A stretch of DNA of 64,000 bases, taken from positions 1 through 64,000 of the forward strand of contig JACOEL010000008.1 of assembly GCA_024998625.1 (NCBI GenBank), written 5' to 3'. The stretch's first letter is position 1. Each line of letters opens with the position of its first letter. This document shows, piece by piece, positions 1 through 64,000 of the stretch. Made by a program: the position numbers and the translations under genes. The notes under the pieces were generated by a model. It saw only the letters and a list, made by a program, of their open reading frames with translations, had not been told where the DNA came from and made no database searches. This DNA comes from Nitrospira sp. (lineage in GTDB: Bacteria; Nitrospirota; Nitrospiria; Nitrospirales; Nitrospiraceae).

Positions 1-129
1 GTGCAGCTCGCCTCCATCACCATGCTACTCAAGCAATTTTGAGATAGGTTCTAGTATCGGCTGGCTCGAAATCAGGAGCTGTGTTCTTAACGAGGTCAAC
101 GTGTTGTGTTCCAGTTTGCCGAAAACGAA

Positions 130-708
130 ATGAGCCATGTCCGTCTTTACAGCGATTTCAACTGTCCCTTTTGTTACGCGATGCACGAATACCTTCATGC
201 ATTGGGCGTCATGGATCGAGTTTCCTGGCAGGGGGTTCAGCATGCACCGCATCTAGCGGTCCCGATGGCTGGCTGGGCAGGGCACCTTGTAGCTGAATTG
301 AAGCGAGAGGTGCAGATGGTCCGCCGGCTGGCGCCCGAGCTGCCGGTCGCTGTGCCGCCGGGGAAGCCCAATACCGGGCGGGCGATTGCCGCGTCTGCGC
401 GCGCGCTTCAGCTCGACCCGCTCCGTGGCGCGGAGTTTGTGCGCTCCTTGTACCGGTCGTTCTGGGTGGACGGCCAGGATCTCTCCGATGAGACGGTGCT
501 GCAGCGGGAAGCCGAACGCCAGGGGTTTGCCTCCGCGCAGATTGTCGGCACAGAGGCCACCACAGTAGATGCGATTCTTCGGGCCTGGAATGATCAATGG
601 GCTGAGGCGGATCATCAAGGCGTGCCGCTCCTGCAACGCTCAGACGGAACGTTGCTTGTCGGCCTGATGCCGGCGGATGTCATCGAGCAATTTTTCGCCG
701 GAGGATAG
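130..708 (+). CDS. DsbA-family thioredoxin-like oxidoreductase
   Basis: The 192-residue product opens with a beta strand followed directly by a CPFC redox motif (Cys12 and Cys15). A later GVPLL segment fits the cis-proline loop that faces the active site in the thioredoxin fold. No signal peptide is visible, so a cytoplasmic FrnE-like or 2-hydroxychromene-2-carboxylate-isomerase-like DsbA relative is more likely than periplasmic DsbA. The ATG at 130 puts MSHVRLYSDF in the usual place before the motif. A GTG at 106 in the same frame is possible but adds residues that look non-homologous. The substrate is unknown. It appears monocistronic; the next gene starts about 190 bases later. Confidence 0.8.
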   Translation: MSHVRLYSDFNCPFCYAMHEYLHALGVMDRVSWQGVQHAPHLAVPMAGWAGHLVAELKREVQMVRRLAPELPVAVPPGKPNTGRAIAASARALQLDPLRGAEFVRSLYRSFWVDGQDLSDETVLQREAERQGFASAQIVGTEATTVDAILRAWNDQWAEADHQGVPLLQRSDGTLLVGLMPADVIEQFFAGG

Positions 709-895
709 CGCCTGCTCAGATCTGCCTTTCGCCGACCATCGACGGATTCACCTCTCAACGTAACCGGTTGGTTCCTGGCTTTCCCTCGCTGCAGAAACCT
801 CCGAATCAATTTGTCGTCAAGAGTTCCCGTGGTATGAGTGACCTATAGCGGAGCTGAGTAGTTCTGCTAGGCCGTTTAGCCCACAGGAGTGACCC

Positions 896-1645
896 ATGAA
901 ATCAGCGCACTGGTGCCTGGCCGCGTTCCTGTTGAGCTGTTCGTTGTTCGAGATGCATCATGCCGTTGCGTCGGCAGCCGAACCGGCCTCCAGCGCAGCC
1001 AAGGCTCCGTCAACATCTCCCGAGGCCAAACAGGAGGGGGAGAAAACCGAGTTCTATGTGAGTGTCTATATGCAGGGAAGTCGGCCGCTGAATCGTCCCG
1101 TGAGACTGCAGGAGGATCCCTTCACCAATACCGACGTGCAGGGAGGGTTGGGAGGCGGGTTGAAAGTCGGGATTTTTCCGGCGTTCGCCGGCCGGTTCGT
1201 CGGGTTGGAGGCGGACTTGTCCGGACTCGATGGAAAGGTCAATGCGCCTTCGGCCACGACAGGCGGTGTGACGAGGAGTGCGAATTTCCGTCTCCAGTCC
1301 ATCAACGTGATGGCGAATGTGTTGCTGCGCTATCCCGGCGAAACGATTCAACCGTATATCGGCATCGGCGCAGGGTTGTCCGGAGGGTTTGCGCGGGATT
1401 TGAATCTCCAGCACAGCACCATCGGCACGGTGCATGAGAATGCTGCCGACGGCGCCTTCGCCTATCAGTTTCTCGGCGGGGTGCGCGCCAATGTCACGGA
1501 GCACATGTTCCTCTTTACGGAATACAAATATTTTGTGGCGAATTATCAGTGGGAGAGTGAACTCGCGAACGGTGCGCGCGGTCCGTCCTTCACCATGAAC
1601 TATCGAGCCCATATTATTGCGGGTGGCCTTGGATTCCGCTTCTGA
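896..1645 (+). CDS. Outer-membrane beta-barrel protein
   Basis: The 249-residue protein starts with a hydrophobic signal peptide and a likely cleavage site after the AVASA segment near residue 27. A short Ala/Ser/Pro-rich linker follows, then alternating amphipathic strands with many glycines and aromatics. It ends in GGLGFRF, a terminal phenylalanine typical of proteins inserted by the BAM complex. This pattern fits small 8-stranded OmpA-like or OmpW-like barrels. An AGGAG motif eight bases before the ATG supports the start. Function is unknown. A longer overlapping frame starting at 889 lacks these features and was not called. Confidence 0.75.
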   Translation: MKSAHWCLAAFLLSCSLFEMHHAVASAAEPASSAAKAPSTSPEAKQEGEKTEFYVSVYMQGSRPLNRPVRLQEDPFTNTDVQGGLGGGLKVGIFPAFAGRFVGLEADLSGLDGKVNAPSATTGGVTRSANFRLQSINVMANVLLRYPGETIQPYIGIGAGLSGGFARDLNLQHSTIGTVHENAADGAFAYQFLGGVRANVTEHMFLFTEYKYFVANYQWESELANGARGPSFTMNYRAHIIAGGLGFRF

Positions 1646-1647
1646 CA

Positions 1648-1711
1648 GGATGCTGAAAAAGTCCGGAAAGGCCTTCTCGACATCCGTGAATCGTGAAGCG
1701 TGAAGCGGATC
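1648..1711. repeat. Partial copies of two dispersed repeats
   Basis: Just after the beta-barrel stop, CAGGATGCTGAAAAAGTC matches the end of the palindromic element found complete at 9184-9306 and 31727-31849. Next to it, GTGAAGCGTGAAGCGGATCTCG matches the GTGAAGCGTATCTCG family seen near 16126, 46628 and 48783. Only one end of each is present, so this looks like a decayed composite. No gene was found from 1646 to 1848. Confidence 0.5.
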
Positions 1712-1848
1712 TCGTCAGGCACCGCAGCCGGCATCTCGGCGACCTTTCGCACTCTCTTTCCGCTCTGATTGTTCCCGTGCTGACAGAGTGAGTAAACCTC
1801 CTGTCAGGAAAATATTCAGCCCTGGTACCTGCTTGCAGTTCAGCGTGG

Positions 1849-3192
1849 GTGAGGCATAAGATAAGGTCTCACCCGCCCGTTCACCTGGCAAGCATGGAGG
1901 TACAGGCTGTGTTCTGGGACAAGCGGGATCCTTCGCTCAAGCCAGACCGCCTCTGTTCATTTTGCGGCAAGCGTCCGGGCGGAGCACATTCCCTCATCAC
2001 CAGTCCCGAGCCGCATACCTGTCACTCATGCCGCACCTCGTCTCCTCTGTTGATCTGTGAGGAATGCATTCAGCGCTGCTCCCGGTCTTTATCTAAGGAC
2101 AAGAATGGCGGCGAGCAGGGTTCCTCCTCATCGCTGCCGCTCGTAATCCCCAAGCCGACCGACATCAAGGCGACGCTCGATCACTATGTGATCGGGCAGG
2201 ATCGCGCCAAGAAAGTCCTCTCCGTCGCGGTCCACAATCACTACAAACGGATTCTGAACCGGGAACGGCTCAAACACGTCGATCTTCAAAAGGGTAACAT
2301 CCTGATGATCGGATCGACTGGAACCGGGAAGACGCTCTTGTCCCAGACGCTGGCCGGCATCCTTCATGTGCCCTTCACCATTGCCGATGCTACGGCTCTG
2401 ACGGAGGCCGGTTATGTGGGCGAGGATGTCGAGAATGTCGTGCTCAAACTACTTCAGAGTTGCGAGTATGATGTCGCGCACGCCGAGACCGGCATCATCT
2501 ACATCGATGAGATCGACAAGATCAGCCGCAAGTCTGAGAATCCATCACTCACGCGTGATGTATCGGGCGAGGGGGTGCAGCAGGCGCTCCTGAAGCTGGT
2601 CGAAGGGACGATTTGCAATGTGCCGCCGAAAGGAGGCCGAAAACATCCCGACCAAGAGTACATTCGGGTGGACACGACGAACATTCTCTTCATCGCCGGC
2701 GGGGCGTTCGTCGGGTTGGATCAGATCATCGCCCAGCGGATGATGCCTAAGCGGCTGGGGTTCGGAGCGATCAGTTCAACAGTCGGAATCGATGGCCATA
2801 CCGACCTCCTGCGGCACGTCCAATCGGAAGACCTGCTGAAATTCGGGCTCATTCCAGAATTTGTCGGTCGCTTTCCGGTCCTGACCACCCTGTCGGATCT
2901 GGATGTGCCGGCCCTCATTCGAGTCCTGACCGAACCGCGCAATGCACTGGTGAAGCAGTATCAGGCACTTTTCGAGATTGAGGGGGTCGAGCTTCAATTT
3001 ACCGATTCAGCGATTAAAGCCGCGGCCCGCCGCGCGGCTGTGATGAAAACCGGGGCACGGGCGTTACGCACGATCCTGGAGGAGGTGATGTTGGACGTCA
3101 TGTACGAGGTGCCGGCTTTGGGGAATGCGAAATCCGTGGTGATCACGGAAGAAGCCATTGCCGGGATCGGGCAACCTCAAATCCTCACCTGA
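1849..3192 (+). CDS. clpX: ClpX-like AAA+ unfoldase with enlarged zinc domain
   Basis: A ClpX-family ATPase that would unfold proteins for ClpP. The AAA+ core has Walker A GSTGTGKT (residue ~155), pore loop GYVGEDVE, Walker [11 protein letters not shown], sensor and C-terminal small domain. The ClpP-docking IGF loop reads LGF (RLGFGA). Two features differ from textbook ClpX. Walker A has Ser in place of the usual Pro. The N-terminal zinc domain has a third Cys pair (HTCHSC) between CSFC and ICEEC, widening the normal ~18-residue gap to about 30. No clpP or tig lies beside it, so this is probably a second ClpX rather than the main copy. The start is GTG 1849; ATG 1894 would give 432 residues. 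Confidence 0.85.
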
Positions 3193-3343
3193 AGTCCCAC
3201 GGTGGAAGACGATGATTCGGGATGCAGGGTTTCGCCGGCTGTATGATCCAGACGGAGCTTTCTGGCAGATCCCTCCCTTCCCGCCCTCCTCTCCCGGGTC
3301 AACAAGACGCCTACGGCTGAATACGAGCCGCTAGGAACCTGAG

Positions 3344-3514
3344 TTACGCGGCGTGCCTGACTCTTGTGTCGCTCGCGACGGTGTCGGAAGAGCGCCTTCC
3401 GTCTGGAGACGCAGCGAGTCGCCTCTTCTCAGACTCACTCTCCCCCGCCATCGACCAGGCGAGCAACCATACAAGCGCAATCATTGTTCCGAGACCGATG
3501 ATCTCAACGGCCAT
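3344..3514 (-). CDS. Small single-span membrane protein
   Basis: A 56-residue peptide begins MAVEIIGLGTMIALVWLLAW, one transmembrane helix, followed by a polar Ser/Arg-rich tail. The start at 3514 is chosen because ACGGAGGT lies just upstream. The open frame continues further upstream but without ribosome-binding signals. It follows the similar small membrane protein at 3566-3745 on the same strand, so the two are probably co-transcribed. The family was not recognised; size and topology resemble small accessory subunits of membrane complexes, but nothing more can be claimed. Confidence 0.55.
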   Translation of the reverse strand: MAVEIIGLGTMIALVWLLAWSMAGESESEKRRLAASPDGRRSSDTVASDTRVRHAA

Positions 3515-3565
3515 ATGCCACCTCCGTTGACTGACCTTCGAAATTCGTGGGCCTTGCGCCGGCAT

Positions 3566-3745
3566 CTATGCGGCTTGACGTGAACCAGCAGGAGCTTGCG
3601 TGATGGCCTCGCTCGGCCCCTCGACGCTTCCGCTTGGTGCCGCGGGTGTCCTTTTCGACCCTGAGTAGATGATATCTATGCAGACGAACAAGGTGGCCAC
3701 CATCGCTAAGAGCCCGATGACGATTCCCCAATATACTGCTGACAT
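3566..3745 (-). CDS. Small single-span membrane protein
   Basis: A 59-residue peptide starting MSAVYWGIVIGLLAMVATLF has one strongly hydrophobic helix and a Pro/Ser/Ala-rich tail. The start at 3745 is preceded by GGGAG at good spacing; codons upstream in the same frame look non-coding. It sits about 50 bases upstream of the second small membrane gene on the same strand, suggesting a two-gene unit. No homologue was recognised and no function is assigned. Confidence 0.5.
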   Translation of the reverse strand: MSAVYWGIVIGLLAMVATLFVCIDIIYSGSKRTPAAPSGSVEGPSEAITQAPAGSRQAA

Positions 3746-4270
3746 AAGCCACGCTCCCGCGCAAACTACGCGAGTCCTTTTTCCCATCAGCCTTCATACC
3801 GCCATGTGATACGCCTCCTCGGCTCTGACGCGCTGTTCTTCGTTTGGAATGACATCAAGGCATTCATGCGACCTCAGCCTGGTTTGTGCCGGCACACGTT
3901 CCCGCTGTCTTGCTCGCCGAGGATGGGGCGGGTTTCGATGTGTATGTGTGTGGTCGGCCACGTGCCGTGGTTCTTGGACTGAGGTGATCGTGTGAGGCCG
4001 GAAGTTGTAAGGAGCCGTCCCCGCGGACGCAAACACACCAGAAGAAGAAAGTAACTCGGCCTTATGGTTGGAAAGGAGACGTTTGGGGAGGAGGCCACAC
4101 GTGCCATGCCCGCCCCGTTGGATTTGCGTTCCAGGGAAGATCATAGCTCCCACCTCCAGCATGAGGCGGATCGTGAACTGAAGTTTATTCTATGCCCCGG
4201 TTGTTACACTGGTCAAGAGGTGAGCAAGGCAAGAGGCTTATTGGGACAGCAGCCAAGATCCTGGGACTCG
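3746..4270. other. 525-base stretch with no convincing gene
   Basis: Several open frames cross this stretch on both strands, but all are rich in Arg, His, Pro and Ser. They lack hydrophobic cores or recognisable motifs, and none has a good ribosome-binding site with a plausible N-terminus. The left end probably holds the promoter for the small membrane genes on the minus strand. Confidence 0.5.
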
Positions 4271-4678
4271 TTAGAGTATGTCGTCGGCCCCCTGGGGGAG
4301 GGAGCGCGACGGGTGCTTGGAAGTTTTGAACCGCAGGGTCAACTCCTGTTGCTCAGCGTTGGGTGAGAGGCGGAACGATCCCTCGGCGCTCAGGTGTTCC
4401 TGCGAACGGGATTTCCCCTGAGGAAAGACTTTGAGTCGAAACTCTCCCCCTTGTGCCCGAGTCTCACCGTCCCGCGATAGGCTTCCATCGATCTCGATGT
4501 ATTCCTGCACAGAGGCAAGGGCCTGGTCGTAGAGGCTGCGGAGACTGTCCGGATTCGGCGGATCGAATGATTCGATCGATTTGGGAGGGTGTAGTGTCTC
4601 TGCGGGCGCTGCAAGAACCTCCATAGTCGGGATGAGCGGCGCGGTGCAGAGCAACGTGATCATGAGCCAAGGTGTCAT
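4271..4678 (-). CDS. Putative secreted protein, function unknown
   Basis: The 135-residue product begins MTPWLMITLLCTAPLIP and has a likely signal-peptidase site after VLAAPA near residue 25. The mature part is polar, with alternating charged and hydrophobic residues that could form a small beta-rich periplasmic domain (for example GGEFRLKVFPQG and EGSFRLS). No family was recognised. It is transcribed in the same direction as the lipoprotein gene to its right, from which it is separated by about 80 bases. Confidence 0.6.
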   Translation of the reverse strand: MTPWLMITLLCTAPLIPTMEVLAAPAETLHPPKSIESFDPPNPDSLRSLYDQALASVQEYIEIDGSLSRDGETRAQGGEFRLKVFPQGKSRSQEHLSAEGSFRLSPNAEQQELTLRFKTSKHPSRSLPQGADDIL

Positions 4679-4757
4679 GCCAACAGTCTAGCGAGCAGAA
4701 AAAACCGGGTCAAGCTAAGAGGCGCGAGCGGCGTCGTTGGCGAGGTCAAGCGGCAGG

Positions 4758-5924
4758 TTAACAGCGCGTCAGTAGTTTCTCATTCCGGTTCCATTGCGAA
4801 ACCGTGCCGCTGTTGTCGGTCAGTTCAAGCTTGTCCTGCGCCGACACCCGTACAAACATGGGAGGAGTTTTGCTTTGAGGGACGACCAAGCGAAACCGAT
4901 CCTGCTCTTTCTCGATGCGACCAGACTGCGACGTTGCCTTGTAGAATTCCGAAACGTTGGCCGACGTGATCGTCCAGACGAACTGTTCTTGCCGATCGAC
5001 GAACTTGGCGGAACCTTCCCAGGTTCCGACGAGAGAGGGATCGACCGGTGGCAGCCGTTTGACGGCGACTTTGCGCGGGACGGCTGCAAATGATTGCCAG
5101 AGTAGCGGGTCGAATTTGTTCGGTCCCTGATTCTTGGCGAGTTTGTCCCAGGTGACGCTGAGAATGCCCGTGGTCGAGAAACGGTCGTTCCCGGCTACTT
5201 GATAGGTTCCGTGCAGAATCTCTTGATAGGATTCCGCCTGCCAGCGTCCCCGGTCTGCGGTCACCGTGCCCGGCATCAATACGGCAGTCGTCAGGGACCA
5301 GGTGCCGCCTTCGCTCAGCGCGAGATGGCCTTTCCCATACATCAATCCGACGGGTGGGCACCCATACCAATCACCGGCCCATTGGGATGGAGTGGCGGTC
5401 AGCCCCGGTTCGGTTAACCCCGTCGGCCCGCTGCGAAGGGGACCGCCGAGTCTGGTCGCGGCGACCTTGGCGAGTTTGGTTACGGCCGCCTGCGCGTCGG
5501 GCTGTTTCGAGGACGAGAGCGACAGCGTGACCAGCGCATCAGCCTTGAGGAATGTCAGCTGAATTCCACCGATAGGCGACCGCAGGGTAAAGGCACCATC
5601 ACCGACCCCGGGAACCGGCTGGTGACCGGCCTTTGAACGCTGGTCGTGAAACAGAATTTTTGTGTCTCCGTCAGGACCGGGGTTCAGTTCCACCGTCACG
5701 GTTTCTTGTGGATTACGTTTCGCCTGGTAGAGGCACTTCCGGTCGTTTTGGCGCAAGCCAGGCGTGACAGGGGTGCCGATGGCTAATTCGACTTCGGCCT
5801 CTGTCACGATCAAGCAGGCGTTGAGATTGGATGAGATCACGTCGGAGGATTGTGAACAACCGAGCATCGCCGCCCCGGCTAGCAAGAGGCCCAGGAGCGG
5901 TCGTATCAGGGAGAAGTACGCCAT
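4758..5924 (-). CDS. Putative lipoprotein, function unknown
   Basis: The 388-residue protein has a signal peptide ending in a lipobox-like AAMLGC, with the acylated Cys near residue 23. The mature protein contains two Cys in its first third (ACLIV and RKCLYQ). This is followed by a part rich in Thr, Gly and Trp with WAGDWYGCPPVG and GTWEGSAKF, which suggest repeated lipocalin-like or DUF-type beta domains. No enzyme motif was seen. It lies upstream of the small secreted protein on the same strand. Confidence 0.65.
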   Translation of the reverse strand: MAYFSLIRPLLGLLLAGAAMLGCSQSSDVISSNLNACLIVTEAEVELAIGTPVTPGLRQNDRKCLYQAKRNPQETVTVELNPGPDGDTKILFHDQRSKAGHQPVPGVGDGAFTLRSPIGGIQLTFLKADALVTLSLSSSKQPDAQAAVTKLAKVAATRLGGPLRSGPTGLTEPGLTATPSQWAGDWYGCPPVGLMYGKGHLALSEGGTWSLTTAVLMPGTVTADRGRWQAESYQEILHGTYQVAGNDRFSTTGILSVTWDKLAKNQGPNKFDPLLWQSFAAVPRKVAVKRLPPVDPSLVGTWEGSAKFVDRQEQFVWTITSANVSEFYKATSQSGRIEKEQDRFRLVVPQSKTPPMFVRVSAQDKLELTDNSGTVSQWNRNEKLLTRC

Positions 5925-6050
5925 GGCATGCGCAGTCTAGGAGGGTTCGGCGACAAATTGCAAGGTGCGCCGCCGGGCTCCGACGGTGAAGCTGCGATCG
6001 CCGCAGTGACCGGCCTGAGCCTTTCGTCGGGGAGGCGCATGTGATCGCCA

Positions 6051-6470
6051 TCAGGTAGGAACAAACTTCAAGGAGACGCCGTTGATGCAATAGCGGAGGC
6101 CGGTCGGTCTCGGCCCATCGTCGAAGACATGTCCTTGATGGCCGCCACACCGGGCGCAGTGAACTTCCACCCGTGTCATGAAAAACCTGGAATCCGTGCG
6201 CGTCTCCACCACCTTGGGGTCAATCGGTTGCCAGAAGCTTGGCCAGCCGGTGCCGCTATCGAACTTATGCTCCGAGGAATAGGCCGGCAGGTCACAGCCC
6301 GCACAATGATAGATGCCCGCCTGATGATTCTCGTGGAGCGGGCTCGTAAAGGCCCGCTCGGTATCTTCATGCCGCAAGACTTGATAGGCCGCGGGCGAGA
6401 GCAGTTTCTTCCATTCGTCGTCGGTCTTGGTCACCTTCACGATTTCCCCGATGTCAATTTTTGGCGGCAT
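6051..6470 (-). CDS. msrB: Peptide-methionine (R)-S-oxide reductase MsrB
   Basis: MsrB repairs the R form of methionine sulfoxide in proteins. The 139-residue product carries the zinc pairs CAGC and CARC, the fold motif SGTGWPSFW and the catalytic RYCING with its active Cys. Where many MsrB proteins have a resolving Cys in a GCGWPSF context, this one has Thr, so recycling would need another thiol or direct thioredoxin attack. The start at 6470 (MPPKID) is supported by AAGGAGAG just upstream; in-frame starts further out look spurious. No msrA is adjacent. Confidence 0.93.
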   Translation of the reverse strand: MPPKIDIGEIVKVTKTDDEWKKLLSPAAYQVLRHEDTERAFTSPLHENHQAGIYHCAGCDLPAYSSEHKFDSGTGWPSFWQPIDPKVVETRTDSRFFMTRVEVHCARCGGHQGHVFDDGPRPTGLRYCINGVSLKFVPT

Positions 6471-6617
6471 GGTCACTCTCCTTCGCGTCATGGCAGGATG
6501 TGCGCAGGGGTCGAACAGACAATTGATCCTGACATAAGTGATTACGGAAGGGCAAGGCAAGTGGATGTGTGGGAGCCGGCACTGAGGGCCCCGGATGTTC
6601 AGCCGGGGCCCTAGATC

Positions 6618-9014
6618 TTACGAGGCGGTCGCGCTCGCCAACGGTTCCCGCCGTTCGGGTGAGGTCGCGGTATCCTGATTGAACGCTGCCGGGAGCACTT
6701 CCTCGATCCGTTCCACTGGAATGACCGTGAGTTCATCGCGCACTTCCTGCGGGACTTCTTTCAAGTCCTTCTCGTTGGCCTTCGGCAGAATGATTCGCCG
6801 GATGCCGGCGCGATGGGCGGCCAGGACTTTTTCCTTGATGCCGCCGACGGGCAGCACCAACCCGGTCAGGCTGATCTCTCCCGTCATCGCTGTGTCGCTG
6901 CGCACCGGCTTGCCGACATAGGCCGAAGCCAGCGCAGTCGCCATGGTGATCCCGGCCGAGGGGCCGTCTTTAGGAATGGCGCCGGACGGGACATGAATGT
7001 GCACCCCGTTGCGTTTGAAGCGCGAGATATCCAGCCCCATGCTCTCGGCATGCGACCAGAGGTAGCTGCGCGCCGCGCGTGCCGACTCCTGCATCACATC
7101 GCCCAATTGTCCCGTCAGGGTCAGCTCGTGACTACCGGGCAGCAGCGTCGTCTCGATATAGAGCACGTCACCGCCTGTCGGAGTCCAGGCGAGACCCGTG
7201 GCGACTCCGGCCGGTAGATTCTTTCGCGCCTCTTCCGGCTGGAATCGTTCCTGTCCGAGCCACTCGTCCAGGAGTGGTTGCGTGATGTCCACGGGGCTCG
7301 CCGGAGCATCGGCCGGTCGATCGGCGAAGGTCACGGCGACCTTTCTCGTAATGCGGCCCAACATCTGTTCCAGCTGCCGTACGCCCGATTCCCTGGTATA
7401 GCGGCCGATGATATGGTCCAGCACCGCCTCGGACAGCGTCACCTCTTCAGCTTGCAGACCGGCCTCCTTCAGACGCCTGGGCCAGAGGTACCGCAGGGCA
7501 ATTTCCCGCTTCTCTCGCTCGCTGTATCCGTTCAACCGGATGATTTCCATACGGTCGAGCAGGGGTTGCGAGAGCGTTTCCAGCGTATTTGCCGTCGTGA
7601 TGAAAAACACTTTCGACAGATCGAACGGCAGATCGAGATAATGGTCCCGGAACGTATGGTTTTGGGCCGGGTCCAGAATTTCCAACAATGCCGCCGCGGG
7701 ATCGCCGCGGAAATCGTGTCCGAGTTTATCCACTTCGTCCAGCATGATGACCGGATTGTTCACACCGGCCCGCCGCACCGCCTGGATGATCCGGCCGGGA
7801 AGGGCCCCGACATAGGTACGGCGGTGGCCGCGCAATTCGCCTTCGTCATGCAATCCACCGAGACTGAAGCGTTCGAACGTGCGCCCCATGGACTTGGCAA
7901 TGGACTGCCCCAGGCTGGTTTTTCCCACACCGGGAGGGCCGACGAGGCAGAGAATCGGCGCCTTGGCGGATGGGTTCAACTTCAAGACCGCCAGGTGCTC
8001 CACGATGCGTTCTTTCACTTCCTTGATGCCGTAGTGATCCTCGTTCAACACCTGACGGACATGAGCAAGATCGAGTCCTTCTTCAGAGGACTTCTTCCAC
8101 GGCAGCTCGAGCACCAGCTCCAAATAGCTCCGGATCACCTGATGCTCGGGCGACGCGCTCGGCGTCTTGGCGAGGCGCGCCAGTTCACGGTCCGTCTCTT
8201 TCCGGACCTGTTCGGGGAGATCGGCTTCCTGAATCTTGGTTCTCAGCGCGCCGACTTCATCTTCCTCTCCGTTCCCTTCGCCCAGCTCCTGTTGAATCGC
8301 CTTGAGCTGCTCACGGAGGAGATATTCCCGTTGTGTCTTGCCCAGTTTTTCCCTGGCTTCGCTGGTGATCTTGTCGCGCAACTGCAGAATCTGGACTTCC
8401 CGCGACAGCGCCGCATAGAGCCCGCGCAACAGATCGGCCCGAGTAGGCGCCGCCAGCAATTGCTGCTCGCCGTCCAAGGTGAGATTCAACAAGGACGCGA
8501 TGCGATAGGCCAGGACCACGGGATCTTCTTCCGTGCCCAGGGCCGCGACCGCTTCATGCACGCCGGGAGTCTGGATCAGTTTCGGCAGTTCGGTGATGAT
8601 GTCCAGAATGGCCCGATGCAGCGCTTCGACTTCCGTGCTCTGTTCACTCGGGGGAGCCAGCTGTTTCACCCGGGCCTGGAGATACGGATCCGTCTGGTCG
8701 AGCTTCAGCAGCACGAAGCGCTCCAGTCCTTGGATCAGAATGTTGTAGTGCCCTTCAGGCGTTCGGGCCGTCTGTTTGATCACGGCCTTGGTGCCGATGG
8801 GGTAGAGATCTTCCAGCGTGGGCTGATCGGTTTGCGCATCCCGTTGGGCCACGACGAGAAGCGTTTTATCTTCGGTCTTCAGCGCTGCCTCGACCGCGGC
8901 AATGGAACGGTCCCGGCCGACGGTCAAGGGCATCATCGTGCCGGGGAACAACACCGTCCGTTTCAGGGGCAGCACGGGCAGATGCGTGAGTATCGGGGCA
9001 TTCGATTCGTTCAT
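6618..9014 (-). CDS. lon: ATP-dependent protease Lon
   Basis: A full-length Lon of 798 residues, a cytoplasmic ATP-dependent serine protease for damaged and regulatory proteins. Domains in order are an N-terminal LON domain (LPVLPLKRTVLFPG), a coiled-coil region, an AAA+ module with Walker A GPPGVGKTS and Walker B VIMLDEVDKLG, and a C-terminal S16 protease with catalytic Ser in DGPSAG and Lys in GGIKEKVLAAHRAG. The start at 9014 (MNESNAP) follows GCGGAGGATAAA; the open frame extends 56 codons upstream without coding character. A palindromic repeat lies about 170 bases upstream of the start. Confidence 0.96.
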   Translation of the reverse strand: MNESNAPILTHLPVLPLKRTVLFPGTMMPLTVGRDRSIAAVEAALKTEDKTLLVVAQRDAQTDQPTLEDLYPIGTKAVIKQTARTPEGHYNILIQGLERFVLLKLDQTDPYLQARVKQLAPPSEQSTEVEALHRAILDIITELPKLIQTPGVHEAVAALGTEEDPVVLAYRIASLLNLTLDGEQQLLAAPTRADLLRGLYAALSREVQILQLRDKITSEAREKLGKTQREYLLREQLKAIQQELGEGNGEEDEVGALRTKIQEADLPEQVRKETDRELARLAKTPSASPEHQVIRSYLELVLELPWKKSSEEGLDLAHVRQVLNEDHYGIKEVKERIVEHLAVLKLNPSAKAPILCLVGPPGVGKTSLGQSIAKSMGRTFERFSLGGLHDEGELRGHRRTYVGALPGRIIQAVRRAGVNNPVIMLDEVDKLGHDFRGDPAAALLEILDPAQNHTFRDHYLDLPFDLSKVFFITTANTLETLSQPLLDRMEIIRLNGYSEREKREIALRYLWPRRLKEAGLQAEEVTLSEAVLDHIIGRYTRESGVRQLEQMLGRITRKVAVTFADRPADAPASPVDITQPLLDEWLGQERFQPEEARKNLPAGVATGLAWTPTGGDVLYIETTLLPGSHELTLTGQLGDVMQESARAARSYLWSHAESMGLDISRFKRNGVHIHVPSGAIPKDGPSAGITMATALASAYVGKPVRSDTAMTGEISLTGLVLPVGGIKEKVLAAHRAGIRRIILPKANEKDLKEVPQEVRDELTVIPVERIEEVLPAAFNQDTATSPERREPLASATAS

Positions 9015-9183
9015 TTTATCCTCCGCTGCGCTCGGATGGTCATCGGATAGAGCGGTGTGTCGGGTCCAGAATCCACGGTCACGCTCGTTCGTACCGGTTA
9101 AGATAGCCACAAGAGAGGGGGAGTCAAGCGCAGGGCGGGAAAGGGGAGAGCGCGGGAGTTGGAGACAACGCGGAGCGAGCATG

Positions 9184-9306
9184 CAGGATGGTCAAAAAGG
9201 CTGTCCAGCGAGGTCGCAGCGAGCAAAGAGGCGAAGCGTACCCTTGCGGTACGTTGAGCTTCTGCGCGATGCGAGAACAAAGCGGGTGGACTTTTTCACC
9301 ATCCTG
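9184..9306. repeat. Dispersed palindromic repeat, 123 bp, full copy
   Basis: The element is bounded by CAGGATGGTCAAAAAG (9184-9199) and its near-perfect inverse CTTTTTCACCATCCTG (9291-9306). A shorter GTAC-bounded internal hairpin lies in the middle. The interior closely matches the reverse complement of 31727-31849. The right edge touches the stop codon of the GNDTY-repeat protein gene. It carries no gene. It resembles a REP/BIME-like or MITE-like element and could act as a bidirectional terminator or RNA hairpin. Confidence 0.75.
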
Positions 9307-11409
9307 CTATCGGTCGATGAAGAGGCTGCCAGGGTTTTCAATGAACGTTTTCCGATTGAGGCGCTCCGGGCGCGCTCCTTTGCCCGGCGAAGGAACGGAG
9401 GAATAATCGTCTCTTCCCTCCAAGTCGAAAAAAGCGCCGATGCTGTGTTCATCCCCTTGTCCAAGCCCCCGGCTCACCGCATATTGATCCGCGCCGCCTT
9501 CCTCAATGAACAGCCCCCATCCCCCGAGGTCGCCCATCCCCAAACCCGTCGAGGCGGGGAGATCGTAAAAATCGCTGTCCGTGCCGCCGTCTACGGCGAG
9601 GGCGATACTGCCGTCCCAGGCTGCGCCACCGTTATAGAAGGGACCTTTGGAGCCGTACCGGTCCTTGCCCTGGTAATCGATGGTCAGGCCCACGCCGAAG
9701 TGCGCGGCGGTACCGTGACCATAACGTGCGGCCTGGTGTTCGTCGTCTCCGTTCAGGTCCAGCTTGACGCCGAGACCGAAAAAATACCCGTGCCCTTGAG
9801 AAAAGTTCGCACTGCGATACCGGTCGTGGCCATCCAGATCGACAAAAAGTCCCCACCCCCCGGCCAGACTGTGCGCGCGTTGCGTCGGCTGTTTGCTGAA
9901 GACACGAAGCCCCGCTCCGGTTCCAAGCCCGAAACAATCGTATTGAAACGCAGGGTCTTGCGCATGCGCATTCGGCGCGTCGGTCTCATTGTATGCGCTG
10001 GGGTACCGCCCGCCACATTCGTAGGAATCGTTTCCGGATACATCGATCAAAGCACCGACACCCAACGGCGCTCCGAAGCCCAGTGCGTAGCCGAAGCTGG
10101 TATAGCGGTCGTCTCCGGCGCGATCCACCAGTAATCCGAACCCGCCGAGGGCCGCGCCCTGGGTGAACCGGTTCCCTTCGTAGATGTCCTGTCCTTCTCC
10201 ATCATACAGGATGCCGAGGCCCGCGAGGCCGACTCCGCCGGAGCCGTGTGCCAGCCGATAGGTATCGTTGCCGCTATGATCGATCACAATGCCGATCCCG
10301 GCCCGTCCGGTGGCAAGACCCAACGGGGCCGGCTGGTAGGTATCGTTGCCGCTCAGGTCGATGACGACACCGTTGCCAAGGTCGCTGTTCGGACTCGCCC
10401 CGATCAGTCCACGGTAGGTGTCATTGCCGCCCAGGTCGATGATGAGCGCGGCGCCTTTGTCCAGGTCGTAGGTGTTCGGGCCATGGCCTCCCACCACCAC
10501 GAGTCCGTACGACGTGTGCTGAGCCAGGAGTAGATCTCCGGTGATACCGGGAACGGTCTGGCTGATCGGCTTCCGGTTGTGTAACACAATATCGAGTTGC
10601 TGTAAGAATTTCCGGTTGCCGAGCCGCGCCAGCCGTTGTGCGGCGCTGATGAGCGAGGCGTAATCCACTTGCTGCGTGAGGAGGGTTGCGTATTTGGCCG
10701 CGGCTTCGGCGTCGGGGAGTTGCGTGGGTGGGGTGACCTGAGGGATAAAATGATCCACCAGCGGGCGAGCCTGCGTGCACAAGAACTCCCGGTCCTGAGG
10801 CGAGAGATGGCGGAGCGCTTGTTCGCGATCCTGATAGGCCTGTTCGAGCACGTCGGTGAGAAAGGTCAGGAGATCTTCAGTGGCGAGCGTGACCGGAAAG
10901 GTCAGCGGCGCAAAGGAGGCGCCCGTACGATCCATGCCGCCTTCGAGGATATCGATCACGGCCGGGAGTCCTTCGACGCCCGATTCGGCCGCAGTCGCCG
11001 CCAATAGACCGGCCTGTTCGGCGGCTGCCAGGCCGTCCCATGGATCGGCCAGCGTTTGCAGGACCAGGTTGCGTTTGAACTTCGCAATCTTGTGTGTCTG
11101 ATCGGCCAGGCTCTTCCGGACCGCCGGGAGCGCCGCATTGAGATTGTCCTGGAGGTCCGGCTCGATCAGGGCTTTCAGACGCACGACGATTGCCTGTTGT
11201 TGTCGATCCACCGGTTGGTCTGAGGGTTGGGTGACAGCAAACAGATGCGCAATTTGAGCACAGCCGCCGAAAGCAAGACAGAGGCTCATGGTGAGCAGCC
11301 GGTTCAGCAGTCGGCTTAGGATGCGGGCGGTGCCGGCGTCTGCCGGGTGCCTGCGTGGACCGCGTGTCGGGGATGATATGTCTCGTGGCGACGAGGCCGT
11401 ATCGATCAC
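9307..11409 (-). CDS. Lipoprotein-like protein with GNDTY repeats
   Basis: The protein of up to 700 residues has a hydrophobic segment ending LAFGGC near residue 50, suggesting a lipoprotein. A helical region of about 250 residues follows. The C-terminal half contains about a dozen short repeats, each with a hydrophobic-Asp strand then GxDxY: GGNDTY, SGNDTY twice, EGQDIY, AGDDRY, SGNDSY, DGHDRY, NGDDEH, QGKDRY, GGADQY, EGRDDY. Repeat spacing is roughly 20-50 residues. The regular Gly/Asp turns suggest a beta-solenoid or propeller, possibly calcium-stabilised, but this is inference. The GTG at 11409 is the longest start; ATG 11289 would cut the signal short. The GT20 gene lies 36 bases upstream on the same strand. 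Confidence 0.7.
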   Translation of the reverse strand: MIDTASSPRDISSPTRGPRRHPADAGTARILSRLLNRLLTMSLCLAFGGCAQIAHLFAVTQPSDQPVDRQQQAIVVRLKALIEPDLQDNLNAALPAVRKSLADQTHKIAKFKRNLVLQTLADPWDGLAAAEQAGLLAATAAESGVEGLPAVIDILEGGMDRTGASFAPLTFPVTLATEDLLTFLTDVLEQAYQDREQALRHLSPQDREFLCTQARPLVDHFIPQVTPPTQLPDAEAAAKYATLLTQQVDYASLISAAQRLARLGNRKFLQQLDIVLHNRKPISQTVPGITGDLLLAQHTSYGLVVVGGHGPNTYDLDKGAALIIDLGGNDTYRGLIGASPNSDLGNGVVIDLSGNDTYQPAPLGLATGRAGIGIVIDHSGNDTYRLAHGSGGVGLAGLGILYDGEGQDIYEGNRFTQGAALGGFGLLVDRAGDDRYTSFGYALGFGAPLGVGALIDVSGNDSYECGGRYPSAYNETDAPNAHAQDPAFQYDCFGLGTGAGLRVFSKQPTQRAHSLAGGWGLFVDLDGHDRYRSANFSQGHGYFFGLGVKLDLNGDDEHQAARYGHGTAAHFGVGLTIDYQGKDRYGSKGPFYNGGAAWDGSIALAVDGGTDSDFYDLPASTGLGMGDLGGWGLFIEEGGADQYAVSRGLGQGDEHSIGAFFDLEGRDDYSSVPSPGKGARPERLNRKTFIENPGSLFIDR

Positions 11410-11445
11410 GGGCCCGCTCCACAGGCGCGCTGATGTCGGCGTCGG

Positions 11446-12972
11446 CTATTCAATCGTGGGGCTATCATCGGGTGGGAGGATTCCTGCATCGCGCAAGCAC
11501 TCGTCCGACCAGGCCCGGATGTCATGGGTTTCGAGGTAGGTCCGCATGCGATGCATACGCTCCCGGCGTTCCTCCAAGGGCATTTCGATGGCCTGGCGAA
11601 TGGCATCGGCGACACCCTCAAGGTCGTAGGGATTGATGACCAGGGCATCGGTCAGTTCCTCGGCTGCCCCGGCCATGTGGCTCACCAGCAGCACGCCCTT
11701 CTCGTCGACCTGGCTGGCGACATACTCTTTGGCAACCAAGTTCATGCCGTCGTATACGGAACTCACCAGCGCAAGATCTGCCATCCGGTAGTAGGCCGCG
11801 AGGGTGTCCATGCCGATACGGCCTTCCCGGAACTCGATCGGTCGCCAGCGAGAGGCCTGGGGACTGCCTGCATTGGAGATGCTGCCGTACCGCATGTTGA
11901 TGTCATTCACGGTTTCGCGGATGAGTTCCCGATAGCTGCGATAGGCTTCGACATCGCCTCTGGTTGGCACGGCGACTTGAACGAAAGTGAACCGGCCGCG
12001 ATACTGAGGGTACTGCTCGAAGAAGGCATCGATGGCCCAGAATCGTTTGAGGAGACCTTTGGTGTAGTCGAGCCGGTCGACGCCGAGACCGATGCGGATC
12101 TCGGGCTGAAACACATGCAGGTTACGCAACACGCCCATGGCGCGCGTGACCTGGGACGTTCGGGCGCGTTCCGACCAGGCTTGGAAACTCACACTGATCG
12201 GGCGGGCCACGAGCCGCGTCGTATGGCCGTTATATTCGATGTGAGGGTCATCGCTCCGGACTTCGACGCCCAGGAACTCCTTGGCGCATTCGACGAAGCA
12301 ATGGAGAAAGTTGTGGGTCTGGAACATCAGCAGGTCGCTTGCCAGCAGGGATTCGAGCAATTCGCGGCGTTCCGGCAGAATGCGAAACGCGTCAGGACCG
12401 GGCCAGGGTGTATGCCAGAAGACTGCGACCCGCTGGGTCGGCAACGCGGCCTTGATGAGGCCGGGTACCAGGGCCAGGTGAAAGTCGTGCACCCACACAA
12501 AACCGGACTTCCCGCGTAATTCACCGAGGACAGCTGCCGTGAAGCGCGCATTCATGGCTTGGTACGCATGCCAATAGGCTTTGCGATAGGCCACGCGATC
12601 CAACGTGAGGTGGCACAGGGGCCAGAGCACCTGATTGGCATAGCCCTGATAACCGCCCTTGATCTCAGTTGGCTCAAGCCACACGCGGCGCAAATGGTAG
12701 GTGGGGGCGTCGGGGGGCACTTCGACGATCATGTCCCGGTCCACCACATCGCGATCCGCCTTGCCGCTGCCCCAGGCAATCCAGGTGCCGCCGAGCCGCC
12801 GCATGACCGGATCGAGCGCCGAGATGAGACCCCCGGACGTGCGTTCCCAAATCAGATGATTTTTGAGCAGCCGGTGTTCGTATGGCTCGCGATTCGAGAC
12901 GACGATCAGACGCGAGAGGGAGAGATCCTGCTCCGGCTGCAGCTCTTCAAGTGGCGCGTGAGAGGCGTTCAT
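11446..12972 (-). CDS. otsA: GT20 family alpha,alpha-trehalose-phosphate synthase
   Basis: A 508-residue retaining glycosyltransferase of family GT20, which joins UDP-glucose to a sugar phosphate. Landmarks are the N-terminal SRLIVVSNREPYEHR, TSGGLISALDPVMRRLGG, HDFHLALVPGLIK, FWHTPWPGPDAFRILP, GVDRLDYTKGL and the donor-site YDGMNLVAKEYVAS. The same fold includes glucosylglycerol-phosphate synthase, which cannot be excluded. No trehalose-phosphate phosphatase gene (otsB) is adjacent, and none of the usual OtsB motifs appear in the protein. The start at 12972 (MNASHAP) was chosen because the frame upstream is not coding-like; its ribosome-binding site is weak. Confidence 0.85.
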   Translation of the reverse strand: MNASHAPLEELQPEQDLSLSRLIVVSNREPYEHRLLKNHLIWERTSGGLISALDPVMRRLGGTWIAWGSGKADRDVVDRDMIVEVPPDAPTYHLRRVWLEPTEIKGGYQGYANQVLWPLCHLTLDRVAYRKAYWHAYQAMNARFTAAVLGELRGKSGFVWVHDFHLALVPGLIKAALPTQRVAVFWHTPWPGPDAFRILPERRELLESLLASDLLMFQTHNFLHCFVECAKEFLGVEVRSDDPHIEYNGHTTRLVARPISVSFQAWSERARTSQVTRAMGVLRNLHVFQPEIRIGLGVDRLDYTKGLLKRFWAIDAFFEQYPQYRGRFTFVQVAVPTRGDVEAYRSYRELIRETVNDINMRYGSISNAGSPQASRWRPIEFREGRIGMDTLAAYYRMADLALVSSVYDGMNLVAKEYVASQVDEKGVLLVSHMAGAAEELTDALVINPYDLEGVADAIRQAIEMPLEERRERMHRMRTYLETHDIRAWSDECLRDAGILPPDDSPTIE

Positions 12973-13032
12973 ACGTTGAAAATAGGAGCCTTTCGCCACG
13001 CTGTCAAGCGGCGAGGGTCCAGGAACCAACAA

Positions 13033-13192
13033 GAGCTGATGGCGTATAGCGTATGGCGGGAAGAGAAGAGCGTAGGCCGAAACGAGAGCCTAGCCATGGC
13101 CTGGACAGGAATTAGAGATGCGGCGGCGGACCAGGGACGCTTCACTACTGGCCCTCTTGCCATACGCTATTAGCCATAAGCCATTCGCTCTG
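13033..13192. repeat. Dispersed intergenic repeat with inverted ends
   Basis: The left side reads GAGCTGATGGCGTATAGCG and the right side CCATACGCTATTAGCCATAAG, which is roughly its inverse. A related copy spans about 46658-46770, and fragments occur near 34744, 42890 and 43045. No coding potential was seen, and the stretch to 13374 holds only this and the following repeat. Confidence 0.6.
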
Positions 13193-13194
13193 AG

Positions 13195-13367
13195 CCCGGA
13201 CTATTCATGAATGTCTGCTCCGGCGTCCGATTCTCTCGCCCGGCGAGGCTGTTCTCGCTCGGCCTCCTCGACGGACTGCCAGTACGCCTGCGTCGGCCTC
13301 GCGCGCGAGCAGCCTCGGCGGGCTTCCGTCTCGAACGCCTCGCGACGGCATTCATGAATAATCCGGG
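13195..13367. repeat. MITE-like element with 19-bp inverted repeats
   Basis: Left arm CCCGGACTATTCATGAATG (13195-13213) pairs with right arm CATTCATGAATAATCCGGG (13349-13367), with one mismatch. The 135-bp interior is very GC-rich and has no supported gene. The size and terminal inverted repeats fit a non-autonomous mobile element or a large REP-type repeat. No target-site duplication is clear. Confidence 0.6.
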
Positions 13368-13374
13368 TTAGAGG

Positions 13375-14544
13375 CTATTCGCTATCGGCTCTCTTCTTGC
13401 GGAGGCTGCCGGCGACCATGCGAAACTCGAAGAGGCGGCATTCGATCGCTCCGTTAAAGAGAGGGATTCGGCGGGAAGGGGCCAGCCGCAACTGCCCGGG
13501 AAGTTTTAAGTCGGCGGTGAAAATCTGCACGGTCCAGCCGCAAAAATGTTTCTTCAGGTGATCGCCGAATTGCGGATAAAACGTGCGCAGGCTTTCCGCC
13601 TCTCCCATGCGGTGCCCGTAAGGCGGGTTCGTGACAAGCAGGCCGGATTCGGCCGGGGCGGGGAGTTGCAGGACATCGCCCTGTTGAAGGGTGACCGCAT
13701 CGCCGCTCCCGGCGATGGTGAGGTTGGCCTTGATCGAAGTAATCGCGTGCGCGCTGTGATCGGCTGCGTGGATCAAGCCAGGCCGGACGGGGATCTCCAT
13801 AGCCTTGATTTCTGTGCGCAGGTCGTTCAATCGGCGGGCATCGAACGACAGGAGTTTTTCGAAGGCGAAATGCCGGCCGATTCCCGGCGCGACACGGCGG
13901 GCCATCAAGGCGGCCTCGATGAGGAATGTGCCGCTTCCGCACATGGGATCGTAGAGCACGGTGTCCCCAGTCCACTTCGAGAGGCGTAGAATACCGGCGG
14001 CGAGATTTTCCCTGATCGGCGCTTCGCCCGCCGACTTCCTCCAGCCCCGTTTGAACAGTGGCTCGCCGGAGGTATCCAGGTAGAAGGTGCAGGTAGACGC
14101 ATCCAAATACACGGCGATCAAAATGTCCGGCGCATGGGTATCCACCGTCGGGCGTTTGCCCCTCGCAAATTGAAAGCGATCGCAGACGGCATCTTTCACA
14201 CGCAGGGTGACAAAATCCAGACTCTTCAGCGGGCAGTGGTGCGCGCTCACCTTCACCTTGATGCGCTGTTGCGGCGTAAACCAATCCTGCCAGCGGATGG
14301 CTTTCGCGGCGTCATACACATCCTGTTCGTCGCGATAGGAACCCTCGGCAATACGTAGAAGAATGCGGCTGGCAATGCGGCTCTGCAAGTTCACGCGATA
14401 GCAGAGCGCGAGGGTGCCTCGAAAGGCGACTCCACCAGCCGTGGCTTTCACGTCGGCGGCGCCCAGATCGGTGAGTTCATCGGCCAGGACCGCTTCAAGT
14501 CCGCGAGGGCAGGGTGCAAAGAAGGCGTGATTTGTGCTATCCAT
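13375..14544 (-). CDS. rlmL: THUMP-domain 23S rRNA (guanine-N2)-methyltransferase
   Basis: The 389-residue protein has an N-terminal ferredoxin-like/THUMP RNA-binding part (about residues 1-160). A Rossmann SAM-dependent methyltransferase follows with motif I DPMCGSGTFLIEAAL and the catalytic NPPYG. This matches the RlmL half of E. coli RlmKL, which makes m2G2445 in 23S rRNA; the RlmK half is absent, as in many bacteria. A tRNA-directed relative (TrmN/Trm14 type) is an alternative. It is divergently transcribed from the Nudix gene with only 34 bases between the start codons, so they must share a control region. Confidence 0.85.
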   Translation of the reverse strand: MDSTNHAFFAPCPRGLEAVLADELTDLGAADVKATAGGVAFRGTLALCYRVNLQSRIASRILLRIAEGSYRDEQDVYDAAKAIRWQDWFTPQQRIKVKVSAHHCPLKSLDFVTLRVKDAVCDRFQFARGKRPTVDTHAPDILIAVYLDASTCTFYLDTSGEPLFKRGWRKSAGEAPIRENLAAGILRLSKWTGDTVLYDPMCGSGTFLIEAALMARRVAPGIGRHFAFEKLLSFDARRLNDLRTEIKAMEIPVRPGLIHAADHSAHAITSIKANLTIAGSGDAVTLQQGDVLQLPAPAESGLLVTNPPYGHRMGEAESLRTFYPQFGDHLKKHFCGWTVQIFTADLKLPGQLRLAPSRRIPLFNGAIECRLFEFRMVAGSLRKKRADSE

Positions 14545-14578
14545 TTCTGTCTTTCTGTTGTCGTGATCGGGGGCCGCA

Positions 14579-15121
14579 ATGAAGTTCTGCAGCGAGTGCG
14601 GGGCCGGGCTGTCGAAAAAAATACCTCCCGGCGATAACCTGCCGCGGTTTGTGTGCGAGAGCTGTCAAGTCATCCATTATATCAATCCGAAAATCGTCGC
14701 GGGCTGCATTCCTGAGTGGGAAGATAAGATTCTGCTGTGCCGAAGGGCGATCGAACCGCGCACAGGCCATTGGACCTTTCCCGCCGGGTTCATGGAGATC
14801 GGGGAGAGCACCGAGCAGGCGGCCATCCGCGAAACGTTTGAAGAGGCGCATGCCGACGTCGAGATTACATCCCTCTATGCCGTCTTGAGTCTGCCGCGTA
14901 TCAGTCAGGTCCACATGATCTTTCGCGGCTCCATGCGCACCCGGGAGTTCAAACCCGGCACGGAGAGTCTCGATGTGCAACTGTTCTCGCTGGAGGACAT
15001 TCCCTGGGATGATCTGGCCTTTCCCGTGATCACCGAAGCCCTTGAACGCTACGTCGCCGATGTGGCCCGTGGCGCCTTCTCCATGCATTTCGGCAGCGTC
15101 TTCCCCCGGATGAAATCGTAA
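14579..15121 (+). CDS. Nudix hydrolase with N-terminal zinc ribbon
   Basis: The 180-residue protein starts with a zinc ribbon (CSECG and CESCQ) and continues with a Nudix fold. The Nudix box reads [22 protein letters not shown], canonical except that the final conserved Gly is His. This architecture is seen in NADH pyrophosphatase-like and ADP-ribose pyrophosphatase-like Nudix enzymes; the substrate cannot be read from sequence. It needs Mg2+ through the box glutamates. Its start lies 34 bases from the divergent rlmL-like start. Confidence 0.88.
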
Positions 15122-15127
15122 GCGGGC

Positions 15128-15247
15128 GTGAAACGTGAAATGTGAAACGTAAAACGGTCACCCGGGACCGTGACGCGGGGCTCATCACGTTCGTTGGTGA
15201 TCCTGTTGCGCAGTTCGTGATCATCTCCGCACGCGATACGTTTCACC
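15128..15247. repeat. Repeat of the GTGAAACGT family with inverted ends
   Basis: The stretch begins with tandem GTGAAACGT-like words and ends in GATACGTTTCACC, the inverse of the left edge. It occupies most of the space between the convergent Nudix gene and the small minus-strand gene that ends at 15253. Related words occur at 1686, 16126, 46628 and 48770. It could serve as a bidirectional terminator. Confidence 0.5.
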
Positions 15248-15252
15248 GGGCT

Positions 15253-15561
15253 TCAGTTGCTGCTGGGTATGATGAGCCCCAACTCCTCCGCCGGTGGATG
15301 CACGAAGGTGAATCCCTTGTCCGTCTGAAAGTCTACGGTCATTCCGTTTGTGCGGTGCACGCTCGCCCGATCCAGCGCCACGGTGAGGCCTTCAAAGTGC
15401 TGCACCTCATCCTCTTCCTGCGCAGCAGGCTCCAGGGTAATCGAGAGGGACAGGCGTTGCGCATCCACGTCGCGCAGCGTAATCCGTACGACCGGATCGT
15501 CCGGATGTTCCTCGATCAGCTTGCGCAACCGTTCGATGGCGGTCCAGGTCAGATTCAGCAT
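15253..15561 (-). CDS. HesB/IscA-like protein lacking the cluster cysteines
   Basis: The 102-residue protein has the fold pattern of the Fe-S biogenesis (HesB/IscA) family: N-terminal LTWTAIERLRKLI, central VRITLRDVD and RLSLSITLEP, then EGLTVALDRAS, GMTVDFQTDKGFTFVHP. The family's three cluster-binding cysteines are missing; there is no Cys at all. It therefore cannot act as a standard A-type carrier and may be a structural relative with another role. It begins two bases after the stop codon of the upstream toxin gene, so it probably belongs to that operon. Confidence 0.7.
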   Translation of the reverse strand: MLNLTWTAIERLRKLIEEHPDDPVVRITLRDVDAQRLSLSITLEPAAQEEDEVQHFEGLTVALDRASVHRTNGMTVDFQTDKGFTFVHPPAEELGLIIPSSN

Positions 15562-15563
15562 GA

Positions 15564-15839
15564 TCAGACTGGTCTGGCTCGTTGGGTCGGGGCGGCGTGG
15601 TGGATGTGGTGAATGTCCACGAGTTGTTCGGTCCGGTCGATCGAATAAAAAATCCGCCAGTCGCCCACCGCATACTTATGGATTCCAGGCAGGTCGGCAG
15701 CGACCGGCTCATGGCGCAGATTATCCACGTTGGAGGCCAGCCACTTCGTCTTGTCGAACAACCGCTGAGCCATGGTTGGGTCGGCAGCGCTCAGGTCGGT
15801 GATCACATCGGGCCGGAAGGCTAAGCGAAACCAGGGCAT
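15564..15839 (-). CDS. RelE/ParE-family toxin
   Basis: The 91-residue basic protein (MPWFRLAFRPDVITDL) contains a RelE/ParE-type core, GIHKYAVGDWRIFYSIDRTE, with the conserved Gly-x-Arg-Ile strand. RelE relatives cleave mRNA at the ribosome and ParE relatives inhibit gyrase; sequence alone does not separate them here. The start at 15839 lies one base after the stop of the upstream antitoxin gene, so the two are translationally coupled. The downstream HesB-like gene follows two bases later. Confidence 0.8.
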   Translation of the reverse strand: MPWFRLAFRPDVITDLSAADPTMAQRLFDKTKWLASNVDNLRHEPVAADLPGIHKYAVGDWRIFYSIDRTEQLVDIHHIHHAAPTQRARPV

Positions 15840-15840
15840 G

Positions 15841-16059
15841 TCACCACCGCAGGCCAAGCTTGTCGGCCACTTCGTCACCCGTGATGCGTTCCGTCGAAGC
15901 CAACGACTGCTTCAAGCGGTCGCGAACCGATTCGCCGAGGGGCGCGCCGAGATCCGGGTCACCCAGCAGCGTGCGCAGCCGGTCGTCGACGATGCCTTCG
16001 ACCAGGTTCTTCAATTCGGTCAGCGTGAGATTGGAGAGATTTGTCGTTGGGTCGGACAT
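15841..16059 (-). CDS. Antitoxin partner of the RelE/ParE-type toxin
   Basis: The 72-residue acidic protein (MSDPTTNLSNLTLTELKNLV) is predicted to be helical, with ELKNLVEGIVDDRLRTLLGD. It sits immediately upstream of the toxin and ends one base before the toxin ATG, the normal antitoxin-first order. The C-terminal EVADKLGLRW is the likely toxin-binding or tail part. No DNA-binding domain is obvious, so autoregulation is uncertain. Confidence 0.75.
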   Translation of the reverse strand: MSDPTTNLSNLTLTELKNLVEGIVDDRLRTLLGDPDLGAPLGESVRDRLKQSLASTERITGDEVADKLGLRW

Positions 16060-16246
16060 GGGCTCCTCTCAGAGTGCGAAAGCATACGGGGCTGGTCTCC
16101 GGAATTGCAAGACAGGGGATGGAATCGTGAGGCGTATCTCGGCCGACGTGTGTAGCCGGACCACGTGATTTCTCACTCAGAACAGGGTATTCTGCGCCCG
16201 CGTAAGCGGGCGATCAATCAAAGGCAACGTCCAAAGGCAACGTCGC

Positions 16247-18961
16247 ATGTCTCTTCACCCAGATTTCCCAAGCTCGCCCTACGAACCACTCATCCCCGAC
16301 CAGCGCTGGTTCCCAGCCGACGAAGCCTTGAGAAGCACGGCCTATGAGAAATTGCTGCCGCCGTTGGTCGCCAAGGTGCGGGAGGAAGTCTTTGCCTGGC
16401 GAGCCAAAGGATATGCCGGTGCGTCTGCCACTTCGGCAGCGTTGCTCCGGCACTGGTTCGAGAGCGATCACCTGGTCGAAAACGCCGATGGTTCTCTCTC
16501 CCCCTTCCGTTACTACTTTGCTCAGCGCGAGGCGGTGGAGACGGTCATCTGGCTGTTTGAGGTCCGTGGCGCGCGCGACAAGTACGATCTGCTCCGATTC
16601 GACGCGTCCGGCGCGGTCTCGTCCGGCATGTTCGACGAAGACTGGCCCCGTTATGTCTTGAAGATGGCAACCGGCGCCGGGAAAACCAAAGTGCTTTCCC
16701 TGCTCATTGCCTGGAGCTTCTTTCATAAACTCTACGAAGCAGACTCGGCGCTGTCGCGCAACTTCCTCGTGATCGCGCCGAACATCATTGTGCTCGATCG
16801 GTTACGCGCCGACTTCGACGGCCTCAGGATTTTCTTCAACGACCCCATTCTGCCCGGCAACGGCCATGAAGGCCGGAACTGGCGGGACGATTTTCAGCTC
16901 ACATTGCACATCCAGGACGATGTGCGCGTCGTGCGCGAGATAGGCAACCTGTTCTTGACCAACATCCACCGGGTCTTCCTTGGCGACGTGGCCGATCCTT
17001 CACTGGAAGACGACGACTTGCGGGATTACTTTCTCGCGCCGTTCGGCTCGAAGCCCGCCGGCAAGACCACCGATAGCCACACGGATCTCGGTGAGATTGT
17101 CCGCGAAGTCGAGGAGCTGGCCGTGTTCAACGACGAGGCGCATCATATTCATGACCCGAAGATGGCTTGGTTCAAGTCCATTCAGGACATTCATCACAAG
17201 ATGCTGCAAAAGGATTCCCGCCTCGCCTTGCAGGTCGATGTGACCGCCACGCCGCGCCACAACAACGGAGCCATCTTCGTCCAAACCGTGTCCGATTATC
17301 CGCTGGTCGAGGCCATTCATCAGAACGTCGTGAAACATCCAGTGCTGCCGGATGCGGCCAGTCGCGCCAAACTGCAGGAACGCAAGAGCGCCCTCTTCAC
17401 GGAGAAGTATGCAGACTACCTTGCGGTGGGGATTGAAGAGTGGAAGAAGAGCGCTGCCGAACACCAACAACTCGGCAAAAAGGCCGTGCTCTTCGTCATG
17501 GTGGACGATACCCGCAACTGCGACGATGTGGGCGTCTATCTCGAAAAGATCTGCCCCGAACTGCAGGGTGGGGTGCTGGTGATCCACACCAAGAACAACG
17601 GCGAAATCTCCGAGGCCGCGTCGGGCAAGAAAAAGGAGGAACTCGAACTGCTCCGCAAGCAGTCGAACGAGATCGATTCCTGGAAGTCGCCCTGTAAGGC
17701 CATCGTCTCGGTATTGATGCTCAAGGAAGGCTGGGACGTCCGCAACGTGACGGTGATTGTCGGGCTGCGGGAATACAGCGCGGAGAGCAAAATTCTTCCC
17801 GAGCAAACCCTCGGGCGCGGCCTGCGCCGGATGTATTTCGGCACTGATACCAAAGAAACCGTCTCGGTCATGGGAACTCCTGCCTTTATGGAGTTCGTTG
17901 AATCCATCCAGACTGAGGGCGTCAGTTTCGAGCATGTGCCGATGGGCGGCGGTACGACACGCCAGGACTCGCTCATTGTCGAAGTGGACACAGAGAACCC
18001 GGATAAAAATCTCGACGACCTCGACATTCCGCTTCCCAAGCTGACCCGCCGCTTTCAGCGCGACTTTAAAGACCTCGATGCGCTCGACCCGGCGGTCTTG
18101 GGCAACAAACAACTGCCCCTCAAACCGTTCACGCCCGAGGAGACCAGGGAAATCGTCTTCAAAACGATGCTCGATTCGGAGATTCATCATACGATTCAAC
18201 TGGACGGCTCAGGGCCTGCCGACTTCCGCTCCGTCGTGGCGTTCTTTGCGCGCCAATTGCTCAAAGATTTACGTCTCGTTGGCGGCTATGACGTGCTCTA
18301 TGGGAAAGTGAAAATCTTCATGCGCGAACAGCTGTTCACCTCGTCACCGGTGAACCTCGAAGACCCGGTCGTACTTCGCAATCTCTCCGAGCCGGAAGTC
18401 GGCAAAGTCCTGTACGACGCGTTCAAGACCGCCATCAATGCGCTGACCATTCAAGACAGCGGCACCACGCGCATCGAGGCCCGGATTCGTCTTCGCGAGA
18501 CGCGCCCCTTCCGTACCGAGCATCGTCCATTCCTCGCGGCAAAGAAATCCATTTTCACCAAAACCGTCGGGGAGTCGCAGTCCGGCGGTTTTGAGTTGTC
18601 GTTCGCGGCCTTTCTGGAAACCGCACAGGATGTCGCGGCATTTGCCAAGAACTATCTGGCGGTCGGCTTCAAGCTCGACTATGTAAGAGCCGACGGGGAC
18701 CTCTCCAACTACACACCGGACTTCCTCGTTCGTACCACCGACGGCACGGTCTGGATCGTGGAAACCAAGGGCCGCAAGGAATTAGACCTGCCGCAGAAAA
18801 TGGCTCGGCTCAAACAATGGTGCGCCGACGCCACTGCCGCCGAAGAGAATGGGCAGCGATACGACTTCGCCTTCGTGGATCAAGCAGGCTTCGAAAAACA
18901 CACACCGGGCACCTTTGCCGCGCTCGCTGCCGGCTTCACGGAGTACAAAAACAAATCATGA
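16247..18961 (+). CDS. res: Type III restriction enzyme Res subunit
   Basis: A 904-residue ATP-dependent restriction subunit. It has a superfamily 2 helicase with Walker A KMATGAGKTKV (residue ~140) and box II VFNDEAHH (residue ~293). The later helicase motif VSVLMLKEGWDVRNV and QTLGRGLRRM are also present. A C-terminal PD-(D/E)XK-like nuclease reads YTPDFLVRTTD followed by WIVETKGRKE. Type III enzymes need a Mod partner, found at 20403-22739. Unusually, two genes lie between: a small unknown and a Fic protein, with ATGA-type overlaps at both joints. The start is the ATG at 16247; the ribosome-binding site is weak. Confidence 0.9.
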   Translation: MSLHPDFPSSPYEPLIPDQRWFPADEALRSTAYEKLLPPLVAKVREEVFAWRAKGYAGASATSAALLRHWFESDHLVENADGSLSPFRYYFAQREAVETVIWLFEVRGARDKYDLLRFDASGAVSSGMFDEDWPRYVLKMATGAGKTKVLSLLIAWSFFHKLYEADSALSRNFLVIAPNIIVLDRLRADFDGLRIFFNDPILPGNGHEGRNWRDDFQLTLHIQDDVRVVREIGNLFLTNIHRVFLGDVADPSLEDDDLRDYFLAPFGSKPAGKTTDSHTDLGEIVREVEELAVFNDEAHHIHDPKMAWFKSIQDIHHKMLQKDSRLALQVDVTATPRHNNGAIFVQTVSDYPLVEAIHQNVVKHPVLPDAASRAKLQERKSALFTEKYADYLAVGIEEWKKSAAEHQQLGKKAVLFVMVDDTRNCDDVGVYLEKICPELQGGVLVIHTKNNGEISEAASGKKKEELELLRKQSNEIDSWKSPCKAIVSVLMLKEGWDVRNVTVIVGLREYSAESKILPEQTLGRGLRRMYFGTDTKETVSVMGTPAFMEFVESIQTEGVSFEHVPMGGGTTRQDSLIVEVDTENPDKNLDDLDIPLPKLTRRFQRDFKDLDALDPAVLGNKQLPLKPFTPEETREIVFKTMLDSEIHHTIQLDGSGPADFRSVVAFFARQLLKDLRLVGGYDVLYGKVKIFMREQLFTSSPVNLEDPVVLRNLSEPEVGKVLYDAFKTAINALTIQDSGTTRIEARIRLRETRPFRTEHRPFLAAKKSIFTKTVGESQSGGFELSFAAFLETAQDVAAFAKNYLAVGFKLDYVRADGDLSNYTPDFLVRTTDGTVWIVETKGRKELDLPQKMARLKQWCADATAAEENGQRYDFAFVDQAGFEKHTPGTFAALAAGFTEYKNKS

Positions 18962-19200
18962 TGACGCTTCGCCTACTCGCAGCCGAACCGCCCGCGTTGC
19001 CCACGCAGACGACGTGGTATCTGATTGATCTCGCCGAGGCCAAAGGTAAGCAGGAGTTAGTCACCCGTCAGTCGCCGCCGAAGAAACCACGATCGTTTAC
19101 GGTCTTGTTCCGCCCCCTTCTTCACCGACTCATGACCGCGCAGATTCGCGTCCACGATCCGGATCGGTCATTCCTCCAACAGGATGTCCAAGCATCATGA
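18958..19200 (+). CDS. Small unknown protein between res and fic
   Basis: The 80-residue product (MMTLRLLAAEPPALPTQTTW) overlaps res by four bases at its start and fic by four bases at its end, which strongly supports translation. It is basic and proline-rich in the middle (SPPKKPRSFT) and has a hydrophobic/Arg stretch after it. No family was recognised. It shares the word GKQEL with the N-terminus of the Fic protein, probably by chance. A role tied to the restriction operon is inferred from position only. Confidence 0.6.
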   Translation: MMTLRLLAAEPPALPTQTTWYLIDLAEAKGKQELVTRQSPPKKPRSFTVLFRPLLHRLMTAQIRVHDPDRSFLQQDVQAS

Positions 19201-20261
19201 CCTCACTGACACAGGCCTATCTGGCCAAGCTGGTCGTTCCGCAGCGGATCATTACGATGATTCGCAAGCTGGGCGAACACAAGGGCAAACAGGAACTCTA
19301 TAAGAATCAGGCGCCGGAGATGCTGGAGAATCTCCGTCAGGTGGCCTTAATCCAGAGTACCGAGTCCTCCAACCGTATTGAAGGCATTGTCGCGGATGAC
19401 AAGCGGCTGCGGGCCATTGTCGAAGAGAAAGTGCAACCTGCCAACCGTTCAGAATCAGAGATCGCCGGCTATCGGGATGTGCTCAATACGATCCACCAGA
19501 GTCATGCGGATATTCCCTTTGCCGAGCGTGTGGTCCTCCAGCTCCACCGCGACTTGATGAAATATGCCGGTGGTCATGGTGGCGTATGGAAGGCCACGCA
19601 GAACGAAATTACCGAGACGCTGCCGGGCGGAAAGACGCGAGTCCGGTTTACACCGGTCGCCCCGCATGTGACCGAGGAGTTCATGCGGACGTTGCATGGG
19701 CAATTCGCTAATGTGGAGCGGGCGCGAGAATTGGACCCGTTGCTCCTCATTCCCTTCTACGTGTTGGACTTCCTCTGCATTCATCCCTTTCTGGATGGCA
19801 ATGGGCGGATGGCTCGCCTGCTTGCGTTGCTGTTGCTCTACCAACACGGCTATGAGGTTGGACGGTATGTGAGTCTTGAGCGGATCATCGAGCAGTCGAA
19901 GCAGTCCTACTACGACACCCTGTATCAGTCATCACAGGGATGGCACGAGGGCCAGCATGACGTTCTGCCCTGGACGGAATACTTTCTAGGGACCCTTCTT
20001 GCGGCCTACGACGAATTCGAAAGCCGGTTTGGCACGATCAGCAGGGGGCATGGCAGCAAGACCGATATGATCCGCAATGCGGTAGACGGTTTCATCGCCG
20101 ACTTCAGCATTACCGAGGTTGAAAAGGCCTGCCCTAAAGTCAGCCGAGACATGATTCGCCATGTGCTCGGCCAACTCCGGGAGGCCGGCATCATCATTCC
20201 GGTCGGGAAAGGCCGCGGGGCGAAATGGCGTAATGCTCAGCCGAAATGGGGTAATAAGTGA
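19197..20261 (+). CDS. fic: Fic family AMPylase-like protein with C-terminal winged helix
   Basis: The 354-residue protein has the full Fic active-site motif HPFLDGNGRMAR (His near residue 196), which transfers AMP or another nucleotide to target hydroxyls. It also has the N-terminal inhibitory motif S58-x3-E62-G63 in SNRIEG, making it a class II, self-inhibited Fic. The C-terminal ~60 residues (FIADFSITEVEKACPKVSRD) look like a winged-helix DNA-binding domain. It lies inside a type III restriction-modification operon and overlaps the gene before it. A regulatory role at the GGGTA-rich sequence just downstream is inference. Confidence 0.9.
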   Translation: MTSLTQAYLAKLVVPQRIITMIRKLGEHKGKQELYKNQAPEMLENLRQVALIQSTESSNRIEGIVADDKRLRAIVEEKVQPANRSESEIAGYRDVLNTIHQSHADIPFAERVVLQLHRDLMKYAGGHGGVWKATQNEITETLPGGKTRVRFTPVAPHVTEEFMRTLHGQFANVERARELDPLLLIPFYVLDFLCIHPFLDGNGRMARLLALLLLYQHGYEVGRYVSLERIIEQSKQSYYDTLYQSSQGWHEGQHDVLPWTEYFLGTLLAAYDEFESRFGTISRGHGSKTDMIRNAVDGFIADFSITEVEKACPKVSRDMIRHVLGQLREAGIIIPVGKGRGAKWRNAQPKWGNK

Positions 20262-20402
20262 GGGGTTATTACCCTGTTTCTGACGGTTTTTACCGCATTA
20301 TGCCCGAGGCATGGCGGTGGAAATGGGTAGGACCCGATCAAATGGGTACTGAATTGGGTACTACCCTTAAAAGAGGGTAAGAGAGAGGGTAATAGCTGAG
20401 AT
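20248..20402 (+). promoter_or_regulatory. GGGTA/TACCC cluster between fic and mod
   Basis: The inverted repeat GGGTAATAA (20249-20257) and TTATTACCC (20266-20274) overlaps the fic stop codon. Further copies of GGGTA or TACCC occur near 20326, 20343, 20354, 20360, 20376 and 20388, right up to the mod start. This density in 150 bases suggests protein-binding sites controlling mod. The winged-helix end of the Fic protein is a candidate binder, by position only. Confidence 0.5.
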
Positions 20403-22739
20403 ATGGCACGAGCGCACGATTCAGAAAAATACGAGCTCTCTGACGCGGAAAAGCGCGGCCTCATCAAGCTCATCGAGCAGGGCAAGCCGTTGCCGGAGAA
20501 GTACCGGTTTCTGCTGTTTGCCGACAAGCGCGAAGTCGAACTCGTCTGGAACGGCAAATCCCGCGAAGTCTGCACCGCCGTCCTGCCCTTTCAAACGCTG
20601 GAACACATCGACGAGCCTCGGAAAGAACAGCGCGGTGATGGGGAATTAGACCTTGATATGGGCGGGCGGCAGGTCAAGGGCTGGACCAATAAGCTCATCT
20701 GGGGCGATAACAAGCTGATTCTCTCCTCCCTCAAGGCCGGGGCGCTTCGACGCCAGATCGAGGAGGCCGGCGGCCTCAAGCTTATTTACATCGACCCACC
20801 CTTCGACGTGGGCGCGGATTTCAGCATGGACATCGAGATCGGCGGCGAGACCTTCCACAAGGAGCCGAATCTTCTGGAGCAGATTGCCTACCGCGACACC
20901 TGGGGACGCGGCGCGGATTCCTTCATCGCCATGATTTACGAACGCCTCATCCTCATGCGTGATTTGATGCACAGCGACGGCAGCATTTACGTGCATACAG
21001 GCCCGAATGTAAATCATCATATGCGAGCAGTTCTCTCTGAGGTGTTTGGCCCGGACAAATTTGAGAGAGAAATAATTTGGCAGCGAGTGTCAGCGCGTAG
21101 CCATGGCACTTACTATCCAGCAACTCACGATTCCATTCTGTTTTGTAGGCGAGGCGACCGAGCTGTCTGGAATCAGCAATACACACCAGTCAGAGATGAA
21201 CTTGTAGAATCCCACTACAACAATGTTGAAGAGGGGTCGGGGCGAAAGTTTACGCTCGACAATTGTTTGAATCAGAATCCGGACAGGCCGAACCTCCGCT
21301 ATGAGCTTAACGGTCACGTTCGGACTTGGAGGTGGACCAAGGATAGGATGGACGCGCTAATCAAAGAAGGCAGAGTAGTGTTCACGTCTTCAGGGATGCC
21401 GAGGTTCAAACGTTATCTGGATGAGTCGAAGGGGGTTCCGCTGCAATCAATTTGGTCGGACATCAAGCCAGTCAATTCGCAGGCCGGTCAGGACACAGGC
21501 TATAGCACTCAAAAGCCAGAGGATATGTTAGAGCGAGTTATCCTTTCCTCATCGAACCCAAATGATTTAGTGGCGGACTTTTTCTGCGGCAGCGGCACGA
21601 CGGCTGCCGTGGCGGAAAAGCTGGGGCGCAAATGGATCGCCACCGACCTCGGCAAGTTCGGCATTCACACGACGCGTAAGCGGCTCATCCAAGTGCAGCG
21701 CGAGTTGAAAGCCAACGGCAAACCGTTCCGCGCTTTCGAAGTGCTGAACCTTGGCCGCTACGAACGCCAGGCCTATCTCAACGTCGCCGGGCGGCTGACT
21801 GGCAAACAGAAAGAACAGGCGCTCGCGAAGAAGGAGGCAGAGTTCCGTGAACTGATCCTGAAGGCCTACCGGGCCGAGCCGTTGCCCGATACGGGATTTT
21901 TCCACGGCAAGCAGAGTGGGCGTTTGGTCGTGGTCGGCCCGATCAACCTGCCGGTCGGGCGACTCTTCATTGAAGAAGTCATCACGGAATGCCGCAAGCG
22001 CAGCGCCTCCCGTGTGGACGTGCTTGCCTTCGAGTTCGAGATGGGGCTGTTCCCCGCCGTGCTGGAGGAGGCGAAACAGAAGGGCATCGATCTGGCGCCC
22101 AAGACCATCCCACCGGAGGTCTTCGACAAACGCGCCGTCGAAAAGGGCCAGGTCCGGTTCCACGACGTGGCCTATATCGAAGTCACGCCGCGATTCGACA
22201 AGAAAGACACACTCACGCTTTCGGTGGAGCTGACGGATTTCTCGGTCTATTACTCGCAGGGGCTGGTGGACTCCATCGCCGCCGAGTTGAAGGAAGGCAA
22301 GAGCGAGGTCGTCTGTGAGTCCGGCAAGCTCATTAAGATCAGCAAGGACAAGCAGGGCGTCGTGACCCGCGACATGCTCACGAAGCAATGGACCGACTGG
22401 GTGGACTACTGGGCGGTGGATTTCAACTATGAGAGCAGAAAGGAAATCATCAAGGTGTCCCGTGGCACCGGCCTTGGCGGCGTGCAGGGCTTTCTACCGG
22501 GACAGGAACCGGCGCAACGCGACCTCGATCTCACGGCCGACGACTTCGAGGAACGCTGGACCGGCGCCTACATCTTCGAGAACGAATGGCAGAGCTTCCG
22601 CACGCGCCAGAGCCGAGACCTGGAGTTGAAGACGGCAACCCACACCTACGACAAACCTGGCCGCTACATCGTCGCCGTCAAAGTCATCGACATCTTCGGC
22701 AACGACACGATGACACTCATGCCGGTGACAGTCGGATAG
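20403..22739 (+). CDS. mod: Type III adenine-N6 DNA methyltransferase Mod subunit
   Basis: A 778-residue methylase that protects DNA from the Res partner and supplies its target specificity. The catalytic DPPF (residue ~130) comes before the SAM-binding DFFCGSGTT (residue ~393), the beta-class order, with the target-recognition region between them. That region (roughly bases 21000-21580) is visibly richer in A and T than the flanks, as if exchanged. The C-terminal ~370 residues are an extension typical of large Mod subunits. It is separated from fic by about 140 bases holding repeated GGGTA sites, so it may have its own promoter. Confidence 0.9.
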   Translation: MARAHDSEKYELSDAEKRGLIKLIEQGKPLPEKYRFLLFADKREVELVWNGKSREVCTAVLPFQTLEHIDEPRKEQRGDGELDLDMGGRQVKGWTNKLIWGDNKLILSSLKAGALRRQIEEAGGLKLIYIDPPFDVGADFSMDIEIGGETFHKEPNLLEQIAYRDTWGRGADSFIAMIYERLILMRDLMHSDGSIYVHTGPNVNHHMRAVLSEVFGPDKFEREIIWQRVSARSHGTYYPATHDSILFCRRGDRAVWNQQYTPVRDELVESHYNNVEEGSGRKFTLDNCLNQNPDRPNLRYELNGHVRTWRWTKDRMDALIKEGRVVFTSSGMPRFKRYLDESKGVPLQSIWSDIKPVNSQAGQDTGYSTQKPEDMLERVILSSSNPNDLVADFFCGSGTTAAVAEKLGRKWIATDLGKFGIHTTRKRLIQVQRELKANGKPFRAFEVLNLGRYERQAYLNVAGRLTGKQKEQALAKKEAEFRELILKAYRAEPLPDTGFFHGKQSGRLVVVGPINLPVGRLFIEEVITECRKRSASRVDVLAFEFEMGLFPAVLEEAKQKGIDLAPKTIPPEVFDKRAVEKGQVRFHDVAYIEVTPRFDKKDTLTLSVELTDFSVYYSQGLVDSIAAELKEGKSEVVCESGKLIKISKDKQGVVTRDMLTKQWTDWVDYWAVDFNYESRKEIIKVSRGTGLGGVQGFLPGQEPAQRDLDLTADDFEERWTGAYIFENEWQSFRTRQSRDLELKTATHTYDKPGRYIVAVKVIDIFGNDTMTLMPVTVG

Positions 22740-22788
22740 TCGTTTCAAGAGTTGCGGAATCGCTGTTCACCAGAGACAGGAGACGAAT

Positions 22789-23409
22789 GTGAGGTCAAGG
22801 AAACGAGGATGTGGTGGATCAGGAATTCGTCGCCGCACTTGTGCAGGTAATAGGAAACGCGAGTTCAATAGTCTTCCTGAGATTGTAGAGCACTATATAG
22901 GCAACACCAGGAGGGAAGCCGAAGAGGAGCTTGCCTGTTACGGTTCTTGCCCGTCCCTAGCCGAAACGATATGGCGTGCTGCCAATGCGATGCGACCCAA
23001 GGATGGTAAGCGGCACGATCACCAGAGAAGAATCCCAGGGTCAGCCTTGGCCAGGCTTGGTCGTAGGTTATTGGTTCTTGAGGAGAACGTTCAGAATTCC
23101 AAGTCTTTTGCTGATCTGTTGGGGCTCGTCAAAGAGACATCCAAAGACCTTATGCATATCGGTGAGCTCGTGATTTATGACACGGCTCTGCGGATCGGCG
23201 CAAAACTTGGTCTTTATCCAGAGGAGGTCTACCTTCATGCCGGAACTCGCAAAGGAGCTGCGATACTGGGGGTTGATATAACCAGAGAGAGTATAGCGAC
23301 GACCAGTCTTCCCTCGGCATTTAAAGATCTCAAACCCTACGAGATCGAGGATGTCCTCTGTATATACAAGAGCGAGTTGCAGAGCTTGATTCGGATAGGG
23401 AAATTATAG
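22789..23409 (+). CDS. Unknown protein downstream of mod
   Basis: The frame opens with a GTG preceded by ACAGGAGA and encodes 206 residues. The first ~28 are very basic and may not be translated. The rest looks like a helical cytoplasmic protein (IVEHYIGNTRREAEEELACY, ALARLGRRLLVLEENVQNSK, YDTALRIGAKLGLYPEEVYL). No family or catalytic motif was recognised. It lies 50 bases after mod, so it could be part of the defence operon. Base composition is lower in GC than the core genes. Confidence 0.55.
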   Translation: MRSRKRGCGGSGIRRRTCAGNRKREFNSLPEIVEHYIGNTRREAEEELACYGSCPSLAETIWRAANAMRPKDGKRHDHQRRIPGSALARLGRRLLVLEENVQNSKSFADLLGLVKETSKDLMHIGELVIYDTALRIGAKLGLYPEEVYLHAGTRKGAAILGVDITRESIATTSLPSAFKDLKPYEIEDVLCIYKSELQSLIRIGKL

Positions 23410-23590
23410 GTTTGGGAAAGCTAAGGCGGGAAATATTGTTTTTGTGAACAGGACCGAGCGAGAGCGACGATAGTACACCCATGAATCCTTCCCATTGGCC
23501 TTAATGCACTGTCGGTCTGCATCATTCTCAGCATTTCTATTGTCGAGCACGGATCGCATGAGAAATTATAGAGGAGGTGTCTGAAAAGAC

Positions 23591-23851
23591 ATGGCAAAAC
23601 GAAAACAAACCTCAAACGCTCTTTTAAAAGAAATCGACAAGCTTGCTAGTCTTCCCATAGACAAATTCACCGATGATTATATTGGTGGATTGATTCGCCA
23701 AGTTGCGACGAGATTGCGAAGCACAGATCCAAGGGATAAGAAGCCCTCTACCGGAAGCGGCTATCGCGACTGGGATTATGCGCTCGTTCAAATCAGACGG
23801 TTGGAACTGGATGCAATCCGGAAGCACCTTTGGAAGGTCACGAAAAAGTAA
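23591..23851 (+). CDS. Small unknown protein
   Basis: The 86-residue basic protein (MAKRKQTSNALLKEIDKLAS) has a good ribosome-binding sequence, AGAGGAGGTG, about ten bases upstream. Helical segments with conserved-looking Trp and Arg (YRDWDYALVQIRRLELDAI) suggest a real fold, but no family was recognised. It stands alone between the unknown gene after mod and the sbcD-like fragment, in the lower-GC accessory stretch. Confidence 0.5.
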   Translation: MAKRKQTSNALLKEIDKLASLPIDKFTDDYIGGLIRQVATRLRSTDPRDKKPSTGSGYRDWDYALVQIRRLELDAIRKHLWKVTKK

Positions 23852-23992
23852 AAGCTCCAAACTCTTGAGCGTGATCCTTTCTTCCTCCCAGAACGTGCAG
23901 TCGATGAAGACCTCGATACTAATTTTGACGAACTGTGACAAGATGCTGTGACAATGGAAACATCACCTGAAATCATCGAGTCTTGATTCCTA

Positions 23993-24118
23993 ATGCGCTT
24001 CATCCACGCCTCCGACCTCCATATCGACAGTCCCTTGCGCGGCCTCGACCGCTTCGACGCCGCGCCGGTTGGACGGAGGCTCTGTTTTACCATTAACACC
24101 AATATTGATGTTGCATGA
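23993..24118 (+). pseudogene. Truncated 5' end of an SbcD/YhaO-like gene
   Basis: The first 28 codons (MRFIHASDLHIDSPLRGLDR) match the start of the intact metallophosphoesterase gene at 26140 with mostly synonymous differences. After GAPV/AAPV the similarity stops and the frame runs into unrelated sequence, ending at 24118. The stop overlaps the first codons of the following toxin gene. This is a fragment of a diverged second copy or allele, cut at about 24070, not a working gene. Confidence 0.75.
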
Positions 24119-24474
24119 GCATGGAATTCACGGTAGAGTTCTACGAGACTGAGTCCGGTACTTGCCCGGTTCGGGAGTTTCTGGATGATCTCAAGTCAAG
24201 CGATCCCGACGACTTCGCCGCTGTGCTGGCCGGGTTGGCGAAATTGAGGAACCGGCAGTATCACCGCGAGCCGCTGTCGAAAGCGCTCGACGATGAACTC
24301 TTTGAGTTGCGACACGTGGGCAAGCTCAACACCAGGGTGTTGTGGTTCTTTATGAATAATCGCAGGATTATCGCCGTGCATGGCATCCGGAATAAAGGCC
24401 GTGCCATTCCGTCCCGGGATCTCGCCACGGCACGGGAGCGCATGCGTGATTGGTGGAGGAGGGTGCAGTCATGA
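24115..24474 (+). CDS. HigB/RelE-like toxin (phage Gp49-like)
   Basis: The 119-residue protein (MSMEFTVEFYETESGTCPVR) shows the HigB/Gp49 pattern: VREFLDDL, then LDDELFELRHVGKLNTRVLW with FFMNNRRIIAVHGIRNKG, typical of the RelE-fold ribonuclease group. It is followed, with an ATGA overlap, by an XRE-type antitoxin. The toxin-first order is typical of HigBA. ATG 24121 is an alternative start. The gene begins at the break of the sbcD-like fragment. Confidence 0.85.
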   Translation: MSMEFTVEFYETESGTCPVREFLDDLKSSDPDDFAAVLAGLAKLRNRQYHREPLSKALDDELFELRHVGKLNTRVLWFFMNNRRIIAVHGIRNKGRAIPSRDLATARERMRDWWRRVQS

Positions 24475-24857
24475 AAGCGACGAATTTTGATCGCTATTTG
24501 AAAGAACAATTGACCGATCCGGCCTTTGCTCGCCGGTTCAAGCAGGCGGGGCAGGCCTGGGATGTGGCGTTGCAGATTGCGGCGCTCCGGCAGCGTGCCG
24601 GGTTGTCACAGAAGGAGTTGGCGCGACGGGTCAAGACTTCGCAGCAGCAGATTTGCCGTCTGGAGTCTCCGGACTATGAGGGCCACTCCTTGAGCATGCT
24701 GCGCCGCGTGGCGCGTGAGTTGAGCGCCAGAGTCCGCGTCGTGATCGAGCCGGAGGAAATTGCAGCGGCCACCGGCATGGCCGAAACACCCGCCCTCTAT
24801 CGTACCAGACGGGCCCGGTCCAGCCGATCAGCCCGCGCCCCAAAAACCCGGAATTGA
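24471..24857 (+). CDS. HigA-like XRE-family antitoxin
   Basis: The 128-residue protein contains a helix-turn-helix of the XRE type: IAALRQRAGLSQKELARRVK followed by TSQQQICRLESPDY. It starts inside the stop codon of the toxin gene (ATGA), a standard translational coupling. It should neutralise the toxin and repress the operon by DNA binding. The Arg/Ser-rich tail after residue 110 looks disordered. Confidence 0.85.
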   Translation: MKATNFDRYLKEQLTDPAFARRFKQAGQAWDVALQIAALRQRAGLSQKELARRVKTSQQQICRLESPDYEGHSLSMLRRVARELSARVRVVIEPEEIAAATGMAETPALYRTRRARSSRSARAPKTRN

Positions 24858-24919
24858 CCGGCTCGGCTGCCGGCTTAATCTGGGAGGCCCGTACCGTCGA
24901 ATAGGTCTATTCGGCTGGC

Positions 24920-25507
24920 TTACCCTCCGCACTGCTCCCCGCTTGATGCCTCACAGGAACAATCCAGACAACCATGGATGGAACAGGTGCCGCAGGCCTG
25001 TTCGATCCGGCGACGTAGCGCGGCCCTGGCTCGATGCACGCGAACCGCCGCATTTTCGGCGGTGATGCCTGACTGCTGAGCGAGGTCTTTCAGCTTTCCT
25101 TCCTCCAGATCCACGATCCGCAGGGCGTCGCGATATTCCGGCTTGAGCGTCTCCAGAAGGCCCGAGACACATCGGCAGATCTCCTGCCGCAGCTCCGCCT
25201 CAGGCTCCTGCACATCCGGGAATTCCCGCCCCCAGGCTTCCATCGCTCGCGCAGTGGTGGACCGCTGTCGGTAGTGATCGATCACGGCATTGCGGAGCAC
25301 CCGATAGAACCAGGCGACAACTTTTTCGTCCTTCACGTCGCTCCCGCGTTCCAATCCGCGTGTAAAGGCCGTCTGTAAAATATCTTCTGCCACGGCGCGA
25401 GATTCCACGCGCCGTTCCAGGAAGGCCAGGAACTCACGGTGTCCCTTCACCAGTTGCGCAACGGCTTCCGGCGAGAGAGCTGTTGAGGGGTTTGATTCGA
25501 GGTTCAT
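24920..25507 (-). CDS. ECF RNA polymerase sigma factor with Cys-rich tail
   Basis: The 195-residue sigma-70-family factor has region 2 (FLERRVESRAVAEDILQTAF, VVAWFYRVLRNAVIDHYRQR) and region 4 (GKLKDLAQQSGITAENAAVR and RARAALRRRI). There is no sigma 3 domain, as in ECF factors. After region 4 comes a short tail with CGTCSIHGCLDCSC and a final Cys, an unusual extension that could bind metal or sense redox state. No anti-sigma gene is next to it. It is divergent from the metallothionein-like gene, with 106 bases between starts. Confidence 0.88.
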   Translation of the reverse strand: MNLESNPSTALSPEAVAQLVKGHREFLAFLERRVESRAVAEDILQTAFTRGLERGSDVKDEKVVAWFYRVLRNAVIDHYRQRSTTARAMEAWGREFPDVQEPEAELRQEICRCVSGLLETLKPEYRDALRIVDLEEGKLKDLAQQSGITAENAAVRVHRARAALRRRIEQACGTCSIHGCLDCSCEASSGEQCGG

Positions 25508-25538
25508 GGGGGCAGCTTACCAAACTGTGCGCAGAACT

Positions 25539-25563
25539 GTAAGGTTTCTGGGAGATCTCCGTC
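25539..25563 (+). promoter_or_regulatory. Candidate ECF-type promoter for the metallothionein-like gene
   Basis: GTAAGG (25539-25544) and CGTC (25560-25563) are separated by 15 bases, close to the GTAAC/CGTC pattern of many ECF promoters. They lie about 50 bases upstream of the ATG at 25614. No sigma-70-like boxes were obvious there. The adjacent sigma factor is the natural candidate to read it. Confidence 0.4.
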
Positions 25564-25613
25564 AGCCTCTGTGACGACGCAATCACGCGTCGGCATCTCA
25601 AAGGAGACTCACC

Positions 25614-25775
25614 ATGGCCGAAGTGAAAAAGTCCACCGCGCAGAAGATTGCCAAGACAAGCTGTTGCGGAACGTGCGAATGCGCATCCTGTTCCTGCGGA
25701 TGCCAGGCAAACGCCTGTCGTTGCGAGCCAATCAACTGCCAATGTGGTTGCCGCAAGCAAACCGCCGGTCGGTAG
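25614..25775 (+). CDS. Metallothionein-like 12-cysteine peptide
   Basis: A 53-residue peptide starts MAEVKKSTAQKIAKT and then carries 12 cysteines in CC, CxC and CxxC groups: CCGTCECASCSCGC, then ACRCEP and NCQCGC, ending in a short basic tail. Such clustering is the hallmark of metallothioneins that hold Zn, Cu or Cd in thiolate clusters. It does not obviously match the SmtA or MymT families and has no His ligands. AAAGGAGA precedes the ATG at good spacing. The gene is short and easily missed by automatic calling. A GC-rich hairpin just after the stop would end the transcript. Confidence 0.75.
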   Translation: MAEVKKSTAQKIAKTSCCGTCECASCSCGCQANACRCEPINCQCGCRKQTAGR

Positions 25776-25785
25776 GGCAGTTGTG

Positions 25786-25814
25786 CCCCGCCCGCCGGAT
25801 TGTGGCGGGCGGGG
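25786..25814 (+). terminator. GC-rich hairpin after the metallothionein-like gene
   Basis: CCCCGCCCGCC (25786-25796) and GGCGGGCGGGG (25804-25814) form a perfect 11-bp stem with a 7-base loop, ten bases after the stop codon. There is no clear run of T after it, so it is a weak intrinsic terminator or an RNA-stabilising hairpin. Confidence 0.55.
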
Positions 25815-26139
25815 TCACAGATTTCGACAGGCAGGGGCATGTGTGCCGGCGATGTCTCTGGGCTTCTTGTGGGTCTTGCTCGGCTGAGGCATATTCCTCT
25901 CCAATGCATTGGCTTTCCTGATTCTTCCCGGCTTTGTCATGTATATGAAACGTTTCCAAATCGAACCGGAGGAAAGGATGCTTACCAACCTATTCGGTTA
26001 GGCATTCGTGGCCTATGCGACTCGAGTGCGACGATGGAGATGATGTGGTATATGAGGGATCGTATATTGACTCGAATTGCCTTGGCGGTAGGCCGCTTCG
26101 ATTGACACTTCTCGATGAAACCGGCGGGACCTAATTCTC
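25815..26139. other. 325-base stretch without a supported gene
   Basis: The stretch between the hairpin and the sbcD-like start holds no recognised gene. A 39-codon frame (26015-26134) encodes an acidic peptide starting MRLECDDGDDVVYEG, but it has no ribosome-binding site and no known relatives, so it is not called. The promoter of the nuclease pair probably lies here. Confidence 0.45.
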
Positions 26140-27399
26140 ATGCGCTTCATCCACGCCTCCGACCTTCACATCGATAGTCCCTTACGGGGGTTGGACCGGT
26201 ACGACGGTGCGCCGGTTGAGCGGTTGCGTAGCGCGACTCGCAGTGCGTTGGAGCGGTTGGTAGACCGGGCGCTGACCGAGCGAGTGGGTTTCCTCCTGCT
26301 CGCAGGCGATATCTACGACCGGGACTGGCAGGATTTTCACACCGGTCTCTTCTTTCGCGGGCAGATGGTGCGATTGGGGCGCGCTGGCATCCGCTGTTTC
26401 ATCGTCCAGGGAAACCACGACGCGCAGGGGGTGATCTCGCGCCAGTTGCCCCTGCCGTCGAACGTGACGGTCTTTTCGAGCCGCGCAGCCCAGACGATCC
26501 GGCTGGATGACCTCTCCGTGGCGATCCATGGCCGCAGTTTTCCTGAGCGCGAGGTGAACGAAGATCTGGTTCCGTCTTACCCGCCGCCGGTTTCGGGCTA
26601 TTTTAATATCGGTCTGTTGCACACGAGCCTGACAGGGCGTGCCGGCCACGATACCTATGCGCCGACCGATCTGCCGACGCTGGTTGCCAAGGGATACGAC
26701 TATTGGGCGCTCGGCCATGTCCATGCGCGAGAGGTGTTGAATGAGCGGCCGCGCATCGTGTTTTGCGGCAACCTGCAGGGCCGGCATGCGAAGGAAACGG
26801 GCGCGAAGGGGTGCGAATTGGTCACGGTGGAAGCAGGGAGGATCGAGGCCGAGTTTATTGCGCTGGATGTGGTTCGTTGGAGTCAGCTCTCCTTGCCGCT
26901 CGATGGCGTGGACCGGTTGGAATCGCTCAACGAGGCTTTCGCCCGCGCACTGGAACCGGTGCTGGCCGGGACGACGGACCGGCTGCATGCGGTGCGCGTG
27001 ATACTGACGGGATCAACCGAATTGCACCGGCTGGAGGCGGCGCAGCCGGGCACGCTCGCGGCGGCGATGTATGCGGCGGCGCAGGACCTCGGCACGGCGG
27101 AGATCTGGATCGAGCAGGTGCGGCTGGATCTTTCCACCCCGCTGGATCGCGCCCGGGCTGCGCAGCGCCAGGATGCGGTGGGAGAGTTGGTCCGTCTGGT
27201 CGATACGATTGCGGGCGACGATACGGAACTGATGCGCCGGGCACAGGTCGAACTGGGAGATCTCCTCGACGCCATGCCCGCGGAAGTCGCGGCCGGTGAC
27301 GTGCCGCGTCTCGACGATCCTGTCGAACTGCGAAGTCTTCTGATGGATGCGGAGGCCACGGTCTTGGCGCGTCTGACCGCCTCCGGAGAAGAGGCATGA
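26140..27399 (+). CDS. SbcD/YhaO-like DNA repair exonuclease subunit
   Basis: The 419-residue metallophosphoesterase has the metal-binding motifs in order: DLHID (residue ~8), GDIYDRDW, GNHDAQ, and LGHVHAREV. These bind two metal ions in the Mre11/SbcD nuclease fold. It overlaps the next gene by four bases, which encodes a large SMC-like ATPase, so the pair should form an SbcCD/YhaO-YhaN complex for processing DNA ends. A truncated copy of the first 28 codons is found at 23993, about 2.1 kb upstream. Confidence 0.88.
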   Translation: MRFIHASDLHIDSPLRGLDRYDGAPVERLRSATRSALERLVDRALTERVGFLLLAGDIYDRDWQDFHTGLFFRGQMVRLGRAGIRCFIVQGNHDAQGVISRQLPLPSNVTVFSSRAAQTIRLDDLSVAIHGRSFPEREVNEDLVPSYPPPVSGYFNIGLLHTSLTGRAGHDTYAPTDLPTLVAKGYDYWALGHVHAREVLNERPRIVFCGNLQGRHAKETGAKGCELVTVEAGRIEAEFIALDVVRWSQLSLPLDGVDRLESLNEAFARALEPVLAGTTDRLHAVRVILTGSTELHRLEAAQPGTLAAAMYAAAQDLGTAEIWIEQVRLDLSTPLDRARAAQRQDAVGELVRLVDTIAGDDTELMRRAQVELGDLLDAMPAEVAAGDVPRLDDPVELRSLLMDAEATVLARLTASGEEA

Positions 27400-30300
27400 A
27401 ACTCGCGCGCCTGTTGCTGCTCGCCTTCGGCCCTTTCACCAACAAGACGTTGGACTTTTCCGTTGGCTCAAGCAATTTGCATCTGATCTACGGACCAAAC
27501 GAGGCAGGCAAGTCGTCGGCTCTACGCGCTATGACCGATCTCCGTTTCGGCATTCCGCTGCGCAGTCCGGACGACTTCGTCCACGCGGCCGGCGACTTGC
27601 GGATCGGCGGCATTTTCATCGACCAGACGGGCCGACCGGTCGGACTCATCAGGCGCAAGGGCAGGGGGCCGACCCTCTCAGGACTCGATGTCCGCACGGA
27701 GCAGACGGATCCTGGTTTTTTGGTGGACAGCAGGTTGGAGCGGGAACTGACCGGTGGGTTGGAACGCCGGGAATTCGAAGCCATGTTCGGGTTGAATCAT
27801 GCGCGGCTTCGAGAGGGCGGCGCCGTTTTGCTGAGCGGCGAAGGCGATCTGGGTTCGGCGCTGTTCGAGGCGAGCGCCGGCACCGGCGGTATTGCGGCGT
27901 TGCTGGCGTCCCTCGATACCGATGCCAAAAAACTCTATAGCCAGCATGGCCGCGCGCAGAATGCGGTGATCAACGAGGCGCGCCGTCAGCTCGACGAGCA
28001 GCGGAAAGCCTGGCGCGAGGCGCAGACCAAACCGGCCGAGTGGCAGGCGCTAAATCGCGTGCATGAAACCGCCAAGGCGGTTCTCGACGACCTCACCAAG
28101 ACCTTGGAAACGTTGCGTCGGCGGGAGAACGAATTGACCGAACTACGCACGGTTGAACCGTTGCTGCGTGAGCATGATCGCGTGGCGGCTGCGCTCCAGT
28201 CTTATGCGGCGGTTCCCGATCTGTCCGAGCAGCAACGTGAGGAACGGCTGGCCGCAGAGCAGGCCTTGCAACGTGCCAAGATGGATCTTCGGGACGCCGA
28301 AGAGGAACTCGCGCGTTGCGCCGCCGCGCTGGATGGACTCGTCATCGAACCGTTGCTGCTCGACCATGCCGATGCGATCGAGCGCCTGGTCTCGGGCGTG
28401 GAAGCCGCGGCCAGAAATCGCCATGAGGTTCATCAGCAAACTAGCCTCATTGCGAAGAGCGAGGGCGAGTTGGATCTGGCCGTGGCCAGACTGGCGCCCG
28501 GGGTGGATCGTCGGACCATTCTAGCGGCCGTGCCTTCCTCCGCCGACCGTGTGGCGTTGGAGGGGCGCCTGGCTGAGGTCAGCCTGTTGGCTGAGCGGCT
28601 TGAAGGCTATCGTGAGCGCGCCGAATCGTTGGATGCAGCCTTGCAACCGGCCGGCGCCTTGCCCAACCCAGTGCCGGATCCACTGCACAGGCAGGCGCTA
28701 ACGGCGGCCATACGAGCGGGGCAGGCACAGGGTGATGTGGTCAGGCAGAAGAGCGAACTGGATCGCCGGCTTCGCGAACTGGAGAGTCAGCTTGCCCTGG
28801 CGCTCTCCGAGCTTGGTCTCGAATCGGAGCAGGCGTTACGTCGCAGCCAACCGGTTTTAGATGCTCAGATTGCGCAGGCGAAACAGGATCTGACGGAAAT
28901 CGAGGCGCAACTCACCAAGTGGCGTGACGAATCCGAACTGGTCGGGCGCGACCTCGACGGGCAACGGTTGCGGCAACGGCAGCTCGCTGCGGAAGGTGAG
29001 GTGGTGACGGCGGAGACTCTGCGTCAGGCCCGCGCCAAACGTTCCGAGGAATGGACGGCGATTCGTCGTACCTACATCGATAGGACAAGCGGAACGGATC
29101 AGTTGGCGCTGGGGTTCGACGCCGCGAAGGCTTTGCCGGAGACGTTTGAAGCGGCGGTGGGCGAAGCCGACCGTCAGGCGGACTTGCTTCGCGCCGACAC
29201 CAAACGCGCGGCTGGATTGGAAGAGTGCTCAGTGCGCATCGAGCAGATGGAATTGCGCCGCGAGGAACTGGCGGGCGAGATGGCCGTGCTACGCGCCGAT
29301 AGGGACCGCTTGCAAGCGGCCTGGAGACAGCGCCTTGTCCAAGCCGGGTTGCCTGACGTGGATCCCGAGACGTTGCATGAATGGCAGGGACGCCGGCATG
29401 AGGCGCTGCAGCTGGTTGAGCGGGTGACGGCCCTGCGTGCCGACCGCGACCGGTTGCTCGCCGATGGGGGCAGAGCGGCAGCCGCCATTGCCGAGGGGTT
29501 GCGTGCCGTCGGCCATGCTCTCGCCACGACTCAGGCGGAAGAGGCGGAACAACTCTCCGTGCTGATCGACCAAGCCGTGCGTTGGGAACAATCGGCGACC
29601 GCAGCGGAGGCTGAGCAACAGGCGCGTCTCAAGACGGCTCATAATCAACGGATCGAGCGGGAGAAGGTCGGCCGGCAGGTCAGCGAGACCGAGGCCGACC
29701 GTCGCCGTCATCTGGACGCGCTGCAGGCCTGGCACACCAGACTGTTCCTGGCGGGTGACGCGCCGCCGGAGGCGATCAAGTCGCGGCTCGACGAACTCGA
29801 GGGACTGGCACGGCAGGCGTCGGCCTTGGCGGAGGCTCAACAACGAAAGGCGCAACTGCAAGCGGTGGTTGATGACCTCATGACGCAAGCCGCACAGGTG
29901 GCTGAATTACTCGGTGAGGCAATTCCCGCGGTGTTGGATGATTTTGCGGATCGTTTGCGCAAACGGTTGGCTGTTTCGCGGCAACATCAGCAAGAAGGGC
30001 ATGCGCTCATTCGCGACCGCACGAAGGCCCAGGAAAAGAAGCGACAGGCCGCGGCCGCACAGGTCACGGAGGCCGCCGTGCTGGCCGGCCTCTGCACACG
30101 AGCCGGGGGAGCGACGATCGACCAGTTGCCGGAACTTGAAGAACAGGCGGCAAAAAAACGTGAGCTCCGGAAATCACTCGCGCTCCTGCGCCAGCAACTG
30201 GCTCATGCATCGCCTCAGTCGGAAGCAGAGTTGCGGGCGCGCCTCACGGGGCTGGATGTGCCGGCCCTCGAGGGCGAGCGTGAACGTTGCCGCAGCGAGA

Positions 30301-30926
30301 TCCTACGGCTTGAGCAGGAGCAGGCCGCAGCGCAACGGACCGAAGAGCAGGCCAGACGCGCGCTGGAAGTCATCGACGCGTCGGATCGCGCGGCGCTGGC
30401 GCGTGAGGCGATGGAATCTGCGGCGGCGCGATACCGTTCGGCCATCAGGCCCTGGGCCAGGCTGAAACTTGCGCGGGCGCTGCTGCAGGAGGCGTTGAAC
30501 CGGTTTCGTGAACGGGCCCAGGCGCCCATGGTGTCCGCTGCCTCCGCCTATTTTTCGCTCATGACGGGCGGCGCCTACGAACGGCTGGTGACGGACGAGC
30601 GTGAGGACAAGCCGGTTCTGTGCGCGCGACGGGCCGGCGGTGTGACGATCGGCATCGAGGAGATGAGCGAAGGCACCGCCGATCAATTGTACCTGGCGCT
30701 ACGGCTGGCGGCGCTGGAGTTACGGCGCCCCTCCCATCCGCCGATGCCGCTGGTGCTCGATGATACCCTCATCACATCCGATGACGCGCGTGCGGCCAAC
30801 ATCCTGCGGGCCCTGGCGCGCTTCGCCGAGGGCAGTCAGGTTATGCTATTCACGCATCACCGGCATTTGCTTGACGTCGCCCGCGATGCGGTGGGTGAGC
30901 AGGCCTTCCTCAGTCACACCTTGTGA
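27396..30926 (+). CDS. YhaN/SbcC-like coiled-coil AAA ATPase
   Basis: The 1176-residue protein has an N-terminal ATPase half (MKLARLLLLAFGPF, Walker A GPNEAGKSSALR, residue ~38). About 850 residues of Glu/Arg/Gln-rich coiled coil follow, then a C-terminal half with MSEGTADQLYLALRLA (signature) and Walker B MPLVLDDTLIT near the end. The signature reads SEGTADQ rather than LSGGQ, as in YhaN. The ATG overlaps the stop of the nuclease gene, so subunits are made in a coupled way. The zinc hook Cys pair of Rad50/SbcC is not seen, another YhaN trait. Confidence 0.88.
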   Translation: MKLARLLLLAFGPFTNKTLDFSVGSSNLHLIYGPNEAGKSSALRAMTDLRFGIPLRSPDDFVHAAGDLRIGGIFIDQTGRPVGLIRRKGRGPTLSGLDVRTEQTDPGFLVDSRLERELTGGLERREFEAMFGLNHARLREGGAVLLSGEGDLGSALFEASAGTGGIAALLASLDTDAKKLYSQHGRAQNAVINEARRQLDEQRKAWREAQTKPAEWQALNRVHETAKAVLDDLTKTLETLRRRENELTELRTVEPLLREHDRVAAALQSYAAVPDLSEQQREERLAAEQALQRAKMDLRDAEEELARCAAALDGLVIEPLLLDHADAIERLVSGVEAAARNRHEVHQQTSLIAKSEGELDLAVARLAPGVDRRTILAAVPSSADRVALEGRLAEVSLLAERLEGYRERAESLDAALQPAGALPNPVPDPLHRQALTAAIRAGQAQGDVVRQKSELDRRLRELESQLALALSELGLESEQALRRSQPVLDAQIAQAKQDLTEIEAQLTKWRDESELVGRDLDGQRLRQRQLAAEGEVVTAETLRQARAKRSEEWTAIRRTYIDRTSGTDQLALGFDAAKALPETFEAAVGEADRQADLLRADTKRAAGLEECSVRIEQMELRREELAGEMAVLRADRDRLQAAWRQRLVQAGLPDVDPETLHEWQGRRHEALQLVERVTALRADRDRLLADGGRAAAAIAEGLRAVGHALATTQAEEAEQLSVLIDQAVRWEQSATAAEAEQQARLKTAHNQRIEREKVGRQVSETEADRRRHLDALQAWHTRLFLAGDAPPEAIKSRLDELEGLARQASALAEAQQRKAQLQAVVDDLMTQAAQVAELLGEAIPAVLDDFADRLRKRLAVSRQHQQEGHALIRDRTKAQEKKRQAAAAQVTEAAVLAGLCTRAGGATIDQLPELEEQAAKKRELRKSLALLRQQLAHASPQSEAELRARLTGLDVPALEGERERCRSEILRLEQEQAAAQRTEEQARRALEVIDASDRAALAREAMESAAARYRSAIRPWARLKLARALLQEALNRFRERAQAPMVSAASAYFSLMTGGAYERLVTDEREDKPVLCARRAGGVTIGIEEMSEGTADQLYLALRLAALELRRPSHPPMPLVLDDTLITSDDARAANILRALARFAEGSQVMLFTHHRHLLDVARDAVGEQAFLSHTL

Positions 30927-31006
30927 CGTCGGTATCACGTTCAACAAGGGTGACGCTCCAGCCTGGAAGGCGGATGACTGCATTCGTATCAAGAAGGAGG
31001 CGAGGG

Positions 31007-31726
31007 ATGGAACGACTGAAGGGCAAGGTCGCGATCGTGACGGGCAGCAGCAGCGGGATCGGCAAGGCCATTGCGCTCCGGTTTGCACAGGAGGGGGCGA
31101 CCGTCGTCGTCGCCGCCCGGCGGTTTGACAAATGCGAGGAAACTGTGGCCCAGATCGAGGCGGCGGGTGGAACCGCCGTGCCGTTGCAGACCGACGTGGC
31201 GGACGAGTCGCAGGTGGAGCGGCTGATCGGTGAAACGGTTCGGCGTTTCCAGCGCCTGGATATCCTGGTGAACAACGCGGGGATCTTTGGCGGACGCCGC
31301 CTGGCCGAGACGAGCACCGAAGCCTTCGATGAAGTGATGAATACGAATGTGCGCGGGACGTTCTTCTGCTGCCGGACCGCCTTTGCACAGATGAAGAAAC
31401 AGGGGGGCGGCATGATCCTCAACATGTCGAGCGTGGCGGGCGTGCAGGCCTGGAGCGGCACCGGGACCTACAGCGCGTCGAAACACGCGATCATGGCGCT
31501 GAGTAAGGCACTGGCGGACGAGGGGCGAGCGCACGGTATCAAAGTGAGCGCGATCTGTCCCGGCGGCGTGGCGGATGATCTGGTCGATGCGCCGGCGGTG
31601 GAGCGGGCGCGCAGCGAAAAGATCGATCCGTTCGACATTGCCGAGACCGCGCTTTACCTGGCCTGCCTCGGTCCCCAGTCGGCTGTGCACCAGATCGTGG
31701 TGGACCGGATCGGCGCGGACTGGTAG
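31007..31726 (+). CDS. Short-chain dehydrogenase/reductase
   Basis: The 239-residue SDR has the nucleotide motif TGSSSGIG, then NNAG, and the catalytic Ser/Tyr/Lys set in NMSSVAG and TYSASKHA. The cofactor motif with AARR after the second strand hints at NADP(H) use. The start at 31007 follows AAGGAGG and gives the normal N-terminus MERLKGKVAIVTG. The substrate is unknown. A palindromic repeat begins directly after its stop codon. Confidence 0.92.
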   Translation: MERLKGKVAIVTGSSSGIGKAIALRFAQEGATVVVAARRFDKCEETVAQIEAAGGTAVPLQTDVADESQVERLIGETVRRFQRLDILVNNAGIFGGRRLAETSTEAFDEVMNTNVRGTFFCCRTAFAQMKKQGGGMILNMSSVAGVQAWSGTGTYSASKHAIMALSKALADEGRAHGIKVSAICPGGVADDLVDAPAVERARSEKIDPFDIAETALYLACLGPQSAVHQIVVDRIGADW

Positions 31727-31849
31727 TAGGCTGTTGAAAAAGTCTGCCAGCGTCGTTCTCGCTTCGATCAGAGGCTCACCGTACGAGCAGAGTACGATTC
31801 GCCTCTTCACTCGCTGCGGCCTTGCTGGACAGCCTTTTTGAACAGCCTA
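31727..31849. repeat. Dispersed palindromic repeat, second full copy
   Basis: The element is bounded by TAGGCTGTTGAAAAAG (31727-31742) and CTTTTTGAACAGCCTA (31834-31849), one mismatch from perfect. It is the same length as the copy at 9184-9306, and its reverse complement aligns along the whole element, including the GTAC-bounded inner hairpin. It starts at the base after the SDR stop codon. Confidence 0.75.
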
Positions 31850-31904
31850 CGAATAACGCGCGCCGAAATACGTCATCGCAGTCGGCTGCTTGTCGTCACC
31901 TGCG

Positions 31905-32522
31905 CTACACCACCTTGGCGATCGAGTGTACCTGTTTGTGTGTGTGGAACAGGAGCGGCGGGCCGAGCGGGAGGATGGATCTCCCCGTGAAGGCCTGCGT
32001 CAAACTGCCGACCGCATGATAAAAGGCCATCAGGCCGACAATGATGTGGCCCCATCCCGGCAAGAGCTCGCTGATGAAGTCCAGCCGGGCGAAGGTGGTG
32101 GCCAGAAACGTCAGGGTAATCACCACGTGCAGGGCACTGAGGGTCAGGTTACGGTAGGCCGTCAGAAAAATCATGACGCCGGAAAAGACTGCGTAGACCA
32201 GATTGATGGGCGCGTAGAGCACCGCATCGAACTGAAAAGTGCTGCTTGTGCTGACGAGTTTGACGGTGCAGAGCGTGATCCAAAGGAAACCGTACATCGT
32301 GAGTGCGGTTCCGCCTAGTTGCTCGTTGTAGCGAATATCGGTGATGCCCGCCAGCAGTTGAACGATCCCGCCGAAGATCAGGGCAATCACCAGGGCTCCC
32401 ACCATGTTCTTATGCTGAATCCATCCTAGTTGGGCGACCCCCAGGGTGAGTGCGCCCACGGCCAGACCGAATAGGCCGATGGCCAGCACGTCTATGCGCC
32501 GAGTTTGATTCTCTTCATTCAT
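31905..32522 (-). CDS. SatP/YaaH-family acetate or small-acid transporter
   Basis: The 205-residue membrane protein has six hydrophobic segments and the GPR1/FUN34/YaaH pattern: N-terminal IGLFGLAVGALTLG, then DIRYNEQLGGTALTMYGFLW, where the family shows a similar FG-TAF-SYG-FW motif. Relatives carry acetate or succinate with protons in the inner membrane. The substrate here is not determined. It stands alone, downstream of the convergent SDR gene and repeat. Confidence 0.75.
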   Translation of the reverse strand: MNEENQTRRIDVLAIGLFGLAVGALTLGVAQLGWIQHKNMVGALVIALIFGGIVQLLAGITDIRYNEQLGGTALTMYGFLWITLCTVKLVSTSSTFQFDAVLYAPINLVYAVFSGVMIFLTAYRNLTLSALHVVITLTFLATTFARLDFISELLPGWGHIIVGLMAFYHAVGSLTQAFTGRSILPLGPPLLFHTHKQVHSIAKVV

Positions 32523-32674
32523 GACGTCGTTCCTCTTGAGTAGTCGATGGGGTTTCTGAGAGACCTAGGGATATCTCTAGGGGCGACTCAAGGATGCAAG
32601 AGCGGCACTAAAAAGGCAAGGGAAAATCCTAGGGGGGACACGAGAAGACGAGAAGAAGAGAGGGTGACGGTGAC

Positions 32675-32998
32675 TTAGCCCTTGTCGGGTGTGTTCGGTG
32701 GTGTTTGCGATGCGGCGGAGGCTAGAAACGTTTTCAGCCGCGCGATCTGTAACGGCTGGAGCGAAAGAAAGTGTACGCCGCAGACGGTTCCACGAGCCCA
32801 TCGCACGGCGGCCAGATCCACGAGGACCGGCATCTCCTTCGGCGAAATGATCAGCCGTAGTGAAAGGTAGGTGTTGACGGGCAAACGATGCGCGCACTCG
32901 ATCCGGCAGCCTTCCACCGAGAGATCCAGAAGCCTTCCCTCTCCGCTCGTGGCCGACTCCGTCGAAAGGGAGACTTGATAGTGAACTTTCAAGGTCAT
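32675..32998 (-). CDS. PilZ-domain protein without the RxxxR motif
   Basis: The 107-residue protein has the PilZ beta-barrel motif DLSVEGCRIE and the later VRWARGTVCGVHF, typical of c-di-GMP-binding PilZ domains. The N-terminal RxxxR that clamps c-di-GMP is absent (the position reads VHYQVSLS). It may therefore not bind c-di-GMP, or may act as a partner domain. The tail is short and Pro/Thr-rich. No flagellar or cellulose genes are nearby. Confidence 0.72.
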   Translation of the reverse strand: MTLKVHYQVSLSTESATSGEGRLLDLSVEGCRIECAHRLPVNTYLSLRLIISPKEMPVLVDLAAVRWARGTVCGVHFLSLQPLQIARLKTFLASAASQTPPNTPDKG

Positions 32999-33428
32999 GT
33001 GCCGGTCTGTATCCTTACGTGAATTGAATCATCGCGCGAGCTGTCGAATCTCTGTCGTCAGGCGGGAGCCGATGTGTAGAGCCGCGTCTCTCGCGTCGGA
33101 AACAGGCCGCGTGATCTCTGTAACGGAAGACGAACAACGAACGCGGATAACGTGTGTCGTCAGAAGGACATAACATGTCCCTCCTTGCGCGCGCGATCAG
33201 GATAATGTCTCCGACCATTTGGAGTTGGGAAAAACCCTAGGGTATGGGTGGGCCTGGGCCGGGAATAGTCCCGGCGTGGTGGATATTGTTACGAGGTTGG
33301 GTGGGCTTGATTGTTGGCTTCAACGAGTGCAAGCTAACCAAAGTAGTCTTGGAGGTGACCATGAAGCCGGGGTGACCGTGATCCAACGACGCTCGTCTGT
33401 TCCCTGTTGTTTCATGGATCTCTTCCTG
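32999..33428. other. 430-base intergenic stretch, no supported gene
   Basis: Open frames here lack coding character. A short frame after GGAGGTGACC (33352-33361) encodes only MKPG before a stop and may be a leader. A transcript may start in this stretch and end at the hairpin at 33429-33458. No known RNA family was recognised. Confidence 0.4.
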
Positions 33429-33458
33429 CGCCCTCCTGATCGTCCCGACAGGAGGGCG
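33429..33458 (+). terminator. Intrinsic terminator hairpin upstream of a secreted-protein gene
   Basis: CGCCCTCCTG (33429-33438) pairs perfectly with CAGGAGGGCG (33449-33458) around a 10-base loop, followed by TATTTATTT. It lies only 33 bases before the ATG of the next gene, so it could end a small upstream RNA or work as an attenuator. Confidence 0.6.
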
Positions 33459-33490
33459 TATTTATTTCACCCGCTGCGATGGAGGTTGCG

Positions 33491-33856
33491 ATGAAAGCCT
33501 CATTACTCATATATCCACTTGCGGTGAGCGGAGTCCTGGTTGCCGCCATGGCGTTCAGTAATCCTGCCATGTTGCCACAGCATCCCGGGTATCCGATGGG
33601 TAAGTCGGTTGATCCGGTCCATGGTCAGTCTCTTGCCAACGATCCGGGGCGTGCCAATGCGGTCGGGGAGTCCGCGCTCAGCAAAGCGGCGGCTTTCGAT
33701 AATAGTCATGTGTCGCAACAGCTTTCGATCAACGACCAGAACCAACGACTTCTGGAAAAACCGGGGGCCGGGATCTTGCCAAAAGTGCAAGGCCCGAACA
33801 TTGTGATCGATCCGCCGGTGAAGGAAGCGAGCAAGGTGCAGGCTTCGCCGCAGTAG
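33491..33856 (+). CDS. Secreted protein of unknown function
   Basis: The 121-residue product begins with a signal peptide (MKASLLIYPLAVSGVLVAAM). The mature part is polar and probably unstructured, rich in Asn, Gln, Pro and Ser. GATGGAGGTTGCG just before the ATG supports the start at 33491. No domain was recognised. A terminator-like hairpin sits directly upstream. Confidence 0.6.
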   Translation: MKASLLIYPLAVSGVLVAAMAFSNPAMLPQHPGYPMGKSVDPVHGQSLANDPGRANAVGESALSKAAAFDNSHVSQQLSINDQNQRLLEKPGAGILPKVQGPNIVIDPPVKEASKVQASPQ

Positions 33857-34009
33857 CGAGCGATATCGCGAGTACTGCCGGGGACCGCAGGGCGCGAGGC
33901 AAGGATTCGTGCTTGTGGCTCGTGCTCTGCGGCTCCGCCCTTGAGGCTTCCGTGGTTTGATTTTTAGCCCGCCCGCCTTTTAGAATGCCGCCACCCATCA
34001 CGAACGGTT

Positions 34010-34732
34010 ATGTCTACAAAGTCTCGCGTTCAGAAATCCCCGCGCCGTAAGAAGAAGTCGCCTCAGTTCTCAGTCCCGCTTGCACGCGGACAGAAACAGC
34101 GTTTTCAGAACCGGCTGTTGAAGTGGTACAAGGAGCATGGGCGTGATCTGCCCTGGCGCAAGACCTCCGATCCCTATCACATCCTGGTGTCGGAGGTGAT
34201 GCTCCAGCAGACCCAGGTCGATCGTGTGATTCCCAAGTACCACGAGTTTCTCGAGCGGTACCCGTCGTTTGAACAGTTAGCCGATGCGCCGGTTGCGGAG
34301 GTCAAGCAGACCTGGTATCCGCTGGGGTACAACATCCGGCCGGAACGGTTGCACAGTATTGCCTGTGAAACTGTGGCCCGTTACGGCGGGCAGTTGCCGA
34401 ACGATGCGGAAGAGTTGTTGTCCTTCAAGGGCATCGGGCGGTACACCGCGGGGGCGATTCGTTCATTTGCGTTCAACGAAGACGCTCCGATTTTGGACAC
34501 GAACGTGATCCGCGTGTTGCACCGTGTGTTCATCGCCCAGGGCGACCCCAAGGCGCAGAAGGCCGCTCTCTGGGAGTTGTCTGAAACCCTGATTCCGCGC
34601 GGCAAGGGGTATGACTTCAATCAGGCCCTCATGGACTTCGGCGCTACGGTCTGTACGGCGCGCGACCCCTACTGCCTCCTGTGCCCGATGAAACCGTTCT
34701 GCAAGACCTATCCATTCGATCCGGCCAGGTAG
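34010..34732 (+). CDS. mutY: MutY-type A/G mismatch DNA glycosylase, short form
   Basis: MutY removes adenine opposite 8-oxoguanine. The 240-residue protein has the HhH-GPD core: catalytic Glu in VSEVMLQQTQV, GIGRYTAGAI, and catalytic Asp in LDTNVIRV. The 4Fe-4S loop has spacing C-x6-C-x2-C-x5-C (CTARDPYCLLCPMKPFC). Typical MutY has about 350 residues; the C-terminal MutT-like domain that recognises 8-oxoG is missing here. A separate MutT-like gene lies about 115 bases downstream. LDTN replaces the more usual LDGN. Confidence 0.87.
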   Translation: MSTKSRVQKSPRRKKKSPQFSVPLARGQKQRFQNRLLKWYKEHGRDLPWRKTSDPYHILVSEVMLQQTQVDRVIPKYHEFLERYPSFEQLADAPVAEVKQTWYPLGYNIRPERLHSIACETVARYGGQLPNDAEELLSFKGIGRYTAGAIRSFAFNEDAPILDTNVIRVLHRVFIAQGDPKAQKAALWELSETLIPRGKGYDFNQALMDFGATVCTARDPYCLLCPMKPFCKTYPFDPAR

Positions 34733-34743
34733 CGGATCAGGAG

Positions 34744-34838
34744 CATGTGGCGTATAGCCAATGGCCATAGTTCGGAACCGAGACGTGCCTGCCGTTCAGT
34801 GTCGAGCGACATGCCATAGGCCATCCGTTCTTCTCCCG
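34744..34838. repeat. Fragment of the GGCGTATAGC intergenic repeat
   Basis: The gap between mutY and the mutT-like gene contains GTGGCGTATAGCCAATGGCC and later CATGCCATAGGCCATCCG, matching ends of the repeat at 13033-13192. It separates two functionally linked genes, so they may not share one transcript. Confidence 0.45.
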
Positions 34839-34848
34839 GACGCGGTGC

Positions 34849-35244
34849 ATGATGGAAGTGATCGAGGTTGCGGCAGGGATCATTGTTCACGAGGGCCGGT
34901 ATCTGATCGCGCGGCGGAAAGCCGGGGTGCATCTCGGCGGGTTATGGGAGTTCCCGGGCGGGAAACGCGAAACGGGCGAAACGTTGGAGGAGTGTCTGCA
35001 TCGGGAGTTATGGGAAGAGCTGAATGTGCGGATCGGCCGTCCCACTCCCTTTCAGATCGTACGACATGAATATCCCGAGAAGATTGTGGAATTGCATTTC
35101 TTTTGCTGCCGGATCGAGACCGGTGTTGCGATCGCGCTGGACTGCGCGGAACTTCGATGGGTCTATCCTCATGAGATGGCCGCGTTCGAGTTTCCTTCGG
35201 CCGATCAGCCCATTATCGCGGCGCTTCAACAGGGGAAAGTGTAG
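34849..35244 (+). CDS. mutT: MutT-like Nudix hydrolase (8-oxo-dGTP diphosphatase)
   Basis: The 131-residue protein matches MutT: VAAGIIVHEGRYLIARR, GGLWEFPGGKRETGET and the Nudix box ending HRELWEELNV. It should hydrolyse 8-oxo-dGTP, keeping oxidised guanine out of DNA. ATG 34849 and 34852 are both possible starts. Its place beside a MutY lacking the MutT-like domain suggests complementary roles in the 8-oxoguanine system; physical cooperation is inference. The next gene follows six bases later. Confidence 0.85.
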   Translation: MMEVIEVAAGIIVHEGRYLIARRKAGVHLGGLWEFPGGKRETGETLEECLHRELWEELNVRIGRPTPFQIVRHEYPEKIVELHFFCCRIETGVAIALDCAELRWVYPHEMAAFEFPSADQPIIAALQQGKV

Positions 35245-35250
35245 GGGCGT

Positions 35251-35967
35251 ATGAAGGTGGTCCTCGATATCGAAACGGTGCAGGCTTCCAGAGAGGAATG
35301 GGCCCGGCTGGCCGGGCGTCAGCTGGTGTCGGAAGAGGCGGCCTTTTCAGAGACCGGAGGTGATTTGTTCGCGGCAGGGGAGGCGCAGGCGCAACATCGG
35401 CTCGATGAAGAACTCTACGAAAAATCCTCCTTTGATGGGACCTTCAGCCGCATCGTGTGCATCGGGTTGCTGGAGTTCTCCGACAACCTCGAACCGCGTG
35501 GCGCCACCTCCTGGTACGGGGCGAACGAGCAGGAACTATTGCGTCGTTTCTGGAGTCATCTCGGGCAGCTCCGGCCCTCGTTATTCATTACTCACAACGG
35601 CTTGAATTTCGACCTGCCGTTTATCAAGAAACGCTCCGTCATTCAGCAGGTGAAGCCGACGATGGAGATCAACCTGGCCAAGTTCCGGGCGGAGCCGGTG
35701 TACGACACGATGGCGATCTGGAGCAACTGGGACAATCGTGGGTGGGTCAAGCTGGACGTGCTCGCGCGGGCGCTGAACCTGGAAAGTAAATCGGGCAGCG
35801 GATCGCAGGTGGCGCAGATGTGGGCGGACGGGCAGGGCAAGGAAATCGCCCTGTATTGCCTGCAGGATACCTATGTCACGTATGGCTGCTATTGCCGCAT
35901 GAATTTCCGGCAGCCGATCTCACGGGAAATCGTGCTCCTGCGGCCGGAACTCATCGATGTGGGCTGA
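35251..35967 (+). CDS. Predicted 3'-5' exonuclease (PolB exonuclease-like)
   Basis: The 238-residue protein has DnaQ/PolB-type exonuclease motifs: Exo I LDIETV at the N-terminus, Exo II THNGLNFDLPFI, and Exo III YCLQDTYVT with the catalytic Asp. The pattern matches the group of predicted exonucleases related to the PolB proofreading domain but lacking a polymerase. It starts six bases after the MutT-like gene, so both likely serve DNA maintenance in one operon. Confidence 0.82.
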   Translation: MKVVLDIETVQASREEWARLAGRQLVSEEAAFSETGGDLFAAGEAQAQHRLDEELYEKSSFDGTFSRIVCIGLLEFSDNLEPRGATSWYGANEQELLRRFWSHLGQLRPSLFITHNGLNFDLPFIKKRSVIQQVKPTMEINLAKFRAEPVYDTMAIWSNWDNRGWVKLDVLARALNLESKSGSGSQVAQMWADGQGKEIALYCLQDTYVTYGCYCRMNFRQPISREIVLLRPELIDVG

Positions 35968-35983
35968 ATGAAAAATTGGACGG

Positions 35984-37030
35984 TCAGCGAACGGTGAGTT
36001 CGGCCTTGTTCCGGGTCTCGCGCTTGGGTTGCGTCTGCGGGGTGCTCTTCACAGCCCGAAGTTCCTTGTCCTTCGTTTCCAGCTGCGCGCGCATCGATTC
36101 CAGGTCTCTTCGCAGGGCGCTGATCTTGGCGTCCTTCCGGACCATCGCTTCCCGCGCGTTCTGTAACTCCTGAAGTGTTTCGGTCAATCGTTCGTCCTCG
36201 GCGGAAGAGGCTTTCGCCGCAGGGGATGCCGGGACTGCCGACTGCGCCGGGGGTGTGTTCTTAGCCGGCGCCTCTTCTACCACTGAGGCGACGACCATCC
36301 GGGGGGCTGCGGATTGGACCGGTTGAGGCGCCGGCGCTGCGATCGTTGCCGCGACCGCCGGGGCCGGTTCTGGATTCTTGGCAAACAGCTTGTAGTCGAT
36401 GGCAAGGGATTTGAGGGGCTGCCGGCCCTGCGCAATCGCCGGCAACGCCTGCTCGATTTTTCCGGCTGATTCCGGCGTGATGCTGACGATGCGAGCCGGT
36501 CGCCCGCTGCTGAACAGGGAAGACTCGACTTTCGCCAACGTGCCGTGATGCTCAGTCAAGGTGAGATATAACCGTTCGTTCTGAACGTAAAGGGTGCCCG
36601 CGGTGGGTTCAGAGCCTGACCCTGCCGATGAGGATAGACGGAAAGCGACCACATATTCGGGTTGCGCTTGAGACAACGCTTGGGCTAGCAGGGGAGCAAG
36701 ATAGTGCACGTCCTCATCGCTGAACACTTTCATCGGCTTGCTGCCATCCACGGGCAGATTCGAGAGATCCATCTGTGCGTCCGAGATCATGACACCATGC
36801 AGCAGGTTATCGAGGGTGGCGAGATCGATGGTGCTGGGGTGGCTGGCCTCAAATTCCCAATCGGCGACTTCTTCGAGCCGGACAGAACCCTGAGATTGTG
36901 CAGCGGCTTTCTGTTGAACGGTGGCGGCGGTCGATGAGCAACCGGCAACGATGGCTCCCAACAGGGTCAACCCGAGGAGTCCGGAGTTCAGGGTCTTGGT
37001 GAAAGGAGTGCGGGAGCCGTGAATTCGCAT
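35984..37030 (-). CDS. Lipoprotein with C-terminal coiled coil
   Basis: The 348-residue protein has a signal peptide ending in lipobox IVAGC (Cys near residue 31). A region with short strands follows (YVVAFRLSSSAGSG, TLYVQNERLYLTLTEH), then a Pro/Ala-rich linker. A C-terminal coiled coil (ETLQELQNAREAMVRKDAKI and on) of about 60 residues ends the protein. The start at 37030 is preceded by AAGGA; the longer frame to 37087 is unlikely. No family was recognised; envelope-spanning or assembly roles are possible but unproven. Confidence 0.65.
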   Translation of the reverse strand: MRIHGSRTPFTKTLNSGLLGLTLLGAIVAGCSSTAATVQQKAAAQSQGSVRLEEVADWEFEASHPSTIDLATLDNLLHGVMISDAQMDLSNLPVDGSKPMKVFSDEDVHYLAPLLAQALSQAQPEYVVAFRLSSSAGSGSEPTAGTLYVQNERLYLTLTEHHGTLAKVESSLFSSGRPARIVSITPESAGKIEQALPAIAQGRQPLKSLAIDYKLFAKNPEPAPAVAATIAAPAPQPVQSAAPRMVVASVVEEAPAKNTPPAQSAVPASPAAKASSAEDERLTETLQELQNAREAMVRKDAKISALRRDLESMRAQLETKDKELRAVKSTPQTQPKRETRNKAELTVR

Positions 37031-37115
37031 GGCGGTCATCCTTCTCGGCTGGTCGATGCGATGCGAACAGAAGCGGCGCGGCTTCATGACGAAGGCGCGT
37101 CAGAACGAATCGGGA

Positions 37116-37247
37116 TTACCAGATTCCCAAGCCCATCATCACCACGCCGAGGGCCATCCACCCGAAGACCCCGACGGCGATAATGGTTTCCAGGCTCATG
37201 CCCCGAGGGGCCTCTTCTGCATGACTCTGGGTGATGTCTTTCTTCAT
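37116..37247 (-). CDS. Small single-span membrane protein
   Basis: The 43-residue peptide begins MKKDITQSHAEEAPRGMSLE and ends in one transmembrane helix (IIAVGVFGWMALGVVMMGLG) with a final Ile-Trp. The start at 37247 follows AGAGGA. It lies upstream of the lipoprotein gene on the same strand. No homologue was recognised. Confidence 0.5.
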   Translation of the reverse strand: MKKDITQSHAEEAPRGMSLETIIAVGVFGWMALGVVMMGLGIW

Positions 37248-37722
37248 GATGCGAAATCCTCTGGGGCCGGGTCGGTGGTTGATGACCCTGGTGAATTGTG
37301 GACGCCAGAATGGACCAAGCAAGGGCTATGCCCTCTTTCCATTGACTTCGGAGGCCCTAGTGGTAACTCCCCGGAGAGTCGATCTCTGCTGTGGCTGCGG
37401 CTGATGCGGCGTGATGGATCGCGGCGAAAGATGCCGTCTAAGTTATTGATGTTTCAAGGCGGTGAAGTCACTCCATTGAGAGGCAAGTGATGGTGGGTCG
37501 GCACGCGAGCTGGAAGCCGAAGGCGGCGATAGGCGCTGATGCTTGCTCTTTCCCCGTCAGTCTGACGAGCGCGAGCGTCTAAAAATTGGCAACTGTTGTT
37601 CAGGACTGGGCAAGCATATCGCCCTTCGGCGACAATCTTCGGTCTTCCGCAGACCTGTCGCCGGCGATCTATTGATTGTGGCGGTGTGCCGGGTGACGAG
37701 TTGTGCCGACTGCGGAAACAGT
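37248..37722. other. 475-base intergenic stretch, no gene recognised
   Basis: Between the small membrane gene and the miaB stop codon, no reading frame has a credible start and composition. The longest frames are Arg/Ser-rich and overlap miaB in antisense. No repeat family from elsewhere in the window was recognised here. Confidence 0.45.
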
Positions 37723-39081
37723 TCACGCGAGTATCGTTGAGGGTTCGCGCCGCCCCATTAGGACTGCGGCGCTGCCGTCGAGAATGGTGACCGGTTGAAT
37801 GCTGCCGAGTAAGGCCGGCGCATCGCTCTTGTTCCAAATGACGTACACGCCGGTATCGGTGCGGCCCATCCATTGATTGCTCGAGCGTTTGGAGTCGCCT
37901 TCGACCATCACCGGGAGGGTCTGTCCGATCAACTCCCGATTGAGCCGCGCGGTAATAGAGCGCTGCAGGTCCACCAGGCGGCTGACTCGTTCTCCCTTCA
38001 CGGCCTCCGGCACGTCGTCCGGGAACTTCCGCGCCGCGATGGTATTTTTCCGCTCTGAATACTTGAACACATAGGCGGAGTGGTACTGCACTTCCTCGAT
38101 GACCCGATAGGTATCCAGAAACTCCTCTTCCGTTTCCGAGCAAAAGCCGCAAATGATATCGGTGGTGAGGGCGATCCCGGGATGGCGGCGCCGAATGTGC
38201 GCGGCCAGATCGAGATATTCTTTCCGGCTGTAGGTCCGGTTCATGAGTTCTAGAATGCGGTCGTTGCCGGACTGCAGGGGCAGATGAATATGTTTGCAGA
38301 TGTTCGGATGGCCTGCGACGGCATCCAGCAACGCTGCAGGAAAATCTTTCGGATGCGGAGAGGTAAAGCGCACCCGCTGGACTCCCGGCGCCTCGGCGAC
38401 CGCAAGGATGAGGCGGGCAAAGTCCCAATCTTCATACCGGTAGCTGTTCACGTTCTGCCCGAGCAACGTGATCTGTGTATGACCGGTGGCGACCGACGCC
38501 TCGACCTCGCGGAGGATTCCCTGGGGATCGCGTGAACGCTCGCGTCCTCGCGTGTAGGGGACCACGCAGAAGCTACAAAAGTTGTCGCAGCCGCGCATGA
38601 TGGCAATCCAGGCGTTGCGGCTGCCGTCGCGCTCGGGAAGGATGTCGTCGTAGGTTTCATACTCGGACAGATCCACGGCCATGCCGCGTCGCACCAGGCC
38701 CTGTTCTTCCGCATTCAGGGCATTCGTCAATAGTCCCGGCAACTGCCGGTATCCGTCCGGGCCGACGAGCACATCCACCAGCGGTTGTTTCTCCGTCAGC
38801 TCCTCCTTGAGGTTTTGCGCCATGCAGCCGAGCACCCCGACGACCAACGGGCGCTGTTCTTTCACCGCTTTCAATTCGGCGAGATGGCCGTAGACCTTGT
38901 TATGCGCATTCTCACGGATGGCGCAGGTGTTCATGAGCATGACATCAGCGCGTTCGCGATCATCGGTAAACTCGAATCCTGCTTTGCGGAGCAGCGAGCG
39001 AACGAGTTCGGAATCGTACTCGTTCATCTGGCAACCGAAGGTTTCGATATGGACGGTATGAGGCTTGTTGGGTTGTGTCAT
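37723..39081 (-). CDS. miaB: tRNA-2-methylthio-N6-dimethylallyladenosine synthase MiaB
   Basis: The 452-residue methylthiotransferase adds a methylthio group to isopentenyl-A37 of tRNA. Motifs: N-terminal cluster Cys in FGCQMNEYDS, NTCAIREN and VLGCMAQ; radical-SAM CDNFCSFC; HLPLQSGND; C-terminal TRAM domain with GRTDTGVYVIWN. The usual IVGFPGET segment reads ICGFCSET, adding two cysteines near the active site. It overlaps mtaB, upstream on the same strand, by four bases. Confidence 0.93.
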   Translation of the reverse strand: MTQPNKPHTVHIETFGCQMNEYDSELVRSLLRKAGFEFTDDRERADVMLMNTCAIRENAHNKVYGHLAELKAVKEQRPLVVGVLGCMAQNLKEELTEKQPLVDVLVGPDGYRQLPGLLTNALNAEEQGLVRRGMAVDLSEYETYDDILPERDGSRNAWIAIMRGCDNFCSFCVVPYTRGRERSRDPQGILREVEASVATGHTQITLLGQNVNSYRYEDWDFARLILAVAEAPGVQRVRFTSPHPKDFPAALLDAVAGHPNICKHIHLPLQSGNDRILELMNRTYSRKEYLDLAAHIRRRHPGIALTTDIICGFCSETEEEFLDTYRVIEEVQYHSAYVFKYSERKNTIAARKFPDDVPEAVKGERVSRLVDLQRSITARLNRELIGQTLPVMVEGDSKRSSNQWMGRTDTGVYVIWNKSDAPALLGSIQPVTILDGSAAVLMGRREPSTILA

Positions 39082-40421
39082 ACAAGTGGCCTGTGCGAGG
39101 GCGCTAAGATTGTGGCGACCGGCCGGCCATAGGCCAGCCCGTCCATGATACCGGTAATGGTGACCTGGTGGATCGAGCCGGCCTCCACGGCATCGGCCGC
39201 GACCGCCACTCGGGTGAAGTTGGCTGTGGTGCCGGTGCGGAATCCGTCTCGCTCCCCCTGTTCGAACAGGACGGGGAGCGTGCGTCCGATCTGTTGTTGA
39301 TAAAAGGCTAGCGCCTTGGTTCGTGACAGTTCCGACAGTGACTTGCTGCGCCGCCGGATGACGGCAGGCGCAATCTGGCCCTGTAGCCGCGCAGCTGCCG
39401 TACCCGGACGCGACGAATAACTGAAGACATGAAAATAGGAAAAGGGGAGTCGCTCGACCGTCCGGACCGTATTGGCGAACGCATGCTCGTCTTCGCCGGG
39501 AAAGCCCACCATGAGATCGGTTCCCAAGCCGAGGTCCGGCATCAGCGCGAAGGCCTGCTCGACCAGCTCCTCATACTCGTGGACGGCATAACGCCGGTTC
39601 ATCGCCTGCAGGATTCCGTCGTCGCCGCTTTGCAAGGGAAGGTGCAGGTAACGGCAGAGCTTCGTCGAGCTGGCCATGTGCTTCAGCAAGGTAGTAGGGA
39701 CGGTCGTGGGCTCGATCGAGGAAATTCTGATCCGGATAACCGCGGGAATCGCCTCAAGTTCCCGCAGGAGCTCAACCAGCCCGAAACTCTGATACGAGTA
39801 TTGGCCGATGTTGACGCCGGTGAGCACGAGTTCCCGATAGCCATGGGCGGCGAGCTCCCGGGCCTCCCGCAACACATCCTCTGCGGTCCGGCTCCGTTCA
39901 CGCCCGCGCGCGAAGGGGATCAGGCAAAAGCTGCACATGAAATCGCATCCGTCCTGAATCTTCAGCAGGGCTCGAGTGGAGTCGGAATAGGCCGTGCCGG
40001 GCAGGACGAAGTCTTCACGATCGATCGTACGGCTATGGCGGAGTTCCGGCTCCGGCTGTTTCCGGAGTTTGGCCGGCGCCGGGAGATAGTCCGGAAGACT
40101 CATTTTGAACTGGGTGCCGACGATCAGGTCGATACCGGGCACTTTCTGCAGCTGCGTGGCACCGGTCTGGGCATAACAGCCCGTGACCGCGACAAAGGCA
40201 TGCGGCGAGTGGCGCAAGGTCTTGCGGACGGCGTAGCGGCAATCTTTTTCAGCATTCTCCGTCACCGAGCAGGTGTTCAGGACGAGCAGGTCCGTCTCCT
40301 TGCCGAACTCCACCAGTTGATACCCCCGGCGTGCCAGGGTATCGGCTAACATGGAGGTCTCGGATTGGCTGAGGCGGCAGCCCAATGTATGGAGTGAGGC
40401 GCGTGGCATGCTGGTGGACAT
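39078..40421 (-). CDS. mtaB: MtaB-type tRNA methylthiotransferase
   Basis: The 447-residue protein is the MtaB branch of the family, which converts t6A37 to ms2t6A37. Cluster motifs: LGCRLSQSET, LNTCSVTEN, TGCYAQTG; radical-SAM CDFMCSFC with LIPFARGRERSR; then HLPLQSGDDG and LMVGFPGE. The protein lies directly upstream of miaB with an ATGA overlap, so two tRNA-A37 modifying enzymes are made from one message. A candidate promoter for the divergent secreted-protein gene lies upstream. Confidence 0.9.
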   Translation of the reverse strand: MSTSMPRASLHTLGCRLSQSETSMLADTLARRGYQLVEFGKETDLLVLNTCSVTENAEKDCRYAVRKTLRHSPHAFVAVTGCYAQTGATQLQKVPGIDLIVGTQFKMSLPDYLPAPAKLRKQPEPELRHSRTIDREDFVLPGTAYSDSTRALLKIQDGCDFMCSFCLIPFARGRERSRTAEDVLREARELAAHGYRELVLTGVNIGQYSYQSFGLVELLRELEAIPAVIRIRISSIEPTTVPTTLLKHMASSTKLCRYLHLPLQSGDDGILQAMNRRYAVHEYEELVEQAFALMPDLGLGTDLMVGFPGEDEHAFANTVRTVERLPFSYFHVFSYSSRPGTAAARLQGQIAPAVIRRRSKSLSELSRTKALAFYQQQIGRTLPVLFEQGERDGFRTGTTANFTRVAVAADAVEAGSIHQVTITGIMDGLAYGRPVATILAPSHRPLV

Positions 40422-40492
40422 CGTCTGCGATTATAAGAGGGCGCACATTCGATCGGCAAGCCGACGTGGCCTCGAAAATGTCGGTCGGGCGC

Positions 40493-40521
40493 TTGAACGG
40501 GGTATAGCTGGGTGGTAGCAT
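40493..40521 (+). promoter_or_regulatory. Candidate sigma-70 promoter
   Basis: TTGAAC (40493-40498) and TAGCAT (40516-40521) are 17 bases apart, 45 bases upstream of the secreted-protein start at 40566. This is a fair match to the sigma-70 consensus on the plus strand. Confidence 0.4.
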
Positions 40522-40565
40522 GATTCAAATTCTCTGCATCAGAGCGTCGCTCTCCTTTCTGAACC

Positions 40566-40973
40566 ATGACGAACCTTCGCGTTGCCGTCAGTCTTTTGCT
40601 CGTTGTGTTCCTCTTCCTTCCGGCTACCTCCGCCTGGTCTCAGGATCCGCTTCCCCTCGAGCCTGACGTGAACAGTCGCCTCGACGAACTGTACGACCAT
40701 GAGACGCGACTGTTCATCATGCTCTACTCCCTGCATGGCGACGGAAAGGTCGACTATATTACGGGTCGTCTCGTGCAGGAGTACACGAGGAGCAACTACG
40801 GGAATCCGGTCTATTACACCGAGCAGTACCCTCTGTTCTATTGGTGGGACCACACGATGTTCAACGACCCGGATCAGGACGGGGTGAACGGGAACGAGCG
40901 TGTCTACCAGGAGAACATCGAGTTCGACATCGCGCGGTACAAGCCCTGCCTCTTCAATGGACAGCCCTGCTGA
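40566..40973 (+). CDS. Secreted protein with a calcium-loop-like motif
   Basis: The 135-residue product has a signal peptide (MTNLRVAVSLLLVVFLFL, cleavage near AWSQD). The mature part is rich in Tyr, Asp and Asn with NDPDQDGVNGNERVY, similar in spacing to an EF-hand or dockerin calcium loop. It ends with two Cys (KPCLFNGQPC) that could pair. The ribosome-binding site is weak. No family was recognised. Confidence 0.6.
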   Translation: MTNLRVAVSLLLVVFLFLPATSAWSQDPLPLEPDVNSRLDELYDHETRLFIMLYSLHGDGKVDYITGRLVQEYTRSNYGNPVYYTEQYPLFYWWDHTMFNDPDQDGVNGNERVYQENIEFDIARYKPCLFNGQPC

Positions 40974-40976
40974 GTC

Positions 40977-41060
40977 AGGCCGTTGAGAAAGACCGCCGGC
41001 GGCGTTCTCGGCCGCGCGCCTCCCGGCGACGTACCTATTGGATACGTCTCTTGTCGCGTT
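40977..41060. repeat. Partial palindromic repeat
   Basis: AGGCCGTTGAGAAAGACCGCC after the stop codon resembles the left end of the 31727-31849 element, and an inner ACGTACCTATTGGATACGT hairpin follows. The right end is not recognisable, so this is a diverged partial copy between convergent genes. Confidence 0.45.
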
Positions 41061-41066
41061 GTCAGT

Positions 41067-41930
41067 TCATTCAAACACCAAGACCTGACAGGGTGCGCGA
41101 TGCAGCACTGCGTGGGAGACGCTGCCCAGGACGTATCGGGTGAGGCCCTGCCTGGCGCGCGAACCCACCATGATCAGGTCTACCCCCGTCTTTTCCGCCT
41201 CATGGAGAATCATCGTCACCGGCGTTCCCAGGACGCTTGCGCTATGGGTGGGATATCCGAGTGTCCGGAGCTCGCTGGCCACGCCATCCACGAAGTCACG
41301 GGCATGCTTGAGAGCCTGCGTCTCCATTGTTTCCGCTGCCGAGTCGTCAACGGGCCAGGGCGGACGGGTCGGCGGGAGGACAGCCAGCAGATTGATGTTC
41401 ACCGGCGCATGGAAGGGTTGCTTCCGGAGAAATCGCAGCGCCGCCTCGGCGTCCGATTGTCCTTCCAATGGGAGCAAGACCTGTTTCAAGTCGCGAAGCG
41501 AGCCTTGCAGGATCAACTTGGCGCAGGGAGCGAGGCTTAGTACGCGATGGGAGACGCTTCCCAACAGTCGTTCCTTCACCGGTCCCAGTCCCCTGGCTCC
41601 CATGACAATGAGGTCCACATGGCGTGATTCAGCCGTCGCGACGATCATTTCAGCCGGAGAGCCTAAGGCCAATTGTTTGGTGACTGGGCCGCTGTGAGGG
41701 GGGAGCAGTGAATGGATCCTGGTCAGCAACTGCTCGCCATCCTCCTTCATGCTGCGTTCCAGTTGCGAATACAGCTCCTGGGCGACTTCCGGCACCATCA
41801 TCGGGTAGGCGGGGCGGGGAGCATCGACGACATGGAGCAGGGTCAGCTCATCCGGGCGGCGCAGATATTTCAGCGCCCGCACGGCTTCATAGGAGTGATC
41901 GGATCCATCGACGGCCAGGAGCACTTTCAT
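41067..41930 (-). CDS. Universal stress protein, two Usp domains
   Basis: The 287-residue protein contains two UspA domains in tandem. Each ends with the ATP-site pattern G-x2-G-x9-G(S/T): GARGLGPVKERLLGSVSHRV in the first and GSRARQGLTRYVLGSVSHAV in the second. The start overlaps the stop of the upstream hydrolase gene (TCATGA on the plus strand), so both are in one operon. Usp proteins are cytoplasmic and respond to starvation, oxidants or energy stress; the signal here is not known. Confidence 0.9.
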   Translation of the reverse strand: MKVLLAVDGSDHSYEAVRALKYLRRPDELTLLHVVDAPRPAYPMMVPEVAQELYSQLERSMKEDGEQLLTRIHSLLPPHSGPVTKQLALGSPAEMIVATAESRHVDLIVMGARGLGPVKERLLGSVSHRVLSLAPCAKLILQGSLRDLKQVLLPLEGQSDAEAALRFLRKQPFHAPVNINLLAVLPPTRPPWPVDDSAAETMETQALKHARDFVDGVASELRTLGYPTHSASVLGTPVTMILHEAEKTGVDLIMVGSRARQGLTRYVLGSVSHAVLHRAPCQVLVFE

Positions 41931-42628
41931 GATCGAGACTCCTTTGTTGCCTGCGCGTCCGGTTGGAGATACCGATGAAACCAGCGGAGCGCCTCCCGGG
42001 CGACCTGCTCCAGCGTGCCCGGTTCCTCGAATAAATGACTGGCTCCCGGGACAATCACCAGCTCTTTCCGGCAGGTCAGTTGTGTGAGCGCGTCCTGATT
42101 CATCTCGATCACGGGACCATCGTCTCCACCGACAAGCAGGAGCGTCGGGGCGGTGACCCGGCTCAGATAGGGGCCGGCCAGGTCGGGCCGGCCGCCGCGT
42201 GACACGATGGCGCCGACCGCCCGGGGTTCACGAGCAGCTGCCTGGAGCGCCGCGCCGGCTCCCGTGCTGGCACCGAAATACCCGACCTGGAGTCCGGCTG
42301 TCTGGCGGTGCGTCTGTAACCAACGTTCTGCTAGCAGCAGCCGGTCGGCGAGGAGGTCGATGTCGAAGACTTTGCGGCGATCGTCCGCCTCATCCGGGGT
42401 GAGGAGGTCCATCAGCAATGTCGCAAACCCTCCCGTTTCCAGATGGCGGGCGACGAACTGGTTGCGCGGACTGAATCGTCCGCTGCCGCTGCCGTGGGCA
42501 AAGGCGATGACACCCTTCGGATGCGCAGGGAGACCCAGGATTCCATCGAGCGTGATGCCATCATGGCTGATTCTGATCTGGAAGATGTTCTCCGCTTCCA
42601 TTGATTGATATGGATCCTGTCGGTTCAT
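41927..42628 (-). CDS. Alpha/beta hydrolase (dienelactone hydrolase-like)
   Basis: The 233-residue protein has an alpha/beta-hydrolase pattern: oxyanion region FAHGSGSGRFSPRN, a nucleophile elbow GYFGASTGAGAAL with Ser, an acid region LVGGDDGPV, and a His in GASHLFEEPG. It most resembles dienelactone-hydrolase-like esterases often linked with phosphoribosyltransferase or Usp genes. The start at 42628 (MNRQDP) has a weak ribosome-binding site; ATG 42601 is an alternative. It overlaps the downstream Usp gene. Confidence 0.83.
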   Translation of the reverse strand: MNRQDPYQSMEAENIFQIRISHDGITLDGILGLPAHPKGVIAFAHGSGSGRFSPRNQFVARHLETGGFATLLMDLLTPDEADDRRKVFDIDLLADRLLLAERWLQTHRQTAGLQVGYFGASTGAGAALQAAAREPRAVGAIVSRGGRPDLAGPYLSRVTAPTLLLVGGDDGPVIEMNQDALTQLTCRKELVIVPGASHLFEEPGTLEQVAREALRWFHRYLQPDAQATKESRS

Positions 42629-42666
42629 GACCCTTAGGGTCGCGCAACGTGAAATCTCACCGACTG

Positions 42667-42762
42667 TTAGTGACATTCGGTCGGACAGAAGAAGATCAGA
42701 TACAGGGCGACTGCTGCTCCCACCAGCACAGCTCCGAGCAAGAGCCATTGCGTTTTCGACAT
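42667..42762 (-). CDS. 31-residue membrane peptide ending CPTECH
   Basis: A tiny gene encodes MSKTQWLLLGAVLVGAAVAL and continues YLIFF before CPTECH at the C-terminus. It is one transmembrane helix with two Cys and a His at one face, a possible metal or redox site. AGAGG lies upstream of the ATG at 42762. It stands 38 bases upstream of the hydrolase gene on the same strand, so it may lead that operon. It is too short for most gene callers. Confidence 0.55.
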   Translation of the reverse strand: MSKTQWLLLGAVLVGAAVALYLIFFCPTECH

Positions 42763-43133
42763 GATTCAGGCCTCTTGAACGTTGATGGAGCAAGAGGAGT
42801 GCCATCCGAACATCGTCGCAGGGGTGGACGGCAAAGGGAGGTCTAAGAGCCTATCGCTGATGGCACGATGAGAGAAATCTCTGCACCTTGGCTATTTGCT
42901 ATAAGCCATAAGCTCTTTGTTGCTCTGTGGCGTTCCGCTACAGAACTTAGGCGCCGGCTGTAGCAGGACACCCCCCCCATAAACTACACGAGGAGAGGGC
43001 CTATGACCGATGGCCGTCCTGTCAGCGAAATCCTCCGTTCCAGAAGCCATACGCTAAATGCCACTCGCTCCCTTCTGCTTGGCATCGGCCTTGCTGATGT
43101 TGGTATAGAGTAGAAATGTTGAGCGGAGGTGTA
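42763..43133. other. 371-base stretch with repeat fragments
   Basis: This spacer between divergent genes contains GCTATAAGCCATAAGCTC near 42895 and CCATACGCTAAATGCCAC near 43048. Both relate to the GGCGTATAGC repeat family, and an eight-base run of C lies near 42974. It should hold promoters for both operons. No gene was supported. Confidence 0.45.
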
Positions 43134-43634
43134 ATGGCCGATCGTCTGTTCACAAAAATCCTGGTGCCGGTGGATTTTTCTCCCTGCTCCGAAGAAGCCT
43201 TCCGGGTTGCGCTTTCGTTTGCAAAATCGTATCAAGCGGAGGTGCTCCTGCTGCATGTCGTCGATACCAAGAGTTTAGACGCGCTGAATCGCCTCGGGCT
43301 GGCACCTGCCACTGAAGCCGCGAAACAAAAAAAGCAGCTGCATCATTTCGCCCGCCTCAATGCCCGGCAACTGCTGGCCAAGGATGAGGCGAAGGGCGTG
43401 ACGATCCGACGGTTGGTTGCGGACGGCTGTCCCTTCGAGGAAATTGCGCGCACGGCTCGGGTGGAGGGGGTTGATTTGGTGGTCATGGGAAGTTATGGAG
43501 GAGCGTTCGGCGGGGTCGATAAGATTTTCTTCGGTAGCACGGCGGAAAAGGTTGTCAGGACGGCCGGGTGTCCTGTATTGACGGTGCCGCTCCCCGTGAA
43601 ACGGACGAAAGTGAAAACGGGCAAGAGTTTATAA
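43134..43634 (+). CDS. Universal stress protein, single domain
   Basis: The 166-residue UspA protein begins MADRLFTKILVPVDFSPCSE. Its ATP-site pattern is GSYGGAFGGVDKIFFGSTAE, with G-x2-G replaced by an extended glycine segment, so ATP binding may differ. GCGGAGGTG precedes the ATG at 43134. The cupredoxin gene follows 11 bases later, so it heads a Usp-cupredoxin-Usp operon. Confidence 0.88.
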   Translation: MADRLFTKILVPVDFSPCSEEAFRVALSFAKSYQAEVLLLHVVDTKSLDALNRLGLAPATEAAKQKKQLHHFARLNARQLLAKDEAKGVTIRRLVADGCPFEEIARTARVEGVDLVVMGSYGGAFGGVDKIFFGSTAEKVVRTAGCPVLTVPLPVKRTKVKTGKSL

Positions 43635-43645
43635 TGGAGGTCACT

Positions 43646-44074
43646 ATGGGTGTGAGGAAGGTGTCGGACTCGTTGAGCGGAGGACGGGCATGGTTGGCGG
43701 CTTGTTTCGTCCTGGCCCTCTGTTCGCAGGGTGGGGCGCAGGCGGAGCAGCGGATCGAAGTGACGATCAAGGACTCCGTCTTTGTCACCAAACAGATGCC
43801 ACTCCGGCTGGGGGTGGCGACAGTCATTGCCATCGCCAATCAGGATCAGGTGCGCCATGATTTCGGCTCGACCATGTTCGAGGGCATTCCGACGCGCGTC
43901 GAGTCCGGCGGGATCGTGTCGTACGGCAAGCAGATCGGCGGATTGTTTTTGGATGCGAAGAAGGAAGCCATTGTTCGCTTTACCATGGAGCGGCCGGGCC
44001 GGCATGAGTTCCGCTGTTCCATCCATCCGAACATGAAGGGCGAACTGCTCCTGTTGAACGTGGAGGCGGTCTAA
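43646..44074 (+). CDS. Exported cupredoxin-like copper protein
   Basis: The 142-residue protein has a signal peptide ending near GAQA and a single cupredoxin domain. The likely type 1 copper ligands are His in VRHDFG and the C-terminal cluster Cys-His-Met in RCSIHPNMKG, the same order as in plastocyanin and azurin. It could carry electrons or bind copper in the periplasm. The start at 43646 (MGVRKV) is chosen because GGAGGTCACT precedes it; ATG 43634 is also in frame. It lies between two Usp genes. Confidence 0.8.
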   Translation: MGVRKVSDSLSGGRAWLAACFVLALCSQGGAQAEQRIEVTIKDSVFVTKQMPLRLGVATVIAIANQDQVRHDFGSTMFEGIPTRVESGGIVSYGKQIGGLFLDAKKEAIVRFTMERPGRHEFRCSIHPNMKGELLLLNVEAV

Positions 44075-44077
44075 GTC

Positions 44078-45013
44078 ATGCCTCTGATCAAGCGAGTGCT
44101 CTTTGCCACGGATTTTTCGGCCTGTGCGGACCGCGCCTTGGGTTATGCCTTGGCGATGGCGTCGGCCTGGAAGGCGGAGCTCTGTGTGATGACGGTCCTG
44201 GAGCTCTATCCGGGGATGGATCCGGACTATACCGTCAACAAAATGTACCTGGATCACTTGCGCTCCGAGGCCAGCCGTCAGTTGGCGACAGTGGAGGCAC
44301 GCGCCAAGGCGGCCGGGCAGCCGGTCACGATACGCATCGAAACCGGCATTCCGAGCCAGGCGGTCCAGACCGTCGCCCAAACGATCGGCGCGGACCTGTT
44401 GGTGGTCGGTACCCATGGGCGCACCGGATTGGACCATGTCCTGATCGGCAGCACGGCGGAGCGGGTCGTTCGTATGGCGCCTTGCCCGGTCCTGGCGGTG
44501 AAGGCCGAGAAGGGCGGGATGGCTGTGCCCGCGATGACGAACCTCAAACGGATCGTGGTGCCCATCGATCTCTCGGCCTGTTCGCTGGATGCGTTGGAAT
44601 ATGCCGTCCAGTTTGCCAAACCGTTCGGAGCGTCCATCACGATTCTGCATGCCATGGAGCCGGTGGCGTATGGATTGGATTTCAGTTTGAGCCATGCAAA
44701 GGAGTGGAAGGAGCAGCGGGCCTATCTGGAGAAGCGCCTCACCGTGCTGGTTTCTTGTCTGCAAGCGCAGGGTCTGCAAGCCGATCATGTCCTGAAACCG
44801 GGACTGCCCGCGGATTCGATCGCATCCTACGTCACGCAGCAAGGGTACGATGTGATGATCATGGGGACGCACGGACGGCGTGGCATCTCCCATGTCCTCG
44901 TCGGCAGCATTGCCGGCGCGATGCTGCGTCATGCGCCTTGTCCTGTGCTCACGGTGCGGCAGTTCAATTTCGGCGCGGACTATCGCCGTGTCGTGCCACT
45001 CGGGGAAACGTAA
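44078..45013 (+). CDS. Universal stress protein, two Usp domains
   Basis: The 311-residue protein has two UspA domains, each with the ATP-binding motif: GTHGRTGLDHVLIGSTAERV and GTHGRRGISHVLVGSIAGAM. It starts three bases after the cupredoxin stop codon. The two halves begin with LFATDFSAC and IVVPIDLSAC, the usual first strand of a Usp fold. Co-transcription with a copper protein suggests a link to redox or copper stress, which is inference. Confidence 0.9.
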   Translation: MPLIKRVLFATDFSACADRALGYALAMASAWKAELCVMTVLELYPGMDPDYTVNKMYLDHLRSEASRQLATVEARAKAAGQPVTIRIETGIPSQAVQTVAQTIGADLLVVGTHGRTGLDHVLIGSTAERVVRMAPCPVLAVKAEKGGMAVPAMTNLKRIVVPIDLSACSLDALEYAVQFAKPFGASITILHAMEPVAYGLDFSLSHAKEWKEQRAYLEKRLTVLVSCLQAQGLQADHVLKPGLPADSIASYVTQQGYDVMIMGTHGRRGISHVLVGSIAGAMLRHAPCPVLTVRQFNFGADYRRVVPLGET

Positions 45014-45042
45014 TCGGTGAGCATGTCGTAAAGGAGTCCCCC

Positions 45043-45267
45043 ATGAAGCCCAAAGTAAAAAAGCCGTCCGCTTCGCAATCGAAAGCTCGGGTGGTTAGGC
45101 CCTCCGTGACGAATCCCATCGAACTGCCGGACGGCATGTGGGAGCGGATCAATCAGAAGGCCTTCGAATTGTGGCGAGATCGGGGATGCCGCGAAGGCTA
45201 CGCGCTTCAGGATTGGCTGGATGCCGAAGCGGCCGTCATGGAGGAGATTCATGAAGCTCGCGAATGA
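45043..45267 (+). CDS. DUF2934-like small protein
   Basis: The 74-residue protein starts with a basic, disordered stretch and ends in a helical motif, AFELWRDRGCREGYALQDWL then EAAVMEE, close to the DUF2934 pattern of small proteins in soil and nitrifying bacteria. Their role is unknown. AAGGAGT precedes the start. Its end overlaps the next gene by 17 bases in another frame, so both are probably co-translated. Confidence 0.65.
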   Translation: MKPKVKKPSASQSKARVVRPSVTNPIELPDGMWERINQKAFELWRDRGCREGYALQDWLDAEAAVMEEIHEARE

Positions 45268-46621
45268 ACGGGTCGTCGGGCGATCGGTGCCGCTGCCGAA
45301 GGAGCTGGACATCATTCTGATGCGTCTCGATCGCCTGTCGATGATGCAGGGTTTTGCCCAACAGCGCCGGATTGCCTTCGCGCGTGCCTTGCAAGTGTAC
45401 GTTGAATTGGGCAGCCAGGCGCCCCTGTCGCCGTTGCCGGAAGAAGTCGAGCTGGCCGATCTGTTGCTCTATGCGGACTTCTACCCGGAAGATGGCCAGC
45501 TGACCTTGATCGAGCAGCTCCGTGACGTCATCACTGAGCATATTCCGGAGGAAGAGCGCGTGTGGCTGGACCCGCTCAAACATTCCTATATGGATCTCGT
45601 CGAATTGCTGCCGCAGGAGATCGGAAAGGAACGGCGGAAGCTACGGTCGATCGGAAACGGCCGCCTGTACGAGGTGCCGCCCGACAGCCTGGGGCCGGAC
45701 GCAGAAAGCGGACAGGTACTGTTGACCAGACTCGTTCGGGAACCGGGTGATCCTGAAAGTCCCTTGGCGGTGTTGGCTGGGCCGGTCTTGATGTTGTCGG
45801 CGGAGGATGCCAGGGCACTCTACGAGACGACCGGCGAGGAGCGCCGTGAGATGGAAGTCGTCGGGGGCTCATTTGAGCTGGGCGATTGGCCGGAATTTTC
45901 CAAGCGGTTCGGTCATCTGCTCTTGCGGAATTTTGCACGCATGCGCCTGGCGGCGCTGGTCGAGGCGGTGAGGGAGATTCGTTATCGGACCACTGCAGGC
46001 GCCCCCTACTTCTACGTCATGGCTCTGTATGAACATCACGAGTTCACGTTTATCACCGGAGGCATGGCTGAGCTGGAGGGGTGGAAAGAGGAAGCTCCGG
46101 TTCGTTCCGCCGGTGCGACGGCTTCCGGAAAACTCCGACGCTTCGTTCAGGGGAACAATGAGGCAGCGGCGGGAGCAAGCTCGACAGCCAGGGTGACCGT
46201 GACGGCCACGGAACTGTTTCTTGAATGCGATTCGCGGGAGCGGCTTGATACGGTCAAACATCGTTTGGCGGCCGCCTTCGGGTTTTCGCTGCACTTCCGT
46301 GGTGAAGCGGTTCAACCGCCGATGCGGCAGGTGACGCAGGCGGAGTTGTCCGCCGCAGAGCCGTTGACGGTGGTGGTCACGGATGCAGAAGATCGCACCT
46401 TGATGAATGCCTTCTTGGAAACCGTCTATCTGGAATGGGCCGACCGTGAGTCTCCCGCACTTGGCGGTGAAACTCCTCGGCATGTGATGACGAGTCAGGC
46501 CGGGCGCGCTCAGGTGGCGGCGCTCATCGATGAGATGGAACGGAACGATTTCGGCCGCCTTCGGAGCGGTGTCCCGGCTTTCGATTACGACAAGCTTCGT
46601 GCGCATGTGGGACTCTGCTGA
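45251..46621 (+). CDS. Large unknown protein downstream of the Usp operon
   Basis: The 456-residue protein starts inside the DUF2934-like gene, with GGAGGAGATTC before ATG 45251. N-terminal helices (ELDIILMRLDRLSMMQGFAQ) are followed by mixed alpha/beta sequence. Near the end, EWADRESPALGGETPRHVMT then QVAALIDEME resembles a PALGGxTP motif seen in the C-termini of several poorly known bacterial families and DUF2384-type proteins. No catalytic motif was recognised. Confidence 0.6.
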   Translation: MKLANERVVGRSVPLPKELDIILMRLDRLSMMQGFAQQRRIAFARALQVYVELGSQAPLSPLPEEVELADLLLYADFYPEDGQLTLIEQLRDVITEHIPEEERVWLDPLKHSYMDLVELLPQEIGKERRKLRSIGNGRLYEVPPDSLGPDAESGQVLLTRLVREPGDPESPLAVLAGPVLMLSAEDARALYETTGEERREMEVVGGSFELGDWPEFSKRFGHLLLRNFARMRLAALVEAVREIRYRTTAGAPYFYVMALYEHHEFTFITGGMAELEGWKEEAPVRSAGATASGKLRRFVQGNNEAAAGASSTARVTVTATELFLECDSRERLDTVKHRLAAAFGFSLHFRGEAVQPPMRQVTQAELSAAEPLTVVVTDAEDRTLMNAFLETVYLEWADRESPALGGETPRHVMTSQAGRAQVAALIDEMERNDFGRLRSGVPAFDYDKLRAHVGLC

Positions 46622-46770
46622 CGTTGATCCGTGAAGCGTATCTCGACAGGCATCTGAGCTGATAGTTGATGGCGGGAAAGAAGAGCGTATGGCTGATGGA
46701 TGAAGGCAGAACGCCACGGGTTGCCGTCGTTCTCAACTATACGCCCTAAGCAATACGCTATTAGCTCCTG
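46622..46770. repeat. Composite intergenic repeat
   Basis: Begins with GTGAAGCGTATCTCG (46630-46644), a member of the 48783 hairpin family, then GAGCTGATAGTTGATGGCGG through CAATACGCTATTAGCTCC, a second copy of the element at 13033-13192. It lies just upstream of the formate dehydrogenase operon. Confidence 0.55.
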
Positions 46771-46811
46771 CTTTGCACCGAGATACGAACGACGAGGGAA
46801 AAGTGGCGAAC

Positions 46812-47261
46812 ATGACGCCGCAGCTGAGTGAAATTCTCGCACAGGTTGTGGAGAGACCGCCCAATATTCTCAAGGCTCTGCTGGCTCTGCAGGAGCGACT
46901 CGGGCATGTGCCGACAGAGGCGGTGTCAGACATCGCCCATGCGTTGGGCGTCCCCGCTGCGCAAGTCGCCGGGGTGCTTTCCTACTATCCCGATTTGCGC
47001 CTGACAGGCTCGGGCCGGCACCTGATCCGTGTCTGCATGGGGGAATCGTGTTACGCCAATGGTTGCGGACGGTTGCTGCGGGAATTACAGGATCGTCTTC
47101 GTGTGGACGTGGGCGAAACGGCTGCCGGCGGAAAATTTACCCTCGATACCATGTCTTGTGCCGGCAACTGCGCGGTGTCTCCCACGGTCACGATCGACCG
47201 CGACCTCTATGGCCGCCTGCTGCCCTCGCAGCTCGATACCTTGCTGGAACGGTACAAGTAG
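46812..47261 (+). CDS. fdsG: Formate dehydrogenase gamma subunit (NuoE-like)
   Basis: The 149-residue protein is a NuoE-like thioredoxin-fold [2Fe-2S] subunit, with cluster Cys in VCMGESC and SCAGNCAVSP. It would pass electrons within a cytoplasmic NAD-dependent dehydrogenase. It is followed two bases later by a NuoF-like subunit and then the Mo catalytic subunit, the FdsG-FdsB-FdsA order. ATG 46812 is used; GTG 46803 just upstream is possible. Confidence 0.88.
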   Translation: MTPQLSEILAQVVERPPNILKALLALQERLGHVPTEAVSDIAHALGVPAAQVAGVLSYYPDLRLTGSGRHLIRVCMGESCYANGCGRLLRELQDRLRVDVGETAAGGKFTLDTMSCAGNCAVSPTVTIDRDLYGRLLPSQLDTLLERYK

Positions 47262-47262
47262 C

Positions 47263-48759
47263 ATGAGTACGGCCACCAGGCTTTACCTGTCCAACGATAC
47301 ATCGTCACGGGCTGCGGGGGCCGGTGTGCTGGCCGATGCCTGGTCGGAACATCCTGAGGTCCAGCTCATTCGCGTCTCCTCGCGTGGTGCGTTTTTTCTT
47401 GAACCGATGGTGGAGCGCGAGAGTCCCGCCGGCCGTGTCGCCTGGTTCAATGTCACGGCTCAGGATCTGCCGCGCATTCTCTCCGGGACAGACGGCACTC
47501 CGGTGCGATCCATTCCTTTTCTTGTCCAGCAAACCAGGTTCACGTTTGCCAACTTTGGCGAGACGGAACCCCTGGCGCTCGATGAATATCAGGCGCGCGG
47601 CGGCCTGTCCGGCCTGGAGACGGCCTTACGGATCGGCCCTGAGGCGATCATCGAAGAGTTGCGGGTGTCGCAGTTGCGTGGCCGGGGCGGAGCGGCCTTT
47701 CCGGTCTGGAACAAGTGGAAGGTGGCGCAACAGGCGCGGGCCGACCGGAAGTACGTGGTCGCCAATGCCGACGAAGGCGACGCGGGAACCTATTGCGACC
47801 GGATGATTCTCGAAGGCGACCCGTTCCGTTTGCTGGAGGGCATGTTGATCTGCGCGAGAGCCATCGGAGCCGGCCAGGGATATGTGTATTGCCGGCAGGA
47901 GTATCCGGCGGCTGCGAAGACGTTACGCGCGGCCATTCAGAAGGCGGATGAAGCGGAGTTGTTGGAGTTGGACGGTGAACCGTTTCCGATCGAAGTCGTG
48001 GAGGGCGCCGGTTCGTATGTCTGTGGAGAGGAAACGGCGCTCCTTGAGTCGCTTGAAGGGAAGAGGGGTGTGGTGCGGGCGAGACCTCCCTATCCTGCGC
48101 AGTCCGGCCTGTATGGACGACCGACGATCGTCAGCAACGTGCTGACCTTTGCGACCATCCCGAACATTCTTTCGCGCGGCGGCGCCTGGCATGCGGCGCT
48201 CGGCACGGAGCAGTCGCGCGGCACCATGGCATTACAACTCGGCGGGCGGGTGAAACATCCCGGGTTGGTCGAGGTGCCGTTCGGATTGAGTCTGCATCAG
48301 ATTCTGGAACAATTCGGCGGAGGCATGGCGCCCGGATCGCGCTTCAAGGCCGTGCAGGTCGGGGGACCGCTCGGAAGTCTCTTTCCGGCCTCCCAGATGG
48401 ACATTCCGATTTGTTACGACGCCTTTGCGAAGGCCGGTGCGGTGTTGGGGCATGGAGGCATCGTGGTCTACGACCACGAGACCGATATGGTGGATCTGGC
48501 GCGGCATTTTATGGCGTTTACCGCCGACGAATCCTGCGGGAAATGTACGCCCTGCCGCATCGGATCGGTGCGGGGTCGTGAAATTCTCGAACGGATTCAG
48601 GCCGGGAGCGGCACCATCGAGGATCTGGCGCTGTTGCACGATTTAGGCGACACGATGAAAATCGCCAGTCTCTGCGCCCTCGGCGGGCGCGCGTCCTATC
48701 CGGTGCTGACGGCAATCGAACATTTTCCGGCTGAGTTTCGAGCCAAGCTGAGGGTGTGA
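47263..48759 (+). CDS. fdsB: Formate dehydrogenase beta subunit (NuoF-like)
   Basis: The 498-residue diaphorase subunit holds FMN, NAD and a 4Fe-4S cluster. N-terminal ~110 residues form a ferredoxin/Trx-like domain. Then come GRGGAAFPVWNKW (NAD/FMN site), GAGSYVCGEETALLESLEGK, and the cluster loop SCGKCTPCRIG with a fourth Cys in SLCALGG. It passes electrons from formate to NAD+. The start at 47263 is close-coupled to fdsG; the frame is open further upstream, but that part overlaps fdsG. Confidence 0.92.
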   Translation: MSTATRLYLSNDTSSRAAGAGVLADAWSEHPEVQLIRVSSRGAFFLEPMVERESPAGRVAWFNVTAQDLPRILSGTDGTPVRSIPFLVQQTRFTFANFGETEPLALDEYQARGGLSGLETALRIGPEAIIEELRVSQLRGRGGAAFPVWNKWKVAQQARADRKYVVANADEGDAGTYCDRMILEGDPFRLLEGMLICARAIGAGQGYVYCRQEYPAAAKTLRAAIQKADEAELLELDGEPFPIEVVEGAGSYVCGEETALLESLEGKRGVVRARPPYPAQSGLYGRPTIVSNVLTFATIPNILSRGGAWHAALGTEQSRGTMALQLGGRVKHPGLVEVPFGLSLHQILEQFGGGMAPGSRFKAVQVGGPLGSLFPASQMDIPICYDAFAKAGAVLGHGGIVVYDHETDMVDLARHFMAFTADESCGKCTPCRIGSVRGREILERIQAGSGTIEDLALLHDLGDTMKIASLCALGGRASYPVLTAIEHFPAEFRAKLRV

Positions 48760-48782
48760 GGCGTTGTTCGTGAACTGTGAAA

Positions 48783-48814
48783 CGTATCTCGTGAAGCGCT
48801 GTTCACGAGATACG
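48783..48814. repeat. Perfect 13-bp hairpin between fdsB and fdsA
   Basis: CGTATCTCGTGAA (48783-48795) and TTCACGAGATACG (48802-48814) form a perfect stem with a 6-base loop. The same GTGAAGCGTATCTCG word recurs at 1686, 16126 and 46630. Inside the operon it could set subunit ratios by limiting read-through or protecting the message. Confidence 0.6.
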
Positions 48815-48846
48815 CGAGACGAACGACGAGATATGGAGCCATCCGC

Positions 48847-51570
48847 GTGAAGCTGCAAATCAATGGGCGCTTGGTCATGGCGTCGGCGGGCGACACGATT
48901 TACGGCGCGGCGAAAAAGGCCGGGATCGCGATTCCCGGGTTCTGTTCGTCGGACCAGTTGGCTCCGTTCGGCTCCTGCCGGCTCTGCCTCTGCGAGGTTG
49001 AGGGCCAGAGTGGCTTGCCTGCCTCCTGCACGACTCCGGTGCGTGAGGGCATGGTGGTCCACACGGAGAGCGAGCGGCTGAATCGGCTCCGGCGGAACAT
49101 TGTCGAACTTTATTTGTCCGAGCAACCGGTTGGGGATCGGGCTCCGGAATCCCTGCAATGGTTGGCCAAGTCGCTGGGGCTTCGACAGGTGCGGTATCCG
49201 CAGCCCTCCCACCGGCTGGATGTCGTCGATCGCTCCAATCCCTTTTTCACCTTCGACAATGCGGCCTGTATTTCCTGCGCCCGCTGCGTACGTGCCTGCG
49301 ATGAGATTCAGGGGACCCATGCGCTGACGATGCTCCATCGCGGCTTCATGAGCAGGCCGGCAGCGGGTGCTGCGTCGTTGATTGGGGAGGCGTCCGGGTT
49401 TGCGTCCTCGAACTGCGTCTCCTGCGGCGCCTGCGTGAAGGAATGTCCCACCGGGGCCCTGATGGAGAAAACTGTCGCCGAGCAGGGGCCGCCCGAACGG
49501 ACCGTGCGTACCACTTGCGCCTATTGCGGTGTCGGCTGCGCGTTGGACGCGGGAGTGCGCGACGGCAACGTCGTGAGCATGGTGCCTGCCGATGACGGCC
49601 CGTCCAATCAGGGGCATGCCTGCATGAAGGGGCGATTCGGTTGGACGTACAACTATGCGCCCGACCGGTTGCGCACGCCGCTGCTTCGGCAGGGCAACAA
49701 GTGGGTGGAGATTTCCTGGCCGGACGCATTGGACCGGATCGCACACGAGTGGGTACGTTTGAAAGACACCTACGGGTCTGATGCGCTGGCGACGATTTCA
49801 TCGAGTCGCGGAACGAACGAAGAAAACTATCTGTTCGGGAAATTCATGCGCTGCGTAGTCGGCAGCAACCATATCGACAACTGCGCGCGGGTCTGCCACA
49901 GCGCGACCGTGACCGGCATGATGGAAACGATCGGCGCGTCGGCGGCGACCAATTCCATTCGGGATCTGGAGCTGGCGAAATTGATCCTGGTGGTCGGGGC
50001 CAATCCCACGGAGTCGCATCCGGTGGTCGGCGCCCGAATCAAACAAGCGGCGCGGCGCGGCGCCGCACTGATCGTGATCGATCCACGGCGCACCGAACTC
50101 GCCCGCCTCGCGGATCTCCATCTGCAACTGCATCCCGGCACCAACGTCGCCCTGTTGAACGGACTCGGGCATATCATCGTAAAGGAAGGGTTGATCGATC
50201 AGGGTTTTGTGCACGACCGCACTCAGGGCTTTGAAGAGTGGGTGAAGGTCGTGGAGTCCTGCACGCCGGACGCCACATCGAAGGTGACCGGAATTCCGGC
50301 TCATCTGATTGCCGAAGCGGCGCGTCGTTATGCCACGAGCGGCGGCTCGATGGCGGTGCATGGTTTGGGCATGACTGAACATCGCTGGGGGAGCCATGGG
50401 GTCATGGCGCTCGTGAATCTGGCGCTGGCCACCGGCAACCTCGGCAAGCCGGGAACCGGTATCAACCCGCTCCGCGGCCAGAATAATGTGCAGGGCGCAT
50501 CGGATGTCGGCTGTCTGCCGACGTATTTCGCCGGCTATCAACCGTTCGACAGCCCCGAACTGGCGGCTGCGCATTTGGCTATCACGGGGCGACCCTTGCC
50601 GACGACGCGTGGGATGAAGACGCCTGACATGTGGGATGCGGCGTTAGCCGGCACACTTAAGAGCCTTTGGATCATCGGGTATGACGTGGCCCAGACGGAT
50701 CCGAATCTCAAGAAGGTGCATGCGGCGCTCAAGAATCTGGAGTTCCTCATCGTGCAGGATTTGTTTCTCAGCGAGACGGCCAAGCTCGCCCACCTGGTGA
50801 TCCCGGGCGCCTCGTTTTTGGAAAAGGATGGGACCTTCACCAATCTGGAGCGGCGTATCCAACGCATTAGAAAAGTGGTGGAACCACCGGACGGCGTCTT
50901 GCCTGATTGGCAGGTGGTCTGTGAGGTCTCGGCGCGGATGGGTTATCCCATGTGGTACGGACATCCGTCCGCCATCATGAATGAGATTGCGCAGCTGGCT
51001 CCGATGTTTGCCGGCGTTTCCTATGATCGACTGGAGGCGGCGGAGGGGGTGCAGTGGCCGGTGCCGTCGAAAGACCATCCCGGAACGTCATTGATGCACG
51101 AACGATCGTTTCCGAAGGGGAAGGCGCAGTTTGTCGCGGTCGATTATCTGCCGCCAGGAGAGGTGCCGTCGGAGAGCTACCCCCTGGTGCTCATCACCGG
51201 ACGTATTCTGCAGCACTATAATTGCGGTGCCCAGACCAGGCGGACAGGGATCATGCAGGTCGTCGATACCGATGTGTTGGAAATACACGCGTCCGATGCG
51301 TCCCGGCTGGATCTTCACGAGGGCGACATCGTCCGGCTCGTGAGCGCCCGCGGCGAAGCCAGATTGCCCGTCATGGTCAGTGATCGGGTCCAACCGGGAG
51401 AACTGTTCACAAGTTTTCACTTCCCCGACACGGATCTGAACGTGTTGCTCTCCTCCAGTGCCGATGAGAGTTCGAAATGTCCGGAGTATAAAGTCTCAAC
51501 GGTGCGAATCGAGAAAGTCCTGCCGGCTGGCACTTCCTCCACCCCCATGCATGTGATGTTGATCACATGA
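48847..51570 (+). CDS. fdsA: Formate dehydrogenase alpha subunit, Mo/W-bis-MGD
   Basis: The 907-residue catalytic subunit oxidises formate to CO2. Order: N-terminal [2Fe-2S] domain (GSCRLCLCEVEG), two ferredoxin clusters (CISCARCVRACDEI, CVSCGACVKECPTG), a 4Fe-4S at CAYCGVGC, then the molybdopterin domains. The Mo ligand is Cys in ARVCHSATVTG (residue ~350), not selenocysteine; no in-frame UGA is needed. The GTG start at 48847 follows ATGGAG. The FNT channel gene overlaps its end by four bases, linking formate uptake to oxidation. An NADH-to-CO2 reduction role cannot be ruled out. Confidence 0.9.
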   Translation: MKLQINGRLVMASAGDTIYGAAKKAGIAIPGFCSSDQLAPFGSCRLCLCEVEGQSGLPASCTTPVREGMVVHTESERLNRLRRNIVELYLSEQPVGDRAPESLQWLAKSLGLRQVRYPQPSHRLDVVDRSNPFFTFDNAACISCARCVRACDEIQGTHALTMLHRGFMSRPAAGAASLIGEASGFASSNCVSCGACVKECPTGALMEKTVAEQGPPERTVRTTCAYCGVGCALDAGVRDGNVVSMVPADDGPSNQGHACMKGRFGWTYNYAPDRLRTPLLRQGNKWVEISWPDALDRIAHEWVRLKDTYGSDALATISSSRGTNEENYLFGKFMRCVVGSNHIDNCARVCHSATVTGMMETIGASAATNSIRDLELAKLILVVGANPTESHPVVGARIKQAARRGAALIVIDPRRTELARLADLHLQLHPGTNVALLNGLGHIIVKEGLIDQGFVHDRTQGFEEWVKVVESCTPDATSKVTGIPAHLIAEAARRYATSGGSMAVHGLGMTEHRWGSHGVMALVNLALATGNLGKPGTGINPLRGQNNVQGASDVGCLPTYFAGYQPFDSPELAAAHLAITGRPLPTTRGMKTPDMWDAALAGTLKSLWIIGYDVAQTDPNLKKVHAALKNLEFLIVQDLFLSETAKLAHLVIPGASFLEKDGTFTNLERRIQRIRKVVEPPDGVLPDWQVVCEVSARMGYPMWYGHPSAIMNEIAQLAPMFAGVSYDRLEAAEGVQWPVPSKDHPGTSLMHERSFPKGKAQFVAVDYLPPGEVPSESYPLVLITGRILQHYNCGAQTRRTGIMQVVDTDVLEIHASDASRLDLHEGDIVRLVSARGEARLPVMVSDRVQPGELFTSFHFPDTDLNVLLSSSADESSKCPEYKVSTVRIEKVLPAGTSSTPMHVMLIT

Positions 51571-52409
51571 CCACAGAGCCCACTCCCGTCACGACCAATC
51601 CCGTTGCCGACGCCTATCCGCCGCCTGAAATTGCGGCGCGTGTCTGCAAGGTGGGGCTCGCCAAGGTGACTACCCCTGTGCCGACCATGATTGCGTTAGC
51701 GGTGCTGGCGGGCGCGTTTATTTCGTTGGGTGCGCTCTTCTATATCGTGACGATGACGTCCGGGAAAAGCGGGCCGGCGTTGCCGTTCGGACTCTTGCGC
51801 GCGGCGGGAGGGGTGACGTTCAGTCTGGGCCTTGTGCTGGTGGTCGTGGGAGGCGCGGAACTTTTTACCGGGAATAACCTTATCGCCATGGCCTGGGCCG
51901 TCGGTTGTGTGCAGACGCGGCAGGTGGTGAGGAATTGGGTATGGGTGTACCTGGGGAACATGCTCGGCGCCAGCGGGACAGCCCTATTGGTCCTGTTCGC
52001 GGGGGTGCAGACGTTGGCGGATGGGGCGGTCGGGGAAACGATGGTTCAGATCGCGCGCAGCAAAATCGCGCTGGATCCGGTTTCAGCCTGTGCTCGCGGA
52101 ATCCTGTGCAACGTCCTGGTCTGTCTTGCGGTCTGGTTGTGCATGGGCGCGCGGAGCGTGGCGGATAAAATCCTCGCCATTGTGTTCCCGATCACAGCCT
52201 TTGTGGCCTGTGGCTTCGAACATTCCGTGGCCAACATGTTTTTTCTGCCGTTGGGCATCGCGCTGGCTGCCGGCGGATCGGCCCCCCTGTCCGTGATGGG
52301 TGCTGTGAGCAATCTGCTGTTGGTGACCCTCGGCAATATCATCGGCGGGACGGTGCTGGTCGCGTTGGTCTATTGGTTCGTGTACCTCCGGACAGAGCCG
52401 GCCTCATAA
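51567..52409 (+). CDS. focA: Formate/nitrite transporter (FocA/NirC family)
   Basis: The 280-residue inner-membrane channel has six helices and the FNT signs: AGAFISLGALFY, GGAELFTGNN with the slit-forming segment, and GFEHSVANMFFLPLG near the end. FocA carries formate and NirC nitrite; placement directly after fdsA, with a four-base overlap, favours formate. In a nitrifier nitrite transport is also plausible. The N-terminus is a short cytoplasmic Thr/Pro-rich part. Confidence 0.9.
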   Translation: MTTEPTPVTTNPVADAYPPPEIAARVCKVGLAKVTTPVPTMIALAVLAGAFISLGALFYIVTMTSGKSGPALPFGLLRAAGGVTFSLGLVLVVVGGAELFTGNNLIAMAWAVGCVQTRQVVRNWVWVYLGNMLGASGTALLVLFAGVQTLADGAVGETMVQIARSKIALDPVSACARGILCNVLVCLAVWLCMGARSVADKILAIVFPITAFVACGFEHSVANMFFLPLGIALAAGGSAPLSVMGAVSNLLLVTLGNIIGGTVLVALVYWFVYLRTEPAS

Positions 52410-52501
52410 CGGACTTCGCTTAAAAAACTCGATTCTGATGCGCAGGAGAGGCGCGGCGGTGATATGCTGCACCTCGTGATCTCCCGGTCTTCTTCAATCT
52501 C

Positions 52502-53767
52502 ATGAACAGAGCGACCCTGCGCGCCGTTCTCACTCCACGTCTCGGCATCATGCTGCCCCTGGGCTTCGCCTCCGGGTTGCCGCTGGCGCTTACGGGTGGA
52601 ACGCTTCAAGCCTGGCTCACAGAGGCCGGCCTGGATCTGACCACGATCGGCCTGTTCGCCTACGTCGGTCTTCCCTATACGTTGAAATTTCTCTGGGCCC
52701 CGGTGATGGATCGCATTGTGCCGCCCTGGCTCGGGCACCGCCGCGGTTGGATGATCGTCACGCAGGCGGGTCTTGCACTGGCACTGACGATAATGGCCTT
52801 CATCGGTCCCGGCTCCGGCGCCCAGATCTTTGCCGCACTGGCAATGGGTGTCGCCTTTCTCTCTGCCTCGCAAGATATCGTGTTCGACGCCTATCGCACC
52901 GACTTACTGAAACCGGATGAGCGGGGGCTTGGCGCGGCCACCTGGGTCATGGGCTATCGCCTCGCGATGATGGCGTCCGGATCGCTGGCCTTGATCGTCG
53001 CGGCGCGCCTGGGATGGTCCTCGGCCTATCTCTGTATGGCCGGGTTGATGGCGCTGGGGATTGTCACCATTCTCATGATCCCGGAACCGGAGGCGGCGAG
53101 GGCGGCCCCGCAGTCGATGGCGGAGGCGGTCTGGGGACCTTTGTCGGAATTTTTATCTCGTCCCATGGCGCTGGCGTTGTTGGGATTGATCGTGCTCTAC
53201 AAGCTGGGCGATGCCTTCGCCGGCGCATTGACGACCTCGTTCCTGCTGCGCGGAATGGCATTTTCGTCGGAAGACATCGGCCTGGTCCGGGCGTTCGGCA
53301 TCGGGGCGACGATTCTGGGCGCGTTCATCGGCGGAGCCCTGATGCCGCAGTTAGGCCTCTTTCGTTCGTTGATGGTCTTCGGGGTATTGCAGGCGCTGTC
53401 GAACCTGTCGTTCTTGTGGCTGGCCTGGGGGGGAAAGAGTTACGCTGTCATGGCGTTCGCAGTTGGATTTGAGAACCTCACCGGCGGTATGGGCACAGCG
53501 GCCTTCGTGGCGCTGGTCATGTCGCTCTGTAATCACCGCTACACGGCGACTCAGTTCGCGTTGCTCTCCTCCGTCGAAGCCCTCGGACGTGTTTTTCTCG
53601 GCTGGCCTGCGGCGAAACTGGTGGGGTTGGCCGGGTGGGGACCCTTCTTCTTCGTGACGTTCCTCGCGGCGCTGCCGGGACTGTGGTTGCTGTGGCTTCT
53701 GCGCAAGCCAGTGACGCAGCATGCGGAACTCTCTGCAGATAGGGGGGCGGCTGAGGTGCCTTGCTGA
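52502..53767 (+). CDS. ampG: AmpG-like MFS permease
   Basis: The 421-residue major facilitator has about 12 helices and the AmpG markers GFASGLPLALTGGTLQAWL and LKFLWAPVMDRIVPP near the N-terminus, followed by LGHRRGW. AmpG imports muropeptides (GlcNAc-anhydroMurNAc peptides) for cell-wall recycling. Recycling amidase or beta-lactamase genes are not adjacent. It lies about 90 bases after the FNT gene, likely a separate unit. Confidence 0.85.
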   Translation: MNRATLRAVLTPRLGIMLPLGFASGLPLALTGGTLQAWLTEAGLDLTTIGLFAYVGLPYTLKFLWAPVMDRIVPPWLGHRRGWMIVTQAGLALALTIMAFIGPGSGAQIFAALAMGVAFLSASQDIVFDAYRTDLLKPDERGLGAATWVMGYRLAMMASGSLALIVAARLGWSSAYLCMAGLMALGIVTILMIPEPEAARAAPQSMAEAVWGPLSEFLSRPMALALLGLIVLYKLGDAFAGALTTSFLLRGMAFSSEDIGLVRAFGIGATILGAFIGGALMPQLGLFRSLMVFGVLQALSNLSFLWLAWGGKSYAVMAFAVGFENLTGGMGTAAFVALVMSLCNHRYTATQFALLSSVEALGRVFLGWPAAKLVGLAGWGPFFFVTFLAALPGLWLLWLLRKPVTQHAELSADRGAAEVPC

Positions 53768-53817
53768 CAACTGAATACTGGTTTGAGTAAGGTCCCGGCA
53801 GGTTATGTAGTGCGCTC

Positions 53818-54108
53818 CTACTTCACCTTCCTCTGTAGAAACAAAATAAACAGCATCAGGGTCGGGAGCGGCGCCAGCGCGAAGGGTAGCAGCCAGAGCA
53901 GCACGTTTTTCCCCCGCACCCGGGCTTGATCGAACATCCAGATAAAGAGCCAGACGAGCAGGCCGATGTAGTTCACGGCCATCCAGCGTGTCGTGTGAAT
54001 CTTCAAGCCGCTGGCCGATTCCGGCTCTCCCTGAATGAGAAAGACTCCGATAAGCAGGACAAACCCTGCCAGAAGGGCTGTCACCAGGCGTTTACTCCAC
54101 ACGAACAT
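53818..54108 (-). CDS. Small membrane protein, three helices
   Basis: The 96-residue protein begins MFVWSKRLVTALLAGFVLLI and has three predicted membrane helices, ending in a basic QRKVK. No family was recognised. It is convergent with ampG; the ribosome-binding site AAGGAGCC is good. Confidence 0.6.
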   Translation of the reverse strand: MFVWSKRLVTALLAGFVLLIGVFLIQGEPESASGLKIHTTRWMAVNYIGLLVWLFIWMFDQARVRGKNVLLWLLPFALAPLPTLMLFILFLQRKVK

Positions 54109-54345
54109 GGGGGCTCCTTCCGTTACCGTCGAACCAGTGCGATCGAATCAGCCAGCCTGGGTCGTTCATGACTGCCACCGCGAGGCGTTGCGACCGAAGC
54201 CCGCCGGACTGCTCTCAAGTCCGGGTTAGGGTTCCATTCTTCAGAAATCGGGCGTAAGCTAAACAAATGGGGTCCGATCTGTCAAACCGCAAGACCGAGG
54301 TCTCGATGGACACGAAGCCTGTGCGTATTGCTCTCGACGAAGGAC

Positions 54346-54720
54346 ATGATGAGTAACCTGAAATTGGCCGGCTTGGTAGCTGGCCTCCTGATCGCCATAG
54401 GGCTGGCGGCGACCAATCCGACGATGGATGCCTATGTGCATTTTGTCGAAGCCCGCCTGGTGGCCGAAATCGAAAAGATGGACCAGTCCGGGCCGAGCCA
54501 CGATCGCGACCTTATTAAGGCCGTCTTTCGCGCGCAAGGCCCCAAACTCGTGGAGGGCGTCGTTCGGCCGAACACCACGAGGAATAACTGGGGCCTGCTC
54601 AGTTTCTTCGAAACCAATGTGCTGGACCAACCGGTATTGGTAGTGGGTGTCGCCGGGCAATTTGTGCCCTTGCGAGGGGTCGAGGAGGCGACGGTAAAGG
54701 TCGGTCGGCTGGCTTTTTAG
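54346..54720 (+). CDS. DUF4359-like small membrane-anchored protein
   Basis: The 124-residue protein has an N-terminal membrane helix (LKLAGLVAGLLIAIGLAATN) and a soluble part with PTMDAYVHFVEARL and FETNVLDQPVLVVGVAGQFV, matching the DUF4359 pattern of proteins of unknown function. ATG 54346 follows GAAGGAC. Localisation would be the inner membrane with a periplasmic domain. Confidence 0.65.
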   Translation: MMSNLKLAGLVAGLLIAIGLAATNPTMDAYVHFVEARLVAEIEKMDQSGPSHDRDLIKAVFRAQGPKLVEGVVRPNTTRNNWGLLSFFETNVLDQPVLVVGVAGQFVPLRGVEEATVKVGRLAF

Positions 54721-55038
54721 CCTGTGCCAGAAATTTTCTTGCCTCCCTGTGAAAAGCCTTCTTCCACAGCCTCAGAATCGTTGTGGATAACTCTGCGAAA
54801 AATGAATAAAACCAGCTTCAAATCTGGCGTCGGCACTATCACCAGCTTATCCCCATTAATCACAGGTGTGCCACAACATTTTGTTTGACAAAGAAATGGG
54901 ATCGCTATATCTAGTATGCAGTACGGTTATGGATGAAATTGACTCCGTTGAGAAACCGTCTTTTCCAATCACACCCCGAAACATCATCACCGACCGTTCT
55001 CTGCACCGAACGTCTCGCATCTGCCGAAGGAGGAACCA
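54721..55038 (+). promoter_or_regulatory. nrdJ control region with DnaA-box-like sites
   Basis: The 318-base leader holds a sigma-70-like promoter, TTGACA (54885-54890) and TATCTA (54908-54913) with 17 bases between. It also has a DnaA box on the minus strand, TGTGGATAA (54782-54790), and a near match TTATCCCCA (54848-54856). DnaA controls ribonucleotide reductase genes in some bacteria. No B12 riboswitch was recognised. Confidence 0.5.
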
Positions 55039-58000
55039 GTGAGGATTGAACGAAGATTCACCAAGCGTGGGCAGAGCCCCTATGAGGGTCTTGCGTTCGT
55101 AAAACGTTCCTCGGAGATCCGGAATCCAGACGGATCGACCGTGTTTAAATTAGACCATATCGACATCCCGGAACATTGGACGCAACTGGCGATCGATATT
55201 CTGGCGCAAAAATATTTCCGGAAGGCCGGAGTCCCGCAAGTCCATGAGGACGGCACGCCGGTGGTGGACGCCGCAGGCAAGCCTGTGCTCGGCGGGGAGC
55301 GCGACTCCCGCCAGGTGTTCAACCGGCTGGCCGGTTGCTGGACCTTCTGGGGCAAGAACCACGGCTACTTCAAAACACCGGAAGATGCGACTGCCTTCTA
55401 TGACGAGATGTGCTACATGCTGGCCCACCAAATGGCGGCGCCCAATAGTCCCCAGTGGTTTAATACGGGACTGCATTACGCGTATGGGCTTTCTGGACCG
55501 GCGCAGGGCCACTTCTATGTCGACCCGAAGTCCGGCGAGGTCGTCCGGGCGACGAATGCCTTCGAGCATCCGCAACCGCACGCCTGTTTTATCCAATCGA
55601 TTGAAGACGACCTGGTGAACGAGAACGGCATCATGGACCTCTGGGTCCGTGAGGCCAGGCTGTTCAAGTACGGGTCCGGCACGGGCACCAACTTCTCGCG
55701 GTTGCGCGGAGACGGTGAATCCTTGTCGGGCGGCGGTCGCTCCTCCGGTCTCATGTCGTTCCTGAAGATTGGCGATCGTGCGGCCGGGGCGATCAAGTCC
55801 GGCGGAACAACCAGGCGCGCAGCCAAGATGGTCTGCCTGGATCTCGATCACCCGGATATCGAAGAGTTCATCGACTGGAAAGTGGTGGAAGAGCAGAAGG
55901 TGGCCGCCATGGTCACCGGTTCCAAGATTTGCGCGCAACGGCTGAACGCCGTGCTCAAGGCCTGCCTGCTGGTGGATGCGCAGGGCTTGGGCCAAGTCGA
56001 ACTGGATATGAAGAAGAACCAGGTACTGCGGGATGCCGTGTCGGCGGCCCGGCGCGATATGGTGCCGGAAGCCTATATTCACCGCATGTTCGACTACGCG
56101 AAACAGGGCTATACGCATTTTGTCTTTCACGAATACGACACCAACTGGGACGGCAAGGCCTACCAGACAGTCTCGGGGCAAAACTCCAACAACAGCGTGC
56201 GTATTCCGAACGGGTTCTTCGACGCATTGGAGCGGGATGGTGACTGGGAATTGCGCCGCCGGATCGACGGCAAGATCAGCAAGATCGTTAAGGCCCGTGA
56301 CCTCTGGGACAAGATTGCCTGGGCAGCCTGGATCTGCGCCGATCCCGGAACCCAATACGACACGACGATCAACGAGTGGCACACCTGTCCGGAAGACGGG
56401 CGGATCAACGCCTCCAATCCCTGTTCCGAATACATGTTCCTGGACGACACGGCTTGCAACCTGGCCTCGTTGAACCTCGCCAAGTTTTTTAATGTGGAAG
56501 GGGAGTTCGACCTGGATTCGTTTCGCCATGCTGTGCGTCTATGGACTGTGGCGCTGGAAATCAGCGTGTTGATGGCCTCGTTCCCCAGCCGCGCGATCGC
56601 GCAAAAGAGTTATGAGTACCGGACGCTGGGATTGGGATATGCCAACCTTGGCACCATCCTCATGAAGCAGAGCATTCCCTACGATTCACCGAAGGCGACA
56701 GCGATTTGCGGCGCGATCACGGCGATCATGACCGGCGAGTCCTATGCGACCTCGGCGGAAATGGCGGCGGAGATTGGCCCGTTCCCGGGCTACAACCGGA
56801 ACCGCGAAGCGATGTTGCGTGTCATCCGGAATCACCGGCGGGCGGCCTACAGCGCGGCGCATGAAGAGTATGAAGGCCTCACGATTCTACCGACGTCGAT
56901 TCAACCGGAGCATTGTCCGCCGGCCATGTTGCTGGCGGCGCGACGCGCCTGGGATCGCGCCTTGGAATTGGGTACGGCCTATGGATTCCGCAATGCGCAG
57001 GTGACCGTCATTGCGCCGACCGGCACGATCGGCCTGGTCATGGATTGCGACACGACCGGCATCGAACCGGATTTCGCCCTGGTCAAGTTCAAGAAACTGG
57101 CTGGCGGCGGCTACTTCAAGATCATCAATCAGAGTCTGCCGCCGGCCTTGCAGGCGCTCGGGTACACCGAGGCCCAGATCCGGGACATCGGGGCCTATTG
57201 CGCGGGACATCAAACCTTAAAAGGCGCGCCCTTCATCAACCACGAAGTGTTGCGTCAAAAAGGGTTCGACGATGCGGCGTTGGAGCGGCTGGAAGGGTCG
57301 TTGGCGCAGGCGTTCGAAATCCAGTTCGTCTTTAATAAGTATACGTTGGGAGAAGACTTCTGCCGACAGAAATTGGGCATCAGCGAAGCGCAGCTGGCGG
57401 ACCCGACCTTCAACATGCTCAAGCACCTGGGCTTTACCCAGGAAGATGTGGCGGCCGCAAACGATTATTGCTGCGGCACCATGACGGTCGAGGGCGCGCC
57501 GCACCTCAAGCTCGAGCACCTGCCGATTTTCGATTGCGCCAACCGTTGCGGCAGGATCGGCCAGCGGTATATCGCCGTCGATGCGCATATCCGCATGATG
57601 GCGGCGGCGCAACCGTTTATCAGCGGTGCGATCAGCAAGACCATCAACATGCCGGCCGATGCCACGCTGGAAGATGTGAAGGCGGCGTACCTGTTCGCGT
57701 GGAAGAGCATGGTCAAGGCCGTAGCGCTGTATCGCGACGGGTCGAAGCTGAGCCAACCGCTGAATGCCTCCTCCGACAGCGGCAAGGGGGCGGAAGCGAC
57801 GCCCAGTGTCATGACCGTGGCTGAGAAGGTTGCCGAGCGCGTGCTGGTTCGTTACCTCCATAAACGTCGGTCGCTCCCGGCGCGACGCAGCGGGTACACG
57901 CAGAAAGCCATCATCGGCGGGCACAAACTCTATCTTCGCACCGGCGAATATGAGGACGGCACGCTCGGCGAAATTTTCCTGGATATGCACAAGGAAGGCG

Positions 58001-58581
58001 CGGCCTTCCGCAGCTTGATGAACAATTTCGCCATCGCCATTTCTCTTGGCCTGCAGCACGGCGTGCCGCTGGAGGAGTTCGTCGAAGCCTTCGTGTTCAC
58101 TCGCTTCGAGCCGAACGGGCCGGTGAAACTTAACGATCGCATCAAGATGGCGACGTCGATCATCGACTACATCTTCCGCGAACTCGCGATCACGTATCTG
58201 GAGCGGACCGATCTGTCGCAGGTGCGTGAAGAGGACCTGCGCATGGATTCGATGAAGAAGGATGAGCAGGATCCCGAATGCGTGGATGAAGAGGCTGACA
58301 TGACCGCGCTCGCCAAGTCGTCGATCCTCACCGAACATCTGCCCGTGCGACGCAACGGCATGAATGGCGGCAACGGCCATAGCCACAGACCGGGAACCGG
58401 CAGCGTCGCGCACAAGGTGGAATTGAAGCGCGAGACCGTTACGGTCACCTCGGTGCGCCAGGAGGCCAAAGAGAAGGGCTACGAAGGCGATCCTTGCCAG
58501 AATTGCAAACAGTTCACCCTGGTGCGGAACGGAACCTGCCTCAAGTGCATGAGCTGCGGAGAGACGAGCGGCTGTTCGTAA
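55039..58581 (+). CDS. nrdJ: Adenosylcobalamin-dependent ribonucleotide reductase
   Basis: The 1180-residue class II reductase makes deoxyribonucleotides without oxygen dependence, using B12 to form the thiyl radical. Landmarks: substrate/cluster region [20 protein letters not shown], active loop [20 protein letters not shown] with radical Cys and Glu, and [26 protein letters not shown] domain near [14 protein letters not shown] and a C-terminal Zn-ribbon CQNCK...CLKCMSCG for re-reduction follow. GTG 55039 follows AAGGAGGAACCA. It depends on cobalamin supply. It appears monocistronic. Confidence 0.94.
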
Positions 58582-58590
58582 TGTGGAGAA

Positions 58591-58650
58591 AAATAAACTT
58601 GTTAACTGGAAAATAAAGTCGTTCACCAGCAAATAAATCTGTTTACTGCT
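58591..58650. repeat. Three 20-bp tandem units after nrdJ
   Basis: Three exact-period units begin AAATAAACTTGTTAACTGGA, AAATAAAGTCGTTCACCAGC and AAATAAATCTGTTTACTGCT. They share AAATAAA, GTT and AC at fixed places. The stretch marks the change from GC-rich core sequence to A/T-richer accessory DNA. Confidence 0.6.
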
Positions 58651-58676
58651 AAAGGGGGTGCTTATTGGAAAAAACC

Positions 58677-58855
58677 ATGGAATTCGCAACGATCAAGCTT
58701 CGATGTCCTAGATGCAGAAATACAGTTATCCAGACGGCTCGGGAGCGTGATGGGGGCTGGTAACAAGATGTAAAGCTCTACGGCGCATCGGCAATTATCT
58801 CGAAGTCCAATGTCGCTGTGATTCTTGGATTAGGATTCCACGGGAAGTTATTTAG
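58677..58855 (+). pseudogene. Frameshifted zinc-ribbon fragment (Com-like)
   Basis: The first frame gives MEFATIKLRCPRCRNTVIQT and stops after about 28 codons. A shifted frame continues with RCKALRRIGNYLEVQCRCDS and WIRIP before a stop at 58853-58855. Together the two halves carry four CxxC/CxC-type Cys pairs, like small Com-type zinc ribbons of phages, but a frameshift separates them. Could also be chance in A/T-rich DNA. Confidence 0.35.
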
Positions 58856-58902
58856 CAGGCAGTAATCGTTTAGGTCGCAGAGGCACCGTCAGTGTAACGC
58901 AG

Positions 58903-58950
58903 AGGCCGCGACTACCTTAGGTGAACTAGGGTGGGTGCGGCCTTTTTTTT
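58903..58950 (+). terminator. Intrinsic terminator with eight T residues
   Basis: AGGCCGC (58903-58909) pairs with GCGGCCT (58937-58943), followed by a run of T to 58950. The stem is short with a long loop but the T-run makes it a good terminator on the plus strand. What it ends is unclear; the only candidate upstream is the zinc-ribbon fragment or a small RNA. Confidence 0.55.
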
Positions 58951-59063
58951 GGTGCTCATGGCAGGAATACCACCTCAAACTGTTGCACGCCACGACTCAA
59001 AATAGGGAGGGACTCCAGTGCACTTGCAACGCGAGAGCATGGAGACCAGAAATAATTTTAGGT

Positions 59064-59186
59064 ATGAAGGCAAAACAGAGGATGGAGCACAAAGAAGTTT
59101 TTCAGGCTGGCCGACTGTTACTGATGGCTAACGCCATCAAGTTTAGTGAGCAAAGCAAAGGAGTGAGAATTAGCGAAGTGGAGTAA
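59064..59186 (+). CDS. Possible 40-residue peptide upstream of the HNH-SAVED gene
   Basis: The frame from ATG 59064 encodes MKAKQRMEHKEVFQAGRLLL and continues MANAIKFSEQSKGVRISEVE. It looks protein-like but has a weak ribosome-binding site and no known relatives. It lies 38 bases before the Cap5-like gene. The rest of 58582-59224 holds only the repeats, the fragment and the terminator. Confidence 0.3.
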   Translation: MKAKQRMEHKEVFQAGRLLLMANAIKFSEQSKGVRISEVE

Positions 59187-59224
59187 CGTAATTTGAGCGA
59201 GAAAAGGGGGCTGGTGAACATCGA

Positions 59225-60367
59225 ATGAATCCATCGATGCGGTTGGCTAGGAAAGTGCCTTGCGCAACGGAGAGGGAATTGTGGGCAAGGGCAGCGGGAC
59301 GCTGTCAGTTCAATAGCTGTAACCGAATTCTGTACAAATCACCCATCACCCAGGAACGTGTTCATATTGCCGAGAAGGCTCATATTTATTCCTTTTCCGC
59401 CGGGGGGCTTCGCGGGCAGGGGCCATTCAAGAATCATAAAGAAAAGCTCAACGAAATCGATAATTTGGTTTTAGTGTGTCACGACTGCCATCGCATCATC
59501 GATAAGGAAAACGACGGTGGCCGCTACCCGGCCAGTCTTATCCAGGTATGGAAATCTGAGCATGAACAACGAATCGCTATTGTGACTGGGGTGGCGCCAC
59601 ACAAAAAGTCAACGGTCGTGCTGTATGGTGCCAATATTGGTGATGAAGCGTCGCCCTTGCATTCCACGCAGGCACAATTAGCCATGTTCCCCCACTCATA
59701 TCCCGCAGACGAAAAGCCTATTTGTCTGAGTATGAGCTGGGAAGGGAAGGATCATCAGGCAGATTACTGGAAAACAGAAGAGAAGAACCTTTGCGCAGGA
59801 TTCGATCGATATGTCAGGCCGCGCATTGGAGAAAGTACACACTTCTCCGTTTTCGGCCTTGCGCCGATTCCTCTTCTGATACGACTCGGGACATTGTTTA
59901 CAGATAAAGTTCCGACCCAGGTGTACCAGTTACGACGTGAGCCACAACAAACTTGGCAGTGGAGTCAGGCCTTGTGCGACACGGACTATTACATACGACG
60001 TCCATCAACATTCAGGCACAAACCAGCTCTGATCATTTCCCTGAGTGCTGCAATTTCAAGGCAACGCGTCATCGCCATTCTTGGTGAAAAGGTAACGATT
60101 TGGGAACTCGGGGTGGGGTCCCCACACAATGATTTTCTTCGGACCCGCGTTCAGTTGTCTAAATTCAGGAACCTAACGCGACAACTCATGCTCGAGATAG
60201 CGAGTCGCCATGGAAATGAGATGCCATTAGCGATTTTTCCAGCGATGCCAGTGGCGGCGGCAGTTGAATTTGGTCGTGTCAGAATGTCGAAGGCTGACAT
60301 CCCATGGATTATTTACGATCAGAACAAGATGACGGGAACGTTTACAAAGGCCCTGCACATCAAGTGA
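59225..60367 (+). CDS. cap5: Cap5-like HNH endonuclease with SAVED domain
   Basis: The 380-residue protein joins an N-terminal HNH nuclease (CQFNSCNR, then HIAEKAHIY, then NLVLVCHDCHRIID) to a C-terminal SAVED domain with the family mark FPAMPVAAAVEFGR near residue 337. In CBASS immunity, Cap5 binds a cyclic nucleotide made by a CD-NTase through SAVED and then degrades DNA. The partner gene starts seven bases downstream but is cut off before its active site. The effector itself looks intact: the HNH ligands and full SAVED length are present. Composition is lower in GC than the core. Confidence 0.88.
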   Translation: MNPSMRLARKVPCATERELWARAAGRCQFNSCNRILYKSPITQERVHIAEKAHIYSFSAGGLRGQGPFKNHKEKLNEIDNLVLVCHDCHRIIDKENDGGRYPASLIQVWKSEHEQRIAIVTGVAPHKKSTVVLYGANIGDEASPLHSTQAQLAMFPHSYPADEKPICLSMSWEGKDHQADYWKTEEKNLCAGFDRYVRPRIGESTHFSVFGLAPIPLLIRLGTLFTDKVPTQVYQLRREPQQTWQWSQALCDTDYYIRRPSTFRHKPALIISLSAAISRQRVIAILGEKVTIWELGVGSPHNDFLRTRVQLSKFRNLTRQLMLEIASRHGNEMPLAIFPAMPVAAAVEFGRVRMSKADIPWIIYDQNKMTGTFTKALHIK

Positions 60368-60374
60368 GGTTGAG

Positions 60375-60602
60375 ATGACAGATATCCAGCGCGAAAAGGT
60401 ATTACTGGAACTTGCCAAGGCTCTGGGCATACCAGACACGGCCCATGAAGCCGCGGAGTTTCGCTATCATGATCTAGGCGAATGGCTTCGTGACGATTCG
60501 AAGGCAAAAAGCGCTCTCTATCAGCCGTTTGTCTCCCCACAAGGTTCATTCAGATTGGGGACGGTCACACCTAGTAATCGTCCCATGGTTGGACGTTACT
60601 AG
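60375..60602 (+). pseudogene. Truncated CD-NTase of a CBASS operon
   Basis: Only the first 75 residues remain, starting MTDIQREKVLLELAKALG and reaching the nucleotidyltransferase mark FVSPQGSFRLGTVT. This motif normally comes right before the strand with the two catalytic Asp residues. Then the sequence changes to unrelated SNRPMVGRY and stops. A full CD-NTase has about 300-400 residues, so about 80% is gone, including the catalytic DxD. It cannot make a cyclic nucleotide. The stop lies inside a hairpin and directly abuts the next truncated gene. Confidence 0.8.
60571..60602. repeat. Hairpin at the CD-NTase deletion junction
   Basis: CTAGTAATCGTCC (60571-60583) pairs with GGACGTTACTAG (60591-60602), 12 bp with one bulged T and a 7-base loop. 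It covers the point where CD-NTase similarity ends. It may be a remnant of a mobile-element end or a scar of the rearrangement. Confidence 0.55.
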
Positions 60603-60842
60603 TCAACAAGCCAAATGGTCGAGTGCTGAACGGAGATTATGGATCACATCACCTAGGTCTGCGCTCCAATGCTCTGGAGTTGGTTCTGTGATCCGTACTT
60701 TATGTACGATGTCACCTGTGTCTGGTTCTTCCTCCTTCTCCACCCGTAATGGATATTGCACAATATGCGAGTGGATTTTCTGTTGAAGGTCTTCTAGATG
60801 TTTCTTAGCTCGATCGATCTTGATCGCAATACTTTTAGTCAT
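60603..60842 (-). pseudogene. Truncated unknown gene facing the CD-NTase fragment
   Basis: The 79-residue product (MTKSIAIKIDRAKKHLEDLQ) ends at DVIHNLRSALDHLAC, where longer relatives are remembered to continue past NLRSALDHL for another 100 or more residues. The stop codon touches the stop of the CD-NTase fragment. Both genes are thus cut at the same place. Function is unknown. The frame extends to 60875 upstream, but ATG 60842 is preferred. Confidence 0.5.
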
Positions 60843-60875
60843 AGAGGGCCTGCTACGTGGGTCTGGGGAACGCAT

Positions 60876-61298
60876 TTATACAGGTGCTCGGACCTGCGGT
60901 TAAACAAAACGGTCTTTGATGAATCGATGCACTCGGAATTTCCACACTAAGCCAAAGAACTCGAAAAAATAGGGCATCTTGGCTCATCATTTGTTAAACC
61001 CATCATCGGCTAACCTCTCACACCAGGGGAGACGCAACTTGGTGCGGCTGGAGTATGGTTAGGCCATCTGCTGGACTGAACCCCGCCTTAGGAAATAAAG
61101 TGTCGACCCCACCATGAGTCCATTTATTGCCTCAGTCGATGCAGAGACCTTCTGCCGATCACGGCCTGTCCACTCCCATTTCTTCTTCAAAAGACCCGCA
61201 CTGTAATGTTTTGGCTTCGTCTCCGTCTATAGGGTTGTACGAGCGATTTGATGAGCATGGGGCTCAGTCCATTCGTTCACTAAACTCGGGGGGCCATC
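60876..61298. other. 423-base stretch before copZ, no gene
   Basis: A plus-strand frame from 61127 overlaps copZ and is not coding-like. The stretch should hold the copper-operon promoter; no clear CueR or CsoR operator was identified. The A/T-rich accessory composition fades into GC-rich core DNA here. Confidence 0.4.
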
Positions 61299-61517
61299 AT
61301 GAAAGATTTGATTTTGAAAATAGACGGAATGAGCTGCGGGCACTGTGTTGGACAGGTTACGAAGGTGCTGACCCAACTTGATGGCGTGCAAGTCAAGGCC
61401 GTTAAAGTTGGTGAGGCCTTTGTGGCGTACGATCCGGGAGAAATTACACCGGCGGACATCGCGAGGGCGGTAAACGAGGTGGGGTATGAGGCCGAGCCGG
61501 CCGGGAGGGTTGCATGA
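61299..61517 (+). CDS. copZ: Copper chaperone CopZ-like HMA protein
   Basis: The 72-residue heavy-metal-associated domain has the metal-binding GMSCGHC near the N-terminus and the betaalphabeta pattern ([34 protein letters not shown]). It would carry Cu(I) to the ATPase encoded next. It overlaps copA by four bases. The HCVGQV part and lack of His tail fit CopZ. Confidence 0.88.
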
Positions 61518-63895
61518 ACAAGGTCGCTTTGTTGGAGCAGAAGGTTGCCCGACCTGTCAGTACGGAGGCTTCTGAGGCTATACAGCTTCGGAGGGTGACG
61601 ATTCCAGTCCAGGGCATGACCTGCGCCGCTTGCCAGAGCCGCGTCCAGCGGGCGGTGCAGAGAGAAGCAGGGGTTTTCGATGCGTCCGTCCATCTCATGT
61701 TGAAGCAGGCCGTCATCACCTATGACTCCGCCGTCACTTCGGAGGCATCGTTAGTGGAGGCGATCAACCGGACGGGGTATGAAGCCAAACCGGCGACTCA
61801 GAGCCCAAGCTCCTTCGATGATCAGCTAGGACAGGATCGGGCACAGGAAGAAGAATACCTTCTGGCGCGGCGTAAGGCTTTGTGGAGCGGCGCCGCCGGC
61901 CTGTTGGCGATGGCGTTATCAATGCCGCTCATGGTGGGGGGTGAACCAGATAGTCATGCAGTCGGCTTCTTCATGCTTTTAATAATGAAGGTCGCCTCCT
62001 GGCTGTCGTTCGCGACTCCAGTCGTTTGGTCCTACGTTCTGATGGGGCTCACGATAGCGGTGATGGGGTCGAGCGGGCGGCATTTTTATGTGCGGGCCTG
62101 GTCTGCGCTTCGGCATCGCGCTGCTGATATGAATACGCTGATTGCGGTGGGAACCGGCGCGGCCTTTGTCCATTCCGTCCTGGCCACTGTCATTCCCGAG
62201 TTCTTCTTGAATCACGGTGTCAGGCCGCATGTCTATTACGAAGCCGTGGTGATGATTATTGCTCTGATTCAGACGGGGCATACGCTGGAAGTCCGTGCCA
62301 AGCGACAGACCTCGGCTGCCCTGAGTCGGTTAGTGGCATTGCAACCCAGGACGGCTCGCGTTGTGCGCGAGACCGTCGAGATTGATGTGCCCGTCGAAGC
62401 CGTGCGGAGCGGAGACATTGTTGTGATCCGGCCGGGCGAGCGAATCGCCGTGGACGGCCACATTCTGTCCGGCAAGAGTAGCGTCGATGAATCCATGTTG
62501 ACCGGTGAAGCGATGCCGGTAGAGAAGCAGTTGGGGGATCGGGTTATTGGTGGCACGATTAACAAGTCCGGCGCGTTCCGCTATCAGGCGACCACGGTGG
62601 GCGCAGACAGCGTGCTGGCCCATATCGTCAAGCTGATGCGGGATGCACAAGGCTCCCGAGCGCCGATCCAAAAACTGGCCGACCAAGTCAGCGCGGTCTT
62701 CGTGCCGATCGTGATGTCTCTGGCGCTTGCGACCTTCGTGGCCTGGTATGTCGCGGTGGATCAGGCGTCTGCGATGCAAGCGTTCTCTGCGGCCATAGCT
62801 GTGCTGATCATTGCGTGCCCTTGCGCCATGGGACTCGCGGTACCCACGGCAATGATGGTGGCAACGGGAAGAGGGGCAGAGCAGGGCATCTTGATCAAAG
62901 GTGGAGAAGCGCTGCAGCGGGCCGCTGGGATTACCACGGTGGTCCTCGACAAGACAGGCACGATCACGGAGGGAAAACCGGCTGTCACCGATGTAATCCG
63001 GGCCAAGGGCAGTAAGTGGTCCGATCGTGAATTTCTTCGTCTCGTGGCCTCCTTGGAGGCCTTGTCGGAACATCCTGTAGCGGAAGCGATCGTATCTGCG
63101 GCCCGAGAGCAGATGCTTCCTTTGGCTGAGGTGGAATCCTTCGAGTCCATGGCCGGGAGAGGGGCCATAGGTGTGGTAGAAGGTGCAGCGATCCTTGTTG
63201 GGAATAAAGGTCTGATGTCCGACTATGCGGTCTCGTTGGAATCGTTCGTTGACCAAGCCGACCGGTTCGCCAGAGCAGGAAAGACGCCGGTATATGTAGC
63301 CGTCAACGGCAAGCTGACTGGACTTGTTGCGGTGGCTGACCCTATCAAGGGAACGTCACACGAGGCAATCAGACAGCTTAAACAAATGGGATTAACTGTT
63401 GTCATGCTGAGCGGCGATCACGAGCGAACAGCGCAGGCTGTGGCGAGCCAGGTCGGCGTCGATCGGATCGTGGCGGGGGTGTTGCCGGAGGGTAAGGTGG
63501 CGGAGATCCGGCGTCTGCGTGAGGCGGGGGAGGTCGTCGCCATGGTGGGAGACGGTATTAACGATGCGCCGGCGCTAGCACAGGCCGACGTGGGAATGGC
63601 CATTGGGACGGGCACAGATATCGCGATCGAGGCGAGTGATGTCACACTCATGCGAGGCGACCTGCGAGGAGTCGCCTCGGCGATCAGACTTGCCAAGAAG
63701 ACGATGCTCGTGATGAAGCAGAATTTGTTCTGGGCGTTTATTTATAACGTGGTTGGTATTCCTATCGCGGCCGGTGCGTTGTATCCGTTCACGGGTCTGA
63801 TGTTAAGTCCTGTACTGGCGAGCGCAACAATGGCCTTCAGCTCCGTCAGCGTCGTCATGAACAGCCTACGGCTACGGAGAGTGCAGATAAACTGA
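61514..63895 (+). CDS. copA: Copper-exporting P-type ATPase CopA
   Basis: The 793-residue P1B-type ATPase has one N-terminal HMA domain (GMTCAAC, residue ~36). TGEAMP is in the actuator domain, the Cu-binding CPC in [11 protein letters not shown], phosphorylation DKTGTITEG, the HP motif LSEHPVAEA, and [11 protein letters not shown]. The CPC and downstream motifs indicate Cu(I) (or Ag(I)) export. The start overlaps copZ. Usual CopA often has two HMA domains; the separate CopZ may compensate. Confidence 0.93.
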
Positions 63896-64000
63896 TCAGG
63901 TCACGTGGAGTGAGTAAGGCTCCGTCATATGAAACACCATGATTCGTATTGGCAGGCTTTGTAGATCATCTCCCCATCTGCGTTCGGTTGCTCGGTTTCT
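63896..64000. other. Right edge, no complete gene
   Basis: The last 105 bases after copA hold no recognised gene start. No terminator was seen. Confidence 0.4.

Follow-up and report, generated by a model that had tools for sequence, protein, structure and literature searches.

The question raised by this locus is whether a sigma factor and a small Cys-rich peptide that are encoded back to back in a Nitrospira genome belong to one regulatory system and, if so, what signal that system would answer. In the window, by which we mean the whole 64,000-nucleotide stretch analysed, the gene for a 195-residue ECF sigma factor lies on the minus strand (24920..25507), and an ORF for a 53-residue metallothionein-like peptide with 12 Cys, six CxC motifs and no His lies on the plus strand (25614..25775), their start codons lying 106 bp apart. 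An earlier note had described an ECF sigma factor and a 12-Cys, 53-residue peptide 106 bases apart, and its coordinates, strands and Cys count were borne out; it had also placed the Cys-rich tail of the sigma factor facing the peptide gene, whereas the tail is actually encoded at that end of the sigma gene which lies away from the peptide gene. The pair is probably a copper-responsive, CorE-like one-component switch with its own metallothionein, as judged by sequence comparison from the architecture of the sigma factor, the conservation of the pair, the family promoter and the place of that promoter before copper genes. That the proteins bind metal, that the signal is copper, that the sigma factor itself transcribes these genes and what role the peptide has, we infer by analogy with CorE and from the set of genes involved.

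The earlier note had suggested a search for the same divergent pair in other genomes, and the pair is present in 20 of the 29 genomes of the genus Nitrospira. Sigma factor and peptide occur together, divergently, in the same 20 genomes (one of which, G012, is counted as a carrier with its peptide gene cut by a contig end), and neither occurs in the remaining nine. The arrangement with about 106 bp between the start codons is nearly fixed across the carriers, and the sigma orthologues in the 20 genomes are 84-95% identical. The sigma gene is frameshifted in the drafts G010 and G012, which reflects either sequencing error or decay. The sigma-metallothionein pair is thus real and conserved, beyond chance.

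The 53-residue ORF is a real coding gene, since its dN/dS is 0.18 (171 pairs) and all 12 Cys are invariant while their codons switch synonymously between TGT and TGC. The window holds one ORF of 30-80 residues with at least 12 Cys, against 0.01 expected per simulated 64-kb window. The gene is preceded by a conserved ribosome-binding site, AAAGGAG (25600..25606, plus strand), and followed by a strong hairpin (25781..25820, plus strand; fold z-score -3.2) that is a possible terminator lacking a T run. By its sequence the peptide may bind several metal ions as a functional metallothionein. It matched no Pfam or NCBIfam family at E values up to 1, the metallothionein models included; no relatives were found in other genera, neither in the sample of the order nor among 296 genomes that represent 135 genera of the phylum, nor among viral contigs and plasmids; and the single match among solved structures was meaningless. 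There was no convincing case of a metallothionein adjoining other sigma genes of the family with a C-terminal Cys-rich domain (CRD) among the loci examined; near one family sigma a 56-residue ORF with 8 Cys (L098, 5795-5965) lacks the family promoter described below.

The sigma factor contains sigma2 and sigma4 as its only sigma domains (Pfam Sigma70_r2 and Sigma70_r4_2, both above cut-off), and the ORF ends ...ACGTCSIHGCLDCSCEASSGEQCGG, so that the earlier description of a Cys-rich C-terminus was correct. The CRD sigma factors were defined on CorE of Myxococcus xanthus, whose tail Cys stand at positions 181, 184, 189, 192, 194 and 206, four of the six being invariant in the CRD group (PMC3107203). 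The tail of the window sigma spans residues 172-193 (24929..24994, minus strand) with Cys at 172, 175, 180, 183, 185 and 193; the first five are spaced identically to those of CorE, and C172, C175, C183 and C185, which are invariant in the family alignment, correspond at an offset of 9 to CorE 181, 184, 192 and 194. A CxC motif between sigma2 and sigma4 is the second hallmark of CorE-like sigma factors (PMC8999054, PMC10141476). It is present here as C111-R-C113 (25169..25177, minus strand), with both Cys invariant among the aligned relatives, and is the signature of the former ECF44. By the linker CxC and the spacing of the tail Cys, the sigma factor belongs with the CorE-like factors (formerly ECF44, today part of ECF238). 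No anti-sigma factor is encoded among the neighbouring genes of the sigma gene, and the Cys-rich tail is probably the sensor, working together with the linker CxC. An AlphaFold2 prediction of the sigma factor with 13 close orthologues (mean pLDDT 46.5) was too poor to place the CxC near the tail. Identification as SigZ was considered and rejected, because the NCBIfam SigZ model scored 100 bits against a cut-off of 168.65 and the tail is unlike that of a SigZ-like sigma; in the family alignment, neither the tail nor the linker CxC occurs in the SigZ-like sigma of this genome. The window sigma is the single CRD sigma in this genome.

The earlier note had pointed out a GTAAGG-15-CGTC pattern upstream of the peptide gene, and it is there: GTAAGG at 25539-25544, 15 bases, and CGTC at 25560-25563, reading into the peptide gene. 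The pattern sits within a footprint, CTGTAAGGTTT-N12-CGTC, that is conserved with minor variation in the 20 genomes and occurs once per genome, at this site only. We predict it to be a sigma-dependent metallothionein promoter of the form TGTAA-N17-CGTC (25538..25563, plus strand), a motif shared by the sigma family. Outside this clade, 32 matches to the motif lie near CRD sigma genes; they come from partly overlapping loci and are not 32 independent cases. Spacings of 8-24 other than 17 gave no match there. Within the order, the motif stands beside nearly all of the CorE-type relatives examined, and the genes behind it in the CorE-type Nitrospira relatives usually encode an HMA protein resembling CopZ, a P-type ATPase of the copper type with YHS and HMBD domains, or a DUF4396 membrane protein. 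No TGTAA-N17-CGTC reads into the sigma gene, as autoregulation by the family promoter would entail, and a promoter scan gave no sigma-70 promoter for it. Overlapping divergent promoters, with CTGACG-N18-TACAGT on the minus strand, were rejected, as 'CTGTAA' is common to the whole promoter family.

How far would the predicted regulon extend? The loose motif TGTAA-N17-CGTCW is not enriched, with seven sites in the 4.4-Mb genome against 12 for the reversed control. The stricter TGTAAKGTTT-N10-TCCGTC, a form picked after the sites had been seen, is shared by three of these seven, against 0.002 expected in the genome; they precede the metallothionein gene, a copZ-copA operon in the same window and a DUF4396 gene on another contig. 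The second promoter copy in the window (61202..61227, plus strand), 36 kb from the metallothionein gene, precedes a gene for a CopZ-like copper chaperone with an HMA domain (61299..61517, plus strand; NCBIfam CopZ models below their cut-offs, Pfam HMA for a relative) and one for a CopA-type copper-translocating P-type ATPase (61514..63895, plus strand; TIGR01511, 622 bits against a cut-off of 397, and Pfam). The motif lies at about the same place in 12/12 copZ genes and in 17/17 intact DUF4396 genes found in the genus; because all 17 intact copies carry the promoter, DUF4396 proteins may take part in handling copper. This second copy at 61202, the linker CxC and a leader hairpin add to what the earlier note had seen. 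In this genome the DUF4396 membrane-protein gene under the family promoter lies at L128:1572-2168 (contig 17). In G005 (L186, contig 53) the CRD sigma gene and the adjoining DUF4396 gene are both disrupted, the promoter motif of the latter has decayed, and this one genome has apparently lost the switch.

Copper is indicated as the signal because the same promoter precedes the copZ-copA and DUF4396 genes. There are two other candidate signals for the same kind of sensor. The switch could respond to Zn or Cd in the manner of CorE2, with the peptide acting as a Zn/Cd metallothionein, and metallothioneins often bind these two metals. CorE-type sigma factors accept several divalent metals, CorE itself also responding to Cd and Zn, which mimic Cu(II) (PMC3107203). 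CorE2 of M. xanthus, the Cd/Zn sigma, has the same family and general layout as the window sigma and differs, as cited in PMC9023288 and PMC8999054, in carrying one more Cys beside one of the tail Cys, a residue that sets its Cd/Zn specificity (PMC9023288). The residue after the second tail Cys is Ser176 in the window sigma and Ser or Ala in its orthologues, not Cys; because Ser stands where CorE2 has the extra Cys, the sigma factor would be of the CorE (copper) type. With the peptide also lacking His and the same promoter standing before a copper-type ATPase and CopZ, a Zn or Cd signal appears unlikely. The second candidate is thiol oxidation, where peroxide or disulfide stress would cause disulfides to form in the tail, with the peptide as a thiol buffer. 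Cys-rich tails can be redox-sensitive, but the predicted partners, copZ-copA here and the copper ATPase genes adjoining the sigma genes of relatives, are metal genes, and at the sites read the promoter was never followed by a gene for a thioredoxin or a peroxidase. CorE does tell the redox states of copper apart (PMC3107203), a point in favour of redox sensing, which we nevertheless regard as very unlikely as the signal. The earlier note had left the choice between a metal and an oxidant open, in a switch working without an anti-sigma factor. The switch itself accords with the metal-sensing type of tail, the lack of a neighbouring anti-sigma gene and the comparative evidence, and the oxidant option is the weaker one, since the promoter predicted to serve the metallothionein also precedes the copZ-copA and DUF4396 genes.

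It is also conceivable that sigma factor and peptide are mere neighbours, with another sigma factor or a repressor controlling the metallothionein and the conserved intergenic sequence serving the sigma gene or a DNA-binding protein. The intergenic region is indeed conserved well beyond the promoter core, and in the drafts G002 and G026 the DUF4396 promoter is present with no CRD sigma detected; there another factor could read this promoter, or the sigma contig could be missing from the assembly. Within the intergenic sequence lies a covarying stem-loop in the metallothionein mRNA leader (25575..25592, plus strand), with a 6-bp stem and a 6-base loop directly after the expected transcription start, kept in the 20 genomes. 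Its stem is paired in 98.3% of the cells, against at most 49% in slid controls, and nine cells have changed on both sides. Read on the plus strand, the stem has ten G-U cells and one C-A cell, a pattern that fits an RNA structure in the metallothionein mRNA better than it fits a DNA operator or an element in the mRNA of the sigma gene. With G-U pairs that fit the metallothionein mRNA, strict co-occurrence of sigma factor and peptide in the genus, a motif whose orientation and spacing are right for the family, and the same motif before other copper genes, we consider a chance neighbourhood very unlikely. As for what the leader stem does, a role in mRNA stability is our guess.

We propose the following hypothetical model for the copper-responsive switch. 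Rising copper would bind the C-terminal Cys-rich tail, perhaps together with the linker CxC, and the copper-bound sigma factor would become active with no need of an anti-sigma factor. The active form would direct RNA polymerase to the TGTAA-N17-CGTC promoters, the predicted targets being the metallothionein gene, copZ-copA and the DUF4396 membrane-protein gene. The metallothionein would then act as a buffer for Cu(I) in the cytoplasm, with CopZ carrying the metal and CopA exporting it, and falling copper would switch the sigma factor off. The sigma tail and the metallothionein both have a CGTC start and CxC motifs. A bolder version, in which the metallothionein is the off-switch of the sigma factor by taking metal from its tail, the two genes form a closed loop and the leader hairpin sets the lifetime of the peptide mRNA, strikes us as decidedly unlikely.

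The earlier note knew of no described system with this layout, which does not hold for the sigma half. This half is known as CorE-like, and already in 2011 NIDE1902 of Ca. Nitrospira defluvii was listed, as sequence only, among the sigma factors with a Cys-rich domain (PMC3107203). NIDE1902 is the orthologue of the window sigma by elimination, since the genome of Ca. N. defluvii has only one such sigma, and is 93% identical to it; the window itself comes from a Nitrospira closely related to Ca. N. defluvii. The word 'metallothionein' is absent from the main text of PMC3107203. The window sigma resembles CorE (MXAN_3426) in having sigma2 and sigma4 only, in the spacing of five tail Cys, in the linker CxC and in lacking an adjacent anti-sigma gene; CorE controls copper ATPase genes (PMC3107203), and such genes are among the targets predicted here. 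It differs in the spacing of the sixth Cys (C193, against C206 in CorE) and in its divergent neighbour, a metallothionein gene, whereas the neighbours of CorE are multicopper oxidase and efflux genes. OrbS of Burkholderia cenocepacia likewise carries a C-terminal Cys-rich metal sensor on board and has no anti-sigma factor, but it is inhibited by Fe(II), has another Cys spacing and belongs to group ECF243 (PMC9023288).

As a small Cys-rich peptide predicted to bind metal in the cytoplasm and to be under metal control, the product of the divergent gene is comparable to MymT of Mycobacterium and SmtA of cyanobacteria. Those bacterial metallothioneins that have been described are, to our knowledge, under repressor control. 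SmtA is under the repressor SmtB, not under a sigma factor with its own sensor. The same is true of MymT, which is under the repressor RicR (PMC10141476). In the openly licensed papers searched we found no description of a metallothionein under an ECF sigma factor with an on-board sensor, and neither a metallothionein nor CopZ is named in a 2026 study on the copper genes of Nitrospira. The sigma type is already known from CorE, and the metallothionein family and its place in a copper response appear to be undescribed. If the model is true, a metallothionein would be switched on by a sigma factor carrying its own metal sensor, as opposed to repressor control. The CorE-like sigma factors, which have been studied experimentally in one organism, would gain a Nitrospira promoter, a compact predicted regulon and a prediction of copper as the signal. 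In wastewater and drinking-water plants Nitrospira is a central nitrifier, and copper there is at once a requirement and a poison.

A second type of CRD sigma, with a CorE2-like CC tail (CGPCCERNC), was seen at L086:16349-16975, L087:17230-17946 and L095:8169-8867 and is possibly a Cd/Zn counterpart. At the end of this sigma gene, both L086 and L087 have a promoter of the form TGTAATGC...AACGTCT; in L087 a 114-residue protein of no assigned family comes next. The flanking genes of the sigma-metallothionein pair are sbcD/sbcC-like genes and a toxin-antitoxin pair. At 23993-24857 of the window, a duplicated start of the sbcD-like gene is followed by the RelE/HigB-like and HTH toxin-antitoxin pair. 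In L034 and L044 this block occupies another position with respect to the sigma-metallothionein pair, an indication that it was inserted or rearranged recently. The Nitrospira region with the sigma, metallothionein and sbcD genes recurs at 87% identity on a contig filed under a Bryobacterales MAG (L040), which is probably a binning error. An N6/N4 DNA methylase gene (PF01555) at 20403-22739 of the window is perhaps part of a restriction-modification system.

What the first reader, a model, noticed from the sequence alone, without database searches (positions are those of the whole stretch)
59225..60842. Decayed CBASS locus: intact Cap5-like effector, decapitated CD-NTase
Seen: an apparently full HNH-SAVED protein is followed 7 bases later by a 75-residue CD-NTase start that ends right after the GSFRLGTVT motif, before the catalytic Asp pair. 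Known: in CBASS the CD-NTase makes the cyclic nucleotide that activates Cap5. Inference: the locus cannot signal by itself. Either the effector is being lost, or it answers a nucleotide made by a CD-NTase elsewhere in the genome.
Basis: partly seen in the sequence, partly recalled or inferred. Interest (0 to 1): 0.8.

Follow-up and report, generated by a model that had tools for sequence, protein, structure and literature searches.

The report
Broken phage-defence genes inside a transposon
A bacterium carries an anti-phage alarm system whose DNA-cutting half looks intact but whose signal-making half has been cut off, probably by a deletion inside a Tn7-like jumping element that also lost its own moving machinery; all the parts are of known kinds.

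Summary
Window 59225-60367 encodes a complete HNH-SAVED nuclease (Cap5-like). Seven bases later a 75-codon ORF matches only the first ~60 residues of CD-NTases and stops before the catalytic Asp pair. It is a truncated gene: in a same-genus genome at the same site, and in a same-family genome, the CD-NTase is 391 and 398 aa and is followed by an E2 gene.

The locus is the left arm of a 13,952-bp Tn7-like element inserted at the nrdJ stop codon: 16-bp terminal inverted repeats, TnsB-type repeats at both ends, the 5-bp duplication CGTAA. The right end is outside the window (contig position 72533). A complete same-genus genome has a 45-kb relative at the same codon with tnsABC, two tniQ genes and a different, complete CBASS. 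Here the core (cyclase 3' part, E2, tns genes) is missing, and a second truncated gene abuts the stub. One internal deletion is the simplest cause (inferred). An E-clade-like cyclase with its own patatin effector exists elsewhere in the genome but is unlikely to feed Cap5. Reads could not be checked. Known kinds, degraded; modest interest.

The parts
55039..58581 (+). nrdJ-like 1180-aa ribonucleotide reductase gene (name by recall), whose stop codon is the insertion site
   Evidence: ORF; 99% identical end in G008 and matches in 27 of 29 same-genus genomes
58577..58581 (.). left copy of the 5-bp target duplication CGTAA, keeping the nrdJ stop; right copy at contig 72534-72538, outside the window
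58582..58597 (+). left terminal inverted repeat, 16 bases, exact inverted copy at contig 72518-72533
58590..58649 (+). three 20-nt TnsB-type repeats
   Evidence: direct repeat family; found by a matrix built without own units
58582..64000 (.). part of the 13,952-bp Tn7-like element (contig 58582-72533) that lies in the window
58677..58855 (+). small CxxC-protein gene at the left end, frameshifted here; open 59-codon ORFs in G008 and G004
59225..60367 (+). Cap5-like HNH-SAVED effector, open reading frame intact
60375..60602 (+). 5' stub of a CD-NTase gene (75 codons, about 65 homologous)
60570..60605 (.). junction: imperfect inverted repeat, with 9 bases (60589-60597) equal to the DLDV codons of the relative
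60603..60842 (-). 5' fragment (79 codons) of an unrelated gene whose Streptomyces relatives are 300 and 301 aa
61299..63895 (+). copper-chaperone-like ORF (61299-61517) and P-type copper ATPase-like ORF (61514-63895), right-arm cargo (names by recall)
   Evidence: ORFs only

Best explanation
A type II CBASS of the E2-only kind (Cap5, CD-NTase, E2) rode as left-arm cargo in a Tn7-like transposon that inserts at the nrdJ stop codon. In this genome the element lost its middle. The left break lies in the CD-NTase gene just before or at the catalytic motif; the right break lies in an unrelated opposite-strand gene. Gone are most of the cyclase, the E2 gene and the transposition genes. Left are an element that cannot move itself, an effector that can be made but gets no signal from its own locus, and metal-efflux cargo. 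Shown: ends, target duplication, empty and filled sites in relatives, the truncations, and no TnsB or E2 match in the assembly. Inferred: that one deletion caused all the losses, and that Cap5 is silent.
For: Intact Cap5 + CD-NTase + E2 at the same site in G008 and elsewhere in G029. Ends: 16-bp inverted repeats, CGTAA on both sides; five TnsB-type sites found in 80 kb by a matrix without own units, against 4 hits in five shuffles together. Empty site: in G015 the nrdJ end is directly followed by the sequence found after the right end here. G004 element at the same codon with CGTAG on both sides, tnsABC, two tniQ. TnsB matches 3 of 29 same-genus genomes, not the own; E2 matches G008 and G029, not the own; PDLC00780 finds only the stub in the own genome. 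Two genes truncated towards the same point. The own efflux operon is 76% identical in DNA to that of G008.
Against: No parent element with the opposite-strand gene intact was found: that gene matches none of 60 relatives, so the right breakpoint has no reference and several successive events are possible. Join of the two G008 contigs is inferred. Absence from an assembly of 37 contigs is not proof of absence from the cell, although it is rated 100% complete. Two same-genus loci (G022, G005) begin TGTGGAGAA behind the nrdJ stop without any repeats, so a few bases of the supposed left tip might be host sequence or an old scar. The inverted repeat at the junction is unexplained.
Confidence: 0.8

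Rival explanations
1. The same end state came about by several successive losses or by replacement of the core with foreign DNA, not by one deletion.
For: The junction carries an inverted repeat and an out-of-frame remnant of the catalytic codons; the small CxxC gene is frameshifted independently; the opposite-strand gene is in none of 60 relatives.
Against: Both truncated genes point at one junction and everything missing lies between the two arms in the G008/G004 order.
Confidence: 0.2
2. The junction is an assembly error and the CBASS is complete in the living strain.
For: No reads were available; the junction has an imperfect inverted repeat.
Against: Both element ends with the same CGTAA lie on one contig; the 468-base junction stretch has one match in the genome; the missing cyclase part, E2 and TnsB are not found elsewhere in the assembly.
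Confidence: 0.07
3. Cap5 is kept in use and answers a nucleotide made by another cyclase, for example the one on contig C24.
For: A complete CD-NTase with a full-length PADLOC match exists; Cap5 is open, with the tested residues kept; five of nine Cap5 proteins in another study responded to 3',3'-cGAMP (PMC8568899, passages).
Against: That cyclase is closest to RmCdnE (cyclic UMP-AMP) and has its own effector; AsCap5 and LlCap5 are highly selective; 17 of 18 plasmid Cap5 loci inspected have their own CD-NTase.
Confidence: 0.06
4. The 75-residue product is a complete functional short protein.
For: It is an open reading frame starting 7 bases behind Cap5.
Against: Homology covers only the start of cyclase families 388 to 542 positions long; relatives are 391, 398 and 412 aa; the last ten residues match neither G008 nor G029.
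Confidence: 0.01

Closest known systems
CdnG-Cap5 CBASS of Asticcacaulis and Lactococcus (PMC8568899, passages read)
   Same: HNH-SAVED effector next to a CD-NTase; 7rwk is the best PDB match; the five residues tested or marked in that study are kept
   Different: Here the CD-NTase is a 75-codon stub and no E2 or E1-E2 gene follows
Type II CBASS with a stand-alone E2 gene, as in G008 and G029
   Same: Same effector and cyclase family, same order, same genomic site in G008
   Different: Cyclase truncated, E2 absent from the own genome
Tn7-like transposons with defence cargo (PMC8649781, passages read)
   Same: TnsB-site arrays at both ends and fixed site; that paper lists CBASS as Tn7 cargo and Nitrospirae among hosts. 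5-bp duplication as in Tn7 (recalled)
   Different: This copy has no tns genes. nrdJ as target: the words nrdJ and reductase do not occur in the main text of PMC10293859; in PMC8649781 'reductase' occurs once, as dihydrofolate reductase; supplements not readable

Membership tests
CBASS (working system) | CD-NTase with catalytic residues | tested here: not met
   stub ends before the Asp pair; no other PDLC00780 match in the genome
CBASS (working system) | effector beside the CD-NTase | tested here: met
CBASS type II | E2 or E1-E2 (Cap2) gene | tested here: not met
   E2 of G008 has no match in the own genome, matches in G008 and G029 as control; E1-E2 not searched
Cap5 | N-terminal HNH and C-terminal SAVED domain | tested here: met
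   (HNH just under cut-off)
Cap5 | ligand-site and stacking residues | tested here: met
   D227, R238, R319, K356, D358 stand where AsCap5 has D220, R231, R310, K347, D349, by my reading of the alignment; invariant in 8 aligned sequences, P0001 included
Cap5 | DNA cleavage on 3',2'-cGAMP | not testable with these tools
   needs protein
Tn7-like transposon | TnsB-site arrays at both ends and terminal inverted repeats | tested here: met
Tn7-like transposon | 5-bp target duplication | tested here: met
   CGTAA here, CGTAG in G004
Tn7-like transposon | fixed attachment site behind a conserved gene | tested here: met
   repeat arrays directly behind the nrdJ stop in 4 of 27 loci; both ends and duplication seen in two of these
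Tn7-like transposon | tnsABC and tniQ/tnsD genes | tested here: not met
   no TnsB match in the own genome, G004, G008, G025 match; none recognised by eye in the element's ORFs; TnsA, TnsC, TniQ not searched on the own genome. Met in G004. A non-autonomous remnant is therefore the claim

The most novel reading that the evidence does not exclude
Orphan Cap5 left behind by element decay is a recurring, selected state: a sleeper nuclease re-armed whenever another CBASS or an incoming mobile element supplies the matching cyclic nucleotide.
Probability: 0.06. Interest if true: 0.6.

Novelty: new member of a known kind. Interest (0 to 1): 0.36.

Why it matters
It turns an odd truncated cyclase into a traceable event: a defence cassette beheaded when its carrier transposon lost its middle. 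The nrdJ stop codon emerges as an attachment site where Tn7-like elements carry different CBASS modules in one genus (Cap5 with CD-NTase and E2 in G008; patatin with CD-NTase, Cap2 and Cap3 in G004), so cassette turnover there can be counted. It also offers a natural orphan Cap5 for testing whether effectors can work across systems.

Tried and rejected
A second genomic copy of the junction or of the cyclase: none found. An integron or recombinase site as source of the inverted repeat at the junction: does not fit by eye; the fold is unremarkable (z -1.28, 24 of 200 shuffles fold as well). Accelerated decay of Cap5: 31 residues changed only here against 19 only in G008, and 15 against 8 at sites where two outgroups agree; neither is clear-cut by my own binomial arithmetic (about 0.12 and 0.21). 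First codon positions changed more here (47 against 17), second positions not (17 against 20), which I leave open.

Is Cap5 often found alone? I inspected 18 of the 111 plasmid records with a match, chosen from the better matches and several closely related: H1, H2, H6, H7, H11, H15, H21, H23, H27, H28, H30, H32, H33, H37, H41, H42, H9, H10. 16 have an annotated nucleotidyltransferase in the neighbourhood (in H28, H30, H32, H33 and H42 cut by my stretch, but listed with 1047-1239 bases in the record); in H7 the end of a CD-NTase is read from the DNA at the record start; H6 has none. The annotated names were not tested one by one.

Right ends of the G008 and G027 elements: not found in the stretches scanned. 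Papers: one search gave two papers with both nrdJ and Tn7, judged from the listing not to concern attachment sites; (6 papers) and the 10 listed of 582 held nothing on orphan or decayed CBASS, judged from the listings. I do not claim that the nrdJ site is unpublished. No structure was predicted.

Full report
OBSERVATION. The ORF at 59225-60367 (380 aa) is a full HNH-SAVED protein: Pfam SAVED 5.2e-42, with the Pfam HNH hits just under their cut-offs, PADLOC PDLC00739 over nearly the whole profile, solved relatives led by 7rwk. The ORF at 60375-60602 begins 7 bases later and matches only the beginning of CD-NTase families and of PDB 9woo. It ends before the catalytic pair.

TRUNCATED, NOT SHORT. 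Cap5 was sought in 61 genomes, the own included; 4 matched, one of them (G016) only over the HNH part. In G008 (same genus, 73%) and G029 (same family, 65%) Cap5 is followed by CD-NTases of 391 and 398 aa and by E2-like genes of 239 and 240 aa. PADLOC E2 model PDLC00859 matches both at about 1e-81; Pfam found nothing for them. A Desulfobacterales contig has a 412-aa CD-NTase. The G008 cyclase is closest to 9woo, then to a CdnG structure.

A TRANSPOSON END. In G008 the operon lies directly behind nrdJ, as here. I read the DNA behind the nrdJ stop in 27 loci, one for each of the 27 of 29 same-genus genomes that matched. Four begin with TGTGGAGAAAAAT or nearly so and go on with three 20-nt repeats; with a matrix built each time without the locus tested, 4 of 27 loci have such repeats. 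Two others (G022, G005) begin in a similar way without repeats. In the own contig a matrix without own units finds five sites in 80 kb: three at 58590-58649 on the + strand and two at 72394 and 72506 on the - strand; five shuffles gave four hits in total. The second cluster ends in the inverted copy of the left end. The ends share 16 exact bases, and CGTAA stands on both sides. In G015 the nrdJ end (matching 58500-58581) is directly followed by sequence matching 72536-72608, that is, the empty site. The element is therefore contig C37 58582-72533, 13,952 bp. The duplication covers the nrdJ stop codon, which is thereby kept.

THE FAMILY. In G004, a one-contig genome, the element behind nrdJ runs from 468967 to 423877 with CGTAG on both sides. 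Its left arm carries patatin, CD-NTase, Cap2 and Cap3 genes, then TnsA, TnsB, TnsC and two TniQ proteins, one strongly TnsD-like (TnsB by rve and Mu C-terminal hits under their cut-offs). G008 has TnsB at 70% identity on another contig, followed by ORFs that look like TnsC, two TniQ and metal-efflux operons (by eye); that the two G008 contigs join is inferred. Its last efflux operon is 77-90% identical in protein and 76% in DNA to the own one. The own element thus has the two arms of this family without the core.

WHAT WAS LOST. TnsB matches 3 of 29 same-genus genomes (G004, G008, G025) and not the own. The E2 protein matches G008 and G029 but not the own genome or G004. CD-NTase model PDLC00780 finds only the stub in the own genome. 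Where the stub ends, an opposite-strand ORF begins that stops after 79 codons, while two Streptomyces relatives are 300 and 301 aa: its missing 3' part lies towards the same junction. One deletion between these two genes would explain every loss. Against this, the opposite-strand gene was found in none of 60 relatives, so the right side has no reference. At the junction nine bases equal the DLDV codons of G008, out of frame, and 60571-60602 forms an imperfect inverted repeat, so a small local rearrangement came with or after the loss. The small CxxC gene at the left end is frameshifted too.

IS CAP5 STILL A NUCLEASE? The ORF is open. Five residues discussed for AsCap5 (PMC8568899, passages) are kept, by my reading of the alignment, and are invariant in the 8 aligned sequences. 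Residues changed only here number 31, only in G008 19; third codon positions change most in both, first positions more here (47 against 17). Nothing shows clear decay, but a recent loss would look the same.

A SIGNAL FROM ELSEWHERE? Pfam PF18144 finds one other CD-NTase, on contig C24: 295 aa, full-length PADLOC match, beside a patatin-type effector, hence a separate, apparently complete CBASS. It is closest to 6e0k/6e0l; PMC10442399 (passages) names 6E0L as RmCdnE and says that RmCdnE makes cyclic UMP-AMP. PMC8568899 (passages) reports about 10,000-fold preference of AsCap5 and LlCap5 for 3',2'-cGAMP over the other two cGAMPs, but also that five of nine Cap5 proteins tested elsewhere responded to 3',3'-cGAMP. 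Cross-talk is unlikely but untested. Only two CD-NTase models were run on the own genome, so a cyclase of another clade could have been missed.

KNOWN OR NEW. Tn7-like elements with CBASS cargo are published (PMC8649781, passages). The words nrdJ and reductase do not occur in the main text of PMC10293859; in PMC8649781 'reductase' occurs once, as dihydrofolate reductase. Supplements were not readable. I file this as a degraded new member of known kinds. The organism was not identified.

ORPHAN CAP5 ELSEWHERE. Of 18 plasmid Cap5 loci inspected, 17 have a CD-NTase (details and caveats under tried and rejected). In Rhizobium sp. Khangiran2 plasmid 2 the Cap5 ORF is intact, the gene before it matches its relative only from residue 9 on (75%, unannotated), and no CD-NTase shows: none by tblastn in 7.1 kb and none by name in the annotated first 25 kb; the rest of that plasmid was not searched. 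The same state thus seems to have arisen at least twice.

Noticed in passing
L001 (own genome contig C24, 11819-15004), ORFs 463-1452 and 1456-2343: A second, apparently complete two-gene CBASS: patatin-type effector (PDLC00755) and a 295-aa CD-NTase closest to 6e0k.
   Followed up: partly
L071 (LR723669.1, Rhizobium sp. Khangiran2 plasmid 2), 2521-4116: Another Cap5 with an open reading frame and no CD-NTase nearby; the gene before it is cut at its 5' end.
   Followed up: partly
L050 (G027) about 15121-15370; L033 (G024), L019 (G022), L041 (G005) just behind the nrdJ stop: Possible old scars of the same element family: G027 keeps repeats without a nearby right end, G024 has left-end gene remnants without repeats, G022 and G005 only the tip motif.
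   Followed up: partly
L081 (Salipiger abyssi pPABY3) 1422-2892: The Cap2 (ThiF) gene of a Cap5 CBASS is split by an annotated IS5-family transposase, and TniQ and TniB genes lie nearby: another damaged CBASS.
   Followed up: no
L011 about 4935-5129 (G008): A small ORF (YjzC-like by recall) stands between the left-end gene and Cap5 in G008; I saw no counterpart in the window by eye.
   Followed up: no
window 60571-60602: Imperfect inverted repeat exactly at the junction of the two truncated genes; origin unknown.
   Followed up: partly
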